Source: Cylindrospermum stagnale PCC 7417 (GTDB lineage Bacteria > Cyanobacteriota > Cyanobacteriia > Cyanobacteriales > Nostocaceae). Taken from it: a DNA stretch of 64,000 nt. The stretch is taken from contig NC_019757.1 in NCBI RefSeq assembly GCF_000317535.1, positions 1,339,001 to 1,403,000 of the forward strand. The letters are read 5' to 3'. Made by a program: the position numbers and the translations under genes. Below the pieces are notes generated by a model, which did not search any database, was not told the origin of the DNA, and was given only the letters and a program-made list of their open reading frames with translations. Below are positions 1-64,000 of this stretch, piece after piece. The stretch's first letter is position 1, and each line of letters starts with the position of its first letter.

Positions 1-52
1 ATAATTTATCCAGCCCCCGTACACTGCATCTACAAAACTTAAAATTGAAAAA

Positions 53-772
53 ATGAATCCGAACGAACGAGTTATTGTTCCTTTAGATGTACCAGATTTA
101 GAAAGTGCGATCGCACTTTTAGATCAATTTCCCCAAGTTACTTTCTGGAAAGTCGGCTTAGAACTGTTTACCAGCACAGGCCCGACAATTCTAGAAATCC
201 TCAAATCCCGACAAAAGCAGATTTTTCTAGATTTAAAATTTCACGACATCCCCAACACAGTAGCTGGTGCTTGTCGGGCTGCATCCCGTTATGGAGTAGA
301 TTTATTGACAATTCACGCGACTTGTGGTACAGATGCTTTGAAAGCGGCAGCGGAAGCAGTGCAAATTGGTGCAAATCAAGCAGGTGTCAAACCGCCCAAA
401 CTAATCGCCATTACCCTGTTAACGAGCATTTCTGCCAGACAGTTGGCATTTGATTTAAAAATCCCCCTAGAATTGCCAGAATACGCTTTAGAGATGGCAC
501 TTTTAGCCCAGGAAAGCGGGTTAGATGGCGCAGTTTGTTCACCTCAAGAAGTAGCGCAATTGCGGGAAACTTGCAAAGATGACTTTGTGCTAGTTTGTCC
601 GGGAGTGCGTCCCACTTGGGCAGATAAAATGGATCAAAAGCGATCGCTAACTCCCAAACAAGCCATACTTGCAGGCGCAGACTATCTAGTAATCGGTCGT
701 CCGATCACCGCCGCCGCCGATCCTGAGTTAGCTTGGCAGAGAATTTCTGAGGAGTTAAGCGCCATCTCATGA
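53..772 (+). CDS. pyrF: Orotidine 5'-phosphate decarboxylase
   Basis: Catalyses the last step of de novo UMP synthesis, decarboxylation of OMP, in the cytosol. The 239-residue protein has the expected length for the bacterial TIM-barrel family. The signature [11 protein letters not shown] places the catalytic Asp-Lys-Asp set at D60, K62 and D65, and the C-terminal phosphate-binding stretch ends in YLVIGRPIT. The ATG at 53 is followed directly by the conserved N-terminal strand ERVIVPLDV. The stop overlaps the next start as ATGA (769-772), so translation of the following gene may be coupled. Family assignment is secure. Confidence 0.97.
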
Positions 773-1410
773 AAGCAAGCAGCAGGAATACAAATTATGG
801 CTTGTGGTTTGTAGCTTGTAGCTGCTGGGTTTTAACATCCAATAGCCTTAATTATCCTGCATACTCCCAGAACCTCACCCCATATCAGAGCAAGGGGGAA
901 AATGAAAAGATCAAAAACTCCTGTTCAGAGCAAAATTTAGAAACATTAATAACGCAATTATTGCGGGATTTACCCAACTATAGTAACCGTGCTACTCAAC
1001 GCGCACGTCGTTTGAGCAGACGTGTTGACCTTTTCAGTTATATGCTAGTTGCGGGAAGACCTGAGTTTACGCCCTTACCCTTAAACCCTGGTGGTGAAAG
1101 CGCAAATGAGTATCAATCTGAAGGCGTAGAGCAAGTTTTCTTTACTACCTTAGAGCGGCAGTATATAAATAAGAAAGCGGTAGAATTGCAGCAATTCCAC
1201 AGGTTATTTTTAACGAAAACTACAAATGGCTGGGCGTTGGTGATGATGTATACTCAAACTGGTTCTTATTCTCAAGCACAACCGCCATCACCGCCACGGG
1301 ATAGTAGTAACAGTGCAGTAGCTCAAGGTGTTAAACTCTGGTTACGCGATTGTCAAGCGGGAAGTATGCGCTCAAATAATTCAAAAAAATTATCGCTTTT
1401 CGGTAAATAG
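769..1410 (+). CDS. Hypothetical exported protein, coupled to pyrF
   Basis: A 213-residue protein I do not recognise as a named family. Residues 1-33 look like a signal sequence (short basic start, [12 protein letters not shown] hydrophobic core, possible cleavage after AYS). The mature part is hydrophilic with conserved-looking segments ([18 protein letters not shown] around 64-82; a stretch on an aromatic-rich strand around 115-165) and a proline/serine linker near 170. The start overlaps the pyrF stop by four bases, the only evidence for co-expression. Likely periplasmic or outer-membrane associated; function unknown. Confidence 0.75.
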
Positions 1411-1510
1411 TCACTTTTCTATTTTTTTGCAATAATTCAGGGCTATTCTCAAGATTGTTGCTAAATATTATCAATAATTTAACGAGTTTACGTCTTCTCA
1501 GCCATTGATG

Positions 1511-1538
1511 TTGACTCTTGACTTTTTTGTGATACTAT
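1511..1538 (+). promoter_or_regulatory. Possible orphan sigma-70-type promoter
   Basis: TTGACT at 1511-1516 and TACTAT at 1533-1538 are separated by 16 bp, close to consensus. No plus-strand gene follows before 2.9 kb, so it may drive a short RNA or be fortuitous. The rest of the 1411-1750 gap holds an 8-bp perfect inverted repeat (GTGTAAAA 1692-1699 with TTTTACAC 1709-1716) and the hairpin listed next; nothing else was seen. Confidence 0.25.
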
Positions 1539-1724
1539 ATATTTAAAATCCAAGGGCTTTTTATAAAAACTTTTCGCCCATAGGCATAAAAATCTAAACA
1601 GTGGAAAAATCGAAGCGATTATCTACGAAAAAGATTGTGTGTGATGTGGTTCTGTATCCGCTTTGCAGAAATTGAAGCAAAAAGCGCACTAGTGTAAAAT
1701 TGTTTAGGTTTTACACAAACAAAG

Positions 1725-1738
1725 CCCACCTCCGTGGG
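1725..1738 (-). terminator. Hairpin 3' of the small Gly/Ser-rich gene
   Basis: CCCAC (1725-1729) pairs with GTGGG (1734-1738) around a 4-nt loop. Read on the minus strand it lies about 13 bases after the stop at 1751 and is followed by CTTTGTTT, consistent with a weak intrinsic terminator. Confidence 0.35.
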
Positions 1739-1750
1739 TTAAGAAAAATT

Positions 1751-2011
1751 TTAATCCCCACCACCATCGCAACCGCCACCACCGTCAGAACCCCCGCTAT
1801 CGCAGCTGCTACCACTATCATAGCTGCTACCACCATCATAACTTCCACCATCTCCAACAAACCAAGTATCACTGCTGCTTGAAGAGTCGCTAGAGTAATA
1901 ATTTTTTCTTCTAGGAGATGAATTGCTACTGCTAGAATAAGCTGCTGACAAGCCCAAAACGGCTAAACTTACCAAAAAGATTATGACTAATAAGCCAATG
2001 AGAACTGACAT
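1751..2011 (-). CDS. Small membrane-anchored Ser/Gly/Asp-rich protein
   Basis: An 86-residue protein with one N-terminal transmembrane helix (about residues 3-24, LIGLLVIIFLVSLAVLGLSA), a basic patch (SPRRKNYY) and a low-complexity tail of Ser, Gly and Asp with two cysteines, ending GGGGCDGGGD. Such Gly-rich tails after a membrane helix occur in YgcG/TPM-like and other small cyanobacterial envelope proteins, but no catalytic domain is present. Composition is strongly biased, yet the frame starts with a plausible ATG and is followed by a hairpin. Function unknown. Confidence 0.6.
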   Translation of the reverse strand: MSVLIGLLVIIFLVSLAVLGLSAAYSSSSNSSPRRKNYYSSDSSSSSDTWFVGDGGSYDGGSSYDSGSSCDSGGSDGGGGCDGGGD

Positions 2012-2082
2012 AGTTTTCCTGCTTTGGTAATGTATCCAAAATTAATCAGTGAAAAGAAGTCTCACTATAAACTTCAGTTTCA

Positions 2083-2760
2083 TCAGCCGTTATTCCGGAT
2101 TTCATCAAACTTAGCTCGTACCGCCTGTATATCCTGCCACATTAACCATTTTGGTGAACCCTTTTCTTTAGAAGGATTACGCAACAAGTAGGAGGGGTGG
2201 AAAATTGGCATACACAAACGCCCTTCCCACTCTAGCCACTGTCCACGAATTTTCGTAATTCCTCGCTTATCGCCGGTGATACCTTTAACAGCAGTCGCAC
2301 CTGTTAATAAAATAATTTTTGGGTCAATTAGGCGAATTTGTTCTAATAAATAAGGTTTGCAAGCCGCTATTTCCTCAGGTGTGGGAACTCGGTTTTCTGG
2401 AGGGCGGCATTTATTGATATTGGCTATATATATATCATTTTCTGTAGTTAGATTCACGGATGCCAAGATTTTATCTAGCAATTGACCTGATCTACCCACA
2501 AATGGTAAACCTGTTTCATCTTCGCTTTGTCCTGGAGCTTCGCCGATAATCATGATTAGCGATCGCAGATTACCGCGTCCGACAACAGCATGGGTGCGAG
2601 TGTTTCCCAAGCCGCAACGGTGACAGTTATTGCAATGCTGTGCTAACTCGGTGACATTAGCATAAGTTCCAGGAGGAATAGGAATTTTGGCGTTTGTGGG
2701 AATCAGCTCTCGTTCATTAAAAGTTGAATCCTCAAAGAGGCTGAGTTGGGTTTCGCTCAT
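2083..2760 (-). CDS. Family-4 uracil-DNA glycosylase
   Basis: Removes uracil from DNA in base-excision repair. Motif A GEAPGQSED, the cluster cysteines (HCNNCHRCG near residues 43-49, NKCRPP and AACKPY downstream, forming the 4Fe-4S set of family-4 enzymes) and motif HPSYLL near the C-terminus are all present. I start at the ATG at 2760 (225 residues, beginning MSETQLSLFEDS) because the reading frame upstream to 2889 looks non-conserved; the longer 268-residue form is possible. No clear Shine-Dalgarno sequence at either. Family assignment is secure, start less so. Confidence 0.92.
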   Translation of the reverse strand: MSETQLSLFEDSTFNERELIPTNAKIPIPPGTYANVTELAQHCNNCHRCGLGNTRTHAVVGRGNLRSLIMIIGEAPGQSEDETGLPFVGRSGQLLDKILASVNLTTENDIYIANINKCRPPENRVPTPEEIAACKPYLLEQIRLIDPKIILLTGATAVKGITGDKRGITKIRGQWLEWEGRLCMPIFHPSYLLRNPSKEKGSPKWLMWQDIQAVRAKFDEIRNNG

Positions 2761-3189
2761 GAAAGTTGGGATGTTAACTTGGGCATCAGTGGCCTGATTG
2801 TGGGCGGTTTTTCTAGAATAGACTTTTGCGGAATATTGGGTATTTATATAACTCTTACAAATTAGCCGATAGGCGTAAAGCTCAGTCACGAAGAGTGCTG
2901 AGATATAAGCGACATTTCGGCAGGCTCAATGCATCGCTCGTGCAGTTCGACAAGCTAGCTCACTGACCACGGTTTTAACCGCATTCAAAATTAATTTTTG
3001 GTACAGGGCGTGGTATAATACGATTGTACCACAGGTAGAATAACCGCTAGCACAAATGGATAACCAACCCCAAAACGACTGGCTAGGAAACAATAATGGA
3101 TAGTGGGTAGCGAGTAAACCACAATAAACAAAGCTAGGATACCAACGCGCATTCAGACCAGTGAACAACACTATTTATTGATTGTAAAA

Positions 3190-3390
3190 AGTACCGTAGG
3201 GCATACGGGAACTGGAGAAATGATTCTCTAACGCTTAGGGAGATGAAGCCCACTGGGGTCAACCAAATTAGGCTAGAAACTTTGTTCAATAAACGGGTTT
3301 CCGGTTTAAGTATTGCCGAAAGGATGGATGATTTTAAGGTACGTCGATGAACTAAGAATCGAGCGTGTCTTCAGACCTGAGAGTGTCAAT
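3190..3390 (+). mobile_element. Degraded IS200/IS605-like right end
   Basis: The segment ends in AAGAATCGAGCGTGTCTTCA followed by a decayed hairpin and GAGAGTGTCAA, resembling the right-end/omega-RNA sequence of cyanobacterial TnpB elements. A short open stretch before it (about 3221-3350) may be the last TnpB codons. No intact transposase is present. The rest of the 2890-3617 gap holds a dispersed repeat (about 2908-2960) and no convincing gene. Assignment is from memory of family ends, so tentative. Confidence 0.35.
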
Positions 3391-3617
3391 TTAACAGTTA
3401 ATTTGTACTAAATTCGAGTGATGAGCAAAGCAATGCCGCCCTTGAATAAATTGGCGCAAGTGGAGACATGAGGAATGCTCCTGTGTCTCTAGCAATCCCA
3501 GCGGAAGGGGGAAGTGGGAGGATTTTGGGTTTTGGATATTTGATGCTGTGGAAATTTAAACTTTGAATTATTTTTTCCCCTTTGCCTGGATGCTTGGCGC
3601 CGCTAAATATTCGTAGA

Positions 3618-4628
3618 TCACCCTTGCTCGTATTGTATGGCTTTGGCATAATCACCCAAGGCGTAACAAGCGCCCTTGAGGCTAGCAAGGGATTGTTCTT
3701 CACTGCGGCGATCTTTCATCTCCCTAGCTAACAGCAAGCGTTCTTCATAATATTTAATCGCTTTGTTATAATCACCTAAAGCTTCACAAGCAACTCCTAA
3801 ACTGCCTAGAGACTGTTCCTGACTACGCTTGTCTTGAATTTGTCTGGCTAATTGCAACCGCTCTTCATAATATGTAATGGCTTTGGCATAATCACCCAAG
3901 GTATAGCAAGCATGACCTAGATTTTTCAGTACCTGAGTAGCACTGCGAGTATTGTTGAGGGTGCGTGCTAGTTTGACACACTGTTCATAATAGGCGATTG
4001 CTTTTGGGTAATCGTCCAAAGCGTACCAAGCATTACCGAGATTTTTCAGTACTTGTTCTTCTCCCCAGTTGTCTTTGAGTTCCTGTACGATTTCTAGGCT
4101 TTGCTGCTGATATTCGATCGCCTGTGTAAATTTGCCTGAGGCTTTATACACTAATCCCAGATTATTCAGTGCTGCTACTTGACTTCGCTTGTCTCGCATC
4201 TGCTGAGTCAGTTTCAAGCACTTTTCTAGAAACTCAATCGCTTTGTCGTATTCATTCAGATGACGGTAAGCATTACCTAAATGCGAAAGCACCTGCATCT
4301 CCACTAGCAAGTCTGATTGATCATTTTTCAAGGATAGACACTGCTGGGAGTAGGAAATAGTACTTTTATAGTCTCCGATGGTGTAAGCTGTCAGTGCTAA
4401 AAAAGCCAAAACTTGGGCTTGTCTTTGTAAATCCCCAGCTGCGCAAAATAATTGCAGGGATTGTTGTAACGACTTCGTCGCCGTAGTTAATTCACCAGCT
4501 TGTTGCTGTTGAATGCCTTGCTGCATTAGTGTGGTTGCTACTGATAATTGGTGATCACTTTCCTGTGATGGTGGCATTTCTGCTTCTGGATCTGAGCCGA
4601 ATTCATGGGTAATTGTGTTGCGCTTCAC
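3618..4628 (-). CDS. TPR-repeat protein, C-terminally truncated
   Basis: 336 residues: a short hydrophilic N-terminus (about 1-30) followed by seven to eight TPR units of about 40 residues with the period A...LG..Y..L.DY.KAI.YYE. Tetratricopeptide arrays mediate protein-protein contacts; in cyanobacteria such arrays often sit next to CHAT, kinase or NB-ARC domains, none of which is present. The frame stops in mid-repeat (YAKAIQYEQG) where other copies continue with YYEERLQLAR; one Tyr of the usual pair is missing, suggesting a small deletion near 3630. A decayed transposon end lies 230 bp downstream, so truncation by insertion or excision is plausible. Confidence 0.8.
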   Translation of the reverse strand: MKRNTITHEFGSDPEAEMPPSQESDHQLSVATTLMQQGIQQQQAGELTTATKSLQQSLQLFCAAGDLQRQAQVLAFLALTAYTIGDYKSTISYSQQCLSLKNDQSDLLVEMQVLSHLGNAYRHLNEYDKAIEFLEKCLKLTQQMRDKRSQVAALNNLGLVYKASGKFTQAIEYQQQSLEIVQELKDNWGEEQVLKNLGNAWYALDDYPKAIAYYEQCVKLARTLNNTRSATQVLKNLGHACYTLGDYAKAITYYEERLQLARQIQDKRSQEQSLGSLGVACEALGDYNKAIKYYEERLLLAREMKDRRSEEQSLASLKGACYALGDYAKAIQYEQG

Positions 4629-4832
4629 TGGTTTCAGGTGTGTTCTAAGTAGTTAAAAGGGAACTGTATCTTTTGAGCCATTATTCCAGCCGTCTTTCGA
4701 TATCAACCGATTATTTTTCAATTTAGGAATAGATTTAGTCTTCCCAAAACCAGAATATATATCTCACTCATTAGCTAGTGATTAGCCTTTTGTTAGTGTT
4801 GATTCATCATCAGATTAATCAGGAGATTGAAT

Positions 4833-5486
4833 ATGCAAAGACGCCTGGAACCAGAAGTTATGGATAGCCTGGAAGAAGCGATTGAGTATGACGCCATGGA
4901 TTTTACCGAGGTAAATACCACCTTTGCAAAACAAGCCATCGCTCTTGTGCCAACAGAAGAAGCTTTGGTGTTAGATGCTGGTACTGGTACTGGACGAATT
5001 CCGGTCTTAATGAGTCAAATGCGTCCGCAATGGCGATTCATCGCCATTGACTTAGCTGAAAATATGCTAAAAATTGCCGCACAACACTGGCAGCAGACTA
5101 GTTCGCCACAGCAAATTCGTTGGGAATTGGTGGATGCTAAACATTTGCCTTATCATGATGAACAGTTTGATCTAGTAATCTCAAATAGCCTGATCCACCA
5201 TTTACCCGAACCATTACTATTTTTTAGCGAGTTAAAACGCGTCACTAAACCTAATGGCAGTATCTTCATTCGAGATTTATTTCGTCCCGCTGATGAGGAA
5301 ACCATAAATGCCTTGGTTGATAGTATTGGTGTTGAATATAACCAGCATCAAACAAAATTATTTCGCGATTCTCTCCATGCCGCTCTCACACTAGATGAGG
5401 TGAATCAGTTGATTTCTGAAGTGGGTTTACCAAGAGTGAAAGTTTATCAATCAAGCGATCGCCATTGGACTGCGGAACAAAGTTGA
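4833..5486 (+). CDS. Class I SAM-dependent methyltransferase
   Basis: A 217-residue Rossmann-fold methyltransferase of the UbiE/COQ5-like type: motif I VLDAGTGTGRIP (about residues 46-57), an acidic ribose-binding residue in FIAIDLAENM, and the post-II segment FDLVISNSLIHHLPEP. The substrate cannot be inferred. I start at ATG 4833 because AGGAG at 4821-4825 gives a 7-nt spacing; the in-frame TTG at 4827 is too close to the SD. It stands alone between a TPR gene on the other strand and a repeat-rich gap. Confidence 0.88.
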   Translation: MQRRLEPEVMDSLEEAIEYDAMDFTEVNTTFAKQAIALVPTEEALVLDAGTGTGRIPVLMSQMRPQWRFIAIDLAENMLKIAAQHWQQTSSPQQIRWELVDAKHLPYHDEQFDLVISNSLIHHLPEPLLFFSELKRVTKPNGSIFIRDLFRPADEETINALVDSIGVEYNQHQTKLFRDSLHAALTLDEVNQLISEVGLPRVKVYQSSDRHWTAEQS

Positions 5487-5640
5487 ATTTCTATTGACTG
5501 CTACCCTCCCAGAATGCCTACCGCCCTACATTCACTAATTTAATTGCCGTATTTCTACGCTATTCTCAGTGTAGGCTATTTTCAAGGCAGTTACCAGAAT
5601 TGCGGAGAGGGGTAACTGGGGAAACTGCCACCGGGAAAAT

Positions 5641-5672
5641 GCGATCGCTTCCAGCGGGGCGTAGCCCATCGC
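5641..5672 (-). repeat. 32-bp GC-rich dispersed element, copy 1
   Basis: GCGATCGC at one end and GCCCATCGC at the other with a GGGGCG core; nearly the same 32 bp occurs at 32378-32409, 34561-34592 and 60873-60904 in alternating orientation. Further HIP1-type GC-rich fragments continue to about 5730. Copy 1 is intergenic. Confidence 0.8.
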
Positions 5673-5771
5673 CTCCGGCGGGCGCTCCGCGCCATCGCTC
5701 TTAGTGCGGGCGCTTTGCGCCATTGCGGGAACGGGTGCTGTTGCCCAACCCACCGCGCCAAAGGCATAGTG

Positions 5772-6121
5772 GAGGCTGGCTAATTCCAGTCAGCCTCGGC
5801 AACATACGCACCATCGCTGGGCATCATGCTCCATCCGTGTAGTCCTCCCCATTCCCAAATCAAGGATGTCGCCAAAGTACCATCCCAAATTATTAAAAGT
5901 TTTGCTCCTGGACGTTGTCAGCGGAGATCCTCCAAGAAATTAATAGTGTTTTCAGTGTCCCCTTTCTTCGCCGACCGGTGGCATTCCCCAACTTCTTGTC
6001 GGAGCATGTCTAAATTTACGATTATTGGCAGTAAATACACCAACGCTGTTTGGCGGGAAGAAGATAGCTTTCCCCGGATAAACGGGACAACCAATTTATA
6101 GGTGACAAAAGACAAATTCAC
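5772..6121 (-). pseudogene. Decayed IS630-like DDE transposase fragment
   Basis: On the minus strand the frame reads ENTINFLEDLR, a TGA stop at 5918-5920, then QRPGAKLLIIWDG, which matches the segment before and including the second catalytic Asp of DDE_3 (IS630/Tc1) transposases (FL..LR.QRPG.KLLIIWDG). The third catalytic position and most of the N-terminus are not recognisable, and no terminal repeats were found. The remainder of 5487-6300 contains the GC-rich element above and no convincing gene. Confidence 0.4.
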
Positions 6122-6300
6122 ATTTGCACGGAAGTCCTCAATAGCAATCGGGTATTAATCCAATAAAAATATTCCTTAAGTCTAGATTTATATATGCTCT
6201 AGGTACGAAGTTATCATGTCGCCAGTATTTGAGAATATAGTGGTGGTATGGTGCTCCACACTCAGAATTTTTTGTTTTGTCAGTATAGATTTGGATTATT

Positions 6301-6702
6301 ATGATCCGAGATTTGATTTTTTGCTTACAAGAAGCAACAGTATATTTGATCTTTAAGAAGTCCTGGCTACCCAAAGATCCTGCTGAATGTTTCGTGAATC
6401 CTCCCTGTGGGTGTGCTAATCCTGGTAAAAGTCTCAAATGTGAAGATTGCCCCCATCTTGAGGCTTGTTTATCTAATATCAAGCTCCAAAAGCCTAGACT
6501 AAGTAATTCAAAATTCGTCTTAGAAACTTGGGACAGACCCAAAGCAACACCGTCTACTTTCGGCAAAATTCGTCTGAGAAAGTTGGGCGGAACCCAAACC
6601 GACACCGCCAACTTTCGGCAAAATTCAAAATTGCCAAATATACCCGTAGATGTTGGTGTACAGGTTGGCAAAGATAGTAATGCTCATGTCTCAAAAAGTT
6701 AA
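6301..6702 (+). CDS. Hypothetical cysteine-rich protein
   Basis: 133 residues, no family recognised. Residues 30-60 carry a dense cysteine set (ECF, PPCGCANPG, KCEDCPHLEAC) that could bind zinc or an Fe-S cluster; this part looks like real coding sequence. The C-terminal half is produced by a 55-bp tandem repeat read in shifting frames, so it is probably not conserved. No clear Shine-Dalgarno sequence. The end overlaps the convergent nagB by 4 bases. A longer minus-strand reading frame over the same DNA has no recognisable features. Confidence 0.45.
   Translation: MIRDLIFCLQEATVYLIFKKSWLPKDPAECFVNPPCGCANPGKSLKCEDCPHLEACLSNIKLQKPRLSNSKFVLETWDRPKATPSTFGKIRLRKLGGTQTDTANFRQNSKLPNIPVDVGVQVGKDSNAHVSKS
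6509..6626 (+). repeat. 55-bp tandem repeat
   Basis: Two units (6509-6563, 6564-6618) and the first 8 bases of a third (6619-6626), each beginning CAAAATTC and ending ACTTTCGG, with about 80 percent identity. The 55-bp period is not a multiple of three, so the overlapping reading frame changes frame between units. Confidence 0.85.
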
Positions 6703-7472
6703 GCTAGCAAACTAGCAGAATTCACATCCAAAAATAAGGTTGCTTGGGGTTGTCGACGCAGAATAGAAGCCGGACACTCTGTAGTAATATCTCCAGACAA
6801 TATTTGGTTTACAACCTTGGCTTTACGTGTTTCTGGCGCTAGGCAAATAATTTTTTTGGCGGCACAAATCATGGGAATAGTCACAGTAAAAGCATATTTT
6901 GGCACAGATTCTAGATTAGAAAAATGCCCTGTGTTGACTTGTTGCTGACGGTTCACCATATCCAGTTTTACCAGTTTCACACTGTCTGGGTCTTGAAAAT
7001 CTGCCACTGCTGGATCGTTAAAAGCCAAATGTCCATTTTCACCAACACCGAGACAGCACAAGTCAATTGGTTGAGCTTGCAGGAGTTTGGCGTAGCGATC
7101 GCATTCTGCCACAGGTTGCAATGCATCACCAACAAGATAGTGAAACTGTTTCATTGACACCCGCTGCTCTACATGCTCCCGCAGATAACGCCGGAAACTG
7201 GCAGGATGGTCAGCAGTAATACCCAAATATTCATCTAGATGAAACAAGGTGATCCGTGACCAGTCCACACCACCCAAGGTGATCAAAGCATCGAGGAATT
7301 TGAGTTGAGAATTGCCTGTGGCTAATAATACAGCGACTGTATCTTGTTGCTTGATCAGGTTCTGTAAATAATTCTGTGCGATTCTGGCAACATCCTGCGC
7401 CATATGGGCATCATTGTTGTAAATCTGCACCATCAGATCATCGACACGAAAAAATTTTGTCGCGGTTAACAT
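6699..7472 (-). CDS. nagB: Glucosamine-6-phosphate deaminase
   Basis: 257 residues of the NagB/SugB (glucosamine-6-phosphate isomerase/6-phosphogluconolactonase-like) fold. Visible motifs: ATGNSQ phosphate loop (about 51-56), LFHLDEYLG with the catalytic Asp (76-84), GVGENGHLAFNDP (about 142-154) and TVTIPM near 197. Converts GlcN6P to Fru6P and ammonia, linking amino-sugar use to glycolysis. The length fits NagB (about 260). No nagA or transporter adjoins. An ATG at 7472 is used; SD not obvious. Confidence 0.9.
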   Translation of the reverse strand: MLTATKFFRVDDLMVQIYNNDAHMAQDVARIAQNYLQNLIKQQDTVAVLLATGNSQLKFLDALITLGGVDWSRITLFHLDEYLGITADHPASFRRYLREHVEQRVSMKQFHYLVGDALQPVAECDRYAKLLQAQPIDLCCLGVGENGHLAFNDPAVADFQDPDSVKLVKLDMVNRQQQVNTGHFSNLESVPKYAFTVTIPMICAAKKIICLAPETRKAKVVNQILSGDITTECPASILRRQPQATLFLDVNSASLLA

Positions 7473-7554
7473 TTACTTACACAGAAAGTTAACTATCCAA
7501 AAGTAACTTGAAGCCCATTGCCAAAATCAAAGACTGAAAAATATCTTTTACTTT

Positions 7555-8640
7555 TTAAAGTGTCTCTGGTGGGGCAATATCTCCTCCGGCACTGATACCA
7601 GTACTATTAGACTTAATCCCCGGTTTAATAGTTGCTTCAGTCTTTTGGGGTGACTGTTCAGGGGATAAAGCAGCAGGAATAACCACATCTGATTTTAGTG
7701 CTCCTTCGCTGTTTGCTTGCTGAGATATCAAAGACAATCCTCCCACTGCACCAGCAACAAGGGCTGTATAGCCCAGATACAAATGTATTGGGTGAATCTC
7801 CAGTGCCAATACTCCAGAAGTTTTTTTGGACTGATGCCATGAAGGCAAAACTGATTTCACCGAATTGGTTGCAGGTAAAGAAGCTGCTAAAATTGTGCCA
7901 TTTACTCCCAAGGCATTTCCCATAACGCGGATAAAACCACGAATCAAGACATCTTCTGGCAATAAATCTAAATTACCATTCTCCACTGCTTCCATGTGAT
8001 GGAGAGATATATGAGTATAAACATAAAGTTGGGCCAGTGAAAGATTTTGAGCTTCACGTGCAAGTTTTAGTTGTTTACCGATTTGATGCAGACGGGCTAA
8101 ACGCTGGTTGGCTTGTTCAATTGTGTCCGTTTTTTTATTCCAAGGTAACCTGCTCGTTTTTGTTCTCTTTAAGGCTTTGTCTTCTCGGCTACTTGCTGGA
8201 TATACGGCTGTATTTGCTACCTGGAGTTTAGACTCTAATGGCAAATTGCCTTCGCTAGGATTTAAATTCCCTGCTTCGGGGTGTGATTCAATACTTGTTA
8301 AGTACTGTGATGCGTCGCTAGATTGTTCTTGTTCTACTTTTGGGGTAACAGCAGCATCTACATCTAGCTGTGGGTTAATATCTGCAACTGTTTGATGCTG
8401 TCGCGCGAATTTCTGAAATGCTAAACCAATCGCTTCTCTGCCTACAGCTTTAAACAAAATTTTGGCTTTTTCATCGGAAGAGCCGAGCAGCTTTTGCAAA
8501 ATAGCTAACGCTTGGCGATAAACTTGACTACGGTGTAGTTCTACTTCTATTTCACCCAGTAGCGATCGCAATTCATCTTGAGATATTTGAATAGTCGGAT
8601 TTCCCGGAAAATTTAACAAGTATACAGGTGTCATAGTCAT
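7555..8640 (-). CDS. RodZ-like HTH membrane protein
   Basis: 361 residues. N-terminal 1-100 is a helical region (ISQDELRSLLGEIEVELHRS) unlike standard RodZ, followed by a variable linker, an HTH_25-type domain (about 183-255: IGKQLKLAREAQNLSLAQL ... LLPEDVLIRGFIR), one transmembrane helix (about 283-303) and a Pro/Ser-rich exterior tail without a clear DUF4115 domain. RodZ-type proteins couple MreB to the cell wall; the extra N-terminal domain suggests a cyanobacterial variant. It is divergent from another RodZ-like gene 1.1 kb away. Confidence 0.75.
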   Translation of the reverse strand: MTMTPVYLLNFPGNPTIQISQDELRSLLGEIEVELHRSQVYRQALAILQKLLGSSDEKAKILFKAVGREAIGLAFQKFARQHQTVADINPQLDVDAAVTPKVEQEQSSDASQYLTSIESHPEAGNLNPSEGNLPLESKLQVANTAVYPASSREDKALKRTKTSRLPWNKKTDTIEQANQRLARLHQIGKQLKLAREAQNLSLAQLYVYTHISLHHMEAVENGNLDLLPEDVLIRGFIRVMGNALGVNGTILAASLPATNSVKSVLPSWHQSKKTSGVLALEIHPIHLYLGYTALVAGAVGGLSLISQQANSEGALKSDVVIPAALSPEQSPQKTEATIKPGIKSNSTGISAGGDIAPPETL

Positions 8641-9120
8641 GATTGAAATCTCTCCGAGCTGAGAGCTTGAGCACAGAGTGGTTCTACCTGTATTATTTCT
8701 TCTAATGTTGGCTACAATATCCGGATTATTAAAAGCATGTTTTAAAAAGTCATGCTGTTCGCCTAGCGTGCCGTAGACATACCTAGCACGGCGTAGTCAA
8801 GCATCTCTGACTGACAACTCAAACCCCAGATTCTAGAAGATGTGGCACGATGCTCGACGAAGCGCCAGCGACCGGTTCCGCTTTACTCTAGGCAGAACGA
8901 CAAACTATACCAAATTGGACTTGAGAAACATCCTTTGAGTCTGATTTATCTGCTGGCATTACTTAAGCATATATAAACACTAAGCACATAATTAGTACAC
9001 TTTCTGAAGTCCTGATGTATCAAGTGACAGTCCATTTTAAACTTAAAACCTGAAGATCAACCTTAGTTGCTGAATAATAAGGGAATACCAAAAATTAAAT
9101 TATCCAGTAATCATAGACTT

Positions 9121-9400
9121 GTAGGGACACAGCATTGCTCATGAGTGTCAACTTAAGCTTTAACCGTTGTCCCACAGCCGTTTGACCTCTCCCCTCAATC
9201 CCCTCCCCACTTCTCCCTAGCCCTCTCCTAAGAGGAGAGGGGAAAGGAAAAACTTTTGTTGCAGGTTCGGGGAGGTTTTGCGCCAGCAAAACCGGGGTGG
9301 GGTTCTTCTGGATTAATTGGTAATTGGGTAAATGTTGTTATACCGCCGTTACCAGGTTTTAACGTTAAGTTGACACCAATGAGCAATGCTGTGTCCCTAC
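9121..9400. mobile_element. MITE-like element with 43-bp terminal inverted repeats
   Basis: The left end GTAGGGACACAGCATTGCTC (9121-9140) is mirrored by the right end (9381-9400); the match continues imperfectly over about 43 bp per side (9121-9163 and 9358-9400). The interior contains a pyrimidine-rich tract, a GAGAGGGG segment and a GGTTTTGCGCCAGCAAAACC hairpin, but no transposase. No clear target duplication is visible. The remainder of 8641-9744 has GC-rich HIP1-associated fragments (8755-8890, 9437-9515) and the promoter region of the gene at 9745. Confidence 0.7.
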
Positions 9401-9436
9401 CGATTGGACATTTTTTTAATTGGAAGTCCCTAAACA

Positions 9437-9515
9437 GGCAGTAGGCGATCGCCTCCGGCGCGCGAACAGCGTGTGCTTTACACTCAGCCCTGCTGCCGGA
9501 GTGCAGATCGCTACA
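9437..9515. repeat. GC-rich HIP1-associated repeat fragment
   Basis: Contains GGCGATCGCCTCCGGCG followed by an imperfect mirrored half (TGCCGGAGTGCAGATCGC). Similar GC-rich fragments lie at 5641-5730 and inside the synthase gene near 34520; they stand out from the AT-rich surroundings. Confidence 0.5.
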
Positions 9516-9744
9516 ACAAACCCTACTTCATAAATAGTATATATGTTCTTCCGTACAGCGTCTCTATTTTAGAGTGTATACAATACTGGTTACTGATTAT
9601 GGCAGCTTTAGCATTTTCAAACTAGGATTAAACTATTATCAAGAAAGTTTTTCATCAATTTAGGTCAAAGAATAAATCTCTGTAAGTCTTTGTACTTATC
9701 TAACTAATTAAATACTACACATTCATCTACATCAGGAGAAGAAA

Positions 9745-10506
9745 GTGACGCTCTTAAATGAGGCTCAGGAAAAGCAGCTAAAGGAAATAAGCACACATTT
9801 ACGACAAGTAAGACAAGCAAAATCTCTTAGTATAGAAGACATAGCTGCTCAAACACTTATTCGACTAGTGTTTTTGCAAGCTTTAGAAGAATGGCGATTT
9901 GTAGAATTACCTGAACCTGTGTATATTCAAGGTTTTATCCGCCGTTACGCAGATGCGTTAGGACTTGATGGCAATGCGTTGGCAAATAGCTTGGTGATTA
10001 ATTTTATCCCTATAGACTGCAATAATCATAGTTATAGTTTAGACCATAAACTCAATATCCAGATACCACTCATTATCGTCTACATTCTATTATTAGTAGC
10101 TGCCTCAGCCGGACTCTTTTATAGACTTAATCCAAAACTGACAGCCGAATTTCTACTAGTTCAGAGACAAAACCCGCTACCACAGGGCAAACAAAAAATA
10201 TTACTATCACCGTTAAATTCATTAGCCGTACCATCCCCCAGTAGTACGGACATTTCAACAGTTAAAGTTACCTTAGAACTTCAAGGCAGATCACAGTTGC
10301 AAGTAAAAGCTGATGGCAAGACTGAATTTGAGGGAATCTTAACCAAGGGAGAACGCAAAAGCTGGACAGCAAAAAGACATTTGACCGTAAGCTCTGGTAA
10401 TGCCGGTGCTGTATTGGTTTCTGTCAATCAGCAACAACTAAAACCTTTAGGGGGCGAGGGTGAGGTTAAGGTAGTTACATACACTCCAGAAATCATTAGT
10501 CGTTAG
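9745..10506 (+). CDS. RodZ-like protein with HTH and DUF4115 domains
   Basis: 253 residues with the canonical RodZ order: HTH_25 (about 12-80; LRQVRQAKSLSIEDIAAQT ... FIRRYADALGLD), one transmembrane helix (about 108-128, PLIIVYILLLVAASAGLFY), a Ser/Pro linker, and a C-terminal beta domain of the DUF4115 type (about 170-245, TLELQGRSQLQVKADGKTEF). Probably links the MreB cytoskeleton to wall synthesis. GTG start at 9745, preceded by AGGAGAA at 9734-9740. Downstream gatA is convergent, 23 bp away. Confidence 0.85.
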   Translation: MTLLNEAQEKQLKEISTHLRQVRQAKSLSIEDIAAQTLIRLVFLQALEEWRFVELPEPVYIQGFIRRYADALGLDGNALANSLVINFIPIDCNNHSYSLDHKLNIQIPLIIVYILLLVAASAGLFYRLNPKLTAEFLLVQRQNPLPQGKQKILLSPLNSLAVPSPSSTDISTVKVTLELQGRSQLQVKADGKTEFEGILTKGERKSWTAKRHLTVSSGNAGAVLVSVNQQQLKPLGGEGEVKVVTYTPEIISR

Positions 10507-10529
10507 TCATTGAGGATCGGGATGAGTTT

Positions 10530-11990
10530 TTAGGCGATGTTGGGTTTATGCAGATGCCAAGTAGTAGATTGCTCGTAAGCATAAGCTACTTGAAACAGTT
10601 GGTCTTCTCGCAGCACTTTGCCAATTAGTTGCAATCCTATTGGTAGCCCTTTGTGATCAAAACCACAGGGTAGGCTTAAACCCGGTAAACCAGCAAGATT
10701 CACGGGAATAGTCATCAAGTCGGTTAAATACATACTCAAGGGATCAGTAGTTTTTTCCCCTGCTTGGAATGCTGTGGTGGGAGAAGTCGGACAAACTAAA
10801 ATATCAACGAGTTCAAAAGCTTTTTCAAAATCTTCTTTAATCAGGGTGCGAACCTTTTGCGCTTTCAGATAGTAGGCGTCGTAATAGCCAGCAGAAAGAG
10901 CATAGGTGCCAATCATAATCCGGCGCTTGACTTCTGCACCAAAACCAGCAGCACGGGTACGATTGTACATTGACAGCAGATTGTCAGCATCAGGCGATCG
11001 CAAGCCGTACTTGACGCCATCGTAACGAGCTAGGTTGGCTGATGCTTCTGATGGGGCGATGATATAGTAGCTTGGGACGCCATAGCGGAACCGGGGACAG
11101 GAAACTATATGAATTTCTGCTCCCAAACTTTGTAGTTGGTCGATGGCTGCGGTAACAGCTTTTTCTACTTCAGAGTCTAACCCTTCACCAAAAGTTTCTT
11201 TAATTACACCGATTCTGAGTTTTTTTCTGGCTTTGAGGTCTGGTCTTAAGCTGGCAGAGTAGTCGGGAACTTGAACTTTCAAGCTAGTCGAGTCTTTGGG
11301 GTCGTGACCTGCGATCGCATTTAATAAGATCGTCGCATCTTCGACTGTGCGTGCAAATGGCCCAATTTGGTCTAAAGATGAAGCGTAAGCTACTAAACCG
11401 TAACGAGAAACCAATCCATAAGTCGGTTTCATCCCTACCACACCGCAAAAAGATGCAGGTTGGCGAATCGAACCACCAGTATCAGAACCGAGGGAGACAA
11501 CACATTCATCTGCCGCCACAGCCGCTGCTGAACCCCCAGAAGAACCACCCGGAACCCGTGATAAATCCCAAGGATTAGCGGTGACTTGGTAGGCAGAGTT
11601 TTCTGTGGAACTGCCCATAGCAAACTCATCTAAATTGGTTTTGCCCACCATTACTGCCCCAGCAAGAGCTAGTTTTTGGGTTACTGTGGACTCATAAGGC
11701 GGGATAAAATTTTCTAAAATCCGTGAGCCGCAAGTGGTGCGAATACCCTTGGTACACATATTGTCTTTGATGCCAATGGGAATCCCTGCTAGAATGCCAA
11801 TCTCTTCTCCAGCAGCGATTTTGGCATCCACAGCACGAGCCTGGTCTAACGCCTGTTGTGCCGTCACACTTAAGAAACTGTGCAATTTCGGCTCTAATGC
11901 TTGAATACGGTCTAAAGCTTCTTGGGTAATTTCAACGGCAGAACGTTCTTTTTTAATAAGCTGTTCGTGCAACTCGCGGATGGATGCCAT
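10530..11990 (-). CDS. gatA: Glutamyl/aspartyl-tRNA amidotransferase subunit A
   Basis: The amidase subunit of GatCAB, which hydrolyses glutamine and supplies ammonia to convert Glu-tRNA(Gln) (and Asp-tRNA(Asn)) to the correct form. 486 residues, standard for GatA. The Ser-cisSer-Lys triad is visible: K75 in GIKDNM, S150 in PGGSSGGS and S174 in [14 protein letters not shown] at 11990 starts with the conserved [11 protein letters not shown]. No gatB or gatC adjoins, as is common in cyanobacteria. Confidence 0.97.
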
Positions 11991-12113
11991 GATTGCTCTC
12001 TTTGTGACTCAAGTCATTGATTTTAGTACATTTTGGCAATTTCTGCCCAGTTGCTTTAGCCCGCCTAAATAGTATTTTATTTTTCACAGATTTTATTTTG
12101 GGAGTTAAAAAAA

Positions 12114-12221
12114 ATGGTTAAAATCATCATGCGTAGTTATGTAGGCAGAGAAAATGTCTATGACATTGGGGTGGAGCGCGACCATAATTTTGTCGCTAAA
12201 AATGGTTTGATAGCTGCTAAT
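12114..12221 (+). other. Split DnaE intein, C-terminal fragment (36 aa)
   Basis: Residues 1-36 of the protein. Block F is NVYDIGVERDHNF and block G ends GLIAAN, followed by the +1 nucleophile Cys37 (CFN), as in the well-known Npu and Ssp DnaE inteins. The penultimate residue is Ala, where Npu has Ser; the terminal Asn36 required for cyclisation is present. Length equals the known IntC fragment. Confidence 0.96.
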
Positions 12222-13463
12222 TGCTTCAATAAATCCCATTCCACGGCTTATGGATATGTAACTTATCAAACTGCATATTTAAAAGCTAATTACCCATTAG
12301 AATATATGGCGGCGCTGTTGACGGCTAACAGTGGCGACACTGACAAGGTAAGAAAATATCTTGACAACTGCGTGAGTATGGGGATTCCGATAGATCCGCC
12401 AGATATTAATCGCTCTGGTCTGGACTTTACGCCAGCCGCAGGTAAGATTGTGTTTGGATTTTCAGCAGTTCGGAACGTGGGTCAAAATGCGATCGCCTGT
12501 ATTTTAGAAGCGAGAGAGGAGAAAGGGGAGTTTAAAGACCTCGGCGATTTTTGCGATCGCATCGATTTACGCGCCCTCAACCGCCGGACTGTAGAGTCAC
12601 TGATTCATTGTGGCGCCTTTGACAGAATTCAACCCAACCGCAACCAATTAATTCACGACTTAGAATTAGTCTATGATTGGGCACAATCCCGCGCTAAAGA
12701 TAGAGCCAGTGGTCAAGGAAATCTCTTTGATTTATTGGGTGGATTTGCTGCCACTAATAGTAAAAAAGCTAATAACGCCTTTGAGTCTGCTCCCAAAGCT
12801 CCAGATGTTAAGGATTTTCCCCCACAAGAAAAGTTGCGGTTAGAAAAAGAACTATTGGGTTTTTATGTATCTGACCATCCTCTAAAATCGATCCAGCAAT
12901 CATCCTCGGTTCTGACTCCGATTAACTTGTCGCAACTTGGCGCACAAAAGAATGACACCATGCTGTGCGCGGTTGTCATGCTGAATAATGTTAAAAAAGT
13001 AGTCACCAAAAAAGGCGACCCGATGGCGATTTTGCAAATAGAAGATTTAACTACACAATCAGAAGCAGTCGTCTTTCCCAAAACCTATGAACGCATTAGT
13101 TCTCTACTTGAAGTTGATGCCAGATTGATTATTTGGGGCAAAGTAGACCGACGAGATGACCAAACTCAATTTATTGTTGAAGATGCCGAACAAGTAGAAA
13201 CAGTCAAAATGGTGATGGTAGAACTAAATCCTCAACAAGCATCTGACGATCAAGAAAATCATCGCCTGAGAACTATTTTGCAAGAACAGTCGGGGGACAA
13301 AGAAAAAGCCAAAATCCCAGTGATTGGCGTTGTACAAGCCGGAGAGGATCGTTATCTTGTACGTTTTGGCAGGCAATTTTGGGTACAAGATTCCAGCACA
13401 GCTGCTCAGGCTCTACAAAATGCTAGATTTCCGGCTCATGTAAAACGATTAATTGGTGGATAA
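12114..13463 (+). CDS. dnaE: DNA polymerase III alpha subunit, C-terminal half with split-intein C part
   Basis: 449 residues: the C-part of the split DnaE intein (1-36), then the C-terminal part of the replicative polymerase alpha subunit. The extein begins CFNKSHSTAYGYVTYQTAYLKA (split here for brevity: CFNKSHSTAYG then VTYQTAYLKA), contains the helix-hairpin-helix region (about 90-150), a beta-clamp-binding type segment (QGNLFDLLGG, about 200-209) and the OB-fold domain (about 285-370). In this clade the N half with the N-intein is encoded elsewhere, and trans-splicing joins both. ATG at 12114 sits at the intein start. No upstream dnaE sequence is present in the window. Confidence 0.96.
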   Translation: MVKIIMRSYVGRENVYDIGVERDHNFVAKNGLIAANCFNKSHSTAYGYVTYQTAYLKANYPLEYMAALLTANSGDTDKVRKYLDNCVSMGIPIDPPDINRSGLDFTPAAGKIVFGFSAVRNVGQNAIACILEAREEKGEFKDLGDFCDRIDLRALNRRTVESLIHCGAFDRIQPNRNQLIHDLELVYDWAQSRAKDRASGQGNLFDLLGGFAATNSKKANNAFESAPKAPDVKDFPPQEKLRLEKELLGFYVSDHPLKSIQQSSSVLTPINLSQLGAQKNDTMLCAVVMLNNVKKVVTKKGDPMAILQIEDLTTQSEAVVFPKTYERISSLLEVDARLIIWGKVDRRDDQTQFIVEDAEQVETVKMVMVELNPQQASDDQENHRLRTILQEQSGDKEKAKIPVIGVVQAGEDRYLVRFGRQFWVQDSSTAAQALQNARFPAHVKRLIGG

Positions 13464-13536
13464 ATTATTTATAGTATTTATGTACTATCTTGGTGCTAAA
13501 ATGCCTTACAAGTCGGGTAGCCTTGCTAGAGGAAGC

Positions 13537-13989
13537 ATGAAAAAAAACCAAGACAGCTACAACTCACCTATCTCGTTTCCAGTTTTGCGCTCGGTGCGAT
13601 TACCTACAGCGCACAAAACCGCGCGATCGCATCGGACAACTGTAAAGATCGCGATTACACCACTACAACCCCAAGAAGAAAAAATCATCTGTGAGTGGGA
13701 ACGTTTAGCAGCGCAGGCGCAACGCATCAACCAAATAGCTAGGGAGTTAGAAGCGGCAATATTGGAGTTGAGAGCAATGGCCAGCACTTTCAATAGTCAA
13801 AGACGTTACTCACTTCCTCTGGAGAAGACATACAAAAAGATTTGTCACTATTTTACAGTTAGCGTTCCTTGGGTGAAACAAAAGCCAGACAAGTCATTTA
13901 TCCTGACGACGCGAAAAGTTGATTTATTTCGGGCAGAAAAAGAAGCAGCGCTGCTAGCACAGCAACTCCGTCAGCAAACTAAAAAATAA
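13537..13989 (+). CDS. Hypothetical protein
   Basis: About 150 residues, family not recognised. Contains a central amphipathic helix (about 50-85; EWERLAAQAQRINQIARELEA), then a more globular part and a basic C-terminal helix (LFRAEKEAALLAQQLRQQTKK); coiled-coil potential at both helices. I choose ATG 13537 because GAGGAAG lies just upstream; the reading frame opens at 13453 (178 aa) and overlaps the end of dnaE, which is less likely. Probably cytosolic; role unknown. Confidence 0.65.
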   Translation: MKKNQDSYNSPISFPVLRSVRLPTAHKTARSHRTTVKIAITPLQPQEEKIICEWERLAAQAQRINQIARELEAAILELRAMASTFNSQRRYSLPLEKTYKKICHYFTVSVPWVKQKPDKSFILTTRKVDLFRAEKEAALLAQQLRQQTKK

Positions 13990-14245
13990 AGATTGACAGC
14001 ACAGCAGCACAATCACAAGGCACTTACTTCTCTCTTCACTGATCAACAAATCTTAAAATTAGGAAAATTCAATCACAGCCCACCTTCTAGGCTGTAACAG
14101 TTATGCTGATTGAAGTGGCAGCAAGTATGACTATTACAGAATTACCTGATGCCAAACTGCCACTGCCCTAAAAGTTGCGCTTCTGTGAAAACTAGAGTGC
14201 ATAATCAGGGCTGATCAATCAGCGCACAAAAGAGGTAAAGACAAG

Positions 14246-14572
14246 GTGTTCAAAACACTTTTGGTGATTACCATTGGTTTATTACCGTCCCTGATTTCGC
14301 TGTGGGTGCTCCGTCAAACCCATATGCGAGAACGTAGAAGGTTGCAGCAAGTATCTATAAACGTTTCTGGGAGGCGGTTACGGCAAAATATTAGATCGGT
14401 TGAAGGCGATCGCTACTATTTAGAAGGGGTAGGCTACTTGGTTGGTGACATCAGCTGCAAATTTAACGCCCGGTCTGGTTATGTACGTTGTGCTGTCAAT
14501 CCCAGCGGCCCGTGTCACGATTGCCGTCACTATGAACCTAGGGAATTAGCAAGCAGCGAACAGCCAGCTTAA
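14246..14572 (+). CDS. Small membrane-anchored cyanobacterial protein (DUF6464-like)
   Basis: 108 residues: one N-terminal transmembrane helix (about 2-22, LLVITIGLLPSLISLWVL), a basic juxtamembrane stretch, then a soluble domain with GVGYLVGDISCKFNARSGYVRCAVNP and PCHDC, giving four cysteines that may bind metal. The pattern YL.GVGY..GDI.C.FNARS.Y.RCAVNP.GPC matches what I recall of DUF6464, restricted to cyanobacteria. GTG start at 14246. Function unknown. Confidence 0.75.
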   Translation: MFKTLLVITIGLLPSLISLWVLRQTHMRERRRLQQVSINVSGRRLRQNIRSVEGDRYYLEGVGYLVGDISCKFNARSGYVRCAVNPSGPCHDCRHYEPRELASSEQPA

Positions 14573-14758
14573 AAAATACCTAATTCAAAGATTAGCAGGT
14601 ATCTAGCTGGCAAATTCAATAGATCAGTCCTAAAAACTTGATATTCACGAGTAAAAGCGATTTTTACTATATTTCTTCGGAGATATTTGGGTAAAAGGGT
14701 TTGGCAAATTTGGTGGTTTATTATTGATCTGGGCAGAGTTTTTAGGGTGATAAAATCA

Positions 14759-15196
14759 ATGACAATTTATTTTTACAGCACTCGTGAACAATATGGCTGT
14801 TTTTCTAACTTTTCGCCCCACGGTTTTGAGTTAGATGGGTTGTATTGGCATACCAGCGAACATTATTTTCAAGCCCAAAAATTTGTTGGTACAACCCATG
14901 CAGAACAAATTCGCCTAGTCAAAACCCCGAAGGATGCTGCAAAAATGGGGCGAGAAAGAACTCGTCCCCTGCGTCAAGATTGGGAGCAAGTCAAAGATAA
15001 CATCATGCGGTCAGCGGTTCTCCGCAAATTTACAACCCATGCAGATATCAAAGAAATTCTACTTGACACAGGCAATCAAGCAATCGTCGAAAACTCGCCT
15101 ATCGATTTCTATTGGGGTTGTGGTTCTGATGGTAGTGGCAAAAATATGTTGGGAATTATTTTAATGGAAGTTCGAGAAATACTACGACATAGCTAA
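14759..15196 (+). CDS. NADAR family protein (YbiA/RibX-like)
   Basis: About 145 residues of the NADAR fold: YFYSTREQYGCFSNFSPHGF at the start, the WHTSEHYFQAQKF block, KMGRER, and a final FYWGCG...GKNMLG. Members of this family are N-glycosidases acting on ADP-ribose derivatives or on early riboflavin intermediates. ATG 14759 is chosen because the first conserved strand begins at once and AGGGTG lies at 14743-14748; the 24-residue TTG extension to 14687 is not conserved-looking. Single gene, no rib neighbours. Confidence 0.9.
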   Translation: MTIYFYSTREQYGCFSNFSPHGFELDGLYWHTSEHYFQAQKFVGTTHAEQIRLVKTPKDAAKMGRERTRPLRQDWEQVKDNIMRSAVLRKFTTHADIKEILLDTGNQAIVENSPIDFYWGCGSDGSGKNMLGIILMEVREILRHS

Positions 15197-15305
15197 TACA
15201 TACAACACAAAAGTTAGCAATTTTACTGTAAAATAATAGTGTACTTGTGAAAGCTTGCCCTATCTGACGCCTAAAATAAGTATTCAGGCGCAGGCAATCT
15301 CAAGG

Positions 15306-15412
15306 ACTAAAACTAATCTTCGTAAATTCCAACTTTTGGTAGCACCTGATCCTGCAAGAGTATTTGTCTAAAATCTACTTTGAAAGGCATACTCTCGTAG
15401 ATTAGTTTTAGT
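15306..15412. repeat. 14-bp inverted repeat pair spanning 107 bp
   Basis: ACTAAAACTAATCT (15306-15319) is exactly complementary to AGATTAGTTTTAGT (15399-15412). It could be the ends of a very small element or a long-range RNA stem in the leader of the gene at 15444. No target duplication seen. Confidence 0.5.
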
Positions 15413-15443
15413 GTCGCAATTTCTAATTAGGAGTAAGGATATT

Positions 15444-15755
15444 ATGTCTCTATTACGAAAAGTAAAGAAATATTACAAATGGTTCTGGGATGAAGCCTTT
15501 GGAGGTGACTACGATGCTTGGGGTACAAGTACCTACTTTATGGAAATTGGTATTGATTTATATGCCAACAGACAATTAGAAGTTTACGAAAACGGCAACG
15601 TATTATCTTACGATGGCAGCCACCACGCGGATAATTTTGGCAGGCTATGCGATCAAAGATTAGGTGATGGGGATATCCAAGAATTTGAAATTTCCAAAGC
15701 GGAATTTGAACAAGTTTGGCAAACCAAAATCCCCATAAATAGAGCAATTATCTAG
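15444..15755 (+). CDS. Hypothetical protein, DUF6881-like pattern
   Basis: About 103 residues. After a basic N-terminus (SLLRKVKKYYKWFW) there is a small alpha/beta domain: YFMEIGIDLYANRQLEVYENG, then GDIQEFEISKAEFEQVW. The order of an EV.....G strand and a terminal ISK.EFE..W helix resembles small DUF6881-type proteins sometimes found beside toxins, but the match is by eye. ATG 15444 follows GGAGTAAGGA; the upstream GTG at 15411 lies inside the inverted repeat and is unlikely. Confidence 0.6.
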   Translation: MSLLRKVKKYYKWFWDEAFGGDYDAWGTSTYFMEIGIDLYANRQLEVYENGNVLSYDGSHHADNFGRLCDQRLGDGDIQEFEISKAEFEQVWQTKIPINRAII

Positions 15756-15957
15756 CTGAGGTAGGTAGAAAAATCAGCCTGCAAAATTTCTAATGCTCCG
15801 GTAATTTAGGCAGTTAATTTGGGCAAATTGCCTACCGGCTAAACACAAACTGTGCTTACTTTCTCCAAAATTTACACTTGAATATTTGATATTAGTCAAA
15901 AAAGCCATAACCTGGTTTATAGTATATGGGTTTACTTAAAACTATGTATTAAAACCC

Positions 15958-16875
15958 TTGGTTACTCCCGCGAATACAGCAGATTTTGGCTTTCGGATAG
16001 ACTTTGCACAAGATACAGAAGATCCTGGCAGAATTTTTCGGGCTTTTTCCGGACTTATAGATTTTTGTCAAGTAACAGATAAAATTTTAATTAAATCCCT
16101 TGATTTAGATATCGAACCAGCTTTGTTATTAAGCGATATACAGCAAGGTTCGATTACTGTTTGGCTCAAAAATGTCTTGAATTATTCCCCGGATAAAAAT
16201 TCAAAACATTTAGATTTAAAACGTATTATTGATTATTTAGTTCAAGTAAAGTCTCATATCTTCGTAGATTTTATAAAAGCAAGAAAAACAATCCAAAATA
16301 AAGAAGAAATTTTAGATTTACAAAATACATTCATAGCTTTAGCAAAAAATGCCAACACGAATGAGCTTTATATTTATACACCTCCAAGTGATAAAGATTT
16401 ATTGTACAGTATAGATAAGTTGCAATTACCTTTATCTGAACTTCAGGCAGCGGATAAACTATATTACTTAACTCCAAAATCAAATTTTTTGATTAATCAA
16501 GATTTTAGTATTTCTCAAGAAGCTAGAGATAATCTATTAGTTGAAAAAACAATAGAATCTGAATCAGAAATGATTTTAAAAGTTAAGAAACCAGATTATC
16601 TTGGTGAATCTAAATGGGAATTTAAAGATAACAGAAGAAAAGTTGAAGCAAAAATTAGTGATTTGGACTGGTTAAACCGATTTAAACAAAGGGAAGTTGC
16701 TATTTATCCGGGTGATGCTGTCAAAGCTAAAGTCAAAACTGTATCAAAATATGATTCTCAAGGTGAGTTAATATCTATTAATTATACTATTGAAAAAGTA
16801 ATTGAAGTTATACCTGAACCTCCTAAAAACCAACTTTCAATATTTCCCGAAAAAGATTTGGATAATAATAAATAA
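15958..16875 (+). CDS. Hypothetical protein, convergent with PIN module
   Basis: 305 residues, family not recognised. N-terminal alpha/beta part (about 1-100) with IDFAQDTEDPGRIFRAFSGLI and DIQQGSITVWLKNVL, a type seen in unassigned bacterial proteins; middle helical; C-terminal 200-290 beta-rich (LGESKWEFKDNRRKVEAKI, YPGDAVKAKVKT). The start is TTG 15958; the frame opens at 15940 after a stop and no ATG or GTG is available before residue 1, so the start is uncertain. AT-rich relative to the core genes, as are the next two genes, hinting at transfer. Confidence 0.65.
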   Translation: MVTPANTADFGFRIDFAQDTEDPGRIFRAFSGLIDFCQVTDKILIKSLDLDIEPALLLSDIQQGSITVWLKNVLNYSPDKNSKHLDLKRIIDYLVQVKSHIFVDFIKARKTIQNKEEILDLQNTFIALAKNANTNELYIYTPPSDKDLLYSIDKLQLPLSELQAADKLYYLTPKSNFLINQDFSISQEARDNLLVEKTIESESEMILKVKKPDYLGESKWEFKDNRRKVEAKISDLDWLNRFKQREVAIYPGDAVKAKVKTVSKYDSQGELISINYTIEKVIEVIPEPPKNQLSIFPEKDLDNNK

Positions 16876-16929
16876 TGGTTGAATTTAGTTTAAACTAATG
16901 TAACGGTACTCAATATCGATGTATATAAA

Positions 16930-17406
16930 TTATATTTTAATATTCTTCCATTCTTTAGCATTCTCTTTAGCAAATATTTTTAAATGCCTTAAATTCTTGG
17001 TAGCGATAAAAACACCACGGCCGGGAAATTCCTCACTGAGAAGACTCCACTGCGCTGTAATAATCATATCAGCATCAATGTTTTTATCATCTGCTGTTTT
17101 GATGTGATTTTGGCGTGTATCAGCCCAAAGTTCAGCAGCTTTTTTAAGTACATCTGTAGTCACTGGTAGAAAGTATATCCTCTCTCTTAAACTATCAAGT
17201 TTTGGTAGTCCCTCGCTTTTTATACGAATAAATTCTCTTCTCACTTCATAATCAGAAATTTCTGAAGTAACTACTAAAACCCCTTTTGCAAGTAGGGTGT
17301 CAAACCATTTTGTACATTGAGATATTTCATCATCTTGTAGTTGAGATGCATCCTGAATAGGACTAGCGAGTAAGTCAAGTACTCCAGAGTCTAAAATAAC
17401 AATCAC
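16930..17406 (-). CDS. PIN-domain protein (putative toxin-type RNase)
   Basis: 158 residues. Acidic positions of a PIN nuclease are visible: D6 in VILDSGVL, an acidic residue in TSEISDYEVRRE (about 49-59), and D in NIDADMIITAQ (about 108-118), with a last conserved ATKN.RHLKIF. Family members cleave RNA and are typically toxins. GTG start at 17406, one base after the stop of the upstream gene (17408-17410), so the two are surely co-transcribed. A classical small antitoxin is absent; the 245-residue partner could serve. Confidence 0.78.
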   Translation of the reverse strand: MIVILDSGVLDLLASPIQDASQLQDDEISQCTKWFDTLLAKGVLVVTSEISDYEVRREFIRIKSEGLPKLDSLRERIYFLPVTTDVLKKAAELWADTRQNHIKTADDKNIDADMIITAQWSLLSEEFPGRGVFIATKNLRHLKIFAKENAKEWKNIKI

Positions 17407-17407
17407 G

Positions 17408-18145
17408 TTATAAATTCTTTCCGTTGCGTTTATTTTCTATTTCTTCAAGTCTGGACTTAGCCCAAGCTCTAGCAGGTTTATTTTTTTCTATTTGCTCCTC
17501 TGGGCTACGTCCTAAATATTTTGATGGTATTGGTAGTAACTTTGGTAACTCTATATTTTTGGCACGTTTTAATATAGATTGTGCCGTTTGCTGTAATTGA
17601 GATGTAGATTTTCCTTGCCTGATATCTACTGCTCTCTTGACAGCTTTTGGTATTAACAAAAAAGCATCTTTGTATTTTCTATACAAGTTTTGTTTTTGTT
17701 GAATAGATGGTAAAAATAACTTGGCTCTAATTAATAAGCTTTTCCATCCTTGAAATTTTTCATAAGATAAACAAAAATCCTTTGCTAAATTAATAAAAGA
17801 TTGTTTGCTTTCTTCTGAAAAAATATCCCAGCAAAATTCTATACCTTCCGAGAGTTTTTGCAACTTCTCAGCGAAAGTATTTATATCAACTGGTAGATCA
17901 TTTTTTAATTCAATGGGTGTATTAACTGCTTCAATGTATTTTCTGGTTCCGGCAATCATTTCTTGTAACGTGTCATCAACACTTTGACCCTTGAGGGCTG
18001 CTACTTCTCTAAAAAACTCTGATACCTCATCTTCTAATGAGTTAGAGCTATGATAGCTGTCAAAAATTCGCTGTATGCTAGTAACATCATCGGTAGCCAA
18101 GCGAATTTGTTTGGTTTGAAGATCTTGATGAATTCCGTTAAGCAT
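17408..18145 (-). CDS. Hypothetical partner of PIN protein
   Basis: 245 residues, strongly helical, no family recognised. Contains long amphipathic helices (about 25-75 and 120-180) and a basic C-terminus (ARAWAKSRLEEIENKRNGK). It ends one base before the PIN gene starts, so the pair forms an operon; in a toxin-antitoxin reading it would be the upstream neutraliser, though it is much longer than usual antitoxins. Alternative: a substrate-binding adaptor for the nuclease. Confidence 0.6.
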   Translation of the reverse strand: MLNGIHQDLQTKQIRLATDDVTSIQRIFDSYHSSNSLEDEVSEFFREVAALKGQSVDDTLQEMIAGTRKYIEAVNTPIELKNDLPVDINTFAEKLQKLSEGIEFCWDIFSEESKQSFINLAKDFCLSYEKFQGWKSLLIRAKLFLPSIQQKQNLYRKYKDAFLLIPKAVKRAVDIRQGKSTSQLQQTAQSILKRAKNIELPKLLPIPSKYLGRSPEEQIEKNKPARAWAKSRLEEIENKRNGKNL

Positions 18146-18383
18146 TTACTGCGCCTCCCCTACAGAAGCTTTCATTATAATTGTATATCTCTTTTGTACT
18201 AAATTTTGTAACCTTCATGATGCCAATAGAGTTAGGTCTATTGTAAAGTCCCCTCCTGAGAAAAACTCCGAGGGGAAAACAATTAACGAAATTAGTATTA
18301 TTTATTTCGAGGTGTGCTAGTTAAGCCTGTTGGATTGCCAAAATTTCAGACCAGCGCTAGTTTTGGCAACACAACCCAAAAAC

Positions 18384-19436
18384 TTATTTTGGCTTTTGAC
18401 CAGTAACAATACTCCAATAGCCAAAAGTTGCTTTAACTTGAATATCAACAAAACCAACCTCTGCCAGCATAGTAGATAATTCTAAACCAGAATATTGCTG
18501 CCCTCCAGCACACCAAAGGAGCATCATCAGGTTATATGCTGCTGTCGAAAGTGGTTCTGTCCGCTCATTATTAAACAGCCATTCATGAATAATCAAGCGA
18601 CCACCAGGCTCTAAACTGTCAAAGCTTTTTTTTGTTAGAAAGCGGCATTGCTCTGGTGTCCAATCATGGTATATCAGGGAATAAAAATGTAAATCAACTG
18701 AAGGGAAGGGGTCGTTCCACATATTGCCAACATGAGTACTAATACGACCTTGCAATCCATGTTTATTAATAAATTCTTGTGCTATTTGGCAGATAGGTGC
18801 TAAGTCAAAAACAATAGCTTTTAAACTGGGACACTTTAAAGTTGCACCAATACAATGAGCACCAGAACCACCAGCAACGTCCAGCATCTCTCTATAGCCA
18901 GAAAGGTTTATAGTTTCAGGCCAAGCAAGGGAAGCGGAAATACTAGCAGAATGCATTGCGCGTGTAAAAGTCCGTGCTATTTCATCTTTTTGTTCATGAA
19001 CTTCAAAGACATCTTCGCCATTATAAACCTGTGTTGCGTCTGTCAAAATTGACTTTTTTATTCCCGCATAAGAGTATGAATCTGCATTAGCAATCATCAA
19101 ATTGAAATACCCACAAAAAGAGGTGGGGCTGGTTTCCAGCAAGTACTCGCGAGCTACAGTGGTGAGAGCATAATAGTTTTCTTTAAATTGAACCAAGCCC
19201 AAGGACGTACATATAGATAAAACTGCACTAATTGCCCGAATTTGCAGGTTGAGGCTTTGACAAATATCCTCTATAGTCCGGGGATTCTCAGCTAGAAGCG
19301 GAAACAGTTTTAGCTCATGAGCAACTAGGATTGTTGGATAAGCATGTAAACCAATGATTACATCCCAAACTTGTTTGCCATCTGTTTGTGGTTGCTGAAT
19401 AACGTCAAATAGAGATTTATTGATTTGTTGAGTCAT
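18384..19436 (-). CDS. SAM-dependent O-methyltransferase, plant-COMT type (1)
   Basis: 350 residues: an N-terminal winged-helix dimerisation domain (about 20-100; VWDVIIGLHAYPTILVAHEL, then L.....I......L) and a C-terminal Rossmann domain with motif I LDVAGGSGAH (about 184), FDLAP at the ribose position, and YSLIYHDWTPEQC (catalytic His in the HDW block). Enzymes of this type methylate hydroxyls of phenolic or polyketide substrates, so this may tailor a natural product. It is the last gene of a minus-strand run with a second methyltransferase and a GMC oxidoreductase. Confidence 0.88.
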   Translation of the reverse strand: MTQQINKSLFDVIQQPQTDGKQVWDVIIGLHAYPTILVAHELKLFPLLAENPRTIEDICQSLNLQIRAISAVLSICTSLGLVQFKENYYALTTVAREYLLETSPTSFCGYFNLMIANADSYSYAGIKKSILTDATQVYNGEDVFEVHEQKDEIARTFTRAMHSASISASLAWPETINLSGYREMLDVAGGSGAHCIGATLKCPSLKAIVFDLAPICQIAQEFINKHGLQGRISTHVGNMWNDPFPSVDLHFYSLIYHDWTPEQCRFLTKKSFDSLEPGGRLIIHEWLFNNERTEPLSTAAYNLMMLLWCAGGQQYSGLELSTMLAEVGFVDIQVKATFGYWSIVTGQKPK

Positions 19437-19596
19437 TTTATTTCTCTCAATTTTGTTTAGAGGTAATTGAGCAAGTAAATATTAAGAGGCAATGCGATGA
19501 AATATAAATCAAATCATCCACCAGGTTTTGCTGGTAAAATCAATGATTCAACAACATGCCTTTAAATTAACTTAATCAACCAGAAGTTAAGCGAAA

Positions 19597-20637
19597 CTAA
19601 GCACGAACACCTTCAATCACACTCACCAAAGCTTGTGTGCCAAAAATCTGTGTTAGCTTAAAACCAGCTTGGGCGAATAGGTTTTGATATTCATCGGCAG
19701 TACGTTCTTTTCCCGAATATCCAACTAGCATTTCGATATCAAGAAATTTGCCATAAAAAGGCGTATTTCCAGAAGGAATCACCATCTCAACGACTAGCAG
19801 CTTGCTATCCCCAGACATAGCTTCATAGCAATTTTTTAGAATTTTAACCGATCTTTCATCATCCCAATCATGAATAATATGCTTGAGGATGTAAGCGTCT
19901 CCTCCTTTGGAGACTGAAGCGAAGAAATCACCTGCAACCAGTTCGCATCTACTGTAGACACCTTTATCTTCCAAGAGTGCAGCAGCTTGATCAATCACTG
20001 ATTTTTGGTCGAAAAGTACCCCTAGCATTTCTGGGTTTGCCTGGAGTATTCCACTGAGTAAACTGCCATGTCCACCACCAATATCAACAAGTTTTTGAAT
20101 TGATGAAAAATCATAGCTAGCCAGGATTTGGGAATTAACAATTTGGGTAAGACCACCTAAAGCTTCCTGGAAAATCTGACCTGCTGCCGGCTTCTGCTTA
20201 TAGTACTCAAACGGTCCCATACCAAAGACGTGGTCAAATGCAGGTTTACCCGTTTGTACGCTGTGCAGTAAGTGTCCCCAGGGTTGCCAATGATGCTCTC
20301 CACCTACCATAATCGCCCAAGCACGCATCGAACCAGGAACATCGCTGCGTAGCGATTCACCTAAAGCTGTTAGCTCGAATAAATCATGTTCAACTTCTTG
20401 AAAAACTCCAATACTGGCAAGGGCCCGGAGAAGTCGGTAGAGAGCAGAAGCATCGGTTGCGGTGTCATCAGCTAATTCTTGACTTCGCTTTGGCCCATCT
20501 TTGAGTAAATCGGCTATTCCCAGCTTGGCAGCAACATGAATTGTTTGCGTTACTCGATAGCTAGTGATTAAATTCAGCATATCCAAAGAAGCCAGCTTGA
20601 CAGGAAGAGATGTTGGTCTATCTTCTGAGGCAACCAT
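19597..20637 (-). CDS. SAM-dependent O-methyltransferase, plant-COMT type (2)
   Basis: 346 residues with the same two-domain plan: dimerisation/winged-helix (about 20-100) and Rossmann core with VDIGGGHGSLL (about 187), FDQKSVI, and LKHIIHDWDDE near 250, then VVEMVIP. More typical of bacterial TcmN/O-demethylpuromycin-type enzymes than copy 1, from which it differs widely, so the two are not recent duplicates. It is 160 bp upstream of the other methyltransferase and 50 bp downstream of the GMC gene; likely one operon. Confidence 0.9.
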   Translation of the reverse strand: MVASEDRPTSLPVKLASLDMLNLITSYRVTQTIHVAAKLGIADLLKDGPKRSQELADDTATDASALYRLLRALASIGVFQEVEHDLFELTALGESLRSDVPGSMRAWAIMVGGEHHWQPWGHLLHSVQTGKPAFDHVFGMGPFEYYKQKPAAGQIFQEALGGLTQIVNSQILASYDFSSIQKLVDIGGGHGSLLSGILQANPEMLGVLFDQKSVIDQAAALLEDKGVYSRCELVAGDFFASVSKGGDAYILKHIIHDWDDERSVKILKNCYEAMSGDSKLLVVEMVIPSGNTPFYGKFLDIEMLVGYSGKERTADEYQNLFAQAGFKLTQIFGTQALVSVIEGVRA

Positions 20638-20687
20638 AGCAATGTAAGTAGTAAAGGACTTTTCTGGATGTGTACGGATATTGGTGA

Positions 20688-22235
20688 TTATCTCAGCCGT
20701 TCTTTTAAATGGTTTCCAACACGCAGTGCATTTGCAATGATAGTTAGTGCCGGATTAACTGCCGCGCTGGAGACAAAAAAACTGCCGTCAACCACATAAA
20801 GATTATCTAGCTCATGTGCTTTGCAGTTAATATCCAGCGATGAATTTTGGGGATCTTCCCCAAAACGGATTGTGCCGCATTGATGGTTGATACCAGCAAT
20901 AGAAACATTGTTACCAACATACAATGAAGAAGGCAGTAAATAATCTGCACAACCAAGTTGGCTTAACATCTCCTCGAACTTGTTAATTAGATGTTTATGT
21001 GCAGATAAATTGTTGCTAGTATATCTCAGAGTTATCTCACCTTTGCTATTTAAAGTTACCCGATTATCTGGGTCTGGTAAATCTTCTGAGATCAGGCAGA
21101 AATCAATGCCATTTTTGGCAATCGTATCTTTAGTAATTTCTGGCGCTGAAGGTAATAATTCAGCGGCAAGCAACTCTGGAGTTGACTTACCAAGCAACTG
21201 AATATTTCCCATCGGGTATTTCCAATCTTCAGTTCCAAAGTAAAAGTCATTTAACCCAAAGGTTTTTTGAAACACTGTGGGATTGGGTTCTAGAGAAATG
21301 GCAATAAAAGAAGAATTTGTGTGCCGCATATAGTGCCGACCGACGACACCCGAACCGTTAGCTAAACCGTGAGGATGTTTATCGTTTAGCGATCGCAACA
21401 ACAATGCAGCTGAGTTGATAGCACCACAAGCAACCACTATAATATCAGCTGAGTATTCCTCCAAAATGCCGTTGCGTTCAACACAAATTTTGCTCACTTC
21501 GCGACCAGAAGCACTGGTTTCTAACCGCTGTACCCGTGCATGAGTAATAAGTTTAACATTAGGATTCTTAAGTGCTGGTCGTATGCAAACAGTATGAGCA
21601 TCAGCTTTAGCTTCTAATAAACAGGGAAATCCACCACATGTATTGCAGCGAATACAATTGCTGTTTTGTAAATCTGCTTCGTCAAGCATTATTCCCAATG
21701 GTAAAGGGAATGGTTGATAGCCTAGCTGGCAAAAATCATCAAAAAGTTGCTGAATACGAGGTTCGTGATTCACCATCGGGTAACGATAAGGTGCAGTTGC
21801 AGGTGGTTCTGTAGGATCAATACCACGCTGCCCATGTACGTGATAGAGATACTCGGCTTCGGTATAGTAAGGTTCAAAGTCTGCATAACTAAGCGGCCAA
21901 GCTGGGGAAATACCGTCGTAATGTATATTTTTTCCAAAATCTGCGGTACGAAAGCGCATTAAGGTTGAACCGTAAAACTTAGTGTTGCCACCAACGCAAT
22001 AGTTAGTAGGTGAACGATGGGACTTCCCTGTCTCGTCATACCAAGTTTCTTGAGACTTGTATTTCTTTTCAAGAAAAACAGCATGGGTATCCCAATTATC
22101 TTTTTCTCGTGGTAAGTATCCACCTTGCTCTAGCAGTAGTATACGCTTACCCAAAGGAGCCAATGTATAAGCAAGTGTCCCACCGCCAGCACCTGTACCA
22201 ATGATAATTACGTCAAAATGATTTACTTGTGGCAT
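20688..22235 (-). CDS. GMC-family FAD oxidoreductase
   Basis: 515 residues. FAD-binding GTGAGGG near residue 13 and a ribose-binding LLLEQGG; the C-terminal catalytic pair appears as HQCGTIRFG (about 455) and NPALTIIANA (about 494). An unusual cysteine run CIRCNTCGGFPC near 215 could bind a metal or form disulphides; it occurs in several bacterial GMC enzymes. Family oxidises alcohols or sugars (choline dehydrogenase, glucose/gluconate dehydrogenases). Placed between O-methyltransferases and a Gfo/Idh reductase, it may oxidise a hydroxyl of a secondary metabolite. Confidence 0.9.
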   Translation of the reverse strand: MPQVNHFDVIIIGTGAGGGTLAYTLAPLGKRILLLEQGGYLPREKDNWDTHAVFLEKKYKSQETWYDETGKSHRSPTNYCVGGNTKFYGSTLMRFRTADFGKNIHYDGISPAWPLSYADFEPYYTEAEYLYHVHGQRGIDPTEPPATAPYRYPMVNHEPRIQQLFDDFCQLGYQPFPLPLGIMLDEADLQNSNCIRCNTCGGFPCLLEAKADAHTVCIRPALKNPNVKLITHARVQRLETSASGREVSKICVERNGILEEYSADIIVVACGAINSAALLLRSLNDKHPHGLANGSGVVGRHYMRHTNSSFIAISLEPNPTVFQKTFGLNDFYFGTEDWKYPMGNIQLLGKSTPELLAAELLPSAPEITKDTIAKNGIDFCLISEDLPDPDNRVTLNSKGEITLRYTSNNLSAHKHLINKFEEMLSQLGCADYLLPSSLYVGNNVSIAGINHQCGTIRFGEDPQNSSLDINCKAHELDNLYVVDGSFFVSSAAVNPALTIIANALRVGNHLKERLR

Positions 22236-22376
22236 GAGGTTTTATGGTGCAAAGTTGCAGTAAATTTGTCAATTAAATTCGCTGAGAGATAAGTATGTAA
22301 GTTAAATCTGTGAGTAGTTACCAGACATTTTGTAGAGCTTACGCCTCAGACCTAAGCCAATATGTTTTACTTAGGC

Positions 22377-23465
22377 TTAACTGGCAATAAGGGATTTAGA
22401 AAAACTCATTTTGTAAGTTAAATTGTGCAATATTTCCACGACTTTAATCCCCTTCTCAATTGGGTAAGGATTCTCGGCTTCCCCTTGTTGAAAATATCTT
22501 AATACTTTCTGAAAATGGAGGATCATCGTGTCATCGCAAAGAGGAGCGATTATTTTTTCTATTTTATTATTTTTGGCCACATAAATTGCCCCATAACAGC
22601 GATTGAAAAAGTGTATTGGCTCTAAAAAACCCACAATACAATATTGATCATTGTGAGAGTCAACACCATATAAAGCGAGAAGTCTGTATTTACTATCTTG
22701 GTCTTCATACTGAATATCCTTTATCGAAAATAAAGGATAGCTGTATTTTATTTTGCCCATCATCGAAGTATATAGTTCTATTTCTACTCCAGAAGGTGTT
22801 TTATACTGAATATAAGCGCTGCCTTGATTATCTAAACACTGCTGAGAAGATCTGAATATAAAATCGCTAAAAGTGGTTTGTAAAATGTTATGGGGGATAA
22901 ATTCTTCAAGCAGTTCAGAGATCAGCGTTACCATATGAGAACCTTCATAGCCTAGTGCTCCTAGTTCGTTGTCGATGAATCGACCTCTAGTAAAATCTAA
23001 CTCTCGATTTTTGGTAAATTCTACAACTATTTTTTGGGGATGAATTTGCAAATCTTTAAAGGCAATTTTTTCCACCATATCTTTGATGGTTGAAGATGCA
23101 TAATTCTCATTTACCGTGATTTTCCCCGGAAAATTTGCCAAAATTTTGATTAATCTGGGAATTTGCGAAAATAAGCAGATAGGCTTTTCTACGAGAATAT
23201 TTGCTTGTGGTGCGAATTTTATGATGTTTTGAATGATTTTAAAGTGTTGATCAGTGCTAACACAAACATCCCAAAAAGTCGGGTTAAATTTTGCGGCTTC
23301 TAAGCAGGAATTAAAAACTGTAAATCCGTTGTTTTTTGCCTGCAATGCTTTTTGCTCATTGGTTTCAACAATTGCAACAGTTTTCACACCGCACTCTTGC
23401 ATCTTTCTTTCGTGTATTTGAGCAACGCTTCCATATCCTACTCTGACACATGTAATTTCTGGCAT
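22377..23465 (-). CDS. Gfo/Idh/MocA-family oxidoreductase
   Basis: 362 residues. N-terminal NAD(P)-binding fold (VGYGSVAQIHERKM, AIVETNEQKA) and the family EKP motif (ILVEKPICLF, about residues 93-102), followed by the C-terminal substrate half. The usual glycine pattern GxGxxG is GYGSVA. Members act on sugars, inositols or, in siderophore pathways, thiazoline rings. Tandem with the GMC gene (142 bp gap), so possibly sugar tailoring of the lipid or methylated product; substrate not inferable. Confidence 0.85.
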   Translation of the reverse strand: MPEITCVRVGYGSVAQIHERKMQECGVKTVAIVETNEQKALQAKNNGFTVFNSCLEAAKFNPTFWDVCVSTDQHFKIIQNIIKFAPQANILVEKPICLFSQIPRLIKILANFPGKITVNENYASSTIKDMVEKIAFKDLQIHPQKIVVEFTKNRELDFTRGRFIDNELGALGYEGSHMVTLISELLEEFIPHNILQTTFSDFIFRSSQQCLDNQGSAYIQYKTPSGVEIELYTSMMGKIKYSYPLFSIKDIQYEDQDSKYRLLALYGVDSHNDQYCIVGFLEPIHFFNRCYGAIYVAKNNKIEKIIAPLCDDTMILHFQKVLRYFQQGEAENPYPIEKGIKVVEILHNLTYKMSFSKSLIAS

Positions 23466-24258
23466 ACTTGATGATCTGATTCTTACAAAGGTTCACAAAA
23501 TTGAACAAATAATGCTCTGAAAAGTAGTAGTCAAGACAATAAGTGGGCATTCACAATATAGAATTCCCCTAAATCACACGGGTATCTGCACTTTTGTCAT
23601 CGCGCAACAAAAGTACTATATTTTACGTTGGTAATCTTTGCATTGGAACACAGCACAACAACACATTCCGATGCAATTTCAGAGCAAAGAACTGAAAAAC
23701 CTGATTAGTAGTGGCTATGATCTAAGTACTTAAGATACTTAACCTTATAAATATTAACTTCATTATACTCACACATAATTTTCATATAAGTCAACAGAAT
23801 TTTCACTACTTTTTAGTAGTAGCTGTGATGGCAGGTTAAAAGCACTGGCAGTGAAGTGAGCAATATAAAATTCTGGCAACAGAAAAATACTTGTGTTGCA
23901 AAAACTATTTGAGGAGCAAATATTTCCTTTATAGATAAGTGTTTAAGGCTAATAAATTGACATTTATACTAAAAAGTGGTAGAGCAATTATTTGTTATTG
24001 GGAATACATTTTATCTTGGCTGGGAAAGCAATGGTTGACACCTCAACTTCCCAATGAAAAGAGGTCTTTAACTGAAGAGAATTGTTGCTAAACCTTTTAC
24101 AGCTAAGTATAATACTGAGATTTACGGCTGATTTGTGCAGTGCAAACTTAGAACATAGGAATCCGTCTGGAAACTTACTTAAGTATACTGAGGTTTTAAG
24201 CTCCGTTATGCAAGTTTTCAACTACCCTAATTTTTCCGAAATAAAATCAGATTCCTAA

Positions 24259-24401
24259 GAGGTTGTTTTAAAAGTCATGGAAGGTATAATTTTGCAGTTC
24301 TGAATTGGGTCAACAGCAATGAAAAATCAAGGTTTCAGCCAGGTACTGAGATACTTTGCTGTGTTCACAATGAGAGCAAAATACCCTTTTAAAACATCCT
24401 C
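24259..24401. mobile_element. 143-bp MITE with TAA target duplication
   Basis: Terminal repeats GAGGTTGTTTTAAAAG (24259-24274) and CTTTTAAAACATCCTC (24386-24401) are complementary at 15 of 16 positions. They are flanked by TAA on both sides (24256-24258 and 24402-24404). A 3-bp TNA duplication is typical of IS5-family (IS1031 group) elements, so this is likely a non-autonomous derivative. The surrounding gap 23466-24568 otherwise shows two small hairpins (23590-23615, 23638-23676) and no convincing gene. Confidence 0.7.
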
Positions 24402-24568
24402 TAACTGCCGAAGTTTCGCTCAATATTAAGACGAAAGAGGGAAACTCTACAGAGGAAAAAAAATTAATTTCTTTGATGGACTGATAAATGGGTTAAAAAT
24501 ACTAAATATTTGTCATGATGAAAAATAAAATGAGCAGCAAAAAGCCGAGTTTGCCGCTGTTTGCTCTG

Positions 24569-25261
24569 TCACGAAACTTCTTTGATTAGCCGACCATCTT
24601 CCATATGAATTATGCGATCTGCAATATCTAAAATTCGGTTGTCATGAGTGACTATTAAGATAGCGCAATTCTGCTCTTTAGTTAGTTGTTGCATGAGATT
24701 AACAACATCTCGACCTGACTTACTATCTAAGGCTGCGGTAGGTTCATCAGCTAAGACCAATTTGGGATGGCTAACTAAAGCACGGGCGATGGCTACTCGT
24801 TGTTTTTGACCTCCTGAGAGATCAGATGGGTAGTAATTAACTCGATTACCCAATTTAACAGCCTGGAGTATAGCTTCTGATTGAATACGAGCTTCTCGTT
24901 CAGGAATATCTTTGTGTAGTTCCAGCGACATTTGAACATTTTGTCTAGCTGTTAAAAAATCTAGCAAGTTATGAGCTTGAAAAATATAGCCTATCTGGCG
25001 ACGTACTTTGACTAATTTCTCATTACTAGCTCCACAAAGCTCTTGTCCTAGAAATTTAAGACTGCCTTCTTGGACAGAACGTAAACCACCAATCAGAGTT
25101 AGTAAAGTTGTTTTTCCTGAACCTGAAGGTCCAGTCATAATCATAATTTCTCCAGACTTAATAGCCAAATTAATGTCAAATAATGTCTGGGTACGTAAGG
25201 CTGTTTTACCAAAGTATTGATTGAGATTTTTAACATCTACAATAAAATTGGTTTGACTCAT
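24569..25261 (-). CDS. devA: DevA-type ABC transporter ATPase
   Basis: ATPase of the DevBCA exporter, which in heterocystous cyanobacteria moves heterocyst glycolipids to the envelope with TolC. About 230 residues with Walker A GPSGSGKTT, signature LSGGQKQR and Walker B LVLADEPTAALD, plus the characteristic opening NLNQYFG. I start at ATG 25261 (MSQTNFIVDV) because AAGGAAA precedes it; an upstream start at 25282 adds seven residues. It lies 24 bp after devC. Here it sits near a lipid synthase, suggesting a dedicated substrate. Confidence 0.92.
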   Translation of the reverse strand: MSQTNFIVDVKNLNQYFGKTALRTQTLFDINLAIKSGEIMIMTGPSGSGKTTLLTLIGGLRSVQEGSLKFLGQELCGASNEKLVKVRRQIGYIFQAHNLLDFLTARQNVQMSLELHKDIPEREARIQSEAILQAVKLGNRVNYYPSDLSGGQKQRVAIARALVSHPKLVLADEPTAALDSKSGRDVVNLMQQLTKEQNCAILIVTHDNRILDIADRIIHMEDGRLIKEVS

Positions 25262-25285
25262 TTTCCTTAATTTGGTATGCAATAA

Positions 25286-26458
25286 TTAGAAAATTTCTGC
25301 TGGGTCTACATTTCGCAATTTATTTGTTGATAAAAACCCAGAGATCAAACACATCAATATTGCAGAAAATAATACGATTAATGCTTTGTTTATATCCATG
25401 ACAACTGGTAATTTAGTAGCATTTTTTGCTATGTCATACAGTCCGAGAGCTATAGCAAAACCTGGAATATAACCTAAAGCTGCTAAGATTAGAGCTTGTT
25501 GAAAAACTATACCTAAGAGGTATTTATTTTTAAAGCCCATTGCTTTTAGGGTTGCATATTCAGCTAAGTGAGAAGAAATATTACTATAAAGAATTTGATA
25601 GACAACAATTACACCAACAACAAATCCCATAATTACCATCAGGTTAAACACAAATCCAATAGGTGTCCTGAGAGTCCAATAGCTTTTTTCAAACTCAATA
25701 AAGCTTTGGCGGTTCATAACTATTACATCTTTAGGTAACTTGGCTGACAAATTTGCTAATACTTTTTGGGGATCGGCACCTGATTTGAGGTTAATTAAAC
25801 CTATATCAATTTTTTGTGGCTGACGATCTTGGAATATCCGCAGAAAAGTTGACGAACTAACAATTAAATTTCCATCAACCCCAAAGGAAGGTCCAAGACT
25901 AAATAAGCCGCTAATTTTAACTTTGTAGCCTACTAAGCCAGAATAGCTAAATATTTCCAAGCTCACAGGTTTATTTTGCTTAAAATCTTGAGCAATTGGT
26001 CCAAACTCTGGTCGAGAAGCACTGTCAAATAAAACTTGGTTGGGAATTTGCAGCAGCTTAAAGTCTTGCTGAATTTCTGGCATTAAAAAAATTGATTTAA
26101 CTGGGGCGAAACCAAGTATATATATGGGATATTTATGACCATTAATCATATTTTTCAGCTTGGCAAATTGTACATATAAAGGGCTGATTGATTCTACTCC
26201 ATCAAAACCTAATGTTTGATATAAACGACTACGAGAAAAACTTTGATTTGAGGTCAAAGATTGATATTGAGCACTAATTATAAATAAGTCTCCTTGGAGA
26301 TTTTTATGCAATTGTGTAGCACTGGCATAAAGGGCTTCTTGAAAGCCGATTTGCATAAACATCAGCACGGCAACAAAAGCAATCCCAGCCAAAGCGACTA
26401 AAAAGCGAATTTTTTGTCTAGCTAGTTGTAGCCAAGCTAGAGGTATATTGCGAAACAT
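25286..26458 (-). CDS. devC: DevC-type ABC transporter permease
   Basis: 390 residues of the FtsX/MacB-type permease: N-terminal transmembrane helix (about 18-38), a large periplasmic domain (about 40-255), and three C-terminal helices (about 265-290, 315-345, 360-380) ending NVDPAEIF. This four-helix plan and the adjoining devA and devB match the DevBCA system. Lies 180 bp downstream of devB on the same strand. Confidence 0.9.
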   Translation of the reverse strand: MFRNIPLAWLQLARQKIRFLVALAGIAFVAVLMFMQIGFQEALYASATQLHKNLQGDLFIISAQYQSLTSNQSFSRSRLYQTLGFDGVESISPLYVQFAKLKNMINGHKYPIYILGFAPVKSIFLMPEIQQDFKLLQIPNQVLFDSASRPEFGPIAQDFKQNKPVSLEIFSYSGLVGYKVKISGLFSLGPSFGVDGNLIVSSSTFLRIFQDRQPQKIDIGLINLKSGADPQKVLANLSAKLPKDVIVMNRQSFIEFEKSYWTLRTPIGFVFNLMVIMGFVVGVIVVYQILYSNISSHLAEYATLKAMGFKNKYLLGIVFQQALILAALGYIPGFAIALGLYDIAKNATKLPVVMDINKALIVLFSAILMCLISGFLSTNKLRNVDPAEIF

Positions 26459-26638
26459 TTGTAAAACCTTTGTGAATCGAATCTATATTAGAATTGTCTT
26501 AAAAGTGCTGGTTGCTAAGTAATAAGTGCAATCAAAGAGACTTTAGCCTAAAATCTTAATAATAGTTAATGAGCATCTCTTGCCCAAGTATTGATATGTT
26601 TCAATTTTTTTTTGCCTGATTTTTATTATCCAGGGGAT

Positions 26639-27841
26639 TTATATCTGAATGAGTACCTGTACTTGTAAGTCAGTCAGCCCTGAAATTCGTTGGTTATCTG
26701 ATAAGTTATCGATGCGAATTTTGACATCGATAATTTTATTATCCGTATCTGCTCCTGGATTAGTAGTAAAGATATTCTGTTTGCCAACTCGCAAACCAAT
26801 ATCTGTGACGGTTCCCCGTATTTCCCCTGAAAAAGCATCGCCAGTAATCTTAGCCGACTGACCTAAACGCACTTTTTTGATGTCAGTTTCATAGACTTCT
26901 GCTACTACAAACATCTGCTGTGTGCGACCTAATTCAGCTATTCCCTGGCTACCGATCATTTCTCCGGGCCAAGCATTAATTTTCAGGACTTGGCCATTTA
27001 TCGGAGAACGGACAGAACTTAAATCTAGGTCAGCCTCAGCCTGTTTAACTGAAGCTTTTGCACTCTCGACATCGGCTTGTGCTGCTTGCACATCGGTAGG
27101 GCGGACTTCAGCTATACTCACAAGCCTAGCTTTAGCCTCATTTAACCGCTTTTGTAAAGTTTCGACTGTTCGGGTGAGTGAAGCTTTAGCTTCCCTCATT
27201 TGCTGTTGAACAGTATCCACGCGCAAACGTTTAGTATCTGCATCGGAAGCGGAAACGGCACCATCTCGGTATAACTTTTGATATCTTCGATTCTCGGTTT
27301 CGGCATTACGCCACTCTGCATCTATACGAGCAATTGTCGCCTCTTGTGAGTAAATTTGCCCACGTAACTCTGCTTCTAGATTAGCAATTGTCGCTTCTTG
27401 TGCATAGATGTCACCGTCTTTAGCTCCTGCTTCTACCTTATAGAGACTAGCTTGGGCGACTTGGACTTGCCTATGGGCTTTTTCTAAGGCTGCAAAACGG
27501 GAATCGTAACTGTCAAGAATTGCTATCACTTGCCCCCGTTGCACTTTTTCGCCTTTGTTGATTAGGAGTTTGGCAACTCGAACACCCCCTCCTTGGGAAT
27601 CGGGAGCAGACAGACGAATAACTTCCCCTTGAGGTTCTAAACGTCCTAAGGCTGCAACAGCAGTCATGGTAGGAGAATTACTTGGGGTAATTTCAGGTTG
27701 TACGCTATTCGTTAAACGAAATCGTGAAAGGCTGTAGAGTGATATTGCACCAGTAGCTACAGCCGTAGAAATTGCCAAAATTATCGACCACCAACCTACA
27801 GGTTTTGTGAATGACTGCTTTTCTTTATATACCATAATCAT
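26639..27841 (-). CDS. devB: DevB-type membrane fusion protein
   Basis: 400-residue HlyD/DevB family periplasmic adaptor: one N-terminal transmembrane helix (about 17-40), a biotinyl-lipoyl-like half (PQGEVIRLSAPDSQGGG), a long coiled-coil hairpin (about 115-270, rich in AxxALxxA), then the beta-barrel and membrane-proximal domains (GQSAKITGDAFSG). It would bridge DevC/DevA to a TolC-like outer-membrane pore. GAGAAG precedes the ATG at 27841. First gene of the devBCA operon; no canonical NtcA site (GTA-N8-TAC) was found upstream. Confidence 0.92.
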   Translation of the reverse strand: MIMVYKEKQSFTKPVGWWSIILAISTAVATGAISLYSLSRFRLTNSVQPEITPSNSPTMTAVAALGRLEPQGEVIRLSAPDSQGGGVRVAKLLINKGEKVQRGQVIAILDSYDSRFAALEKAHRQVQVAQASLYKVEAGAKDGDIYAQEATIANLEAELRGQIYSQEATIARIDAEWRNAETENRRYQKLYRDGAVSASDADTKRLRVDTVQQQMREAKASLTRTVETLQKRLNEAKARLVSIAEVRPTDVQAAQADVESAKASVKQAEADLDLSSVRSPINGQVLKINAWPGEMIGSQGIAELGRTQQMFVVAEVYETDIKKVRLGQSAKITGDAFSGEIRGTVTDIGLRVGKQNIFTTNPGADTDNKIIDVKIRIDNLSDNQRISGLTDLQVQVLIQI

Positions 27842-28064
27842 GTCTTCTCAGTTAGCGATCTCTGACGACAAGCCACTCTGCGTCTACGCAACTCTTGCAT
27901 TTAACTGGTATGCAGTAAGCAGCTAGAATACTTGTCACCATTTGGCAAAGGTAAAGCTGGGAGGATGGATGGCGCGATCGCACACTCATTAGTTACCAAT
28001 CGGTTAGCCGCATCAGATGTCAGTAAAGCGATTGGTGATTGTATGCATCTAAAAAGGGACATCT

Positions 28065-28388
28065 TTACTTGTTTAGCACTACCTCTTTTTTCTTTTTGAC
28101 GATCGCTAAGTATTCGCTACGTGTGCCATCTACTCGGTAGTGGTCACAAATTTGGCAGAGTTTGAGGATGTCCAATCGGCTAAACACTTTTTGATGCTCA
28201 ATTCCGTTATCATTTCGCCACCGCCAGAAAGTCGTCCGGTCAATGCGACGATTACTCTCAGGCCATCTTCGCCGCGATAGAAAATCTACCAGTTCTTCCT
28301 CATAAAAAGAGTAGCCTTTTGGTAACTTGAGCAGTTCTTCTCTTAACTCAGTTAGCGGGATGAGTGGATCTAACTCAGATAGTCTCAT
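28065..28388 (-). CDS. Small putative DNA-binding protein upstream of devB
   Basis: 107 residues, hypothetical. Charged and helical, with a RRWPESNRRIDRTTFWRWRNDNGI segment (split: RRWPESNRR then TTFWRWRND) that resembles a recognition helix of a small HTH protein; the C-terminal helix is basic (YLAIVKKKKEV). ATG 28388 chosen; a TTG at 28424 would add 12 residues. It lies between devB and the lipid synthase, on the devB strand, so it may regulate either; no closer family known to me. Confidence 0.55.
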   Translation of the reverse strand: MRLSELDPLIPLTELREELLKLPKGYSFYEEELVDFLSRRRWPESNRRIDRTTFWRWRNDNGIEHQKVFSRLDILKLCQICDHYRVDGTRSEYLAIVKKKKEVVLNK

Positions 28389-28608
28389 GCCAGCAAGCCC
28401 TTTTGTAGTTTCGTGTAAGTCCAATCATGCAGAAAGCTACACGCAATACGGTTTAATTGCACTAATTTGCATTGTCATACTGTACGCTTAACAGCAGATA
28501 GAGTGATGAGATAACAAGGTAAATTTATCTATTTCCTCTCCTACTTGACTAAACGAACAGTATATAGTGACGTCATTCAATCACACACAATAAACTGATT
28601 AAAACTCA

Positions 28609-28690
28609 ATTGCAACCTATATGCAACATATTTACTAATAAATAATTTTTGATCTAGCTATATAAATATTGCTTGTAGGTTGCGAGAATT
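28609..28690. promoter_or_regulatory. 11-bp-phased GTTGC repeats, distal site
   Basis: On the minus strand 28609-28627 read GTTGCATATAG then GTTGCAAT, two units 11 bp apart. A second, weaker pair on the plus strand (about 28668-28690) reads TTGCTTGTAG then GTTGCGAGAA. Same spacing and core as the stronger proximal array at 29280-29312. Likely an operator for an OmpR/PhoB-type regulator; inference from pattern only. Confidence 0.5.
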
Positions 28691-29279
28691 GACAGTTTTT
28701 TAATTGGGTTGATTTCCCGATGTTATTTATGATGTCTAAATCAGTAATTTAGTGCCTGGGCGAGCACTTTTTTCATCCTTTAGACATATTTACTAGTTAC
28801 CAAAATTACACTCTTTTTAAAACCATTCTTTTGAGAGAGGAAATTTTTGTAAGCAATTGACTAATTGATATATGTAAAGGATAGTTGCTAAAAATATCAA
28901 CTTTTGGATAGATCTAGAATAGATGAAAAAACTGATTGTTAGTACGGATACTTCACTAAAGCTATTTTCACTGGTATTTATCCCACTAGGATGTCAGAGT
29001 AGATTTAATGAGTCTGATCAACTTAGTTTCTCGCACACTTCTATTTGGATGTGACAGCCCACTAGTCTTAATAAATACCTAAGCTCATGAAGATCATCTA
29101 CTTATAGCTAAAGCCTATCCGAGCAAAAAGAGAAATTGTTTAGTTTGATTTTCAGTAACTTGGAAAATGAACTGAAGTTATAAGTTTTCGTGGTTGTATT
29201 CCAGAACCCATAAAATTTATATGCGACTTTACCAAGTTTTATTTTGCTGAATGAGATACTTATTATCGGAGGCCATATC

Positions 29280-29312
29280 GTTGCATATAAGTTGCATATC
29301 TGTTGCCATCGA
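29280..29312 (+). promoter_or_regulatory. 11-bp-phased GTTGCATA repeats, proximal site
   Basis: Three consecutive 11-mers: GTTGCATATAA (29280), GTTGCATATCT (29291), GTTGCCATCGA (29302); an imperfect fourth resemblance (TGCATATAAG, 29381-29390) follows. It lies 260 bp upstream of the synthase start. The rest of 28425-29472 is AT-rich leader without genes. Confidence 0.6.
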
Positions 29313-29571
29313 GAGGCACTTATTCTAATATCAACGCAAGTGGCGATTTGATTTAATGATCAAAAGTAGGATAAAGTTTCTGCATATAAGCATCTATCTG
29401 AATTAAGCCAACCAACGATTTATATTGCTGCCCACAAGCTAGCAATTTCTAAATTATCGGATTTCTGAAAAATTGTTCTTTCAAAAATGGATTTTCAGTT
29501 TCCTAGGTTGGAGAGAAAATCAATATCTCCACATTTCCAATTTGCCCGAGCATGATAGTGAATATATAGTG

Positions 29572-32500
29572 ATGGCTGCTTCTAGGATTGAAGCTGTCTT
29601 GGCACAATTGCAAAACGAAACGAGCGATTGTGAAAAGGCTCTGCTCAAGCTTATAAAGTCGAAAAAAGATATGTCTCAAACCTCCATGCTAACCAGCAAA
29701 ATAAATACACAATTGCAACAAACTAATGTTGCTATTATCGGGATGGCTTCTATATTCCCACAATCCAAAAATTTACAGGAATACTGGGAAAAAATTATTC
29801 AGAAAGTTGATTGTATTACTGATGTTCCTCCTTCCCGGTGGAGTATAGAAGATTACTATGATCCTAATCCTAAAGCACCTGATAAAACCTACTGCAAACG
29901 GGGTGGATTTATCCCAGACATCGATTTTAATCCGATGGAATTTGGGCTACCTCCCAATCTCTTAGAAGTCACAGATATTTCCCAGCTACTAGGTTTGGTT
30001 GTGGCTAAATCAGCGATGGAAGATGCTGGTTACGGAGAATCCCGACATTTTAATCACCAAAGTACTGGAGTAGTTTTAGGGGTAGCAATTGGCAGGCAGT
30101 TGGCAGTTCCCCTAGGTACCCGATTACAGTATCCGGTTTGGGAAAAAGTTCTCAGAGGTAGTGGCGTATCTGCTGAGGATACGCAAAAAATTATCGAGAA
30201 ACTCAAAAATTCATATGTGCAGTGGGACGAGAACGCCTTCCCCGGTATGCTCGCTAATGTGATTTCGGGACGCATTGCCAATCGTCTGGATTTCGGGGGA
30301 ATGAACTGTGTAGTGGATGCTGCCTGTGCCAGTTCATTGGGTGCTTTGAGAATGGCAATTAGTGAGTTAGTTGAGCATCGAGCTGACATGATGCTGACCG
30401 GTGGAGTTGACACCGACAACTCGATTCTTGCCTATATGTGTTTCAGCAAAACCCCTGCTGTTTCCCAAAACGAGAATGTCAAACCTTTTGATGTGGATTC
30501 CGATGGGATGATGCTCGGTGAAGGTGTGGGCATGTTGGTACTCAAGCGCCTGGAAGATGCCCAACGAGACAATGACAGAATTTATGCTGTTATTAAAGGT
30601 ATTGGCACTTCTAGTGATGGTCGCTATAAAAGCATCTATGCGCCACGCCCTGAAGGTCAAGTCAGAGCGCTGCGTCGTGCTTATGAAGATGCGGGCTTTT
30701 CGCCTGCCAGTGTTGGTTTGATTGAAGCCCACGGTACTGGCACGATGGTGGGAGATCCAGCAGAATTCGCATCGATTAACGAAGTCTTTGGCGAAAATAA
30801 TCCCAGAAAGCAATATATTGCTCTGGGTACTGTCAAATCCCAAATCGGACACACAAAAGCGGCTGCGGGTGCGGCGAGTTTGATTAAAGCTGCTTTGTCT
30901 CTGCATCACAAAGTATTGCCACCGACGATTAACATCACCAAACCGCATCCCAAACTCAAAATTGAAACTTCCCCATTTTATTTAAATACAGAAACTAGAC
31001 CTTGGATTCGCCCCAATCACCAGCCAAGACGTGCGGGGGTGAGTTCCTTTGGCTTTGGTGGCACAAATTATCACGTTGTTCTAGAAGAATACGAAAACGA
31101 ACACAGTCGCCCCTATCGTTTACACGCTAGTCCCCAACAGGTGTTACTATTTGCGGCTACGCCGGGGCAGTTGTTGTCGCGTTGTCAAGAGATACAACGG
31201 CAATGGCAATCTGATGCGGGAGAGCGGCATTACACAGAACTGATTGCGGCTTGTCAATCTCTAGAAATTCCGGTGACAAATGCCAGATTGGGGTTTGTCG
31301 CTGATTCTCTGAGTCAGGCTAGTGAATTTTTGCAAATCAGCATTGACTGGTTGACAAAGAAGCCACAAGTAGAATCTTGGGAACATCCCCAAAAAATTTA
31401 TTATCGCCAAAGGGGGATGGCAACTCAGGCTAAAGTGGTGGCTCTATTTTCTGGGCAAGGCTCTCAATACCTAGAAATGGGTCGGGAACTGGTGATGAAC
31501 TTTCCTGACTTGCGGCAGAACTTTGCACAAATGGATAGCCTGTTGTCTGAAGATAATTTGCAGCCTATCTCTGAGGTGGTTTTCCCGCCTCCTGTGTTTG
31601 ATTCGGTGGCGAAGACTGCCCAGACAGAAGCTTTGCAACTGACGGAATATGCACAACCAGCAATTGGGGCTTTAAGTGCTGGTTTGTACAAGATATTGCA
31701 ACAGGCTGGCTTGAAGCCGGATTTTGTTGCCGGTCATAGCTTTGGCGAACTGACAGCTTTGTGGGCTGGTGGTGTTTTGAGTGAGGCTGATTACTTTTTC
31801 TTGGTGAAAGCCAGGGGACAAGCTATGGCTACGCCAAAAGATCCTCAGTTTGATGCGGGTGCAATGTTGGCGGTGAGTGGGGACGTCTTGCAAGTGGTAG
31901 AACTGATCAAGAATTTCCCCAAAGTCACTGTTGCTAACTGGAATTCTCAGCATCAGGTGGTACTGGCTGGGACGAGTGAGTCCATCTCCCAAGTGCAGGA
32001 GGTTCTAAAAACTCAAGGGTTCTCTGCTGTTCGGTTAGGAGTTTCAGCGGCTTTTCACACTCCACTGGTGGCTCATGCTCAGAAACCCTTTGCCCAAGCT
32101 ATTGAAAAAGTTACTTTCAATCCGGCTAAAGTTCCGGTTTACACCAATGTCACTGGCGGGAGTTACCCGACTGAGCCGCTAGCGATGCAAAAAATCCTCA
32201 AAGAACATTTGCAAAATCAGGTGTTGTTTCGGCAGGAAATCGAAAATATTTATGCTGAAGGTGGTTATTGCTTTATTGAATTTGGCCCAAAGAATATTCT
32301 CACCAATTTGGTTAAGGATATCCTCAAAGATAAACCGCATTTAGCTGTGGCCTTGAATGGCAATCCTACCAAAAATAGCGATGGGCTACGCCCCGCCCGA
32401 AGCGATCGCCAACCGCGCGTCGGGGACGACCGCACTCTGCGAGAAGCAGTTGTGCAGTTGCGCGTTGCTGGTATACCTTTAAGCAACTTAGACCCTTACC

Positions 32501-35500
32501 AAGTTGAGCACAAAATCCCCGAAGTTCCCAAACATAAACTGTTGAATGTGCGGTTGAACAGCACCAACTATGTTTCTGAGAAAACAAAACAGTCTTTTGA
32601 AAAAGCTCTCAACAATGGAATAAGAGTGGATTTGAAATCAGCACCACTGAACCATTCTATCCCCAAGGAAGCGCCGAAATCTCCCCGCCAGCCGGAAAAA
32701 GTACTCAACGGTACTGCTAAATCACCACAAAATGGGTATCAAGTGGACTTGCAACTAACACCAATCAACCACTCCATCCCCGATTACCCGCCACCATCTC
32801 CCCGTCAACCGGAGAAAGCAGCCAACGGTAACATCAAGTCTTTGCAAAATGGGAAATCAGACAAAATTGAGATCCAGGCGTTGGGTTACGAACGAGTTAT
32901 AGACAGCTTAGAGTTGTCCTTAACTGAGTTCAGTCGCCAACAACGCGACATCTTAAATGTCCATGAACAATCTTTGCAGCATCAGACGGAATATACCAAA
33001 ACTTTTCTCCAATTGATGCAGCAGCAGCATTCATTTTTGGGAAATGGTCAAATCACTGAACAACAGGCGCAAACTCAGCAACTGGCAATTTCCAGTTCTG
33101 AGCGTAGCATCATGCGGTTTCATGATCATCAAGCTGACACTCTCCGCATCCATGAGCGATATCTCAACTATCAGCACGACTACACGAATAACTACTTCCA
33201 ATTAATCCAGCAACATTATCACCTGTTGCGTCCCGCAGATGTGGCTCAACACCATGTCCTACCGGTTGTCAACCATCAAGATAGTCCGGTTCTGGTGACA
33301 AGCTCCACCGCTGCTGTGATTCCCCCACGCTCACAGGTGGTTAATTTTGCAGATAGTCCGGTTTTGGTACCGACGCCAACCTTGACTGTGAGCAACTTTG
33401 AGCCACCAGTCACAATTAATGGTGTAAATCATCTCCAAGATCTGATTTTGCCTAAGGAGAATCGCACTGCAACCATCACGGTAACTCCTACAATCCCAAT
33501 AACTATTGATCAAGCTACCCTAAGTCAAACTCTGCTCACTGTCGTGAGTGATAAGACTGGCTACCCAACAGAGATGCTAGATCTGTCGATGGATATTGAG
33601 GCAGATTTGGGGATTGATTCGATTAAGCGGGTGGAAATTTTGGGAGGTTTGCTAGAAATATACCCCGATTTACCCAGACCGAATCCAGAAGAACTGGCTC
33701 AACTGCGTACCCTCGGACAAATTGTTGAGTATATGCAGACTCTGGTTCCAGAAAACTCACCTGTACCAACAAACTCAGCACTCAAGACTCAGAACTCAGA
33801 ACTCAGCACTCAGGACTCAGAACTCGGCACTCAGGACTCAGGACTCAGGACTCAGGACTCAGGACTCAGGACTCAGGACTCAGAACTCGGCACTCAGGAC
33901 TCAGTACACATTACTCAAGCTATCCCCAGTGACCTCAGTCAAGTCTTGCTCACTGTTGTCAGTGATAAGACTGGCTACCCAACAGAGATGCTAGATCTGT
34001 CGATGGATATTGAAGCAGATTTGGGGATTGATTCGATTAAGCGGGTGGAAATTCTGGGGGGGTTGCTGGAGCTATACCCCAATTTACCCAAGCCGAATCC
34101 AGAAGAATTAGCTCAACTGCGTACTCTCGGCCAAATTGTTGATTATATGCAACAGCAGGCAGAGGTGGGTGAAAAAAAAATCCAAATTACAGTAGAGACG
34201 CCGGATTTTACCTTTCTTCCCAACCAGGAATTTGAGAGCAATCACCAGATTCGCCGCAGTCCGGTGAGACTGAAAGCGCTGCCGGAACCGGATATTTTGG
34301 ATTTCACTTTACCTGAGCAGCATATTGCTTTAGTGACTGATGATGGTACCCCCACCACTGGGGAATTAGCAGCAGCTTTAACAGCAAGGGGTTGGAAAAC
34401 TGTTGTTTTAAGCTTTCCTCTCTCGGTGATTAGACAACAGTTACCTTTAGCTGAGGGAATCAGTCGGGTGGTGCTGGCGAATTTGAGCGAGGAGCATTTA
34501 CAACAACAGTTAGAAGCGATTGCCTCCGGCACGTCTTCGACGAACGCTAAAAACCACGGGGCGATCGCATCGGGCGGGGCGCAGCCCATCGCTGCATTCA
34601 TTCATCTAAATCCCCGAAGTCAGGATCATGCAAGTCCTGGTGTCCGCTATCTGGAAACAGAAAAAACTATCCTGCGCCATGTCTTTTTAATCGCTAAATA
34701 TCTCAAAGAACCGCTGAATCAAGCAGCTACCCAAGGACGCAGTTGTTTCCTGACTGTTGCTCGTCTGGATGGTCAGTTTGGACTAAGTCGCACAACCAAC
34801 TTTGGGGCAATTAGCGCCGGACTGTTCGGACTCACCAAAAGTTTAAACTTGGAATGGGAAGATGTATTTTGCCGATCGCTTGATTTAAGCCCAGATTTAG
34901 AGCCTCAAGCGGCAGTAAAGTCTATCCTCGCTGAACTTTACGACCCCAATCGCTTGGTTACAGAAGTGGGATACAGTTCACGAGGACGTGTCACCTTGGT
35001 GGCGGAAACGCTTTCTTCTTCGCCAAAAACCTATCCTCAATCACCCATCAGTAATCCTCAATCCCAAGTATTTCTTGTCAGTGGCGGTGGCAAAGGAATT
35101 ACCGCTCAGTGCGTGATCAAATTAGCGCAGCAATATCGATCTAAATTTATTCTGCTGGGTCGTTCTAGTACAGAGCCAGAACCTGTATGGGCTGAGGGTT
35201 GGCAAACTGAAGCCCAATTAAAACAGCGGATTATGGAGGATTACCTGGCTAAAGGCGAAAAGCCTACACCTGTAATGGTGCAGAAAAAGTTTCAGGCTAT
35301 TTCCTCCCAACGGGAAATCCAAAACACTATCCAGGCGATTCAGCAAGCGGGTGGACAAGCGGAATATGTGAGTGTGGATGTTAGCGATGCGATCGCTCTC
35401 CAAGAGAAACTAGCCGATGTAGTTAAGCGCACTGGAGCAGTCACAGGAATCATTCACGGCGCTGGGAATCTCGCCGATAAGCGGATTGAGAAAAAATCAG

Positions 35501-36750
35501 TCCAGGATTTTGAAACAGTTTATGCCGCCAAAGTCAAAGGTTTAGAAAACCTGCTGCACTGTGTCCCCCCCAGCCAACTGCAATATTTAGTCTTGTTTTC
35601 CTCTGTGGTTGGGTTTTACGGCAACGTGGGACAATCTGATTATGCGATCGCCAACGAAATACTCAACAAATCAGCCCATCTCATCAAGCTCAACCATCCA
35701 GATTGTCATGTAGTGGCAATTAATTGGGGCCCTTGGGACAGTGGCATGGTATCACCAGAATTAAAGAAAGCTTTTGCCGAGCGCAATATCGAAACAATCC
35801 CCATTGAAGTGGGAACACAAATGTTAGTTAATGAACTAGCTCACGGCAATCAAGAAATCGTGCAATTAGTGATTGGTAGTCCTCTGTTATACACACCACA
35901 AGTATTAGCCAATCAGTTTAAAACCTTTCGGATTCAGCGGCGATTAACATCCTTCTCCAATCCATTTTTACAAGACCATGTAATTGCTGGTAATGCCGTT
36001 CTTCCCGCAACTTGTGCCCTGACATGGATTGCTAACACCTGTGAACAACTCTATCCTGGTTATACATTTTTTTCTTGTCCAAACTACAAGGTTTTAAAAG
36101 GAATCGTTTTTGATGAAAATCTGGCAAATGAATACAGTTTAGACTTGCAAGAAATTACTAAAACTGAAGGCGAAGAAATAGAGTTTGAAGCCAAAATTTG
36201 GAGTAAAAATTCAGCAGAAAAGACCCGATACCATTTTAGTGCCCAGGTGAAGCTGAAACGAAATCTTCCTAGCACCCCTACTTATGAACAACTGAATTTA
36301 AATCAAGATCAGAACCTCCTCGCCATAACATCGCTTTATCAAAGTGGGGCAGGAACCTTGTTTCATGGAGTGACTTTCCAAGGCGTCAAATCTCTCTTAA
36401 ACGCTAGTCCAGGAAAATTGACAATGGAATGTTTATTGCCAAATCCAGGAGAAAAGCAACAAGGACAATTCCCAGCTCAAACATTCAATCCATATATTGC
36501 AGATGTTCAGGTTCATTCACTATGGATTTGGACGCAACATTTTTATCAACAAGTTTGTTTACCTTCAGAAATTAAAGTTTTTGAACAGTTTGCTCCTATC
36601 CCCTTTGGTGAAACCTTTTACGTCTCTTGCGAAGTCAAGTCAAAAACAGAATCAGCCGTAGTTGCTGATGTTATTGCACACGATCAACAAGGGAAAATAT
36701 ATAACCGCATGATTGGAGCCAAGGGAACAATTTTACCTAAGCAAGTCTGA
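29572..36750 (+). CDS. PfaA/HglE-type polyketide-lipid synthase (KS-AT-ACP-ACP-KR-DH)
   Basis: Builds and processes a long acyl chain iteratively, like PUFA synthase PfaA and heterocyst-glycolipid HglE. Numbers follow the open frame from the TTG at 29473. KS about 85-540 with C285 (DAACASS) and EAHGTGT; AT about 655-960 with S756 (GHSFGEL); a repeated Pro-rich linker 1050-1130; two helical HxxYL repeats 1136-1252; ACP1 with S1383 and ACP2 with S1521 (both GIDSIKR); KR about 1863-2090 (SGGGKG, S2044, Y2057); a hot-dog DH with H2169 (HVIAGNAVLP). I prefer ATG 29572 (residue 34); neither start has a clear SD, and the first 33 codons up to 29572 may be leader. Released chain length and reduction are not predictable. 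Confidence 0.93.
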   Translation: MAASRIEAVLAQLQNETSDCEKALLKLIKSKKDMSQTSMLTSKINTQLQQTNVAIIGMASIFPQSKNLQEYWEKIIQKVDCITDVPPSRWSIEDYYDPNPKAPDKTYCKRGGFIPDIDFNPMEFGLPPNLLEVTDISQLLGLVVAKSAMEDAGYGESRHFNHQSTGVVLGVAIGRQLAVPLGTRLQYPVWEKVLRGSGVSAEDTQKIIEKLKNSYVQWDENAFPGMLANVISGRIANRLDFGGMNCVVDAACASSLGALRMAISELVEHRADMMLTGGVDTDNSILAYMCFSKTPAVSQNENVKPFDVDSDGMMLGEGVGMLVLKRLEDAQRDNDRIYAVIKGIGTSSDGRYKSIYAPRPEGQVRALRRAYEDAGFSPASVGLIEAHGTGTMVGDPAEFASINEVFGENNPRKQYIALGTVKSQIGHTKAAAGAASLIKAALSLHHKVLPPTINITKPHPKLKIETSPFYLNTETRPWIRPNHQPRRAGVSSFGFGGTNYHVVLEEYENEHSRPYRLHASPQQVLLFAATPGQLLSRCQEIQRQWQSDAGERHYTELIAACQSLEIPVTNARLGFVADSLSQASEFLQISIDWLTKKPQVESWEHPQKIYYRQRGMATQAKVVALFSGQGSQYLEMGRELVMNFPDLRQNFAQMDSLLSEDNLQPISEVVFPPPVFDSVAKTAQTEALQLTEYAQPAIGALSAGLYKILQQAGLKPDFVAGHSFGELTALWAGGVLSEADYFFLVKARGQAMATPKDPQFDAGAMLAVSGDVLQVVELIKNFPKVTVANWNSQHQVVLAGTSESISQVQEVLKTQGFSAVRLGVSAAFHTPLVAHAQKPFAQAIEKVTFNPAKVPVYTNVTGGSYPTEPLAMQKILKEHLQNQVLFRQEIENIYAEGGYCFIEFGPKNILTNLVKDILKDKPHLAVALNGNPTKNSDGLRPARSDRQPRVGDDRTLREAVVQLRVAGIPLSNLDPYQVEHKIPEVPKHKLLNVRLNSTNYVSEKTKQSFEKALNNGIRVDLKSAPLNHSIPKEAPKSPRQPEKVLNGTAKSPQNGYQVDLQLTPINHSIPDYPPPSPRQPEKAANGNIKSLQNGKSDKIEIQALGYERVIDSLELSLTEFSRQQRDILNVHEQSLQHQTEYTKTFLQLMQQQHSFLGNGQITEQQAQTQQLAISSSERSIMRFHDHQADTLRIHERYLNYQHDYTNNYFQLIQQHYHLLRPADVAQHHVLPVVNHQDSPVLVTSSTAAVIPPRSQVVNFADSPVLVPTPTLTVSNFEPPVTINGVNHLQDLILPKENRTATITVTPTIPITIDQATLSQTLLTVVSDKTGYPTEMLDLSMDIEADLGIDSIKRVEILGGLLEIYPDLPRPNPEELAQLRTLGQIVEYMQTLVPENSPVPTNSALKTQNSELSTQDSELGTQDSGLRTQDSGLRTQDSELGTQDSVHITQAIPSDLSQVLLTVVSDKTGYPTEMLDLSMDIEADLGIDSIKRVEILGGLLELYPNLPKPNPEELAQLRTLGQIVDYMQQQAEVGEKKIQITVETPDFTFLPNQEFESNHQIRRSPVRLKALPEPDILDFTLPEQHIALVTDDGTPTTGELAAALTARGWKTVVLSFPLSVIRQQLPLAEGISRVVLANLSEEHLQQQLEAIASGTSSTNAKNHGAIASGGAQPIAAFIHLNPRSQDHASPGVRYLETEKTILRHVFLIAKYLKEPLNQAATQGRSCFLTVARLDGQFGLSRTTNFGAISAGLFGLTKSLNLEWEDVFCRSLDLSPDLEPQAAVKSILAELYDPNRLVTEVGYSSRGRVTLVAETLSSSPKTYPQSPISNPQSQVFLVSGGGKGITAQCVIKLAQQYRSKFILLGRSSTEPEPVWAEGWQTEAQLKQRIMEDYLAKGEKPTPVMVQKKFQAISSQREIQNTIQAIQQAGGQAEYVSVDVSDAIALQEKLADVVKRTGAVTGIIHGAGNLADKRIEKKSVQDFETVYAAKVKGLENLLHCVPPSQLQYLVLFSSVVGFYGNVGQSDYAIANEILNKSAHLIKLNHPDCHVVAINWGPWDSGMVSPELKKAFAERNIETIPIEVGTQMLVNELAHGNQEIVQLVIGSPLLYTPQVLANQFKTFRIQRRLTSFSNPFLQDHVIAGNAVLPATCALTWIANTCEQLYPGYTFFSCPNYKVLKGIVFDENLANEYSLDLQEITKTEGEEIEFEAKIWSKNSAEKTRYHFSAQVKLKRNLPSTPTYEQLNLNQDQNLLAITSLYQSGAGTLFHGVTFQGVKSLLNASPGKLTMECLLPNPGEKQQGQFPAQTFNPYIADVQVHSLWIWTQHFYQQVCLPSEIKVFEQFAPIPFGETFYVSCEVKSKTESAVVADVIAHDQQGKIYNRMIGAKGTILPKQV
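32378..32409 (+). repeat. 32-bp GC-rich dispersed element, copy 2 (within synthase)
   Basis: Starts GCGATGGGCTACGCCCC, ends GCGATCGC; same 32-bp family as copies at 5641, 34561 and 60873. Here it is translated as SDGLRPARSDR between AT and the linker, in a stretch of GC-rich, charge-biased codons that look inserted. Confidence 0.85.
33774..33906 (+). repeat. Heptanucleotide STRR array in the inter-ACP linker
   Basis: Nineteen consecutive heptamers of type CTCAGRA (133 bp), eleven of them CTCAGGA or nearly so, translated as the TQDS-LRTQDS linker between ACP1 and ACP2. Each three units (21 bp) give seven residues, so only losses or gains of three heptamers keep the frame. Heptamer STRRs are known in Nostocales, usually intergenic. 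Confidence 0.9.
34561..34592 (-). repeat. 32-bp GC-rich dispersed element, copy 3 (within synthase)
   Basis: Inverted copy relative to 32378-32409, with two mismatches; begins GCGATCGC and ends AGCCCATCGC. Preceded by further GC-rich repeat sequence from about 34515. Translated as AIASGGAQPIA, upstream of the KR region, in a non-conserved linker. Confidence 0.85.
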
Positions 36751-36784
36751 AAAAATTAGACACAAACTCAACACAGTTGAAATA

Positions 36785-36851
36785 AAATCCCCCACTTTTT
36801 CAGTAGCGACAATCAAAATTTAACCCCCTGGAAAAGGGGGTTGGGGGATTT
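36785..36851 (+). terminator. Nested inverted repeat after the synthase
   Basis: Outer arms AAATCCCCCA (36785-36794) and TGGGGGATTT (36842-36851) enclose an inner hairpin AACCCCC (36822-36828)/GGGGGTT (36836-36842). A common Nostoc-type intergenic repeat that could act as a terminator or RNA-stabiliser between the two synthase genes; no T tract. The rest of the 237-bp gap holds an SD (AGGAG) before the next ATG. Confidence 0.4.
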
Positions 36852-36987
36852 CCTAGAATTAAACTCAATTTAGTCTAGATAAAAAATCCCTCTAGGTCGC
36901 GGCTCTTCGCTGAGAACCACCAACTAAACTGCATTGATGAGAAAACTGTAAAGGCAAAATTTATACATCATTTTCAGGAGATAAATA

Positions 36988-39900
36988 ATGGAAAAATCTT
37001 CCCCAAATAAAAATCCTAAAATGGCAATTATTGGGATGGATTGCTTTGTCGGTGGCTGTCAGGGATTAGATGCTTTTGAACGCAGTATTTATGAAGGTAC
37101 TCAGCACTTTATTCCCCTGCCTCGTCACCGCTCACAAGCCATAGAAATGCCGGAGCAATTGCTGATAAATCCTGAATTTGCCAATAAGATAACACCATTA
37201 GGAGCATACATCAAAGATTTTGAAATTGATGTTTTGAGATTACTAATACCGCCAGAAAAAGTAGATAAATTCAAGCCTGAAGAATTGTTGATGCTGAAGG
37301 TAGCAGATAATGCGCTGAAAGATGCCGGACTCCATCAACAGACAAAGATAGCAGTTGTAATTGTCACAGCAGCAGAATTATCTCTGGGGCAAATACCCGA
37401 CAGTGAAAACCTAGGTCAAAATCCAAATAAATTAGCTAGTTATATTTCCCGTCTCTGGGATTCTGCTAGTCCAGCATTTGCATTAACTGCCGAACAAAAT
37501 TCTGTTTTTCAAGCCTTGATGTTGGCTCAAAAACTACTAGCGAATAAACAAGTAGATGCTATTCTAGTTGGTGCAGTTGATTTGTCTGGAGTAGAAAATC
37601 ATCAGACAAATGTCAACACAGGTGTAAATACCCTCAGTTACGACCAAAACGTTAATGGTTCTGTCGTTGGGGAGGGTGCAGCCGCTGTAGTTTTGAAACT
37701 CCATGACACAGCAAAACAAGATCATCATCGCATATATGCAGTGATTGATGCTCTTGGACTGGTGGAAAATTCCCAACTCCACCCGGAAGCAGTCACCCAA
37801 GCTTGTAAGGTGGCTTTTAACTTAGCAGATATCAAACCAACAGATATTGGCTATTTGGAAGTTTTTGCAAGTGGAGTTCAACAGCAAGATCAGGCAGAGA
37901 TTCAGGGTTTAATCCAGGCTTATCGCACTACTGAACCACATCTAAGTTGTGCAATTGGCAGTGTAAAGGCTAACATTGGGCACACTTATGCAGCATCAGG
38001 AATAGTTAGTCTCATAAAAACAGCACTCTGCCTCTATCACCGCTACATTCCCGCAGTTCCCCAGTGGTCTAACCCCAAAATGCCAGAAGACTGGCTTTTG
38101 AGTCCCTTTTATGTTGCTCCTCAATCAAAACCTTGGTTTTTAGAAGCAGAAGCCACTAGAAGAATCGCTGCCGTTAACAGTATGGATCTAGATGGCAGCT
38201 ACGCACACTTAATTTTGTCAGAGGAACCAAGTCAGAAAAATTACAGCAGTAGATATTTAGAGCAAATGCCTTTTTATCTATTTGCGATCGCAGCTGATGA
38301 TCAATCAAGCTTATTAGAGCAGCTTTCCACCCTCCAACAAAATATCACAGATTGCCCTTCCCTATCTGCTGCCACTAGCCTGAACTTTACAGCCTTTCAA
38401 AAGCATCAAAAAGCAACTTACGCCTTAGCAATTCTCGGACGCAACGTTGATGAATTAACACGAGAAATAGAGCGGGCAATCCAGGGCGTTCCTACTGCAT
38501 TTAATACAGGGGAACCCTGGCAAACTCCCATAGGGAGCTACTTTACGCCCAAACCACTTGGAGCACAAGGTAAAGTAGCTTTTGTTTACCCCGGTTCCTT
38601 CAGTTCTTATATTGGACTAGCCCAAAATCTCTTCCGCTTATTTCCCCAAATTCACGATGACCCGGTAATCAAGAACGTTTACAAACGTGTCGCCAATATA
38701 GAGAAACTTCTCTATCCCAGAAGCTTGAAAAAATTACCTAAAAAGCAACTGGAAATTCTCGAACAACAATTGATAAATGATCCAGTAACAATGCTCGAAT
38801 CTGAAAGCGGCTTTGCTGGAATCATGACGGCAATACTCAAAAATTATTTCCAAATCCAGTCCCAATGTGCATTTGGATATAGCCTCGGCGAAACTAGCGC
38901 TATGCTGGCTCAGGGTGTCTGGACAAGCTTTAAAGATACCAGCGATTACTTGAACTCATCCCCTCTCTTTAAAACCCGCTTATCTGGTACTAAAAACGCA
39001 GTGCGCGAATATTGGGGATTACCCCAAGAGCAAGATAGTCAAGGGCAGGACTTTTGGAGCAACTATGTTCTCATGTGTCCAGTATCTCGCGTTAGAGAAG
39101 CTCTCAAACAAGAGAACCGCGTCTATTTATCTCTGATTAATACACCAGAAGAAGTTGTAATTTCTGGTGAAACGCAAGCCTGTCAGCGGGTGATTCAAAA
39201 CCTAAATTGTGATGCTTTCCCTACCCAAATAAAACACGTAATCCATTGCCAGCCAATGCAATCGGAGTACGGTGAGCTAGTGAAAATAAACACCTTACCT
39301 ATTCAAAACATACCAGAAACTGTTTTTTATTCCGCAGCCGCTTATGAACCCATTACCCTCGACAGTCATTCTATTGGTAACAACATAGCCAAATGCCTCT
39401 GTCAAGAGCTTGATTTCCCTCGATTAATTAACCGCGTCTACGACGATGGCTATAAAATATTTATCGAAGTAGGCGTTGGTAGTAACTGCTCAAGATGGAT
39501 TGGACAAACCCTACAGCAAAAAGAACACGTCACCATATCTGTTAATAGAAGAGGTGTAGACGATCATATTTCTATTGTTAAAGCTTTAGCAAAACTCCTC
39601 AGTCATCGGGTTAATTTAGACTTATCTCCACTGTTTTCTCCCTCACCAGTCGATTCAAGCCAAAACCAGTCAATCGTCAGAACTGTCAAGTTAGATAGTA
39701 GTGAAATTAGTGCCTATTATTTGGGTAAAAAAAACCAAAAATTTATCAAGGATACATCTTTGCACTCTCTAGTAAATACAGATGATAAACAGCAGTATGC
39801 ACCAGTAAAATCCAGTTATAGCTTAGTTGAAGAAAAACATCTGCCCAATTTACGCAACCCTCACTATCAAAAACTAAGTGACAACAATGCCCGCGTCACC

Positions 39901-40020
39901 AAAACTCACGCTGTTTTATTGCAGGCTCGGCAGGAATCACTAGAACAAATAAGTGTCATGCTTCAGCAGCAACTAACTCTTTACCAAAAGCTAGTTGAAC
40001 AAGTAAGCAAACTAAAATAA
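36988..40020 (+). CDS. Chain-length-factor-like KS plus acyltransferase protein (HglC-like)
   Basis: 1010 residues. The N-terminal KS fold (about 1-440) lacks the catalytic Cys: the position is TAEQNSV with Q170, the hallmark of a chain-length factor, and the EAHGTGT block is EVFASGV while IGHT is kept. An AT-like domain follows (about 535-880) with S632 in FGYSLGET. The C-terminus is helical (about 975-1010, LLQARQESLEQISVMLQQQ), echoing helices in the synthase and possibly docking to it. In PUFA and heterocyst-lipid systems a KS-CLF partner sets chain length. AGGAG upstream of ATG 36988. Confidence 0.9.
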   Translation: MEKSSPNKNPKMAIIGMDCFVGGCQGLDAFERSIYEGTQHFIPLPRHRSQAIEMPEQLLINPEFANKITPLGAYIKDFEIDVLRLLIPPEKVDKFKPEELLMLKVADNALKDAGLHQQTKIAVVIVTAAELSLGQIPDSENLGQNPNKLASYISRLWDSASPAFALTAEQNSVFQALMLAQKLLANKQVDAILVGAVDLSGVENHQTNVNTGVNTLSYDQNVNGSVVGEGAAAVVLKLHDTAKQDHHRIYAVIDALGLVENSQLHPEAVTQACKVAFNLADIKPTDIGYLEVFASGVQQQDQAEIQGLIQAYRTTEPHLSCAIGSVKANIGHTYAASGIVSLIKTALCLYHRYIPAVPQWSNPKMPEDWLLSPFYVAPQSKPWFLEAEATRRIAAVNSMDLDGSYAHLILSEEPSQKNYSSRYLEQMPFYLFAIAADDQSSLLEQLSTLQQNITDCPSLSAATSLNFTAFQKHQKATYALAILGRNVDELTREIERAIQGVPTAFNTGEPWQTPIGSYFTPKPLGAQGKVAFVYPGSFSSYIGLAQNLFRLFPQIHDDPVIKNVYKRVANIEKLLYPRSLKKLPKKQLEILEQQLINDPVTMLESESGFAGIMTAILKNYFQIQSQCAFGYSLGETSAMLAQGVWTSFKDTSDYLNSSPLFKTRLSGTKNAVREYWGLPQEQDSQGQDFWSNYVLMCPVSRVREALKQENRVYLSLINTPEEVVISGETQACQRVIQNLNCDAFPTQIKHVIHCQPMQSEYGELVKINTLPIQNIPETVFYSAAAYEPITLDSHSIGNNIAKCLCQELDFPRLINRVYDDGYKIFIEVGVGSNCSRWIGQTLQQKEHVTISVNRRGVDDHISIVKALAKLLSHRVNLDLSPLFSPSPVDSSQNQSIVRTVKLDSSEISAYYLGKKNQKFIKDTSLHSLVNTDDKQQYAPVKSSYSLVEEKHLPNLRNPHYQKLSDNNARVTKTHAVLLQARQESLEQISVMLQQQLTLYQKLVEQVSKLK

Positions 40021-40212
40021 GCCAAAATTCAAAAATATACCATGACTAAGCTATTTGTGAGATTTGTGTTTTTTATTACTTAATAACACATTGAAAACAG
40101 TCTCACAAGTAAAAGTAATCTGGCACAGACTAATAAATTTTTCTAGCTATTAGAGAAATTTATTAAAATAAGTTTCTCGTCAAACGTCTCCTGAAATTAG
40201 AGGTTGGATAAC

Positions 40213-41886
40213 GTGATTGGCACAGATAATATCCTGAATAAACAAAACAATTACCTAAGATTTTCTAGCTCCAGGTTTTTTGGCAACTACAATCAAGTTT
40301 GGCAAGGTTATTTAGATACTGTATCTTTTGAGCAAGAGGGCATCAAATCTAAACTGCGGAATTTAGATAAACCTTGTTACATTATCAATAATAAAGGGCA
40401 AATAGGCGTTACCAATGAAGGTGACTGGGGTAATGCCAACAATGGCAAAACAGAACAAATGGAAATGCTAATTGCAGTTCCACCCCTGACAATTCAACAG
40501 TTAGGTGATCCAACTTTTCTAGATTTTCATGGTGTAAAATATGCCTATTTTACTGGGGCAATGGCTCATGGTATTGCTTCTGAAGAATTAGTAATTGCAC
40601 TAGGAAAAGAGAAAATTCTGAGTTCATTTGGTGCAGGCGGTTTAGCTCCTTCCCGCATTGAAGCAGCTATTAACCGTATTCAACAAGCCCTGAAACAAGA
40701 ACCTTACGCTTTTAACTTACTCCACAGTCCTAGCGAACCTGCTATTGAACGCCGTACCGTTGATTTATATCTCCAATATCAGGTGAGAACAATAGAAGCT
40801 TCTGCTTTTTTAGATTTAACTGACAACATCGTCTATTATCGAGCTGCGGGACTGAGTTTAAATGCAGCCAATCAAATTGAAATTAAAAATAAAGTCATCG
40901 CTAAAATTTCTCGCAGAGAAGTTGCCACAAAATTCCTTCAACCTGCTCCCATTAAAATTCTCAAACAATTAGTTGAGCAGGGTTTCATCAGTGAATTACA
41001 AGCAACTCTTGCTGAAAAAATTCCTATGGCTGATGATATCACCGTAGAAGCTGATTCAGGCGGTCATACAGATAACCGTCCGCTGATTTGTTTGTTACCT
41101 TCCATCCTGGAATTGAGAGATCAAATTCAAAGCAAATTTTGTTATCAAAAACCAGTCAGAATTGGAGTAGCAGGTGGAATAGCCACCCCACAATCAGCAT
41201 TAGCTGCCTTTATGATGGGTGCTGCTTATGTTGTCACTGGCTCCATCAATCAATCCTGCATTGAAGCTGGAACTTCTCAATACACCAAAGATCTACTAGC
41301 TCAAGCCGAGATGGCTGATGTGATGATGGCTCCGGCAGCCGATATGTTTGAAATGGGGGTAAAGCTGCAAGTTCTCAAGCGCGGAACTCTCTTTCCTCTC
41401 CGGGCACAAAAACTGTTTGACTTATATAAAAACTATGACTCAATTGACGACATTCCCCAAGTGGATAGAGACAAATTAGAAAAACAAATCTTGCGAAAAA
41501 GTCTCCAAGCAGTTTGGCAAGAAACAGCTACTTATTTAGCTCAACGAAATCCCGATAAATTAAGCAAAGCAGCTAATAACCCCAAACTCAAAATGGCATT
41601 AATTTTTCGCTGGTATCTGGGACTATCTTCCCGTTGGTCAAACTCAGGTGAAAAAGGTCGAGAAATTGATTATCAAATCTGGTGTGGACCAGCAATGGGC
41701 AGCTTTAATGATTGGGTGAGAACATCTTACTTAGCTGAACCTCATAATCGGAAAGTAGTTGATATTGCTTACCACATTATGACAGGAGCCGCCTTTTTAT
41801 ATCGAATACAAAGTTTAAAGATTCAAGGTCTGTACATCCCAGATACTTACAGTCAATATCGTCCAGTTAGGTTTACTAAAATTTGA
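40213..41886 (+). CDS. pfaD: PfaD-family FMN enoyl reductase
   Basis: 557 residues from GTG 40213, which has AGAGG at 40199-40203 (9-nt spacing); the TTG at 40204 is too close to that SD. TIM-barrel FMN-binding features: an ADSGGHTDNRP stretch (about 278-288 of the frame) and GVAGGIATPQ...GAAYVVTGSINQS near 320-350. In PUFA synthases and trans-AT systems PfaD reduces the enoyl intermediate in trans, giving saturated positions. It follows the CLF-AT gene by 190 bp and precedes the acyltransferase by 270 bp of AT-rich, gene-free DNA. Confidence 0.93.
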   Translation: MIGTDNILNKQNNYLRFSSSRFFGNYNQVWQGYLDTVSFEQEGIKSKLRNLDKPCYIINNKGQIGVTNEGDWGNANNGKTEQMEMLIAVPPLTIQQLGDPTFLDFHGVKYAYFTGAMAHGIASEELVIALGKEKILSSFGAGGLAPSRIEAAINRIQQALKQEPYAFNLLHSPSEPAIERRTVDLYLQYQVRTIEASAFLDLTDNIVYYRAAGLSLNAANQIEIKNKVIAKISRREVATKFLQPAPIKILKQLVEQGFISELQATLAEKIPMADDITVEADSGGHTDNRPLICLLPSILELRDQIQSKFCYQKPVRIGVAGGIATPQSALAAFMMGAAYVVTGSINQSCIEAGTSQYTKDLLAQAEMADVMMAPAADMFEMGVKLQVLKRGTLFPLRAQKLFDLYKNYDSIDDIPQVDRDKLEKQILRKSLQAVWQETATYLAQRNPDKLSKAANNPKLKMALIFRWYLGLSSRWSNSGEKGREIDYQIWCGPAMGSFNDWVRTSYLAEPHNRKVVDIAYHIMTGAAFLYRIQSLKIQGLYIPDTYSQYRPVRFTKI

Positions 41887-42117
41887 GTCTTTTAGATTAA
41901 TCTAAAAAGCTAATTCAATTAAAAACCTGGCTAAATAGAACTCAGCTATTTACCCTGATCAAGCAGCGGCATCTTAGAAAATAACGGCTTGCATATTAGT
42001 TAGGCATCCAAAAAAATATTTTTGTCAGGATATATTTTTTTTATTGTTGCTGCGAAATAGCTAGCTTTCGCAGAAATAAATATAAATTTATCCGGTTAGA
42101 AAAGAATAGTTAAAGAA

Positions 42118-42149
42118 TATCTGAATAGATTTAACTATCTATTCAGATA
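42118..42149 (+). promoter_or_regulatory. 13-bp perfect hairpin just before the acyltransferase start
   Basis: TATCTGAATAGAT (42118-42130) and ATCTATTCAGATA (42137-42149) around a 6-nt loop, ending 9 nt before the ATG at 42159, where no SD is visible. As RNA it could hide or shape the translation start, or be a protein site as DNA. Confidence 0.6.
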
Positions 42150-42158
42150 ATAGCAAAT

Positions 42159-43502
42159 ATGTCTGACAACAGAAATTTGGGACATCTTGAACAAGTCATG
42201 GAAGTTCTCAATGCCAGTGCCAAAACCTGGAATTTAATAACTGTTAGTCGCCTCAATAAACCTCTAAATAAAGATATTTTGAGACAGGCTATAGATATTA
42301 TTCAGTATCGTCATCCTCGTCTAAACTCTCGGATTATTAATTCTCAGGAGAGTCTAATTTTTCAAACAGAAGGGACACCCAAAATTCCTTTGCACGTTGT
42401 GAAAAAAATAAACAGTGAGCAGTGGCAAGAAGTGGTTAATGAAGAGATGAACAGGAAAATTGATAGTAGCCAAAATCTACTACGAGTGGTGCTTGTTTAT
42501 GTCCTGAACAATAACCATATTAGTTACCTAATTACAACAGCACATCATGCGATTACAGACGGATTATCCAGCATTCAACTACACTCAGAGATCTTAAATC
42601 ATTGCCAAAAGATTGCATCTGGTAGTCTACTTAACCCAGTTAATAGCTTGTCCCCACTGCCACCTATAGAAGAACTACTACCCCAATGGACAAAAGGTTT
42701 TAGAGGCAGGATAAGTAGCATTTTATTATTGTTACAACTGGCACTTCAAAAAATTTGGCATCGACCAGAAACATTAGGCTTTGAAGAGTACGTACCCATA
42801 GCCAATCGTCATTGCAATATTATTCACAGACAGCTTGACCCGGAGTTGACTCAACGGCTTGTAAATCGTTGCCGACAAGAAAATACAACAGTAGATAGTG
42901 CTTTATGTGCCGCACTGATGTTTACAGTAGGGAGAAAAATTATTAAAGGTAATAGAAAACAAGTGCGAGTGAACTGCCTATCATATCTAGATTTGAGAAG
43001 ACGTCTGGAACCTAAAATTGGTGAGGAGCATATGGCTGTGTTGGCAGCATCTATCATGGGATTTTATACCATCCAAACCAACACATCTTTCTGGGAATTA
43101 GCTCGGCAGGTAAAACAAAAGCTGGAAGTTGGGATTAAGCAAGGTGTTATCTTTAATATGATCTTGATTGCCAAACAACTCATAGATTTTTGTTTTATCT
43201 ACCCCAATCAAGTAGCTGCCACGGTATCTATTTCTAATATTGGCAAAGTAAACATCCCCAATATTTATGGTGATCTGGAACTAGAAGAAATCAGTTTTGC
43301 TGCTTCACATGCTTTGTATGCAGGTCTTTTCGTAATCCATGCATCAACTTTTCAGGAAAAAATGCTGTTAAATTTTGTGTTTTCTCAGCCCTCAATTAGT
43401 CGGCATCGGATGGAGGAACTTGTAAATAAAGTCATTCACTGCATTCTTGATGTTTGCGTCTTAAATTTAGATCCGTCTTTTCTATCCCAGATGGAAAGTT
43501 AA
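42159..43502 (+). CDS. Condensation-fold acyltransferase (PapA/WES-like)
   Basis: 447 residues. The active-site HHxxxDG is HHAITDG (H129-H130). N-terminal chloramphenicol-acetyltransferase-like half and C-terminal half with YLDLRRRLEP, resembling standalone condensation proteins (PapA-type, PF00668-related) that form ester or amide bonds between acyl carriers and alcohols. No adenylation or PCP domain is fused, so it likely acylates a lipid or sugar hydroxyl with a chain on the synthase ACP or the free ACP 66 bp downstream. Confidence 0.85.
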   Translation: MSDNRNLGHLEQVMEVLNASAKTWNLITVSRLNKPLNKDILRQAIDIIQYRHPRLNSRIINSQESLIFQTEGTPKIPLHVVKKINSEQWQEVVNEEMNRKIDSSQNLLRVVLVYVLNNNHISYLITTAHHAITDGLSSIQLHSEILNHCQKIASGSLLNPVNSLSPLPPIEELLPQWTKGFRGRISSILLLLQLALQKIWHRPETLGFEEYVPIANRHCNIIHRQLDPELTQRLVNRCRQENTTVDSALCAALMFTVGRKIIKGNRKQVRVNCLSYLDLRRRLEPKIGEEHMAVLAASIMGFYTIQTNTSFWELARQVKQKLEVGIKQGVIFNMILIAKQLIDFCFIYPNQVAATVSISNIGKVNIPNIYGDLELEEISFAASHALYAGLFVIHASTFQEKMLLNFVFSQPSISRHRMEELVNKVIHCILDVCVLNLDPSFLSQMES

Positions 43503-43567
43503 AGTATCCGGGGAAGACAAATACTATTTCACTGCTGTCCATGAACTTTTACTTTAGAGGTGTGTCA

Positions 43568-43873
43568 ATGAGCGAGAATATTCCTAATTTCCGGGTCAAG
43601 AATGCCTACACTACTGTGGAGATTCAAGAGTGGCTAATTACTAACATTTCTTATGTACTAGGAGTCGAACCAGATCAGATAGATATCCATGAACCGTTGG
43701 AAAACTATGGTTTAGATTCAGGACAAGCGATGATTTTAGCCAGTAAAGCTGAAAAGTTTCTGGGGTTTAAGTTGTCTCTTATCCATTTATGGTACTACCC
43801 CACTATTGAAGAGCTTGCTCAACGTTTAGCCGAAGAAGTGGAAGATTCTAAGTCAGAAATTTTTCAGATTTAA
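43568..43873 (+). CDS. Free-standing acyl carrier protein
   Basis: 101 residues with the 4'-phosphopantetheine site in YGLDSGQA. ATG 43568 (MSENIPNF) is chosen: AGAGG at 43556-43560 gives 7 nt spacing, whereas the long frame to 43454 overlaps the end of the acyltransferase. Probably hands an acyl group between synthase and acyltransferase or starts the chain. The LSLIHLWYYPTIEELA segment at the end of the ACP is the usual helix IV region. Confidence 0.92.
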   Translation: MSENIPNFRVKNAYTTVEIQEWLITNISYVLGVEPDQIDIHEPLENYGLDSGQAMILASKAEKFLGFKLSLIHLWYYPTIEELAQRLAEEVEDSKSEIFQI

Positions 43874-43930
43874 AACCATAAATCTTGTTGAATATCTGAC
43901 AATTTTTTTGGTATTGACTCCTTGGTAATG

Positions 43931-43970
43931 GACACTTCACTAAGATATAAAACTCCTTTAGTGAGGTGTC
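43931..43970 (+). terminator. 13-bp hairpin downstream of ACP
   Basis: GACACTTCACTAA (43931-43943) pairs with TTAGTGAGGTGTC (43958-43970) with one G-T wobble, followed by TTCTTCTCT. Could partially terminate the PKS-ACP transcript before the next gene. Confidence 0.5.
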
Positions 43971-44065
43971 TTCTTCTCTGAGTTATTGATTGTTAGTTTA
44001 ACAGCTAAACAAATTTATTCTTGTATATCTAAGTTTTAGTTTTGGTCAAGGGAGATTTGAAAAAT

Positions 44066-45937
44066 ATGAACGCATCAGAACTTTTGGAAAAACTGAATCA
44101 ACAGGGTGTTCAATTATGGGTAGATAACAACAAACTAAATATTCGCTCTCCCAAAGGAATCATTACACCAGAAATACAAATAGAACTAGCTACCCGTAAA
44201 GCAGAAATTTTGGCACTCCTTCAGGCAACGGATATTGCTACTAAATCTGCATCTGTCCCGCTAAGTCAGGGGCTAAGTTTGCAAACCATTGGACGGTTAA
44301 TTAGTGGATTTATTGGAGAATCACCTGCGGGATATCAGCCACCAATTATTAATCCTAAAGTGATGGCGCAAAACCTCAGTGTAACTTTTAGACCTTTACC
44401 TCATGGCTATAAAAATGAAGCAATTATTAAATTCCGACAAGAATTAGTAAATAAACTAAAAGTTTACGGGGTAAAGGTTCTCACTTGGGAGGAAGCAACG
44501 ACTGAATTTCGCTATAACATCACGCTGCCAATAATTAACTGGAATCAAAGCTTAAAAATGAAGGGTGTTAGAGCCGAAGTTGATGCAGTCATTGATATAG
44601 AAAGACCTAATTCTTTACTAGGAAAATTAGGAATATTTATTGCAGAAACTTTGTATACAATTTATCATAAGTGGCTGTTAAAAAATCGTGAAATGTCTGT
44701 GGTAAAAATTGCTAAACTGAGCAGTTGGGCTGAAGACCATGCAGCTAAGTATGTTGAAGATCCAACCAATACTCAGGTAATTATAATCACCGAATTAGAT
44801 GAAAAATTTGTTAACCCCCTACTGCCGTATCAAGAAAAAATAAATATTGGAATAAACACCTTAGTCAGAACATTTTCTGAAATTGTCATTGGTGTATCGG
44901 CTGACAAAATTTCTATTTTAAATATGAATCTTTCCGATTCTATTTTTGGGCAAAATGAAATAGAAAATTTTGTCTTAAAGTCACTTATTCCTAAAGTCTT
45001 TGTTCCCATTGCTCCCCTCTTACTGAGCCGATTTGAGGTGGGACAGTTTAACCCTCATGAATCTAATTATGCGGCAAAATTGGTTAAATTAGGTCAAGAA
45101 CTGGCTTCAACAGGTCTATTTCCACCTGGTTTTAAGCTTTCTGAGGTTATTAAAAGACAGTCTCATAGAGATATTGTCAATGTCATCGTTAACGGCAGGA
45201 CGGGTGTCTCTTATGGTTTTGTTGCTTATGCAGAACCTCCGCGCTATGTAGGACCACTAGAAATAACTGCCAATGAGTGGGAAACTCTTTTATCTGTTGA
45301 GGGATTTAGTAGTAATGAACTTCGTCAAAATCAACAAGGTAGACGTTATATAAAAACCATAATTGCTGAAGAAACTGTATTTAAGCAAATCCCCGATATT
45401 TGGCTAGTCAGTTCTCGTTCAGGTTCAAACAAAACAGACTTGTATCTTGAAAGTGATGTTATCCGTATTGGTTTGCAAGACAAGTTATATCTCCAATTAC
45501 CAGCAGGGGTTCAGCCTCAAATGGCAGATATCAAACCTTCTTATGATATCTATGTCATGCTTGCCATTAGTCTAGCCGCTGCTTTGTATACTCCAGAATT
45601 AATTAAAGATGGTGCGCCAATGGTTCACTTCCACGGCTATCCGTCATTTGATTGGTTTAAGCCTAACGAATACTACGTTGGAGTGGATAATCCTTCTGTA
45701 CCTTGTGGAACATATGAATCAGGAGTACTCAATTTTTTAGGTATTTCTAACTTTGCAAACAAACAGATCAGTAATATGGACTTAATTAGTTTGGTAGAAC
45801 CAGATCATGGGACGAATTTTATTGCCCATGATGGCGAATATCTAGTTGAAAGGTTGAAGGCTGGATGTGTAGATAAAACGATTGAACTAGGTGGTAAATA
45901 TTTTGCTTCTCTCAAGGCAAATCTAGCTAAAAACTAA
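44066..45937 (+). CDS. TubC-docking protein with unrecognised large domain
   Basis: 623 residues. Residues 1-55 form a TubC-type N-terminal docking domain (LLEKLNQQGVQLWVDNNKL, then TPEIQIELATRKAEILALLQ), normally placed on NRPS/PKS subunits. The remaining ~530 residues match no condensation, adenylation, ketosynthase or oxygenase pattern I know: an alpha/beta region (VRAEVDAVIDIERP about 180), an LLLSRFEVGQFNPHESNYA block, then YGFVAYAEPPRYVG and HFHGYPSFDWFKPNEYYVG, and a C-terminal PCGTYES. ATG 44066 follows AAGGGAG (11 nt). Probably an unfamiliar synthase-docked enzyme. Confidence 0.82.
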   Translation: MNASELLEKLNQQGVQLWVDNNKLNIRSPKGIITPEIQIELATRKAEILALLQATDIATKSASVPLSQGLSLQTIGRLISGFIGESPAGYQPPIINPKVMAQNLSVTFRPLPHGYKNEAIIKFRQELVNKLKVYGVKVLTWEEATTEFRYNITLPIINWNQSLKMKGVRAEVDAVIDIERPNSLLGKLGIFIAETLYTIYHKWLLKNREMSVVKIAKLSSWAEDHAAKYVEDPTNTQVIIITELDEKFVNPLLPYQEKINIGINTLVRTFSEIVIGVSADKISILNMNLSDSIFGQNEIENFVLKSLIPKVFVPIAPLLLSRFEVGQFNPHESNYAAKLVKLGQELASTGLFPPGFKLSEVIKRQSHRDIVNVIVNGRTGVSYGFVAYAEPPRYVGPLEITANEWETLLSVEGFSSNELRQNQQGRRYIKTIIAEETVFKQIPDIWLVSSRSGSNKTDLYLESDVIRIGLQDKLYLQLPAGVQPQMADIKPSYDIYVMLAISLAAALYTPELIKDGAPMVHFHGYPSFDWFKPNEYYVGVDNPSVPCGTYESGVLNFLGISNFANKQISNMDLISLVEPDHGTNFIAHDGEYLVERLKAGCVDKTIELGGKYFASLKANLAKN

Positions 45938-45982
45938 AACATAAATCGACTGTTTTTAGCCTTTGTAACAAATTAAAATAGG

Positions 45983-46022
45983 AATCGGGCAAAATTGATT
46001 TTGCAATTTTAGCTTCCCGATT
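45983..46022 (+). terminator. Hairpin between docking protein and SDR
   Basis: AATCGGG (45983-45989) pairs with CCCGATT (46016-46022), with an inner AAAATTGATTTT palindrome; no T tract. Weak candidate terminator or processing site. Confidence 0.3.
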
Positions 46023-46073
46023 AATCGTCATAATCACTACACCTTTTCGGAATTAAAATCCAAGCTACTAATA

Positions 46074-46928
46074 ATGAAAATTCTCGCAGATAAGACCGTG
46101 CTTTTAACTGGTGCTTCACGCGGTTTGGGAGTATATATTGCTCGTGTTCTAGCAAGAGAACAAGCAACCATAGTCGGTGTTTCTCGTTCAAAGTCAGGGC
46201 TAGATAAAACATCTGATGAAGTCACAGCTTTGGGAGGTAAATTTATCGGTTTTACCTTTGATTTAAAAAAGGTAGAAGAATTACCTATCCTAGTACAGCA
46301 AATTAATAAAGTTGTGGGTCCAGTTGATGTATTAATTAATAATTCTGGGATAGAGCTTTATCGAGCTTTCGCCGATTATTCTCTAGAGGATCTCCAGTCT
46401 GTCTTAACAACTAATCTACTGTCTGCTATCGAATTAACCCGTTTGTTATTACCAAGTATGTTAGAGCGCGATAGTGGACACATTGTTAATATTGCATCTC
46501 TGGCTGGTAAAAAGGGAGTTCCTTACAACAGTATTTATTCAGCTACTAAAGCTGGTTTGATCATTTGGACTGATGCTCTGCGCCAAGAATTAGCTAGTAC
46601 TGGTATGAATATCTCAGTGATCTGTCCAGGATATATCTCCGAAACTGGAATGACTTTTGATAGTCGCATACCTGCTCCTAGATTAGCGGGTGTTTCCACA
46701 CCAACAGAGGTGGCGAATGCAGTCATTAAAGCTATTAAGCAAAATGAAGCAGAGGTGATTGTTAATGAAAGTCGGATTACAGAAAACCTGACCAAAGTAA
46801 TGTTTGCTATTGGACAGCTTTATCCGCAATTTTTAGATGCAGTTTATCAGTGGCTTGATGTAGTTAATTTGAATCAAAAGCGGGCGAAAAGTTTTCTCAA
46901 AAATCGATATCAACGTGTCAGTAAGTAA
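46074..46928 (+). CDS. Short-chain dehydrogenase/reductase
   Basis: 284 residues of the classical SDR family: NAD(P) motif TGASRGLG (12-19), NNSG, and the YxxxK catalytic pair in YSATK (about 156-160), with IASLAG preceding. Family members reduce or oxidise ketones and alcohols and resemble HetN/FabG. Here it would adjust an oxygen function of the lipid chain. ATG 46074 lies 136 bp after the docking protein; spacing to the following epimerase is 70 bp. Confidence 0.9.
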   Translation: MKILADKTVLLTGASRGLGVYIARVLAREQATIVGVSRSKSGLDKTSDEVTALGGKFIGFTFDLKKVEELPILVQQINKVVGPVDVLINNSGIELYRAFADYSLEDLQSVLTTNLLSAIELTRLLLPSMLERDSGHIVNIASLAGKKGVPYNSIYSATKAGLIIWTDALRQELASTGMNISVICPGYISETGMTFDSRIPAPRLAGVSTPTEVANAVIKAIKQNEAEVIVNESRITENLTKVMFAIGQLYPQFLDAVYQWLDVVNLNQKRAKSFLKNRYQRVSK

Positions 46929-46998
46929 CAGTTTAAACTTGTCAGTTTTTACTGAGTAGACTGCCTGATATTCTACCCAATTTTAGTGACTAAATTAC

Positions 46999-48003
46999 AT
47001 GAAACTTACGGAACAAAAGCTTCTAATTTCTGGAATTGATGGGTTTATCGGCTTGCGAACTGCCGAGTTAGCCCTAGGACAGGGGATGAAAGTGCGTGGT
47101 CTACAACACACCTCAGATAAAGCCAAAAAAGCGCAAAACCTAGGCGCCGAGATCATTGTTGGGAGTATAAATGATGCTGCTACTGCCCAAAAGGCTTGTC
47201 AAGGTGTGGACATTGTTCTACACATGGCTGAAGTTGCTAACGAAAGTGGGTCACTCGACTATTTTCGTGAGGTAAATGTAGGCGGTACTGTTAACCTAGC
47301 TAAAGCCGCCAAAAATGCTGGTGTCAAAACCTTTGTGCATCTTTCAAGTGTGATGGTCTATGGCTTTAACTATCCCAACGGCGTCACAGAATCGGGACCG
47401 CTCTCAGGCGAAAATAATCCTTACTGTCAGACGAAAATAGAAGCTGAAGAAGCAATTTTGCAACTGAATGCCCCACCAGATTTTGGCATCATTATTATTA
47501 GACCAGGGGATGTTTATGGGCCAGGAAGCATCCCCTGGATAATCCGACCGCTTCTGTTAATGCGCCAAAAATTATTTGTGCATGTAAACGATGGCAAGGG
47601 AGTGATCAATCATATATATATAGATAACCTGATTGATGCCATATTTTTGACTATAGAAAAAGAAACCAACGGTGAAATTTTTAATATCACTGATGGGGAA
47701 GAAACTTCCTGGAAAGAGTATTTTACCCGCTTGGCAGAAATTGAAGGTTTTTCTAATTTTATATCTCTGCCAAAAGATGAACTCAAACTACTTTTGCAAG
47801 TGCGCCACCAGGGACAGAAACTTTTTGGTAAAAAAGCTGATATTTTGCCGGAGTCTTTAGATTTTCTGACTCGACCCTACGCTTATTCTATTGCTAAAGC
47901 AAAAACTCTGCTGGGTTATCAACCAAAAATTGACCTAAAAGAGGGAATGCGACGCACACGAGAATGGCTGCAAAAAACTGATATCCAAAAATTGCTGCCA
48001 TAA
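46999..48003 (+). CDS. NAD-dependent epimerase/dehydratase-like protein
   Basis: 334 residues of the extended SDR family. Glycine motif is GIDGFIG (unusual but compatible with GxxGxxG), acidic VLHMAEVAN, and catalytic YCQTK near 142. Looks like a 3-beta-HSD/ketoreductase type acting on a large substrate rather than a sugar-nucleotide epimerase, because typical sugar motifs are not obvious. Next to SDR and exporter genes, it fits a tailoring step. ATG 46999. Confidence 0.85.
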   Translation: MKLTEQKLLISGIDGFIGLRTAELALGQGMKVRGLQHTSDKAKKAQNLGAEIIVGSINDAATAQKACQGVDIVLHMAEVANESGSLDYFREVNVGGTVNLAKAAKNAGVKTFVHLSSVMVYGFNYPNGVTESGPLSGENNPYCQTKIEAEEAILQLNAPPDFGIIIIRPGDVYGPGSIPWIIRPLLLMRQKLFVHVNDGKGVINHIYIDNLIDAIFLTIEKETNGEIFNITDGEETSWKEYFTRLAEIEGFSNFISLPKDELKLLLQVRHQGQKLFGKKADILPESLDFLTRPYAYSIAKAKTLLGYQPKIDLKEGMRRTREWLQKTDIQKLLP

Positions 48004-48103
48004 GTTTGTGACTGAATGACTATTTTACCTGCATCCGCGTTGCCTTCCAGATGTTTTGCTAAGTGATGTAGCCGGATACTGTGGCTTGTTAATTAATTTT
48101 GTT

Positions 48104-49741
48104 ATGAACCTGATCCGCTTGCTTTTACGTACTTCCTCACTTCACCTTTGTCTTGCGATGTTGGCTGGTATTTTTAGTGGTGGTAGTGCTGCTGGTCTAA
48201 TTGCTCTAATTAACATAACATTAAGTCAAAATCAGCCATCTACAACTATATTAGTTTGGAGTTTTTCCAGCCTCTGTCTATTGCGACTAATTGCTAATTT
48301 TGCTTCTCAAGTGTTGTTAATCAATCTTTCGCAAAAAGCTATTCTCGACTTGCGGATACTCTTAAGCCGCCGCATTCTTGCTTCCCCCTTACGTCACTTA
48401 GAACAAATCGGCGCTCATGGTCTTTTACCCGTCCTAACTGAGGATATCCAAACAATTTCTAACACAGTTATTATTATTCCTTTTTTGTGTATCAACAGTG
48501 CAATTGTCATTGCCTGCCTGATTTATCTCGGCTGGCTCTCCAAAATTGTTTTTGTTGTAGGTATTAGCTTTATGTTCTTGGGAATATTCAGCTATTTACT
48601 ACCAATGATGAAAGCTATGTCTGCTTTTAAATTGGCTCGTGAACAGGAAGATAGGTTGTTTAAGCACTTCCGGTCTATAACTCAAGGCATAAAAGAACTC
48701 AAGCTGCATCATCAGCGACAGCAAGCATTTATCTCGGAAGATCTTTATACTACTGCTTTATCATACCGCCGTCATAATGTTGCGGGTATGAGTATCTTTG
48801 CTGCTGCTGCTAGTTGGGGACAAATTCTATTTTTTGTTGCTATTGGTTTGCTCTTATTCACATTGCCAAGTCTCAGCAAAATTCATCCATCAATTTTATC
48901 TGCATACGCTATAACTATCATCTATATGATATCTCCTTTAGAGTATATTATGAGTATGATGCCAACCGTAGCTAGCGCCTTAGTCGCCTTAAAAAAAGTT
49001 GAGTCTTTGGGACTTTATTTGACATTAGAATCAAACGAAACTAGCTATAATAAACTACTTAGTCTAGACAAAAATGGGAAGTGTCTAGAAGTGGTTAATG
49101 TAACTCATAGCTATTATCAGGAACGAGAAGAAAGTAACTTTATAATTGGTCCTATTAGCTTGAAGTTTCATCCAGGAGAAGTGGTTTTTATTGTAGGAGG
49201 TAACGGTAGTGGTAAATCTACTCTTGCTAAATTAATTGCTGGGCTTTACGTCCCTGAAACAGGTGAAGTTTATCTAGATGGTAAGCTGATTGATAATCAA
49301 AATCGAGAGTGGTATCGTCAGCAGTTTTCTGTAGTATTTTCTGATTTTTATCTTTTTGACCGCTTACTGGGCTTGGATCGTAGTGATTTGGATATTCAAA
49401 CTCAAAAATACCTTGTTCAATTGCAGCTTGACCACAAAGTTAAGGTTAATTATGGCGTGCTTTCTACCACTGATCTTTCTCAAGGACAGCGCAAGCGTCT
49501 TGCTCTTGTGACTACTTACCTAGAAGATCGTCCTATTTATATGTTTGATGAGTGGGCATCAGATCAAGATCCTGTATTCAAGGAAATTTTCTACACTCAG
49601 CTTCTGACTGAGCTAAAGAATAAAGGAAAAACTGTACTGGTTATCAGTCATGATGACCGATATTTTCACTTAGCAGATCGAATTGTCAAGCTGGAATACG
49701 GCAAAGTGAAAGCTGAACATTTAATTAAGGTAGACAATTAA
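48104..49741 (+). CDS. PvdE/SyrD-type ABC exporter
   Basis: 545 residues: six transmembrane helices fused to a nucleotide-binding domain with Walker A GGNGSGKST, signature LSQGQRKR and FDEWASDQDP, the aspartate-rich Walker B extension typical of the cyclic-peptide/siderophore exporter family. ATG 48104 is chosen (MNLIRLLLRTSSLHL) because the family usually starts there; the TTG at 48056 adds 16 residues. Likely moves the product or an intermediate across the cytoplasmic membrane. Its stop is 4 nt before the next start, indicating coupling. Confidence 0.9.
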   Translation: MNLIRLLLRTSSLHLCLAMLAGIFSGGSAAGLIALINITLSQNQPSTTILVWSFSSLCLLRLIANFASQVLLINLSQKAILDLRILLSRRILASPLRHLEQIGAHGLLPVLTEDIQTISNTVIIIPFLCINSAIVIACLIYLGWLSKIVFVVGISFMFLGIFSYLLPMMKAMSAFKLAREQEDRLFKHFRSITQGIKELKLHHQRQQAFISEDLYTTALSYRRHNVAGMSIFAAAASWGQILFFVAIGLLLFTLPSLSKIHPSILSAYAITIIYMISPLEYIMSMMPTVASALVALKKVESLGLYLTLESNETSYNKLLSLDKNGKCLEVVNVTHSYYQEREESNFIIGPISLKFHPGEVVFIVGGNGSGKSTLAKLIAGLYVPETGEVYLDGKLIDNQNREWYRQQFSVVFSDFYLFDRLLGLDRSDLDIQTQKYLVQLQLDHKVKVNYGVLSTTDLSQGQRKRLALVTTYLEDRPIYMFDEWASDQDPVFKEIFYTQLLTELKNKGKTVLVISHDDRYFHLADRIVKLEYGKVKAEHLIKVDN

Positions 49742-49745
49742 AGCA

Positions 49746-51113
49746 ATGATTTTGAATAAGCTGTTAGTAATTTCTGAGCTTACTTGGAACTTTTTAGGAG
49801 AGGATAAACTCGCATTACGGGAAAAACAAGACAGAATTTTGGCAGCAGATGTAAAAGATGTTTTGTCTTGTAGAGCAGCGATTAAGGCTAAAACTAATAA
49901 TGTTTTTGACAGTACAAGAATATTAGGAATAGTAGCAGCTACCACAGGAGCCGAAAATTATTTACCATATACTATTCCTAAAATTATTCAACAAATCTCT
50001 GAAATAGGGATGATGGCTGATATAGTAATTGGTCTAAATAATGGCTTTGAATGTCCGACTGTGATCGACCGATTTACTTTGATACCTGGTATCAAAGTAA
50101 TTCATCTATATACGGGAGAAAAATTTGCTGACAATATTCCAGCTAAAATATTTGATAATTTGGTCTGTGAAGGTGAACCCTATTATTTAAGAAACCTTGA
50201 TATTCAAAAATCCAAACATAGGATTTTTGTTGTCCATCAAAAAGAGGGGAGATATTCAGCGGGTAAAATTAGAATTTTGGGAGATATTTATGGCTCATTA
50301 TTTCTCAAGAGCATAGATAGTGGATGGATACCCCCAGCAATTATGGTAACTTTTGATGCTGAATCTCAGTTTTTAGTTCAACAAAAGAATTCAGTTATTG
50401 ATTTAGATTCTAATGGCTTGAAGTTAATAGTTGGCGACCTGCAAAAGCATCAAGAAAAAGATATTTTGGGTGCGAAAGATAAGTTTGCTATTTTCCAAAA
50501 AATCACGGTAAATGGCATCGAAGTTTTTATGCCTAATCTCACAGAAGAACTGCCTCCTATGCAATGGTTTATAGATATAGCTCATGGTAGATATAGTGGT
50601 TTTAAGTGGAAACCTGGAGGAGGCACATTTGGTAGATTTGATGCCATAGTTAGCTTATTAGCCGTAATTTCTGAAAAATATCCGGGGATCAGAGTTGAAG
50701 ACAGTCATTTCACTATCTTAGCCAAGCATGCGGGCTTTGTAGGTGACATCTTTATGAATACTGTTTCTACTAACAGAAGCCCTAGTATTACAGATATGAC
50801 AATCGATAAGTCACCAAAGAAAGCTTGGATAGAACAAATGTATAGATGGGTAGCTGGTTTTCAGGCATTGAAATTACTTTATGGAGAACATAATATTAAG
50901 ACGGTTGGAGATGAAGGCTTTCCTTGGTTTACTCTAACTAACCCGATTGAATTTTTGAAAAAGGTGATGGAGAATGAAGAAATAAACGTAGATACAGTAA
51001 TTAAGAAAATTAAATATTTAGCGATCGCATTTTTCACGTTACGACAAATCAGGAAGAGGAGCAGAGAAAACCCTGATATTCTCCAAGGCAGTGGGGCAAA
51101 GGCTTTTTGGTGA
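49746..51113 (+). CDS. GT-A-like (family 2-type) protein
   Basis: 455 residues. The order of motifs resembles a nucleotide-sugar GT-A enzyme: IGLNNGFECP, YSAGKIRILGDIYGSLF as the donor region, VTFDAESQ (D/DxD-like acidic), and VEDSHFTILAKHAGF corresponding to the ED-type acceptor motif. Substrate unknown; it could glycosylate the lipid. Start ATG 49746 is tightly coupled to the ABC gene. Near 51018 the frame changes quality: another frame continues with RYDKSGRGAEKTLIFSKAVG and reaches a stop at 51181-51183, so a C-terminal frameshift is possible. Confidence 0.75.
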   Translation: MILNKLLVISELTWNFLGEDKLALREKQDRILAADVKDVLSCRAAIKAKTNNVFDSTRILGIVAATTGAENYLPYTIPKIIQQISEIGMMADIVIGLNNGFECPTVIDRFTLIPGIKVIHLYTGEKFADNIPAKIFDNLVCEGEPYYLRNLDIQKSKHRIFVVHQKEGRYSAGKIRILGDIYGSLFLKSIDSGWIPPAIMVTFDAESQFLVQQKNSVIDLDSNGLKLIVGDLQKHQEKDILGAKDKFAIFQKITVNGIEVFMPNLTEELPPMQWFIDIAHGRYSGFKWKPGGGTFGRFDAIVSLLAVISEKYPGIRVEDSHFTILAKHAGFVGDIFMNTVSTNRSPSITDMTIDKSPKKAWIEQMYRWVAGFQALKLLYGEHNIKTVGDEGFPWFTLTNPIEFLKKVMENEEINVDTVIKKIKYLAIAFFTLRQIRKRSRENPDILQGSGAKAFW

Positions 51114-51199
51114 AGGTGTCTATCTGTGGGGTACTTTACATAATCCTAGTTATTGGCAGAATTTTTTTAACGTAGACGCGTAGCGGTAAGTCAGCGCTG

Positions 51200-51307
51200 C
51201 GGCAGGGCGATGTCTTGCTGCTTGACAACATTCTCATGGCTCACGGTAGGCGTCGGTTTCAGGGAAGAAGACGGATACTAGTAGCGCTCATCAAGAATAG
51301 TTGGTAG
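51200..51307 (+). pseudogene. Remnant of TauD/TfdA-type (SyrP-like) dioxygenase
   Basis: The frame reads RQGDVLLLDNILMAHGRRRF, then QGRRRILVALIKNSW and a stop at 51305. This is the C-terminal motif of Fe(II)/2-oxoglutarate dioxygenases of the TauD/TfdA family as found in natural-product clusters (family motif LLLDN.L.AHGR.PF.G.RRILVA). The last catalytic His of the triad is in AHGR. No N-terminal catalytic region exists; the fragment follows a GC-rich repeat, so the gene was probably lost by deletion. Remaining 51114-51414 DNA has no intact gene. Confidence 0.6.
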
Positions 51308-51414
51308 TCATTAAGGCTCAATAGGGATTCCAGAAAGATGGAAATGAGAAACACCTGCTAAATCATTACTAGACAAACCCTAATAAATTCACGAGATAAA
51401 TCGATACTAAACTT

Positions 51415-52557
51415 ATGACATATACCAACAAAAAAGTCTCAAGTCTAAATCATTTATTCAAAGGGATTAATCAGGTATGTATAGTAACAAATGATTTTGA
51501 AAAAACAGTTTATGGGCTTTCAAAAGATTTAGGTATTGGACCTTTTAAGTGTTGGAATCATAAATCACCTGTTCTTTTTAATTCCAAATATTATGGGCAT
51601 GGAGTTGATTTTAAAATGAAATTAGCTATTGCTTGGGTTGGTAAAACTCAGTTTGAGGTTATTCAACCTTTAGAAGGTCCAAATATTTATAGAGATTATC
51701 TCAAATCTCATGGTGAAGGTGTTCAACACATCTTACTAGACACTGGTAATTTAAGCGTAGAGCAAACAATCAAAAAATTGGCTAAAGTTGATTGTGGCGT
51801 GATCCAAGAGGGTATGCTCGATATTAAAATCAAGCTTGGCTTTCTTAATCTCCCTTCTACTCCGCGGTTTTTGTTAAACTTATTAAGTCCTAAATTTTTC
51901 TATCTTGATACAGAATCTCTAGAAAAAATAACCGTTGAACTCTTACATTTGCCGCTTTTAATATCGCATCAGAGAGGTATTAATATCGGAAGGGAGGAGT
52001 ACTGGATTCCGGAAGGAAATACTAATTTTAATAGTTTGTTAACAAATAAATTTATTAGTGAAATTTTCAAAATTGGGATTGTAACTTATAATCTTGAGCA
52101 AACAATTTCTAATTATGTAGAACGGATGGGAATTGGACCTTGGAAAATATATAACCTCAAATCACCAAGACTTTCACAGACTAAACTACGTGGCAAAAAT
52201 ATCAATTTATCTATGCGAATGGCTGTCACGTATGTTGGTAATACTTTATTAGAAATCGTGCAGCCTTTGGAGGGTTCGAGCATATACAATGAGTTGCTGT
52301 CAAAGCATGGTGAGGGCGTTCATTATATCGGAGTTAGTAGCGAAAATCTCAATTTTCATGAATTGATAGAGCATTTTGGTAAGTTGGGCTGTTCTATAGC
52401 TATGGAAGGAAAGCTAGAAAATGCATATGATTTTGCCTACTTGGATACAAAATCTTTAGCTAAGACGATGATGGAAGTGGTATCTGTGCCAACTAAGGAA
52501 ATTTCGGTAGCTCTTGAATCTCTGAAGCCGGACAAAATCTATCCTGATTTAGGTTGA
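51415..52557 (+). CDS. Double VOC/glyoxalase-fold protein
   Basis: 380 residues made of two homologous halves. Half 1 (about 10-180) contains KDLGIGPFK and QPLEGPNIYRDYLKSHGEG; half 2 (about 215-375) contains ERMGIGPWK and QPLEGSSIYNELLSKHGEG. The H.GEGV.HI pattern is characteristic of glyoxalase/methylmalonyl-CoA epimerase/VOC folds, which bind a metal and act on CoA or carrier-bound acids. Tandem fusion suggests a pseudo-dimer. In this setting it may act on an acyl or 2-oxo intermediate. Confidence 0.82.
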   Translation: MTYTNKKVSSLNHLFKGINQVCIVTNDFEKTVYGLSKDLGIGPFKCWNHKSPVLFNSKYYGHGVDFKMKLAIAWVGKTQFEVIQPLEGPNIYRDYLKSHGEGVQHILLDTGNLSVEQTIKKLAKVDCGVIQEGMLDIKIKLGFLNLPSTPRFLLNLLSPKFFYLDTESLEKITVELLHLPLLISHQRGINIGREEYWIPEGNTNFNSLLTNKFISEIFKIGIVTYNLEQTISNYVERMGIGPWKIYNLKSPRLSQTKLRGKNINLSMRMAVTYVGNTLLEIVQPLEGSSIYNELLSKHGEGVHYIGVSSENLNFHELIEHFGKLGCSIAMEGKLENAYDFAYLDTKSLAKTMMEVVSVPTKEISVALESLKPDKIYPDLG

Positions 52558-52732
52558 TTGAATATATTGGCAAATCTCCTGAATTAATTAGGAAGATTAC
52601 TAAACTGAAATTTAATTAATCGACCAGATTTTTTGTGATGCAGTTTGACAGTTTTAAGGCAAAAAACTTTATTAGGAAATCTTCGATTTTTTATAAACCT
52701 TCCTTGTTTGGTATCTAGATGTAAGGTTAGCT

Positions 52733-54430
52733 ATGAAAGAAATAATTAATCAGAAAAATATTGCATCTGTTAAGGCTACGTCTTTTGAGAGTGCTGATGC
52801 ACTGGTGTCTCGACTTACTAACCGCAAAGATGCTTGGATTCATCTGGGAATTCCAGAGCGGATTACCTATTTACGTTATTGCTTAGATGGAGTTCAAAAA
52901 GTAGCTGCTAAGTGGGTTGAGGTAACTTGCCAAGCAAAAGGAATTGATCCAACTAAGCCTTTGGCCGGTGAAGAATGGATGGCTGGACCAATGATTATCC
53001 TGCGAAATTTACAGCAGCTGATCCGAGCTTTGGAAGCGGGTGGTCAACCCAAGCCTAAGCGTTGGAGTACTCGCTCAGATGGACAGGTGGTGGCTCAGGT
53101 ACTTCCTGAAAGCTTAATGGACAAGATTCTCTGGATGGGGTTTAGTGCGGAGGTTTGGATAGAACTTGGTAAGTCTCCTACTCAAGGAGCCATCTACCGA
53201 AAAAAACACGCTTTAGGAAGGGTGACGCTGATTTTGGAGGCGGGAAACAATTTGTCACTTAGCTTGACGGACACGTTATATAAGTTGTTTGTCGAGGACC
53301 AAGTGGTGATTCTCAAGATGAGCCAGATTAGTGATTATGATGGGCCTTTTGTGGAGGAAGCATTCAGGTCATTGGTTGAGGATGGTTTCTTCAGCGTGGT
53401 TTATGGTGATGCTGCATTAGGAAGCTATCTCTGCCACCATCCGGAAATTGATACTGTTCACATGACGGGGTCGGATCGCACTCATGATGCTATTGTTTGG
53501 GGAAACACATTTGAAGAGCGATCGCATCGTCAAGCGATAAATCAGCCTTTGCTGACGAAGCCGATCACCTCTGGGTTAGGCTGTGTGACTCCTGTTTTGG
53601 TGGTTCCCGGACGCTGGTCAAAGTCGGATCTGAGGTTTCAGGCTCGGCATGTGGCAAGCATGGTAACTCATAATGCGAGCTTCAATTGTGATGCGGCTAA
53701 AGTGTTGGTGACTGCTAAAGGATGGGAGCAACGTGAGGCTTTTTTGGCGGCATTACACGAGGAGTTAGCTGCTATTCCAACTCGTAAAGCATATTATCCA
53801 GGTGCTAGAGAAAGATATCTTGGTTTTCTCGACCAATATCCCCAAGCTCAACCCCTTGTCTCTGCTGATCAAGAGTGTATACCCTGGACAGTGATTCCTG
53901 ATGTACCTCCAGTGGTGGGAGAATATGCACTGAATTATGAGGCTTTTTGCGGTTTGTTAGCCGAAGTTAGCTTAGATGTGAGCGAACCAGGGGAATTTTT
54001 AGCTAAAGCTGTGAATTTTGCTAATGAAAAGGTGAAGGGGACGCTTTCTTGTGTTTTATTGGTGCATCCGACAACTGAAAAGGCTTATTCGACTGAGTTG
54101 GATCAAGCGATATCTTTACTGCGCTACGGTGGGATTGGGGTAAATATTTGGACAGGGATTATTTACGCTCTAGGGGTGACGACTTGGGGAGCTTTTCCTG
54201 GGAATTCTCTAACAAATATTGGCTCTGGACGTGGGGTGATTCACAATACTTACCTGTTTGACTATCCGCAAAAATCGGTTGTTCGTTCACCATTTAGAAT
54301 TTTTCCAACACCGGCTTGGTTTGCAACTCACAAAAACTTACTACAGCTTGGTGAACGAATTACTGAATTTGAGGCAAATCCTCGATGGAGTAAACTTCCG
54401 GGTGTAATTTTGGCGGCGCTAAAAGGATAA
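52733..54430 (+). CDS. Acyl-CoA/ACP reductase, LuxC/aldehyde-dehydrogenase-like
   Basis: 565 residues of aldehyde-dehydrogenase fold resembling LuxC-type fatty-acyl reductases. The catalytic cysteine is expected in FNCDAAK (C319), with cofactor loop EAGNNLSLS near 180 and a C-terminal GGIGVNIWTG. LuxC-like enzymes reduce acyl thioesters to aldehydes, so it could release the synthase product as an aldehyde or alcohol in place of a thioesterase or HglB-type reductase. SD not prominent; ATG 52733. Last gene of the plus-strand cluster, 13 bp before the convergent kinase relic. Confidence 0.85.
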   Translation: MKEIINQKNIASVKATSFESADALVSRLTNRKDAWIHLGIPERITYLRYCLDGVQKVAAKWVEVTCQAKGIDPTKPLAGEEWMAGPMIILRNLQQLIRALEAGGQPKPKRWSTRSDGQVVAQVLPESLMDKILWMGFSAEVWIELGKSPTQGAIYRKKHALGRVTLILEAGNNLSLSLTDTLYKLFVEDQVVILKMSQISDYDGPFVEEAFRSLVEDGFFSVVYGDAALGSYLCHHPEIDTVHMTGSDRTHDAIVWGNTFEERSHRQAINQPLLTKPITSGLGCVTPVLVVPGRWSKSDLRFQARHVASMVTHNASFNCDAAKVLVTAKGWEQREAFLAALHEELAAIPTRKAYYPGARERYLGFLDQYPQAQPLVSADQECIPWTVIPDVPPVVGEYALNYEAFCGLLAEVSLDVSEPGEFLAKAVNFANEKVKGTLSCVLLVHPTTEKAYSTELDQAISLLRYGGIGVNIWTGIIYALGVTTWGAFPGNSLTNIGSGRGVIHNTYLFDYPQKSVVRSPFRIFPTPAWFATHKNLLQLGERITEFEANPRWSKLPGVILAALKG

Positions 54431-54442
54431 GGGGAAGCTAGA

Positions 54443-54960
54443 TAATTTTACTGATTGGCAGGTGTAGAGTAAAGGTACTTCCTTGGCCGAATTCGCTGGT
54501 AACTTCTAGGCTACCTTGGTGTGCGATCGCGATCGCGGCTGCAATTGGTAAGCCTAAGCCAGAACCACCTGTATTCCGAGAGCGATCGCTATTTACCCTC
54601 CAGAAACGCGCGAAAATTTGCTGCTACAGGTTGCATTGCGATCGCTGCTAACCACCAGCTAACACCACCGACTAAAAGCATCGAAAGCGGTAATCCCAGC
54701 AACAAAACGAATTTGGTAGCAACCAGATAATCATCATAATCTTTGAGACTGCGCTCGACGATTAAATTTCCCCAATCGCGGTTATCTTGAGTATGCAGAG
54801 ATAGAGAAAGTTGTTGATAGCGTTGGTTTGCTGGTGGTTGAGCACCCGCGATCGCTTCATAAAGACCAAATCCACACAAGCTGAGAATCACACCCATCAC
54901 ACCACTGTACCAAAAAGCTAACCGCCACCTTGTCTGTTTAAAGAGTTGATTTTGATTCAC
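54443..54960 (-). pseudogene. Histidine kinase with internal deletion
   Basis: From GTG 54960 the frame encodes an N-terminal transmembrane sensor region (about residues 15-35 and 83-110) and breaks off after AMQPVAANF. The following frame then reads [20 protein letters not shown] and [17 protein letters not shown], the G2 end of a HATPase domain. The phospho-accepting HisKA and N-box are gone, so the gene is inactive. The junction lies near 54605-54615, with a reading-frame change. Confidence 0.8.
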
Positions 54961-55497
54961 CGGTCAAATTCAAATGATAGCCAATACCATAAACAGTCTC
55001 AATCAAGGGTAGACATCCTTTTTCTTCTAGTTTACGTCTTAACAATCATCCTGCTGATTTCGATAATAAAGCGTCCGCGTACCGTAATCTAATTTAAACT
55101 GTTTTAACTGAATTTGTTGGAATTGAAGTTGAGGAGAACGTCGTTGCAAAGCATGTAATCTAGCTAACAATTCCGCCATACCAAAAGGCTTCACCAAATA
55201 GTCATCTGCACCAGCATCCAACCCTATCACTTTATCTTCCATTCGGTCTTTTGCTATCAACATCAAAACGGGTAAAGGATTATTTCTCAACCTGAGCCGT
55301 TCACACAATTCTAAACCCAAAAATCGTGGTAGCAGCCAGTCAAAGATAGCCAGCGTGTATTCTGTCCATTGATTTTCTAGAAAATTCCATGCTTCATTAC
55401 CATCTAGCAACCAATCAACTATATATGCTTCTTGATTTAGACTCCGCTTGATAGCAGCACCTAAATCTGGCTCATCTTCGACTAGCAAAACTCTCAT
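54938..55497 (-). pseudogene. OmpR-type response regulator with internal deletion
   Basis: The receiver domain is intact from ATG 55497 (VEDEPD, phospho-acceptor Asp in IFDWLLP, ADDYLVKPF). The DNA-binding domain starts (KLDYGTRTLYYRNQQ) but is cut; another frame then reads LLRRKLEEKG and LIETVYGIGYHLNLTG, the end of the winged helix, stopping at 54938 within the kinase gene. About 40 residues of the recognition region are missing. Paired with the kinase relic; originally a metal sensor for the genes below. Confidence 0.8.
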
Positions 55498-55509
55498 AAC
55501 TGCGGCTAC

Positions 55510-56400
55510 TTATTGAACATTTACCCAAAAATCTGCCGTGTTAATTTTACCATTGCGATTAAATTGCATCCAAATTTTATATGTTCCTGCTTGAGGAAAT
55601 TTCGTCATAAACTGCACCTGTCCCTCTGGGGTATCTTTAAGAGCATGAGCATGGATATAATCAGATACTGTTAGCGGAGATGAACTTTTGATGATGACTA
55701 AATGTCCTTTTTCGCCTAGATATGGTTGTAAATCTTTAATAGGCTGATTGTTTTTAGCATCCTTGATATCAAACTTTAAGGTAACTTCCTTACCAGCCTT
55801 GATAGTTTTATCAGCAGGAGTGAGATTTACCTTAGTACTAGATAAGATTTTAGTCTTCTCAAACTTTTCCAAATCTTTAGGAAGTGGAGTTGAGCCAGGA
55901 ATGGTGAGTTTCATTAATGAAACAGATTCCTTATTTCCCGAAGGTTTGTAATCACTAATTAGGGTATAGCTTCCAGGAGTAGGAAAGCTAGCATTCACTT
56001 CAAAACGACCATTACCTTTGTAGTCAGGGTGAACATGGTCGAAAGATGCCAGGTCTTCTCTGACAACAATTAAATGCATTAATTTCTCTTGAAAAGTGTC
56101 AAACTTGCTGACAGCTTTTCCCGCAGAATCTCGAATATCAATCACTAAAGGAGTAGGCTGATTTGGACTAATATTGTTGACCGCAGTCAATTTAGCCTGG
56201 GTGATGACTTGAGATTTTTCTCCCTGCTTCATCTCTGCCATTGAGTGTCCTTGATGTTCACTCATTGGACTTTGACTATGATTCCCTTGATGTGTATTAC
56301 TTTGAGAAGCAGGAGTTTCACCCGATTTAACAGTTGAACTGCAACCTGAAGCAAAAAGTAAGCTAGTAGCGACAATAATTCCCGTAAACAATCGTTTCAT
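55510..56400 (-). CDS. His/Met-rich lipoprotein of metal-efflux operon
   Basis: 296 residues with a lipobox-like SLLFASGC (Cys20) and a His/Met/Gln-rich segment at about 35-60 (HQGNHSQSPMSEHQGHSM) likely to bind copper or silver. The rest is beta-rich in two Ig-like halves (HVHPDYKG about 120, YIHAHAL about 260), resembling YtkA/CusF-like periplasmic metal binders. It appears intact, unlike its neighbours. Position just after the regulator pair and before a second lipoprotein and RND remnants indicates a heavy-metal resistance role. Confidence 0.8.
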   Translation of the reverse strand: MKRLFTGIIVATSLLFASGCSSTVKSGETPASQSNTHQGNHSQSPMSEHQGHSMAEMKQGEKSQVITQAKLTAVNNISPNQPTPLVIDIRDSAGKAVSKFDTFQEKLMHLIVVREDLASFDHVHPDYKGNGRFEVNASFPTPGSYTLISDYKPSGNKESVSLMKLTIPGSTPLPKDLEKFEKTKILSSTKVNLTPADKTIKAGKEVTLKFDIKDAKNNQPIKDLQPYLGEKGHLVIIKSSSPLTVSDYIHAHALKDTPEGQVQFMTKFPQAGTYKIWMQFNRNGKINTADFWVNVQ

Positions 56401-56425
56401 TTTTCCCTTATCCCTGACTTAAAAT

Positions 56426-56899
56426 TTAACGTTTAAACGAAAATCGACCGTTCACTTTCTCACCTTTAATTTCTGAAAGTATCACCACTTGATACTCACC
56501 AGATGCTAATTCAGGTAAGAGAGCCTCATAGTGTTCATCATCCGCATCATAGACAAGATTCAAGGTTTTTTTGCTGCCGTTTGGAGTTTGTATTTGAGCC
56601 GTCACTTTAGCATTAGGAACCGATGCATGGTTATCACTTGATAGAAGATAAAAATCTAAATGAGTTCCCTCACTTTCCTGATCCGGAACAAATTCTAAAT
56701 GATACTTACCAGCTTCTACAACTTGACCCCCTTTATTTGGTTTAGAGTGATCAGTTTTAGTTACAGGTTGAGGTACGGGTTTTGATGTGGTGTTAGCTGG
56801 AATGCTAGAATTAACAGTTGGTTCACTGTTATTGCAAGCACTCAATAAAAGCAAACTCATACTACCAAAAACCACGAAACCTAATTTGACTAATTTCAT
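56426..56899 (-). CDS. Small lipoprotein of metal-efflux operon
   Basis: 157 residues: lipobox LLLLSAC (Cys22), a Thr/Pro-rich linker, then a beta domain (YHLEFVPDQESEGTHLDFYL, VTAQIQTPNGSKKTLNLVYD split here). No named family. Intact frame, ATG 56899, 25 bp upstream of the larger lipoprotein in the same transcript. Possibly a periplasmic metal-binding accessory. Frame codon usage does not look degraded. Confidence 0.78.
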   Translation of the reverse strand: MKLVKLGFVVFGSMSLLLLSACNNSEPTVNSSIPANTTSKPVPQPVTKTDHSKPNKGGQVVEAGKYHLEFVPDQESEGTHLDFYLLSSDNHASVPNAKVTAQIQTPNGSKKTLNLVYDADDEHYEALLPELASGEYQVVILSEIKGEKVNGRFSFKR

Positions 56900-57108
56900 T
56901 AACTTGACTCCTGATTTGTGGGTACTAACTTTTGAGTTCTGCTAATTCTGGGTTCTATTGCAGTCCTGTCTGATTTGTGTTGACGAAGGGAGCGCGACTG
57001 TGCATAAATCATTTTTTAACAAACCGCAGAGGACGCAGAGGACGCAGAGAGAATAAAGGAGGAGGTGAGGAAATTACAGCATTTGGAATGTGAATGGAAT
57101 ACATATCT

Positions 57109-57138
57109 TGTAGAGGCTTTGCATGCAACGTCTCTACA
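57109..57138. repeat. Dispersed 30-bp palindrome
   Basis: TGTAGAGGCT to GTCTCTACA around TTGCATGCAA, with two mismatched pairs; same family as the perfect palindrome at 60998-61027. Preceded at 57020-57050 by a CGCAGAGGA direct repeat. No gene lies in 56900-57176. Confidence 0.6.
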
Positions 57139-57176
57139 TTGTGGTCTAATCAATCGAAAACTGCTGTAAGCACCCT

Positions 57177-58014
57177 TTAAAATAAGTGGTTGGGGGGATC
57201 TTCGCGAGATCCAAAAGCTAACTGAACAGTATCGAGTTTGGATGCTGTTGTAGTCTGTTTAGGAAATAATATCTCCCCAAACTGAGCATATAAAGCCGGA
57301 ATCACCATTAATGTCAAGGCTGTAGAAGTGAATAAACCCCCCCAAAAACTACTACAGAAAGCGGTTGCAGAATTTCCTTACCCGGCCCACCCTCAATAAC
57401 TAAAGGAGCTAAACCCAAAGCTCAGGTAAAAGCTGTCATTAGAATAGCATTGAGTCTTTCTAGAGAACCTTTAATTAAAACTTCTCTTAATAACATACCT
57501 TCAGCAAATTTGCTGTTGTAATTGTCTACAAGTAGCAATCCGTTACGAGTAGCGACACCAAATAAAGTTACAAAACCAACTAATGAAGCAATAGAAATAA
57601 TTCCCCCAGTCAAAGCTACAGCAATAACTCCCCCTACCAAAGCCAAAGGTAGGTTAATCATAATCATGATAGTCGAGGGGATAGATTTTACTGAGATATA
57701 GGTAATTAACGTGATTGCTACACAAGCTATGGCGCTAAAAATTAAGATGTTTTGTGTAGCTTTTTCTTCTGCTTCAAACTATCCAGCATATTGGATATAG
57801 TAATCGCTTGAAGAAATTTGCACTTGTTGCTGAACTTTGGCTTTAATTTCGTTAACTACAGAACGTAAATCTCTACCTTTGGCGTTAGCAGTAACTACAA
57901 TCAAACGAGAAACATTCTCGCGGTTGATGGTATTTGGCTCAGTCCCATATTTAATTGTAGAAATTTGGGATAAAGGAATTTTATCACCAGCAGGAGTATC
58001 AATTAATTTTCCTC
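57177..58014 (-). pseudogene. CusA/CzcA-type RND pump, decayed fragment
   Basis: Recognisable pieces in order: KLIDTPAGDKIPLSQ, TANAKGRDLRSVVNE, YIQYAG then stop TAG (57779-57781, from expected CAG), FEAEEKATQNILIFS, NLPLALVGGVIAVAL, GVATRNGLLLVDNYN, then TGA (57422-57424), LGLAPLVIEGGPGKEILQP, a frameshift in a G7 run (C7 at 57337-57343), and LMVIPALYAQFGEILFP to a stop at 57177. The N-terminal two thirds are missing. Clearly inactive heavy-metal efflux transporter. Confidence 0.85.
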
Positions 58015-58062
58015 CACCCTCTTCCTTTCCTCCTCCGCGTCCTCTGCGCCTCTGCGGTTCGT
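58015..58062 (-). repeat. Dispersed CGCAGAGG-type repeat at the RND/MFP junction
   Basis: Direct-repeat sequence (CTCTGCGCCTCTGCGG and CCTCCGCGTCC) matching the one near 57020. It lies at the join between the broken RND pump and the fusion-protein relic, so it may mark the deletion. Confidence 0.5.
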
Positions 58063-58159
58063 TAAACTCCCTCTTCCCACCCAAAACCCATCCATAGCCA
58101 ACACCCCCCCAAACAGCAAAACCCAGGGGAGTAATGACGCACCAGTAGTGCCGAGTTCC

Positions 58160-58945
58160 TAGAGTTCTCCAGTTCAGCTTTCACCGCGACAACCCGCGCT
58201 TCACCAACCACAGCACCAATTACAGCAATACGTCCGCTAAAGCTTTGATTTGGCAAACTTGTCACTGTAACTCTGACACTTTGGCCAACTTTGATTTTCT
58301 TTAAATCTTTTTCATAAACATTAGCTGTCGCCAACACTCGACTATCATCTAAAATCGTCATCAACGGTTTGCTATCCGAATCAACCGTTACCGTTTCCCC
58401 CAGAGTCACCGCCCTTTCTGCAACTATGCCAGAAATCGGTGCAACCACCGTTACCAGTCCCTTAGCATTGGCACCTTAGCATTGGCAATAGTTCCCAATT
58501 GTTGCAACCGCGCCTCATAAGCAGCACTGCTGAGACGAATTCGCGATTTAGCCACAAAAACAGATGCTTGAGCGCGTTTGAGTTGAGCTTCAGCTTCGAT
58601 GACTTCCCGGCGGCTAGAGGCTTTAATGAGTTGAGATTTACCAGCGGCTAGATGAGCTTGAGATTCCAGCATTTGGCGACGTGGCAGCGCTCCGGCATTC
58701 ACCAAATCGCGATCTGCGCTTCGCAGCAGCGCTTCGCGATCGCGATCGTACTGTTCTTGAGCTACTTTAAGTTCAATTCTAGCTTGGGCAATGTCAGCAG
58801 TAGCAATTTTACCCTGACGTTCTAGGTTTTGTTGAGCTAGCTGCAAATCAGCTAAAGCTTGTTGCCAATCTGCCTGCGCTTGAGCGCTTTTTTCCTGAGA
58901 GCTAACGCGCAATTCTGCTAAATCGGGACTAGATAAAACCGCAAC
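58160..58945 (-). pseudogene. CusB/HlyD-type membrane fusion protein, frameshifted
   Basis: The adaptor sequence begins at LSSPDLAELRVSSQEK and runs through a long coiled coil (about 58840-58500), then the frame breaks and a second frame gives VAPISGIVAERAVTLGE and a beta-barrel region. The break is an exact 14-bp duplication (58460-58473, 58474-58487); removing one copy restores TIANAKGLVTVVAPISG. The 5' signal region and the 3' end are also missing. Confidence 0.85.
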
Positions 58946-59249
58946 AAAAATGAAATCAGAATGAAATTGGCCCTTTTTTAGCAATTAATTCCTAAAAATG
59001 CGATTTTTTCTGTATTTTTATCATTTCAAATTTAATATGGAATACACCTTCTGCAAGAATAAGCGTAAAAATTTCAACAACCAAATTACAGATTTTTTAT
59101 TGTTGATAGACAAACTTAAGTAACACTAAGTCATTTTTTGAACTTAAGGATTGTCTTGGTTTATATGCTACGATAAATATCAATTAATCTCTCTAAAGAT
59201 AGTTGATTGCTTCAAATATTTTATCTACTAAGCTTAATACCATATTTTT

Positions 59250-59366
59250 GGATGTTTGGACACATCCGATAGGAAGATGACTAGAAAATATAGTAGATTT
59301 AAATTAATCCTGGTGTGTCGAATAACTGCTTTCTATGGAGGTTTAGCCGAGGGCTAAACCTTTTTT
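59250..59366 (+). ncRNA. Tandem small-RNA unit 1
   Basis: 5' box GGATGTTTGGACACATCC then GATAGGAAGATGA (59250-59280), AT-rich AAATTAAT, and a 9-bp terminator stem at 59340-59348/59352-59360 with T6. A putative independently transcribed RNA of about 50-70 nt; the 5' end cannot be placed from sequence. Confidence 0.45.
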
Positions 59367-59486
59367 ATTTTTAATAAAATAATGCTGCGATATCAGCATT
59401 GATAATATTTACCTACCTCCTCTCGGCTGATTACTTACTCGGCTAAAAGAGCTAAATTATTCTCACTAACATCTACTTTTACTCAA

Positions 59487-59514
59487 GGCTTGGTGGTGCA
59501 CCAAGCCGTTTTTT
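59487..59514 (+). terminator. Orphan terminator hairpin
   Basis: GGCTTGGTG (59487-59495) pairs with CACCAAGCC (59499-59507), followed by GTTTTTT. Resembles the 3' end of the array units but lacks the 5' box, so a decayed unit is likely. Confidence 0.55.
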
Positions 59515-59796
59515 ATTTTTGTTTGGTTAATTTATTGCCAGTCATCATTACCCCCGGACAATTACTGGAAGTTATAAATAATATATACAACTGGAAGCCA
59601 ATAGAATTATTGTTACCAAAAACCTGGAAATTTTCACCAGTTATCTTTTTTAAAGCCCTCTAATTCATTGGTACATTATGCTTTTTAGTTAATTATTGAG
59701 TTGAGATAATTAAGTATAATTTAATCTTGAATCTAGGAAATACTAGTATTAAATAAAATTTTTCTCAGTATGTAGATTCATCTCTAACAGTTGGTA

Positions 59797-59912
59797 GGAT
59801 ATTTGTACACATCCTATAGATAGATGAACTTAAGTCAGAGAAAGTCTATATTAATTGCATATGGTAAACACTTGGTATATATCTAGGTTTGGCTTGGAGC
59901 CAAGCCTTTTTT
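59797..59912 (+). ncRNA. Tandem small-RNA unit 2
   Basis: 5' box with TACACATCCTATAGATAGAT (59805-59824), ATTAATTGC, ATGGTAAACACTTGGTATA, then stem GGCTTG (59891-59896)/CAAGCC (59901-59906) and T6. Confidence 0.45.
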
Positions 59913-60096
59913 GTAAATAAGATCCAGGTTACATTCAAGAAATTTTTCTGATGTATTTCCTGAATGTAACTTTGTCTAATTTGGTAATTTACATCCTGGC
60001 TCAATGTTCAGTCTTGCTCAGATCATTCTCTAGATAGTTTTACTATCTATTCTCAGAGGTTACTATTCGGTGATTAATGCCTGAAAAACGTGTATT

Positions 60097-60129
60097 TACC
60101 CTGGAAATATATCCAGGGTATTATTTTTT
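60097..60129 (+). terminator. Orphan terminator-like hairpin
   Basis: TACCCTGG (60097-60104) pairs with CCAGGGTA (60113-60120), loop of 8, followed by TTATTTTTT. No 5' box precedes; possibly another decayed unit or an unrelated short RNA. Confidence 0.45.
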
Positions 60130-60299
60130 AGTAAATTTTAGATTTTGGTTTGATATATATCATAGACAAATCATCTCTCCTCGAAGCGAGAATAAATTCA
60201 TTACCGATGTTTGTCTGCACTAAATTTATCGAAGTTTGCTAGTGAACTAAACCTTTTATTATTTCTGAGATCGGGTGACTGATTTGATATCATTTTTAA

Positions 60300-60414
60300 G
60301 AAAATTTGTACACACCAAATAGGAAGATGAACAGAAGTAAAAGTGAGTATAAATTAACTTCATATGGTAAACACCTGGTATACATCAAGGCTTGGCTACG
60401 AGTTAAGCCTTTTT
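60300..60414 (+). ncRNA. Tandem small-RNA unit 3
   Basis: Degenerate 5' box ending AATAGGAAGATGAAC, then ATATGGTAAACACCTGGTAT, stem at 60389-60397/60401-60409 (9 bp with two G-U) and T5. A short open frame over this copy (60306 onwards) is accidental. Confidence 0.45.
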
Positions 60415-60501
60415 CCTACTTTTGGTATATACTTAAATTAATTTATACTCCAAAAGTAGAATCTTTCCTCATCTCACCTAGTAGTTCCTTATCAGTTTTG
60501 A

Positions 60502-60621
60502 GGATATTTGGACACATCCTATAGGAAGATGATATGTGAGCCGAGTAGAACTAAATTAATTTAGTACGTTGTTAAGCACAGCAATTATAAAGGTTTGGTT
60601 CGCGACCAAACCTTTTTTTTT
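60502..60621 (+). ncRNA. Tandem small-RNA unit 4
   Basis: Best 5' box: GGACACATCCTATAGGAAGA within 60510-60530, AACTAAATTAATTTAG, then stem GGTTTGGT (60592-60599)/ACCAAACC (60605-60612) followed by T9. Confidence 0.45.
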
Positions 60622-60656
60622 GAATATGTAAACATATAAGGGACTATCAGTTTTTA

Positions 60657-60771
60657 GAATATTTGGACACACCCTATAGGAAGATGAACTAAAGCGAGAG
60701 TCGGTCTAAATTAATCTTGGTGTAGTAAATGCTTGGTATGGATAGAGGCTTGCTTGAGTCAAGCCTTTTTT
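60657..60771 (+). ncRNA. Tandem small-RNA unit 5
   Basis: Box with CACCCTATAGGAAGATGAAC, CTAAATTAATCTTGG, GTAAATGCTTGGTATGG, stem GGCTTG (60747-60752)/CAAGCC (60760-60765), T6. The spacing to unit 4 is 155 bp; the gaps between units shorten toward 3'. Confidence 0.45.
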
Positions 60772-60872
60772 CATGTTTGCAGCACAACTTAGAAAACTGC
60801 TTTTACTGTCCAACAAGGGTGCGTAGACGCAGATTGGCTGATTGTCAGCGATGGGCTACACCCCGCCTTCTT

Positions 60873-60904
60873 GCGATGGGCTGCGCCCCGCTGGAAGCGA
60901 TCGC
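60873..60904 (+). repeat. 32-bp GC-rich dispersed element, copy 4
   Basis: Begins GCGATGGGCTGCGCCCCG and ends GCGATCGC; the reverse complement of the copy at 5641 with one mismatch. A partial further copy precedes at about 60849-60867. Intergenic, before rtcB. Confidence 0.85.
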
Positions 60905-60997
60905 ATTTACGTTGCTCTAATTCCGCGATTTCTCATCACCAAGGCTAATGCTGACGTTAAAAATCTAGTCAAGGATGCTACCACTGATGGAAAAAAA

Positions 60998-61027
60998 TGT
61001 AGAGACGTTCCATGGAACGTCTCTACA
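60998..61027. repeat. Perfect 30-bp palindrome
   Basis: TGTAGAGACGTTC followed by its complement around CCATGG; a perfect palindrome over 30 bp, related to 57109-57138. A dispersed element typical of Nostoc-like genomes; no gene in 60772-61091. Confidence 0.85.
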
Positions 61028-61091
61028 AGGGTTATGGATAATGCAGATTTAAATTCGGTCGATGTCTATTCAACCAAGAACAAAATCATCC

Positions 61092-62531
61092 CTACGCCTT
61101 AAACGTCAAAACCGGACTCAACCGCGCCACAACACCCACCATTTCCGCTTCAACTTGGATATCAATCACAGACTGAATCGGTTTGTAGGCTGCGGGTGCT
61201 TCCTCAATGCGGCGTTCTTCGCGCAAGGTGATGCAGTCAACTCCGGTTAATCCTAGTTCGGCTTCAGTTTCCGATGCACCTCTGCGGTTAAGGTCGAAAC
61301 GAGTCCGAATTCTTCCCGCTCCATGTGATGCAGAATGAGAATATGCTGGATTACCTTTGCCTACCATCAAGTAAGAATAATCACCCATCGAACCAGGGAT
61401 AATTACTGGCTGTCCTGGATGAGCCGGACAAGCACCTTTTCGCGTTACCCAACCCTGACCGAATGGTAAGGTGATATTGTGAGGCAAATCATAAACTAGC
61501 GGTGCTTCTACATCACCGTAAACTTCCCGCAACCGCAACCGCAGCAATTCCGCTAACAGCAGACGATTGATAAAGCCGTAGTTAGCAGCAGTTGCTTCCG
61601 CTTGCAGATAACCGGCAACAAGTTCGGGGTGAGAATGAGTAGAAAGGGGAAAAATTTGAGATTCAGGATACTTTAAACCCTTTTGCCATGCGGCTTTAGC
61701 TTGATCTCGCCACATTCCCCCGATATATTTACCCACATTCCGCGAACCAGAGTGAATCATCAAAGCTAGCTGTCCCTCATGCACTCCCCAGGCGTAGGCT
61801 AAAGCGCGATTTTCAACTTTGTCAACTCGCTGCACTTCGACAAAATGATTACCACCTCCTATGGTTGCTAGTCCACCATCGCGCACTATTCCCGCATCGG
61901 GAATCAGTTCTTCTGGTGCAAGTCGCCAGTCACCATCCATTGAACCGCCTAAAAAAATGTTGTCGCATTCTTGCGAAAGTTGTTGCCAGTTAGACTTGAC
62001 AAAACTCCCTGTAGGTGAGTCTAGCATCGCATCCAACCAACCAGGAACTCCATACTGGAACAGCGATTGCATGGTTTTGGCTGTCATGGTGACATCTCGC
62101 GTACCGAAGAAGTAATCTCCCTTGATTAGTTCGACAAAGCGATCGCGTTTTGCTAAGAATTGATCAATAGTCAAATCGGCGACGTGTAAACGCATCCCGC
62201 AATTAATATCAGAACCGACAGCGGCCGGAATAACTTGTCCTACGGTTTCCACTACGGAACCAATAGCGATACCTGCATCACCAGGGTGAAAGTCAGGGGT
62301 AGCACAAGCACGACAAACGCAACCACCAGCAGGGTGGCGGACGTTTGCTAAATTCGCTAGCTGTTTCAGTGCCTTTGCTTCTACAGGGAAACCTTCCGGT
62401 AGTAGGACTTCGGCCGCTGGAGCATTTGGAGAATTAGTTAAACGCACAGAATAAGTGCTGTTTTGATAACTTACATCTAACCCCTGACGCCCTAAAGCAC
62501 GCAGGAGACGTTGGAGATTTTTTGGCTGCAT
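61092..62531 (-). CDS. rtcB: RtcB-type RNA ligase
   Basis: 479 residues. RtcB joins 2',3'-cyclic phosphate and 5'-OH RNA ends, acting in tRNA splicing or RNA repair. Metal and GTP sites are visible: GSDINCGMR, GGGNHF, HSGSRNVG, RKGACPAHPG, PGSMGDYSY and the guanylylated-His region ASHGAGR. The length fits the long RtcB class. I start at ATG 62531 (MQPKNLQRLL); a TTG at 62555 adds eight residues. No archease or RtcA neighbour is present. Confidence 0.93.
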   Translation of the reverse strand: MQPKNLQRLLRALGRQGLDVSYQNSTYSVRLTNSPNAPAAEVLLPEGFPVEAKALKQLANLANVRHPAGGCVCRACATPDFHPGDAGIAIGSVVETVGQVIPAAVGSDINCGMRLHVADLTIDQFLAKRDRFVELIKGDYFFGTRDVTMTAKTMQSLFQYGVPGWLDAMLDSPTGSFVKSNWQQLSQECDNIFLGGSMDGDWRLAPEELIPDAGIVRDGGLATIGGGNHFVEVQRVDKVENRALAYAWGVHEGQLALMIHSGSRNVGKYIGGMWRDQAKAAWQKGLKYPESQIFPLSTHSHPELVAGYLQAEATAANYGFINRLLLAELLRLRLREVYGDVEAPLVYDLPHNITLPFGQGWVTRKGACPAHPGQPVIIPGSMGDYSYLMVGKGNPAYSHSASHGAGRIRTRFDLNRRGASETEAELGLTGVDCITLREERRIEEAPAAYKPIQSVIDIQVEAEMVGVVARLSPVLTFKA

Positions 62532-62766
62532 GAAATTTACCAGAGCCTTAAACAAGACTCTTCGTTTTGAAGTGATAAACGAGACAGGGGTTCAGCAGCC
62601 GCGTCTCAAGTGGTAGGGAGGTCGTTTCCCGGAATTGTGGGGAAAACAACAGGTTATTTTTGACTAATGTGTTTATATCGCTGTAATAGCACATATCGTC
62701 AGGGAGTGACAAGTAGAAAACAGTGAATAAATTTTACGTTTTGTTAAAGAAATGTAAAATGTACTT

Positions 62767-62790
62767 AACTCTCTAGCTAACTAGAGGGTT
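62767..62790. promoter_or_regulatory. 10-bp hairpin upstream of the copper genes
   Basis: AACTCTCTAG (62767-62776) pairs with CTAGAGGGTT (62781-62790) around CTAA, one T-G pair. Could be a terminator for rtcB-opposite transcripts or a repressor site 120 bp upstream of the chaperone start. The rest of the 62532-62907 gap is AT-rich without a gene. Confidence 0.4.
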
Positions 62791-62907
62791 TAGGATGAAT
62801 TTAAGGCGATTCTCAGCTAAAAACTAGAAATTTTTGACTGTTTACAGATGCGCCCCAGACGTCCAGCTTAGTTTCGCACTTGTTGTTCACTTTATCTGGT
62901 AAATCTG

Positions 62908-63102
62908 ATGACACTCCAACTGACAGTTCCCAACATGGCTTGTTCTGCTTGTGCTAACAACATCACCAAAGCACTCCAGACAGTCGATGCTAACGCCAGT
63001 ATTCAAGCTGATCCTCAAACCAAGCTTGTCAGCGTAGAAACTCAAGCTTCAGAAACAGCAATTAAGGAAGCGTTGGCTGCTGCTGGCTATCCCGCTAACT
63101 AA
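62908..63102 (+). CDS. HMA-domain copper chaperone
   Basis: 64 residues, a complete heavy-metal-associated domain. MxCxxC is MACSAC (Cys12, Cys15), with the typical NNITKAL helix and AAAGYPAN end. CopZ/Atx1-like proteins pass Cu(I) to P-type ATPases, and one follows 160 bp downstream. ATG 62908; SD weak. Confidence 0.93.
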   Translation: MTLQLTVPNMACSACANNITKALQTVDANASIQADPQTKLVSVETQASETAIKEALAAAGYPAN

Positions 63103-63261
63103 TTTCCTTTCTGAGTCAAGATGTGCTAACTGCATAGAACTGACGCGTTGAGTACCAGATTTAGGGGCAATTCATGAATTGCCCCTAAGGTAAATTGAGG
63201 GTTTCGTGTCCGTAAACGTAAGTCCTATTGCACTCAAAACTCAACACTTAAAATTACTGAT

Positions 63262-64000
63262 ATGGATAATCTGACGCTCAAGCTCCGGGGCATGAGTTGT
63301 GCTTCCTGCGCCAATAATGTCGAACAGGCGATTCTCTCTGTTCCTGGGGTGATTGATTGCAACGTTAACTTTGGAGCAGAGCAAGCAACCATTAAGTACG
63401 ATCGCCAACGAGTCAATTTAGAGAAAATCCAAACCGCTATCGATGCAGCGGGATACTCATCTTACTCACTCGATGATCAAAGCATGGGTGAAGACGATGC
63501 CGAGAAAGCGAGTAGGCTAGCAGAAAACCGGGAACTTACCCTCAAGGTAATGGTAGGCGGTGTAATTAGCATTTTCCTGTTTTTGGGGTCATTGCCAATG
63601 ATGACTGGGCTAAATTTACCTTTGATTCCCGGATTTTTGCATCATCCTTGGGTGCAGTTGGTGCTAACAACTCCCGTTGAGTTTTGGTGTGGTGGGTCTT
63701 TTTTCCGCAATGCTTGGAAGTCTCTTAAACGCCGTACAGCAACGATGGATACACTGATTGTGTTGGGTACGGGTGCAGCTTATCTCTATTCTGTGTTTGT
63801 GACGATTTTTCCTGGGTTTTTGCGGGATAAAGGCTTAGAAGGTCACGTTTATTATGAGGTGGCGGCGATTGTCGTCACCTTAATTCTTTTGGGGCGATTT
63901 TTGGAAAGTCGCGCTAAGGGACAAACTTCGGCAGCTATCCACAAACTCATGGGACTGCAACCGAGAAATGCCAGAGTGATTCGGGGTGGGGTGGAGATGG
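63262..64000 (+). CDS. Copper-type P1B-ATPase, N-terminal part (runs off window)
   Basis: The 246 residues available include one HMA domain (GMSCASC, Cys13 and Cys16; ends AAGYSSYSL about 75) and the first transmembrane helices (LTLKVMVGGVISIFLFLGS about 95-115, then HHPWVQLVLTTPVEFWCGG and TMDTLIVLGTGAAYLYS). The CPC and DKTG motifs would be beyond 64000. Its sequence style fits the PacS/CopA copper pump. Together with the chaperone it forms a small copper-handling unit. Confidence 0.92.
   Translation, partial: MDNLTLKLRGMSCASCANNVEQAILSVPGVIDCNVNFGAEQATIKYDRQRVNLEKIQTAIDAAGYSSYSLDDQSMGEDDAEKASRLAENRELTLKVMVGGVISIFLFLGSLPMMTGLNLPLIPGFLHHPWVQLVLTTPVEFWCGGSFFRNAWKSLKRRTATMDTLIVLGTGAAYLYSVFVTIFPGFLRDKGLEGHVYYEVAAIVVTLILLGRFLESRAKGQTSAAIHKLMGLQPRNARVIRGGVEM

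Follow-up and report, generated by a model that had tools for sequence, protein, structure and literature searches.

Seven head-to-tail units occupy positions 59255-60771, on the + strand, of the window (the whole 64,000-nucleotide stretch of Cylindrospermum stagnale PCC 7417 DNA analysed here); five are strong (types B, C2, C, D and E) and two are degenerate (G and X). The array probably encodes divergent sister trans-acting sRNAs, paralogues of the sRNA 4547237r, which would depend on one activator, be induced together under stress and act on separate mRNA targets. The units, their promoter geometry, the covariation, the cores and the unit order were read from the sequence, whereas co-activation and mRNA pairing are what we infer.

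Layout of the array

The units follow a common plan: a 42-nt box, a TANANT -10 hexamer usually 19 nt further on, a core of about 25 nt, a terminator hairpin and a T tract. A clear terminator hairpin is found in every unit except the decayed unit X. The predicted RNAs are about 50-60 nt long, their 5' ends being predictions (+/-1-2 nt). With several units on one strand, each with a promoter and a terminator, the locus has the sequence features of a tandem array of sibling sRNA genes. No recognisable gene overlaps it (59250-60771), and the only reading frames that do are two mechanical ORFs of 72 and 63 aa. The features are the following.

59239..59366, + strand: unit B; box 59239-59280; -10 TAAATT 59300-59305; predicted RNA about 59312-59366, with core GGTGTGTCGAATAACTGCTT and terminator GGTTTAGCC/GGCTAAACC; fold z -2.27
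59392..59513, + strand: unit G, with a degenerate box; -10 TAAATT 59453-59458; predicted RNA about 59465-59513, with hairpin GGCTTGGTG/CACCAAGCC; fold z -3.73; whole-unit model E 3.2e-6 (59408-59513)
59786..59912, + strand: unit C2; box 59786-59827; -10 TATATT 59847-59852; predicted RNA about 59859-59912, with core ATATGGTAAACACTTGGTATATAT; fold z -2.72; whole-unit model E 8.7e-19
60097..60130, + strand: hairpin with T tract, outside the sRNA family; stem fold z -3.51; no match to the whole-unit model
60148..60259, + strand: unit X, decayed; TAAATT 60193-60198; RNA-like segment 60205-60259; whole-unit model E 1.7e-4
60289..60414, + strand: unit C; box 60289-60330; -10 TAAATT 60350-60355; predicted RNA about 60362-60414, with core ATATGGTAAACACCTGGTATA; fold z -2.16
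60491..60621, + strand: unit D; box 60491-60532; -10 TAAATT 60552-60557; predicted RNA about 60564-60621, with core GTACGTTGTTAAGCACAGCAATTAT; fold z -4.00; best RF02596 match in the window (34.3 bits, gathering cut-off 35.7)
60646..60771, + strand: unit E; box 60646-60687; -10 TAAATT 60707-60712; predicted RNA about 60719-60771, with core GGTGTAGTAAATGCTTGGTAT; no RF02596 match of its own; fold z only -0.42

Degenerate units were recognised with R1, a covariance model of the whole unit built from 94 units. It matched eight places in the C. stagnale genome, namely the five strong units, two further units of the array and one copy 770 kb away; the training set includes the five strong units and this distant copy (type A), so that these six match by construction. 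Units lacking a detected hairpin, containing N, falling outside 90-140 nt or identical to another were dropped before alignment, and alignment A2 holds 94 of the 98 thinned units, four untyped ones having been removed by hand.

The original prediction had described five units in this region, all of which were found where it placed them by sequence reading and by alignment; these are the strong ones, but the array has seven units by R1. Of the two hairpins that it took for decayed units, the one at 59487 does sit inside a degenerate unit, G, which has counterparts after type B in other genomes (L087:1967, L160:1825, L184:5839 and L192:7964). The one at 60097 belongs to no unit by R1, and the second degenerate unit is instead X, where no stable hairpin was detected (fold z 0.10). 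The stretch around the 60097 hairpin (60018-60139) is about 80% alike in two Cylindrospermum relatives.

Relationship to RF02596 and 4547237r

A search of the window against Rfam at the families' own cut-offs gave no match. Under permissive settings, RF02596 (cyano_het_sRNA) matched six of the seven units, all below its cut-off of 35.7 bits: D (34.3 bits), B (27.3), C2 (24.7), X (22.8, at 60204-60257), C (19.2) and G (17.7, hairpin only). Unit E was not matched even permissively, and an additional match of 23.8 bits was the hairpin of unit D on the opposite strand. By score, then, membership of RF02596 is not reached in the window (34.3 bits at best). In other genomes, four units of type D or C2, at loci L038, L087 and L134, do pass the gathering cut-off (36.0-37.3 bits).

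The C. stagnale genome has one strong RF02596 copy, of type A (72.8 bits, contig C2:628774-628829, minus strand), which is the copy 770 kb from the array. It carries the same box (C2:628862-628902, E 3.7e-11 with the box-only model R2), and the array units are therefore best seen as its paralogues. They share with it both the box and the RNA layout, and alignment A2 spans all types. Compared with RF02596 and 4547237r, the array units are alike in promoter box, -10 geometry, core followed by terminator hairpin, and size class; they differ in that RF02596 is described as a single RNA, whereas they have other cores and stay below the cut-off in the window. This suggests that RF02596 is part of a larger clan, many members of which fall below the present cut-off.

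Type A can be connected to a published transcript. In Nostoc PCC 7120, Table 1 of PMC4734099 lists NsiR8 as 4547556r and, 319 nt apart from it, the sRNA 4547237r with a predicted length of 51 nt. At locus L254, NsiR8 starts at 4133 and RF02596 at 4452, on one strand and 319 nt apart (locus span 4133-4508). Position and size together strongly indicate that type A is 4547237r. As reported in PMC4734099, 4547237r is transcribed from a mapped start and appears to be induced in prolonged nitrogen deficiency and in stationary phase. NsiR8 lies just upstream of type A, on the same strand, at 7 of 12 type-A loci at the Rfam cut-off (1/1 and 6/11), for instance at L036:6775-7313, and the regulation of the two may be linked. 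NsiR8 (RF02593), described as HetR-dependent in PMC4734099, differs from type A, which it adjoins, in being longer (172 positions); it had no match in the window at the Rfam cut-off.

The promoter box

Over the wider set of units, the box has the consensus ATCAG-N-TTTTAGGATATTTGGACACATCCTATAGGAAGATGA; in the five strong units it is followed by 19 variable nucleotides and then by TAAATTAAT or a variant of it. Box and -10 were 19 nt apart in 186 of 265 box hits, 20 nt apart in 58, of which 50 are type A, and 16 nt apart in 3; no -10 hexamer was found for the other 18. If type A is 4547237r, its transcription begins close to the first base of RF02596 and 6-7 nt past TANANT; the hexamer is then the -10 element, and the palindrome of the box falls near -42.5. 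From the beginning of TTTGG within the box to the predicted RNA start is about 57 nt. The box itself was also considered as -35/-10 (TATAGG), but this reading was given up, as the paralogue's mapped start agrees with the downstream TANANT. The 5' box of the original prediction is indeed common to all five units, but we read it as promoter rather than as the 5' end of the RNA. NtcA-type sites (GTAN8TAC) were absent from 59200-60800.

Scanning with a position matrix of the box yielded 212 hits, 200 of them unique, spread over 99 loci, whereas one block-shuffled version of these 946 kb yielded none. A few hits at the bottom of the score range are not followed by a unit. The box-only model R2, made from 45 sequences, was searched against three Cylindrospermum genomes, with the 150 best candidates scored per genome. 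This bears on a check proposed with the original prediction, that the box be looked for elsewhere: all matches with E < 0.02 were units of the sRNA family, and the remainder were partial and chance-like (E 0.1 or worse). R2 missed units G and X in the C. stagnale genome, their boxes having degraded too far. As R2 matched only family units in the three genomes, the box is not a general stress promoter and, judging from sequence, looks dedicated to these RNAs. Its presence in all of them could partly reflect common descent.

Conservation of unit order, cores and terminators

R1 matched 136 of 217 genomes and 31 of 56 genera across the family, and 26 of 291 genomes across the order, all 26 in the family of the window; these searches used filters that lose weak matches. 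A further 110 named loci were collected with a pattern for the A and D cores and are therefore no measure of prevalence; 109 of them come from taxa that we take to be Nostocales and one is labelled 'uncultured cyanobacterium'.

The unit types are A, which occurs alone, B, C2, C, D, E and F, with the degenerate G after B. The order B-C2-C-D-E-F on one strand was kept at all 40 loci with at least three typed units, to which this count is restricted (L192, on the same contig as L040, was dropped), as compared with a mean of 3.2 and a maximum of 9 after shuffling; some of the strains are close relatives, so that the 40 loci are not all independent. The genes flanking the array differ between genome groups, and the array hence looks like a module of its own. 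Arrays elsewhere keep to a single strand, but two members of one genus with small genomes (3.8-4.1 Mb) have two units on opposite strands with about 55 nt between them, at G015:C1:1579280-1579559 and G196:C1:1407495-1407778.

When units of the same type were compared in pairs, mean identity was.84-.95 for the core (.59 in type F, whose cores are poorly conserved) and.52-.76 for the spacer; the downstream flank was near chance (.32-.35). The values for the box (.62-.83) and the -10 (.91-.98) are partly inflated, since units were picked by box score and -10 pattern; the core was unused in selecting units but was used in sorting them into types (70% similarity). Each of the types A-E has a core that hardly changes over many genera, and the types differ from one another, C and C2 being one base apart.

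The original prediction had proposed that terminators which vary in sequence yet keep their pairing reflect selection for RNA function, and the stems do covary. In the 94-unit alignment, 96.7% of stem cells were paired, and 83 cells were changed on both sides, such changes occurring in six of the nine pairs. None of 500 shuffles, a test that ignores the relatedness of the units, scored as high on any of five measures, and slid versions of the stem were all lower on all measures. Compared with shuffled versions, the predicted RNAs of units B, C2, C and D fold better (z -2.16 to -4.00), and that of E, the fifth strong unit, does not (z -0.42).

Proposed function and alternative explanations

We propose that one dedicated activator would bind the box (TTTGNACACATCCTATAGGAAGATGA), with the palindrome TCCTATAGGA centred near -42.5 as its putative site, which is the position of a class II activator. 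It would switch on all members together in prolonged nitrogen stress or stationary phase; this induction is carried over to the array units from one paralogue because the box is common to them. Each RNA would then use its exposed core to pair with a separate set of mRNAs, and the array would turn one signal into several parallel post-transcriptional outputs. More tentatively, and with rather less confidence than in the proposal as a whole, six or more sister sRNAs under one dedicated stress activator may have kept their cores fixed ever since many Nostocaceae genera shared an ancestor, because each serves its own ancient target set. Late nitrogen starvation, stationary phase or the formation of resting cells (akinetes) could be the settings for such sets.

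Targets were sought in six genomes as complements of the C core (20 nt) and of the D core (17 nt), with up to 3 mismatches allowed for each. For the C core, the sole non-self site common to four genomes is on the strand opposite the coding frame of a conserved protein, and a second site, in two Cylindrospermum genomes, falls within a coding frame in the sense orientation. The other inspected sites were found in single genomes, and that at L275 in G001 precedes a start codon by about 15 nt; the reversed-pattern control gave 2 hits in the six genomes. The D core gave 164 hits, self hits included, versus 120 for its reversed-pattern control; one exact extra match, in G100 (L287), was the only D site inspected among the matches listed. 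We judge both searches negative, and this failure counts against the target part of the sister-sRNA proposal.

It also favours the view that the RNAs are made and co-regulated but are mainly redundant, acting through gene dosage, or that they titrate a protein or another RNA. The cores look related by eye (a GTTAAGCACT / GTAAACACTT / GTAAATGCTT theme), and the discussion in PMC9045159 describes sRNAs encoded by several repeats as mostly redundant. Pure dosage, however, would predict something other than cores of types A-E that are nearly invariant across genera yet mutually different, and we consider this view unlikely. That the units might be inert repeats, derived from a mobile element or left as the terminators of old transcripts without RNA function, could be argued from the two degenerate units and the varying intervals between units; with the order kept across genera, stems that covary, a core whose conservation exceeds that of box and flanks, and a published transcript for one paralogue, it is very improbable. 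Hardly any weight can be given to very short, nearly leaderless peptides as the products, such as MVNTWYI in type C. The predicted start of C types does have an ATG no more than 3 nt away, and the T/C difference between C and C2 is synonymous in the MVNTWYI frame. Judged by eye, however, no corresponding frame exists in the other types, stop codons are not conserved and the frames continue into the terminators, and the peptide reading was rejected on these grounds.

The layout had been likened to the NsiR1 array. In Nostoc PCC 7120, NsiR1 is reported to occur in 12 copies upstream of hetF, seven of them identical, antisense to the hetF leader (PMC9045159). The likeness holds for tandem short sRNA genes with their own promoters and terminators in heterocystous cyanobacteria, and nothing closer is supported. 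RF02399 (NsiR1) had no match in the window at the gathering cut-off and none in 58900-61100 at E up to 5. The NsiR1 promoter motif, DIF1 (TCCGGA, near -35), has no occurrence in 59200-60800, where two one-mismatch sites both lie outside the boxes. The same genome has an NsiR1 array at L084 (C2:1499000-1509000), where nine RF02399 matches (49.0-71.8 bits, 3738-5901) form tandem, TCCGGA-bearing units upstream of a hetF-like gene, which lies 102 kb from the window array. A CHAT-domain search gave one ORF of 844-853 aa (CHAT 93-100 bits) in each of three genomes; that of C. stagnale has 844 aa, a CHAT match and a TPR match below the cut-off. We took this ORF as hetF from its size, domain and NsiR1 neighbours. 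The window array does not stand directly upstream of and antisense to it, and the possibility that the array is NsiR1, HetR-dependent and heterocyst-specific, can scarcely be entertained: NsiR1 homology is refuted by RF02399, DIF1 and the separate NsiR1 array. The window array looks distinct from the better-known array that its layout resembles.

No description of the sister-sRNA array was found in the open-access literature searched, nor were the names RF02596 and cyano_het_sRNA; Table S3 of PMC4734099 may include an array unit. Against the mostly redundant multicopy sRNAs described so far stand clearly different sisters, kept in order over many genera, with a box found at no other gene in three genomes. 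The array thus offers a clean system for studying how duplicated sRNAs divide labour and which signal drives them, in hosts whose cell differentiation is a model for bacterial multicellularity.

Neighbouring genes

The next recognised gene is rtcB, on the other strand, which ends at 61092. It neighbours 8 of 51 array loci, many of these loci being 8 kb stretches that possibly end before the neighbours. The original prediction had hinted at metal stress, a hint that rests only on neighbouring genes, which differ between array loci; a metal link from the copper and efflux neighbours was rejected because the flanking genes vary. Upstream of the array, several short frames in 57422-58984 hold CusB/HlyD-like and AcrB-like fragments, which look like a metal-efflux operon in decay. 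Downstream of rtcB, at 62908-63999, two frames carry heavy-metal-associated (HMA) domains; one would be a copper chaperone and the other the beginning of a transport ATPase.
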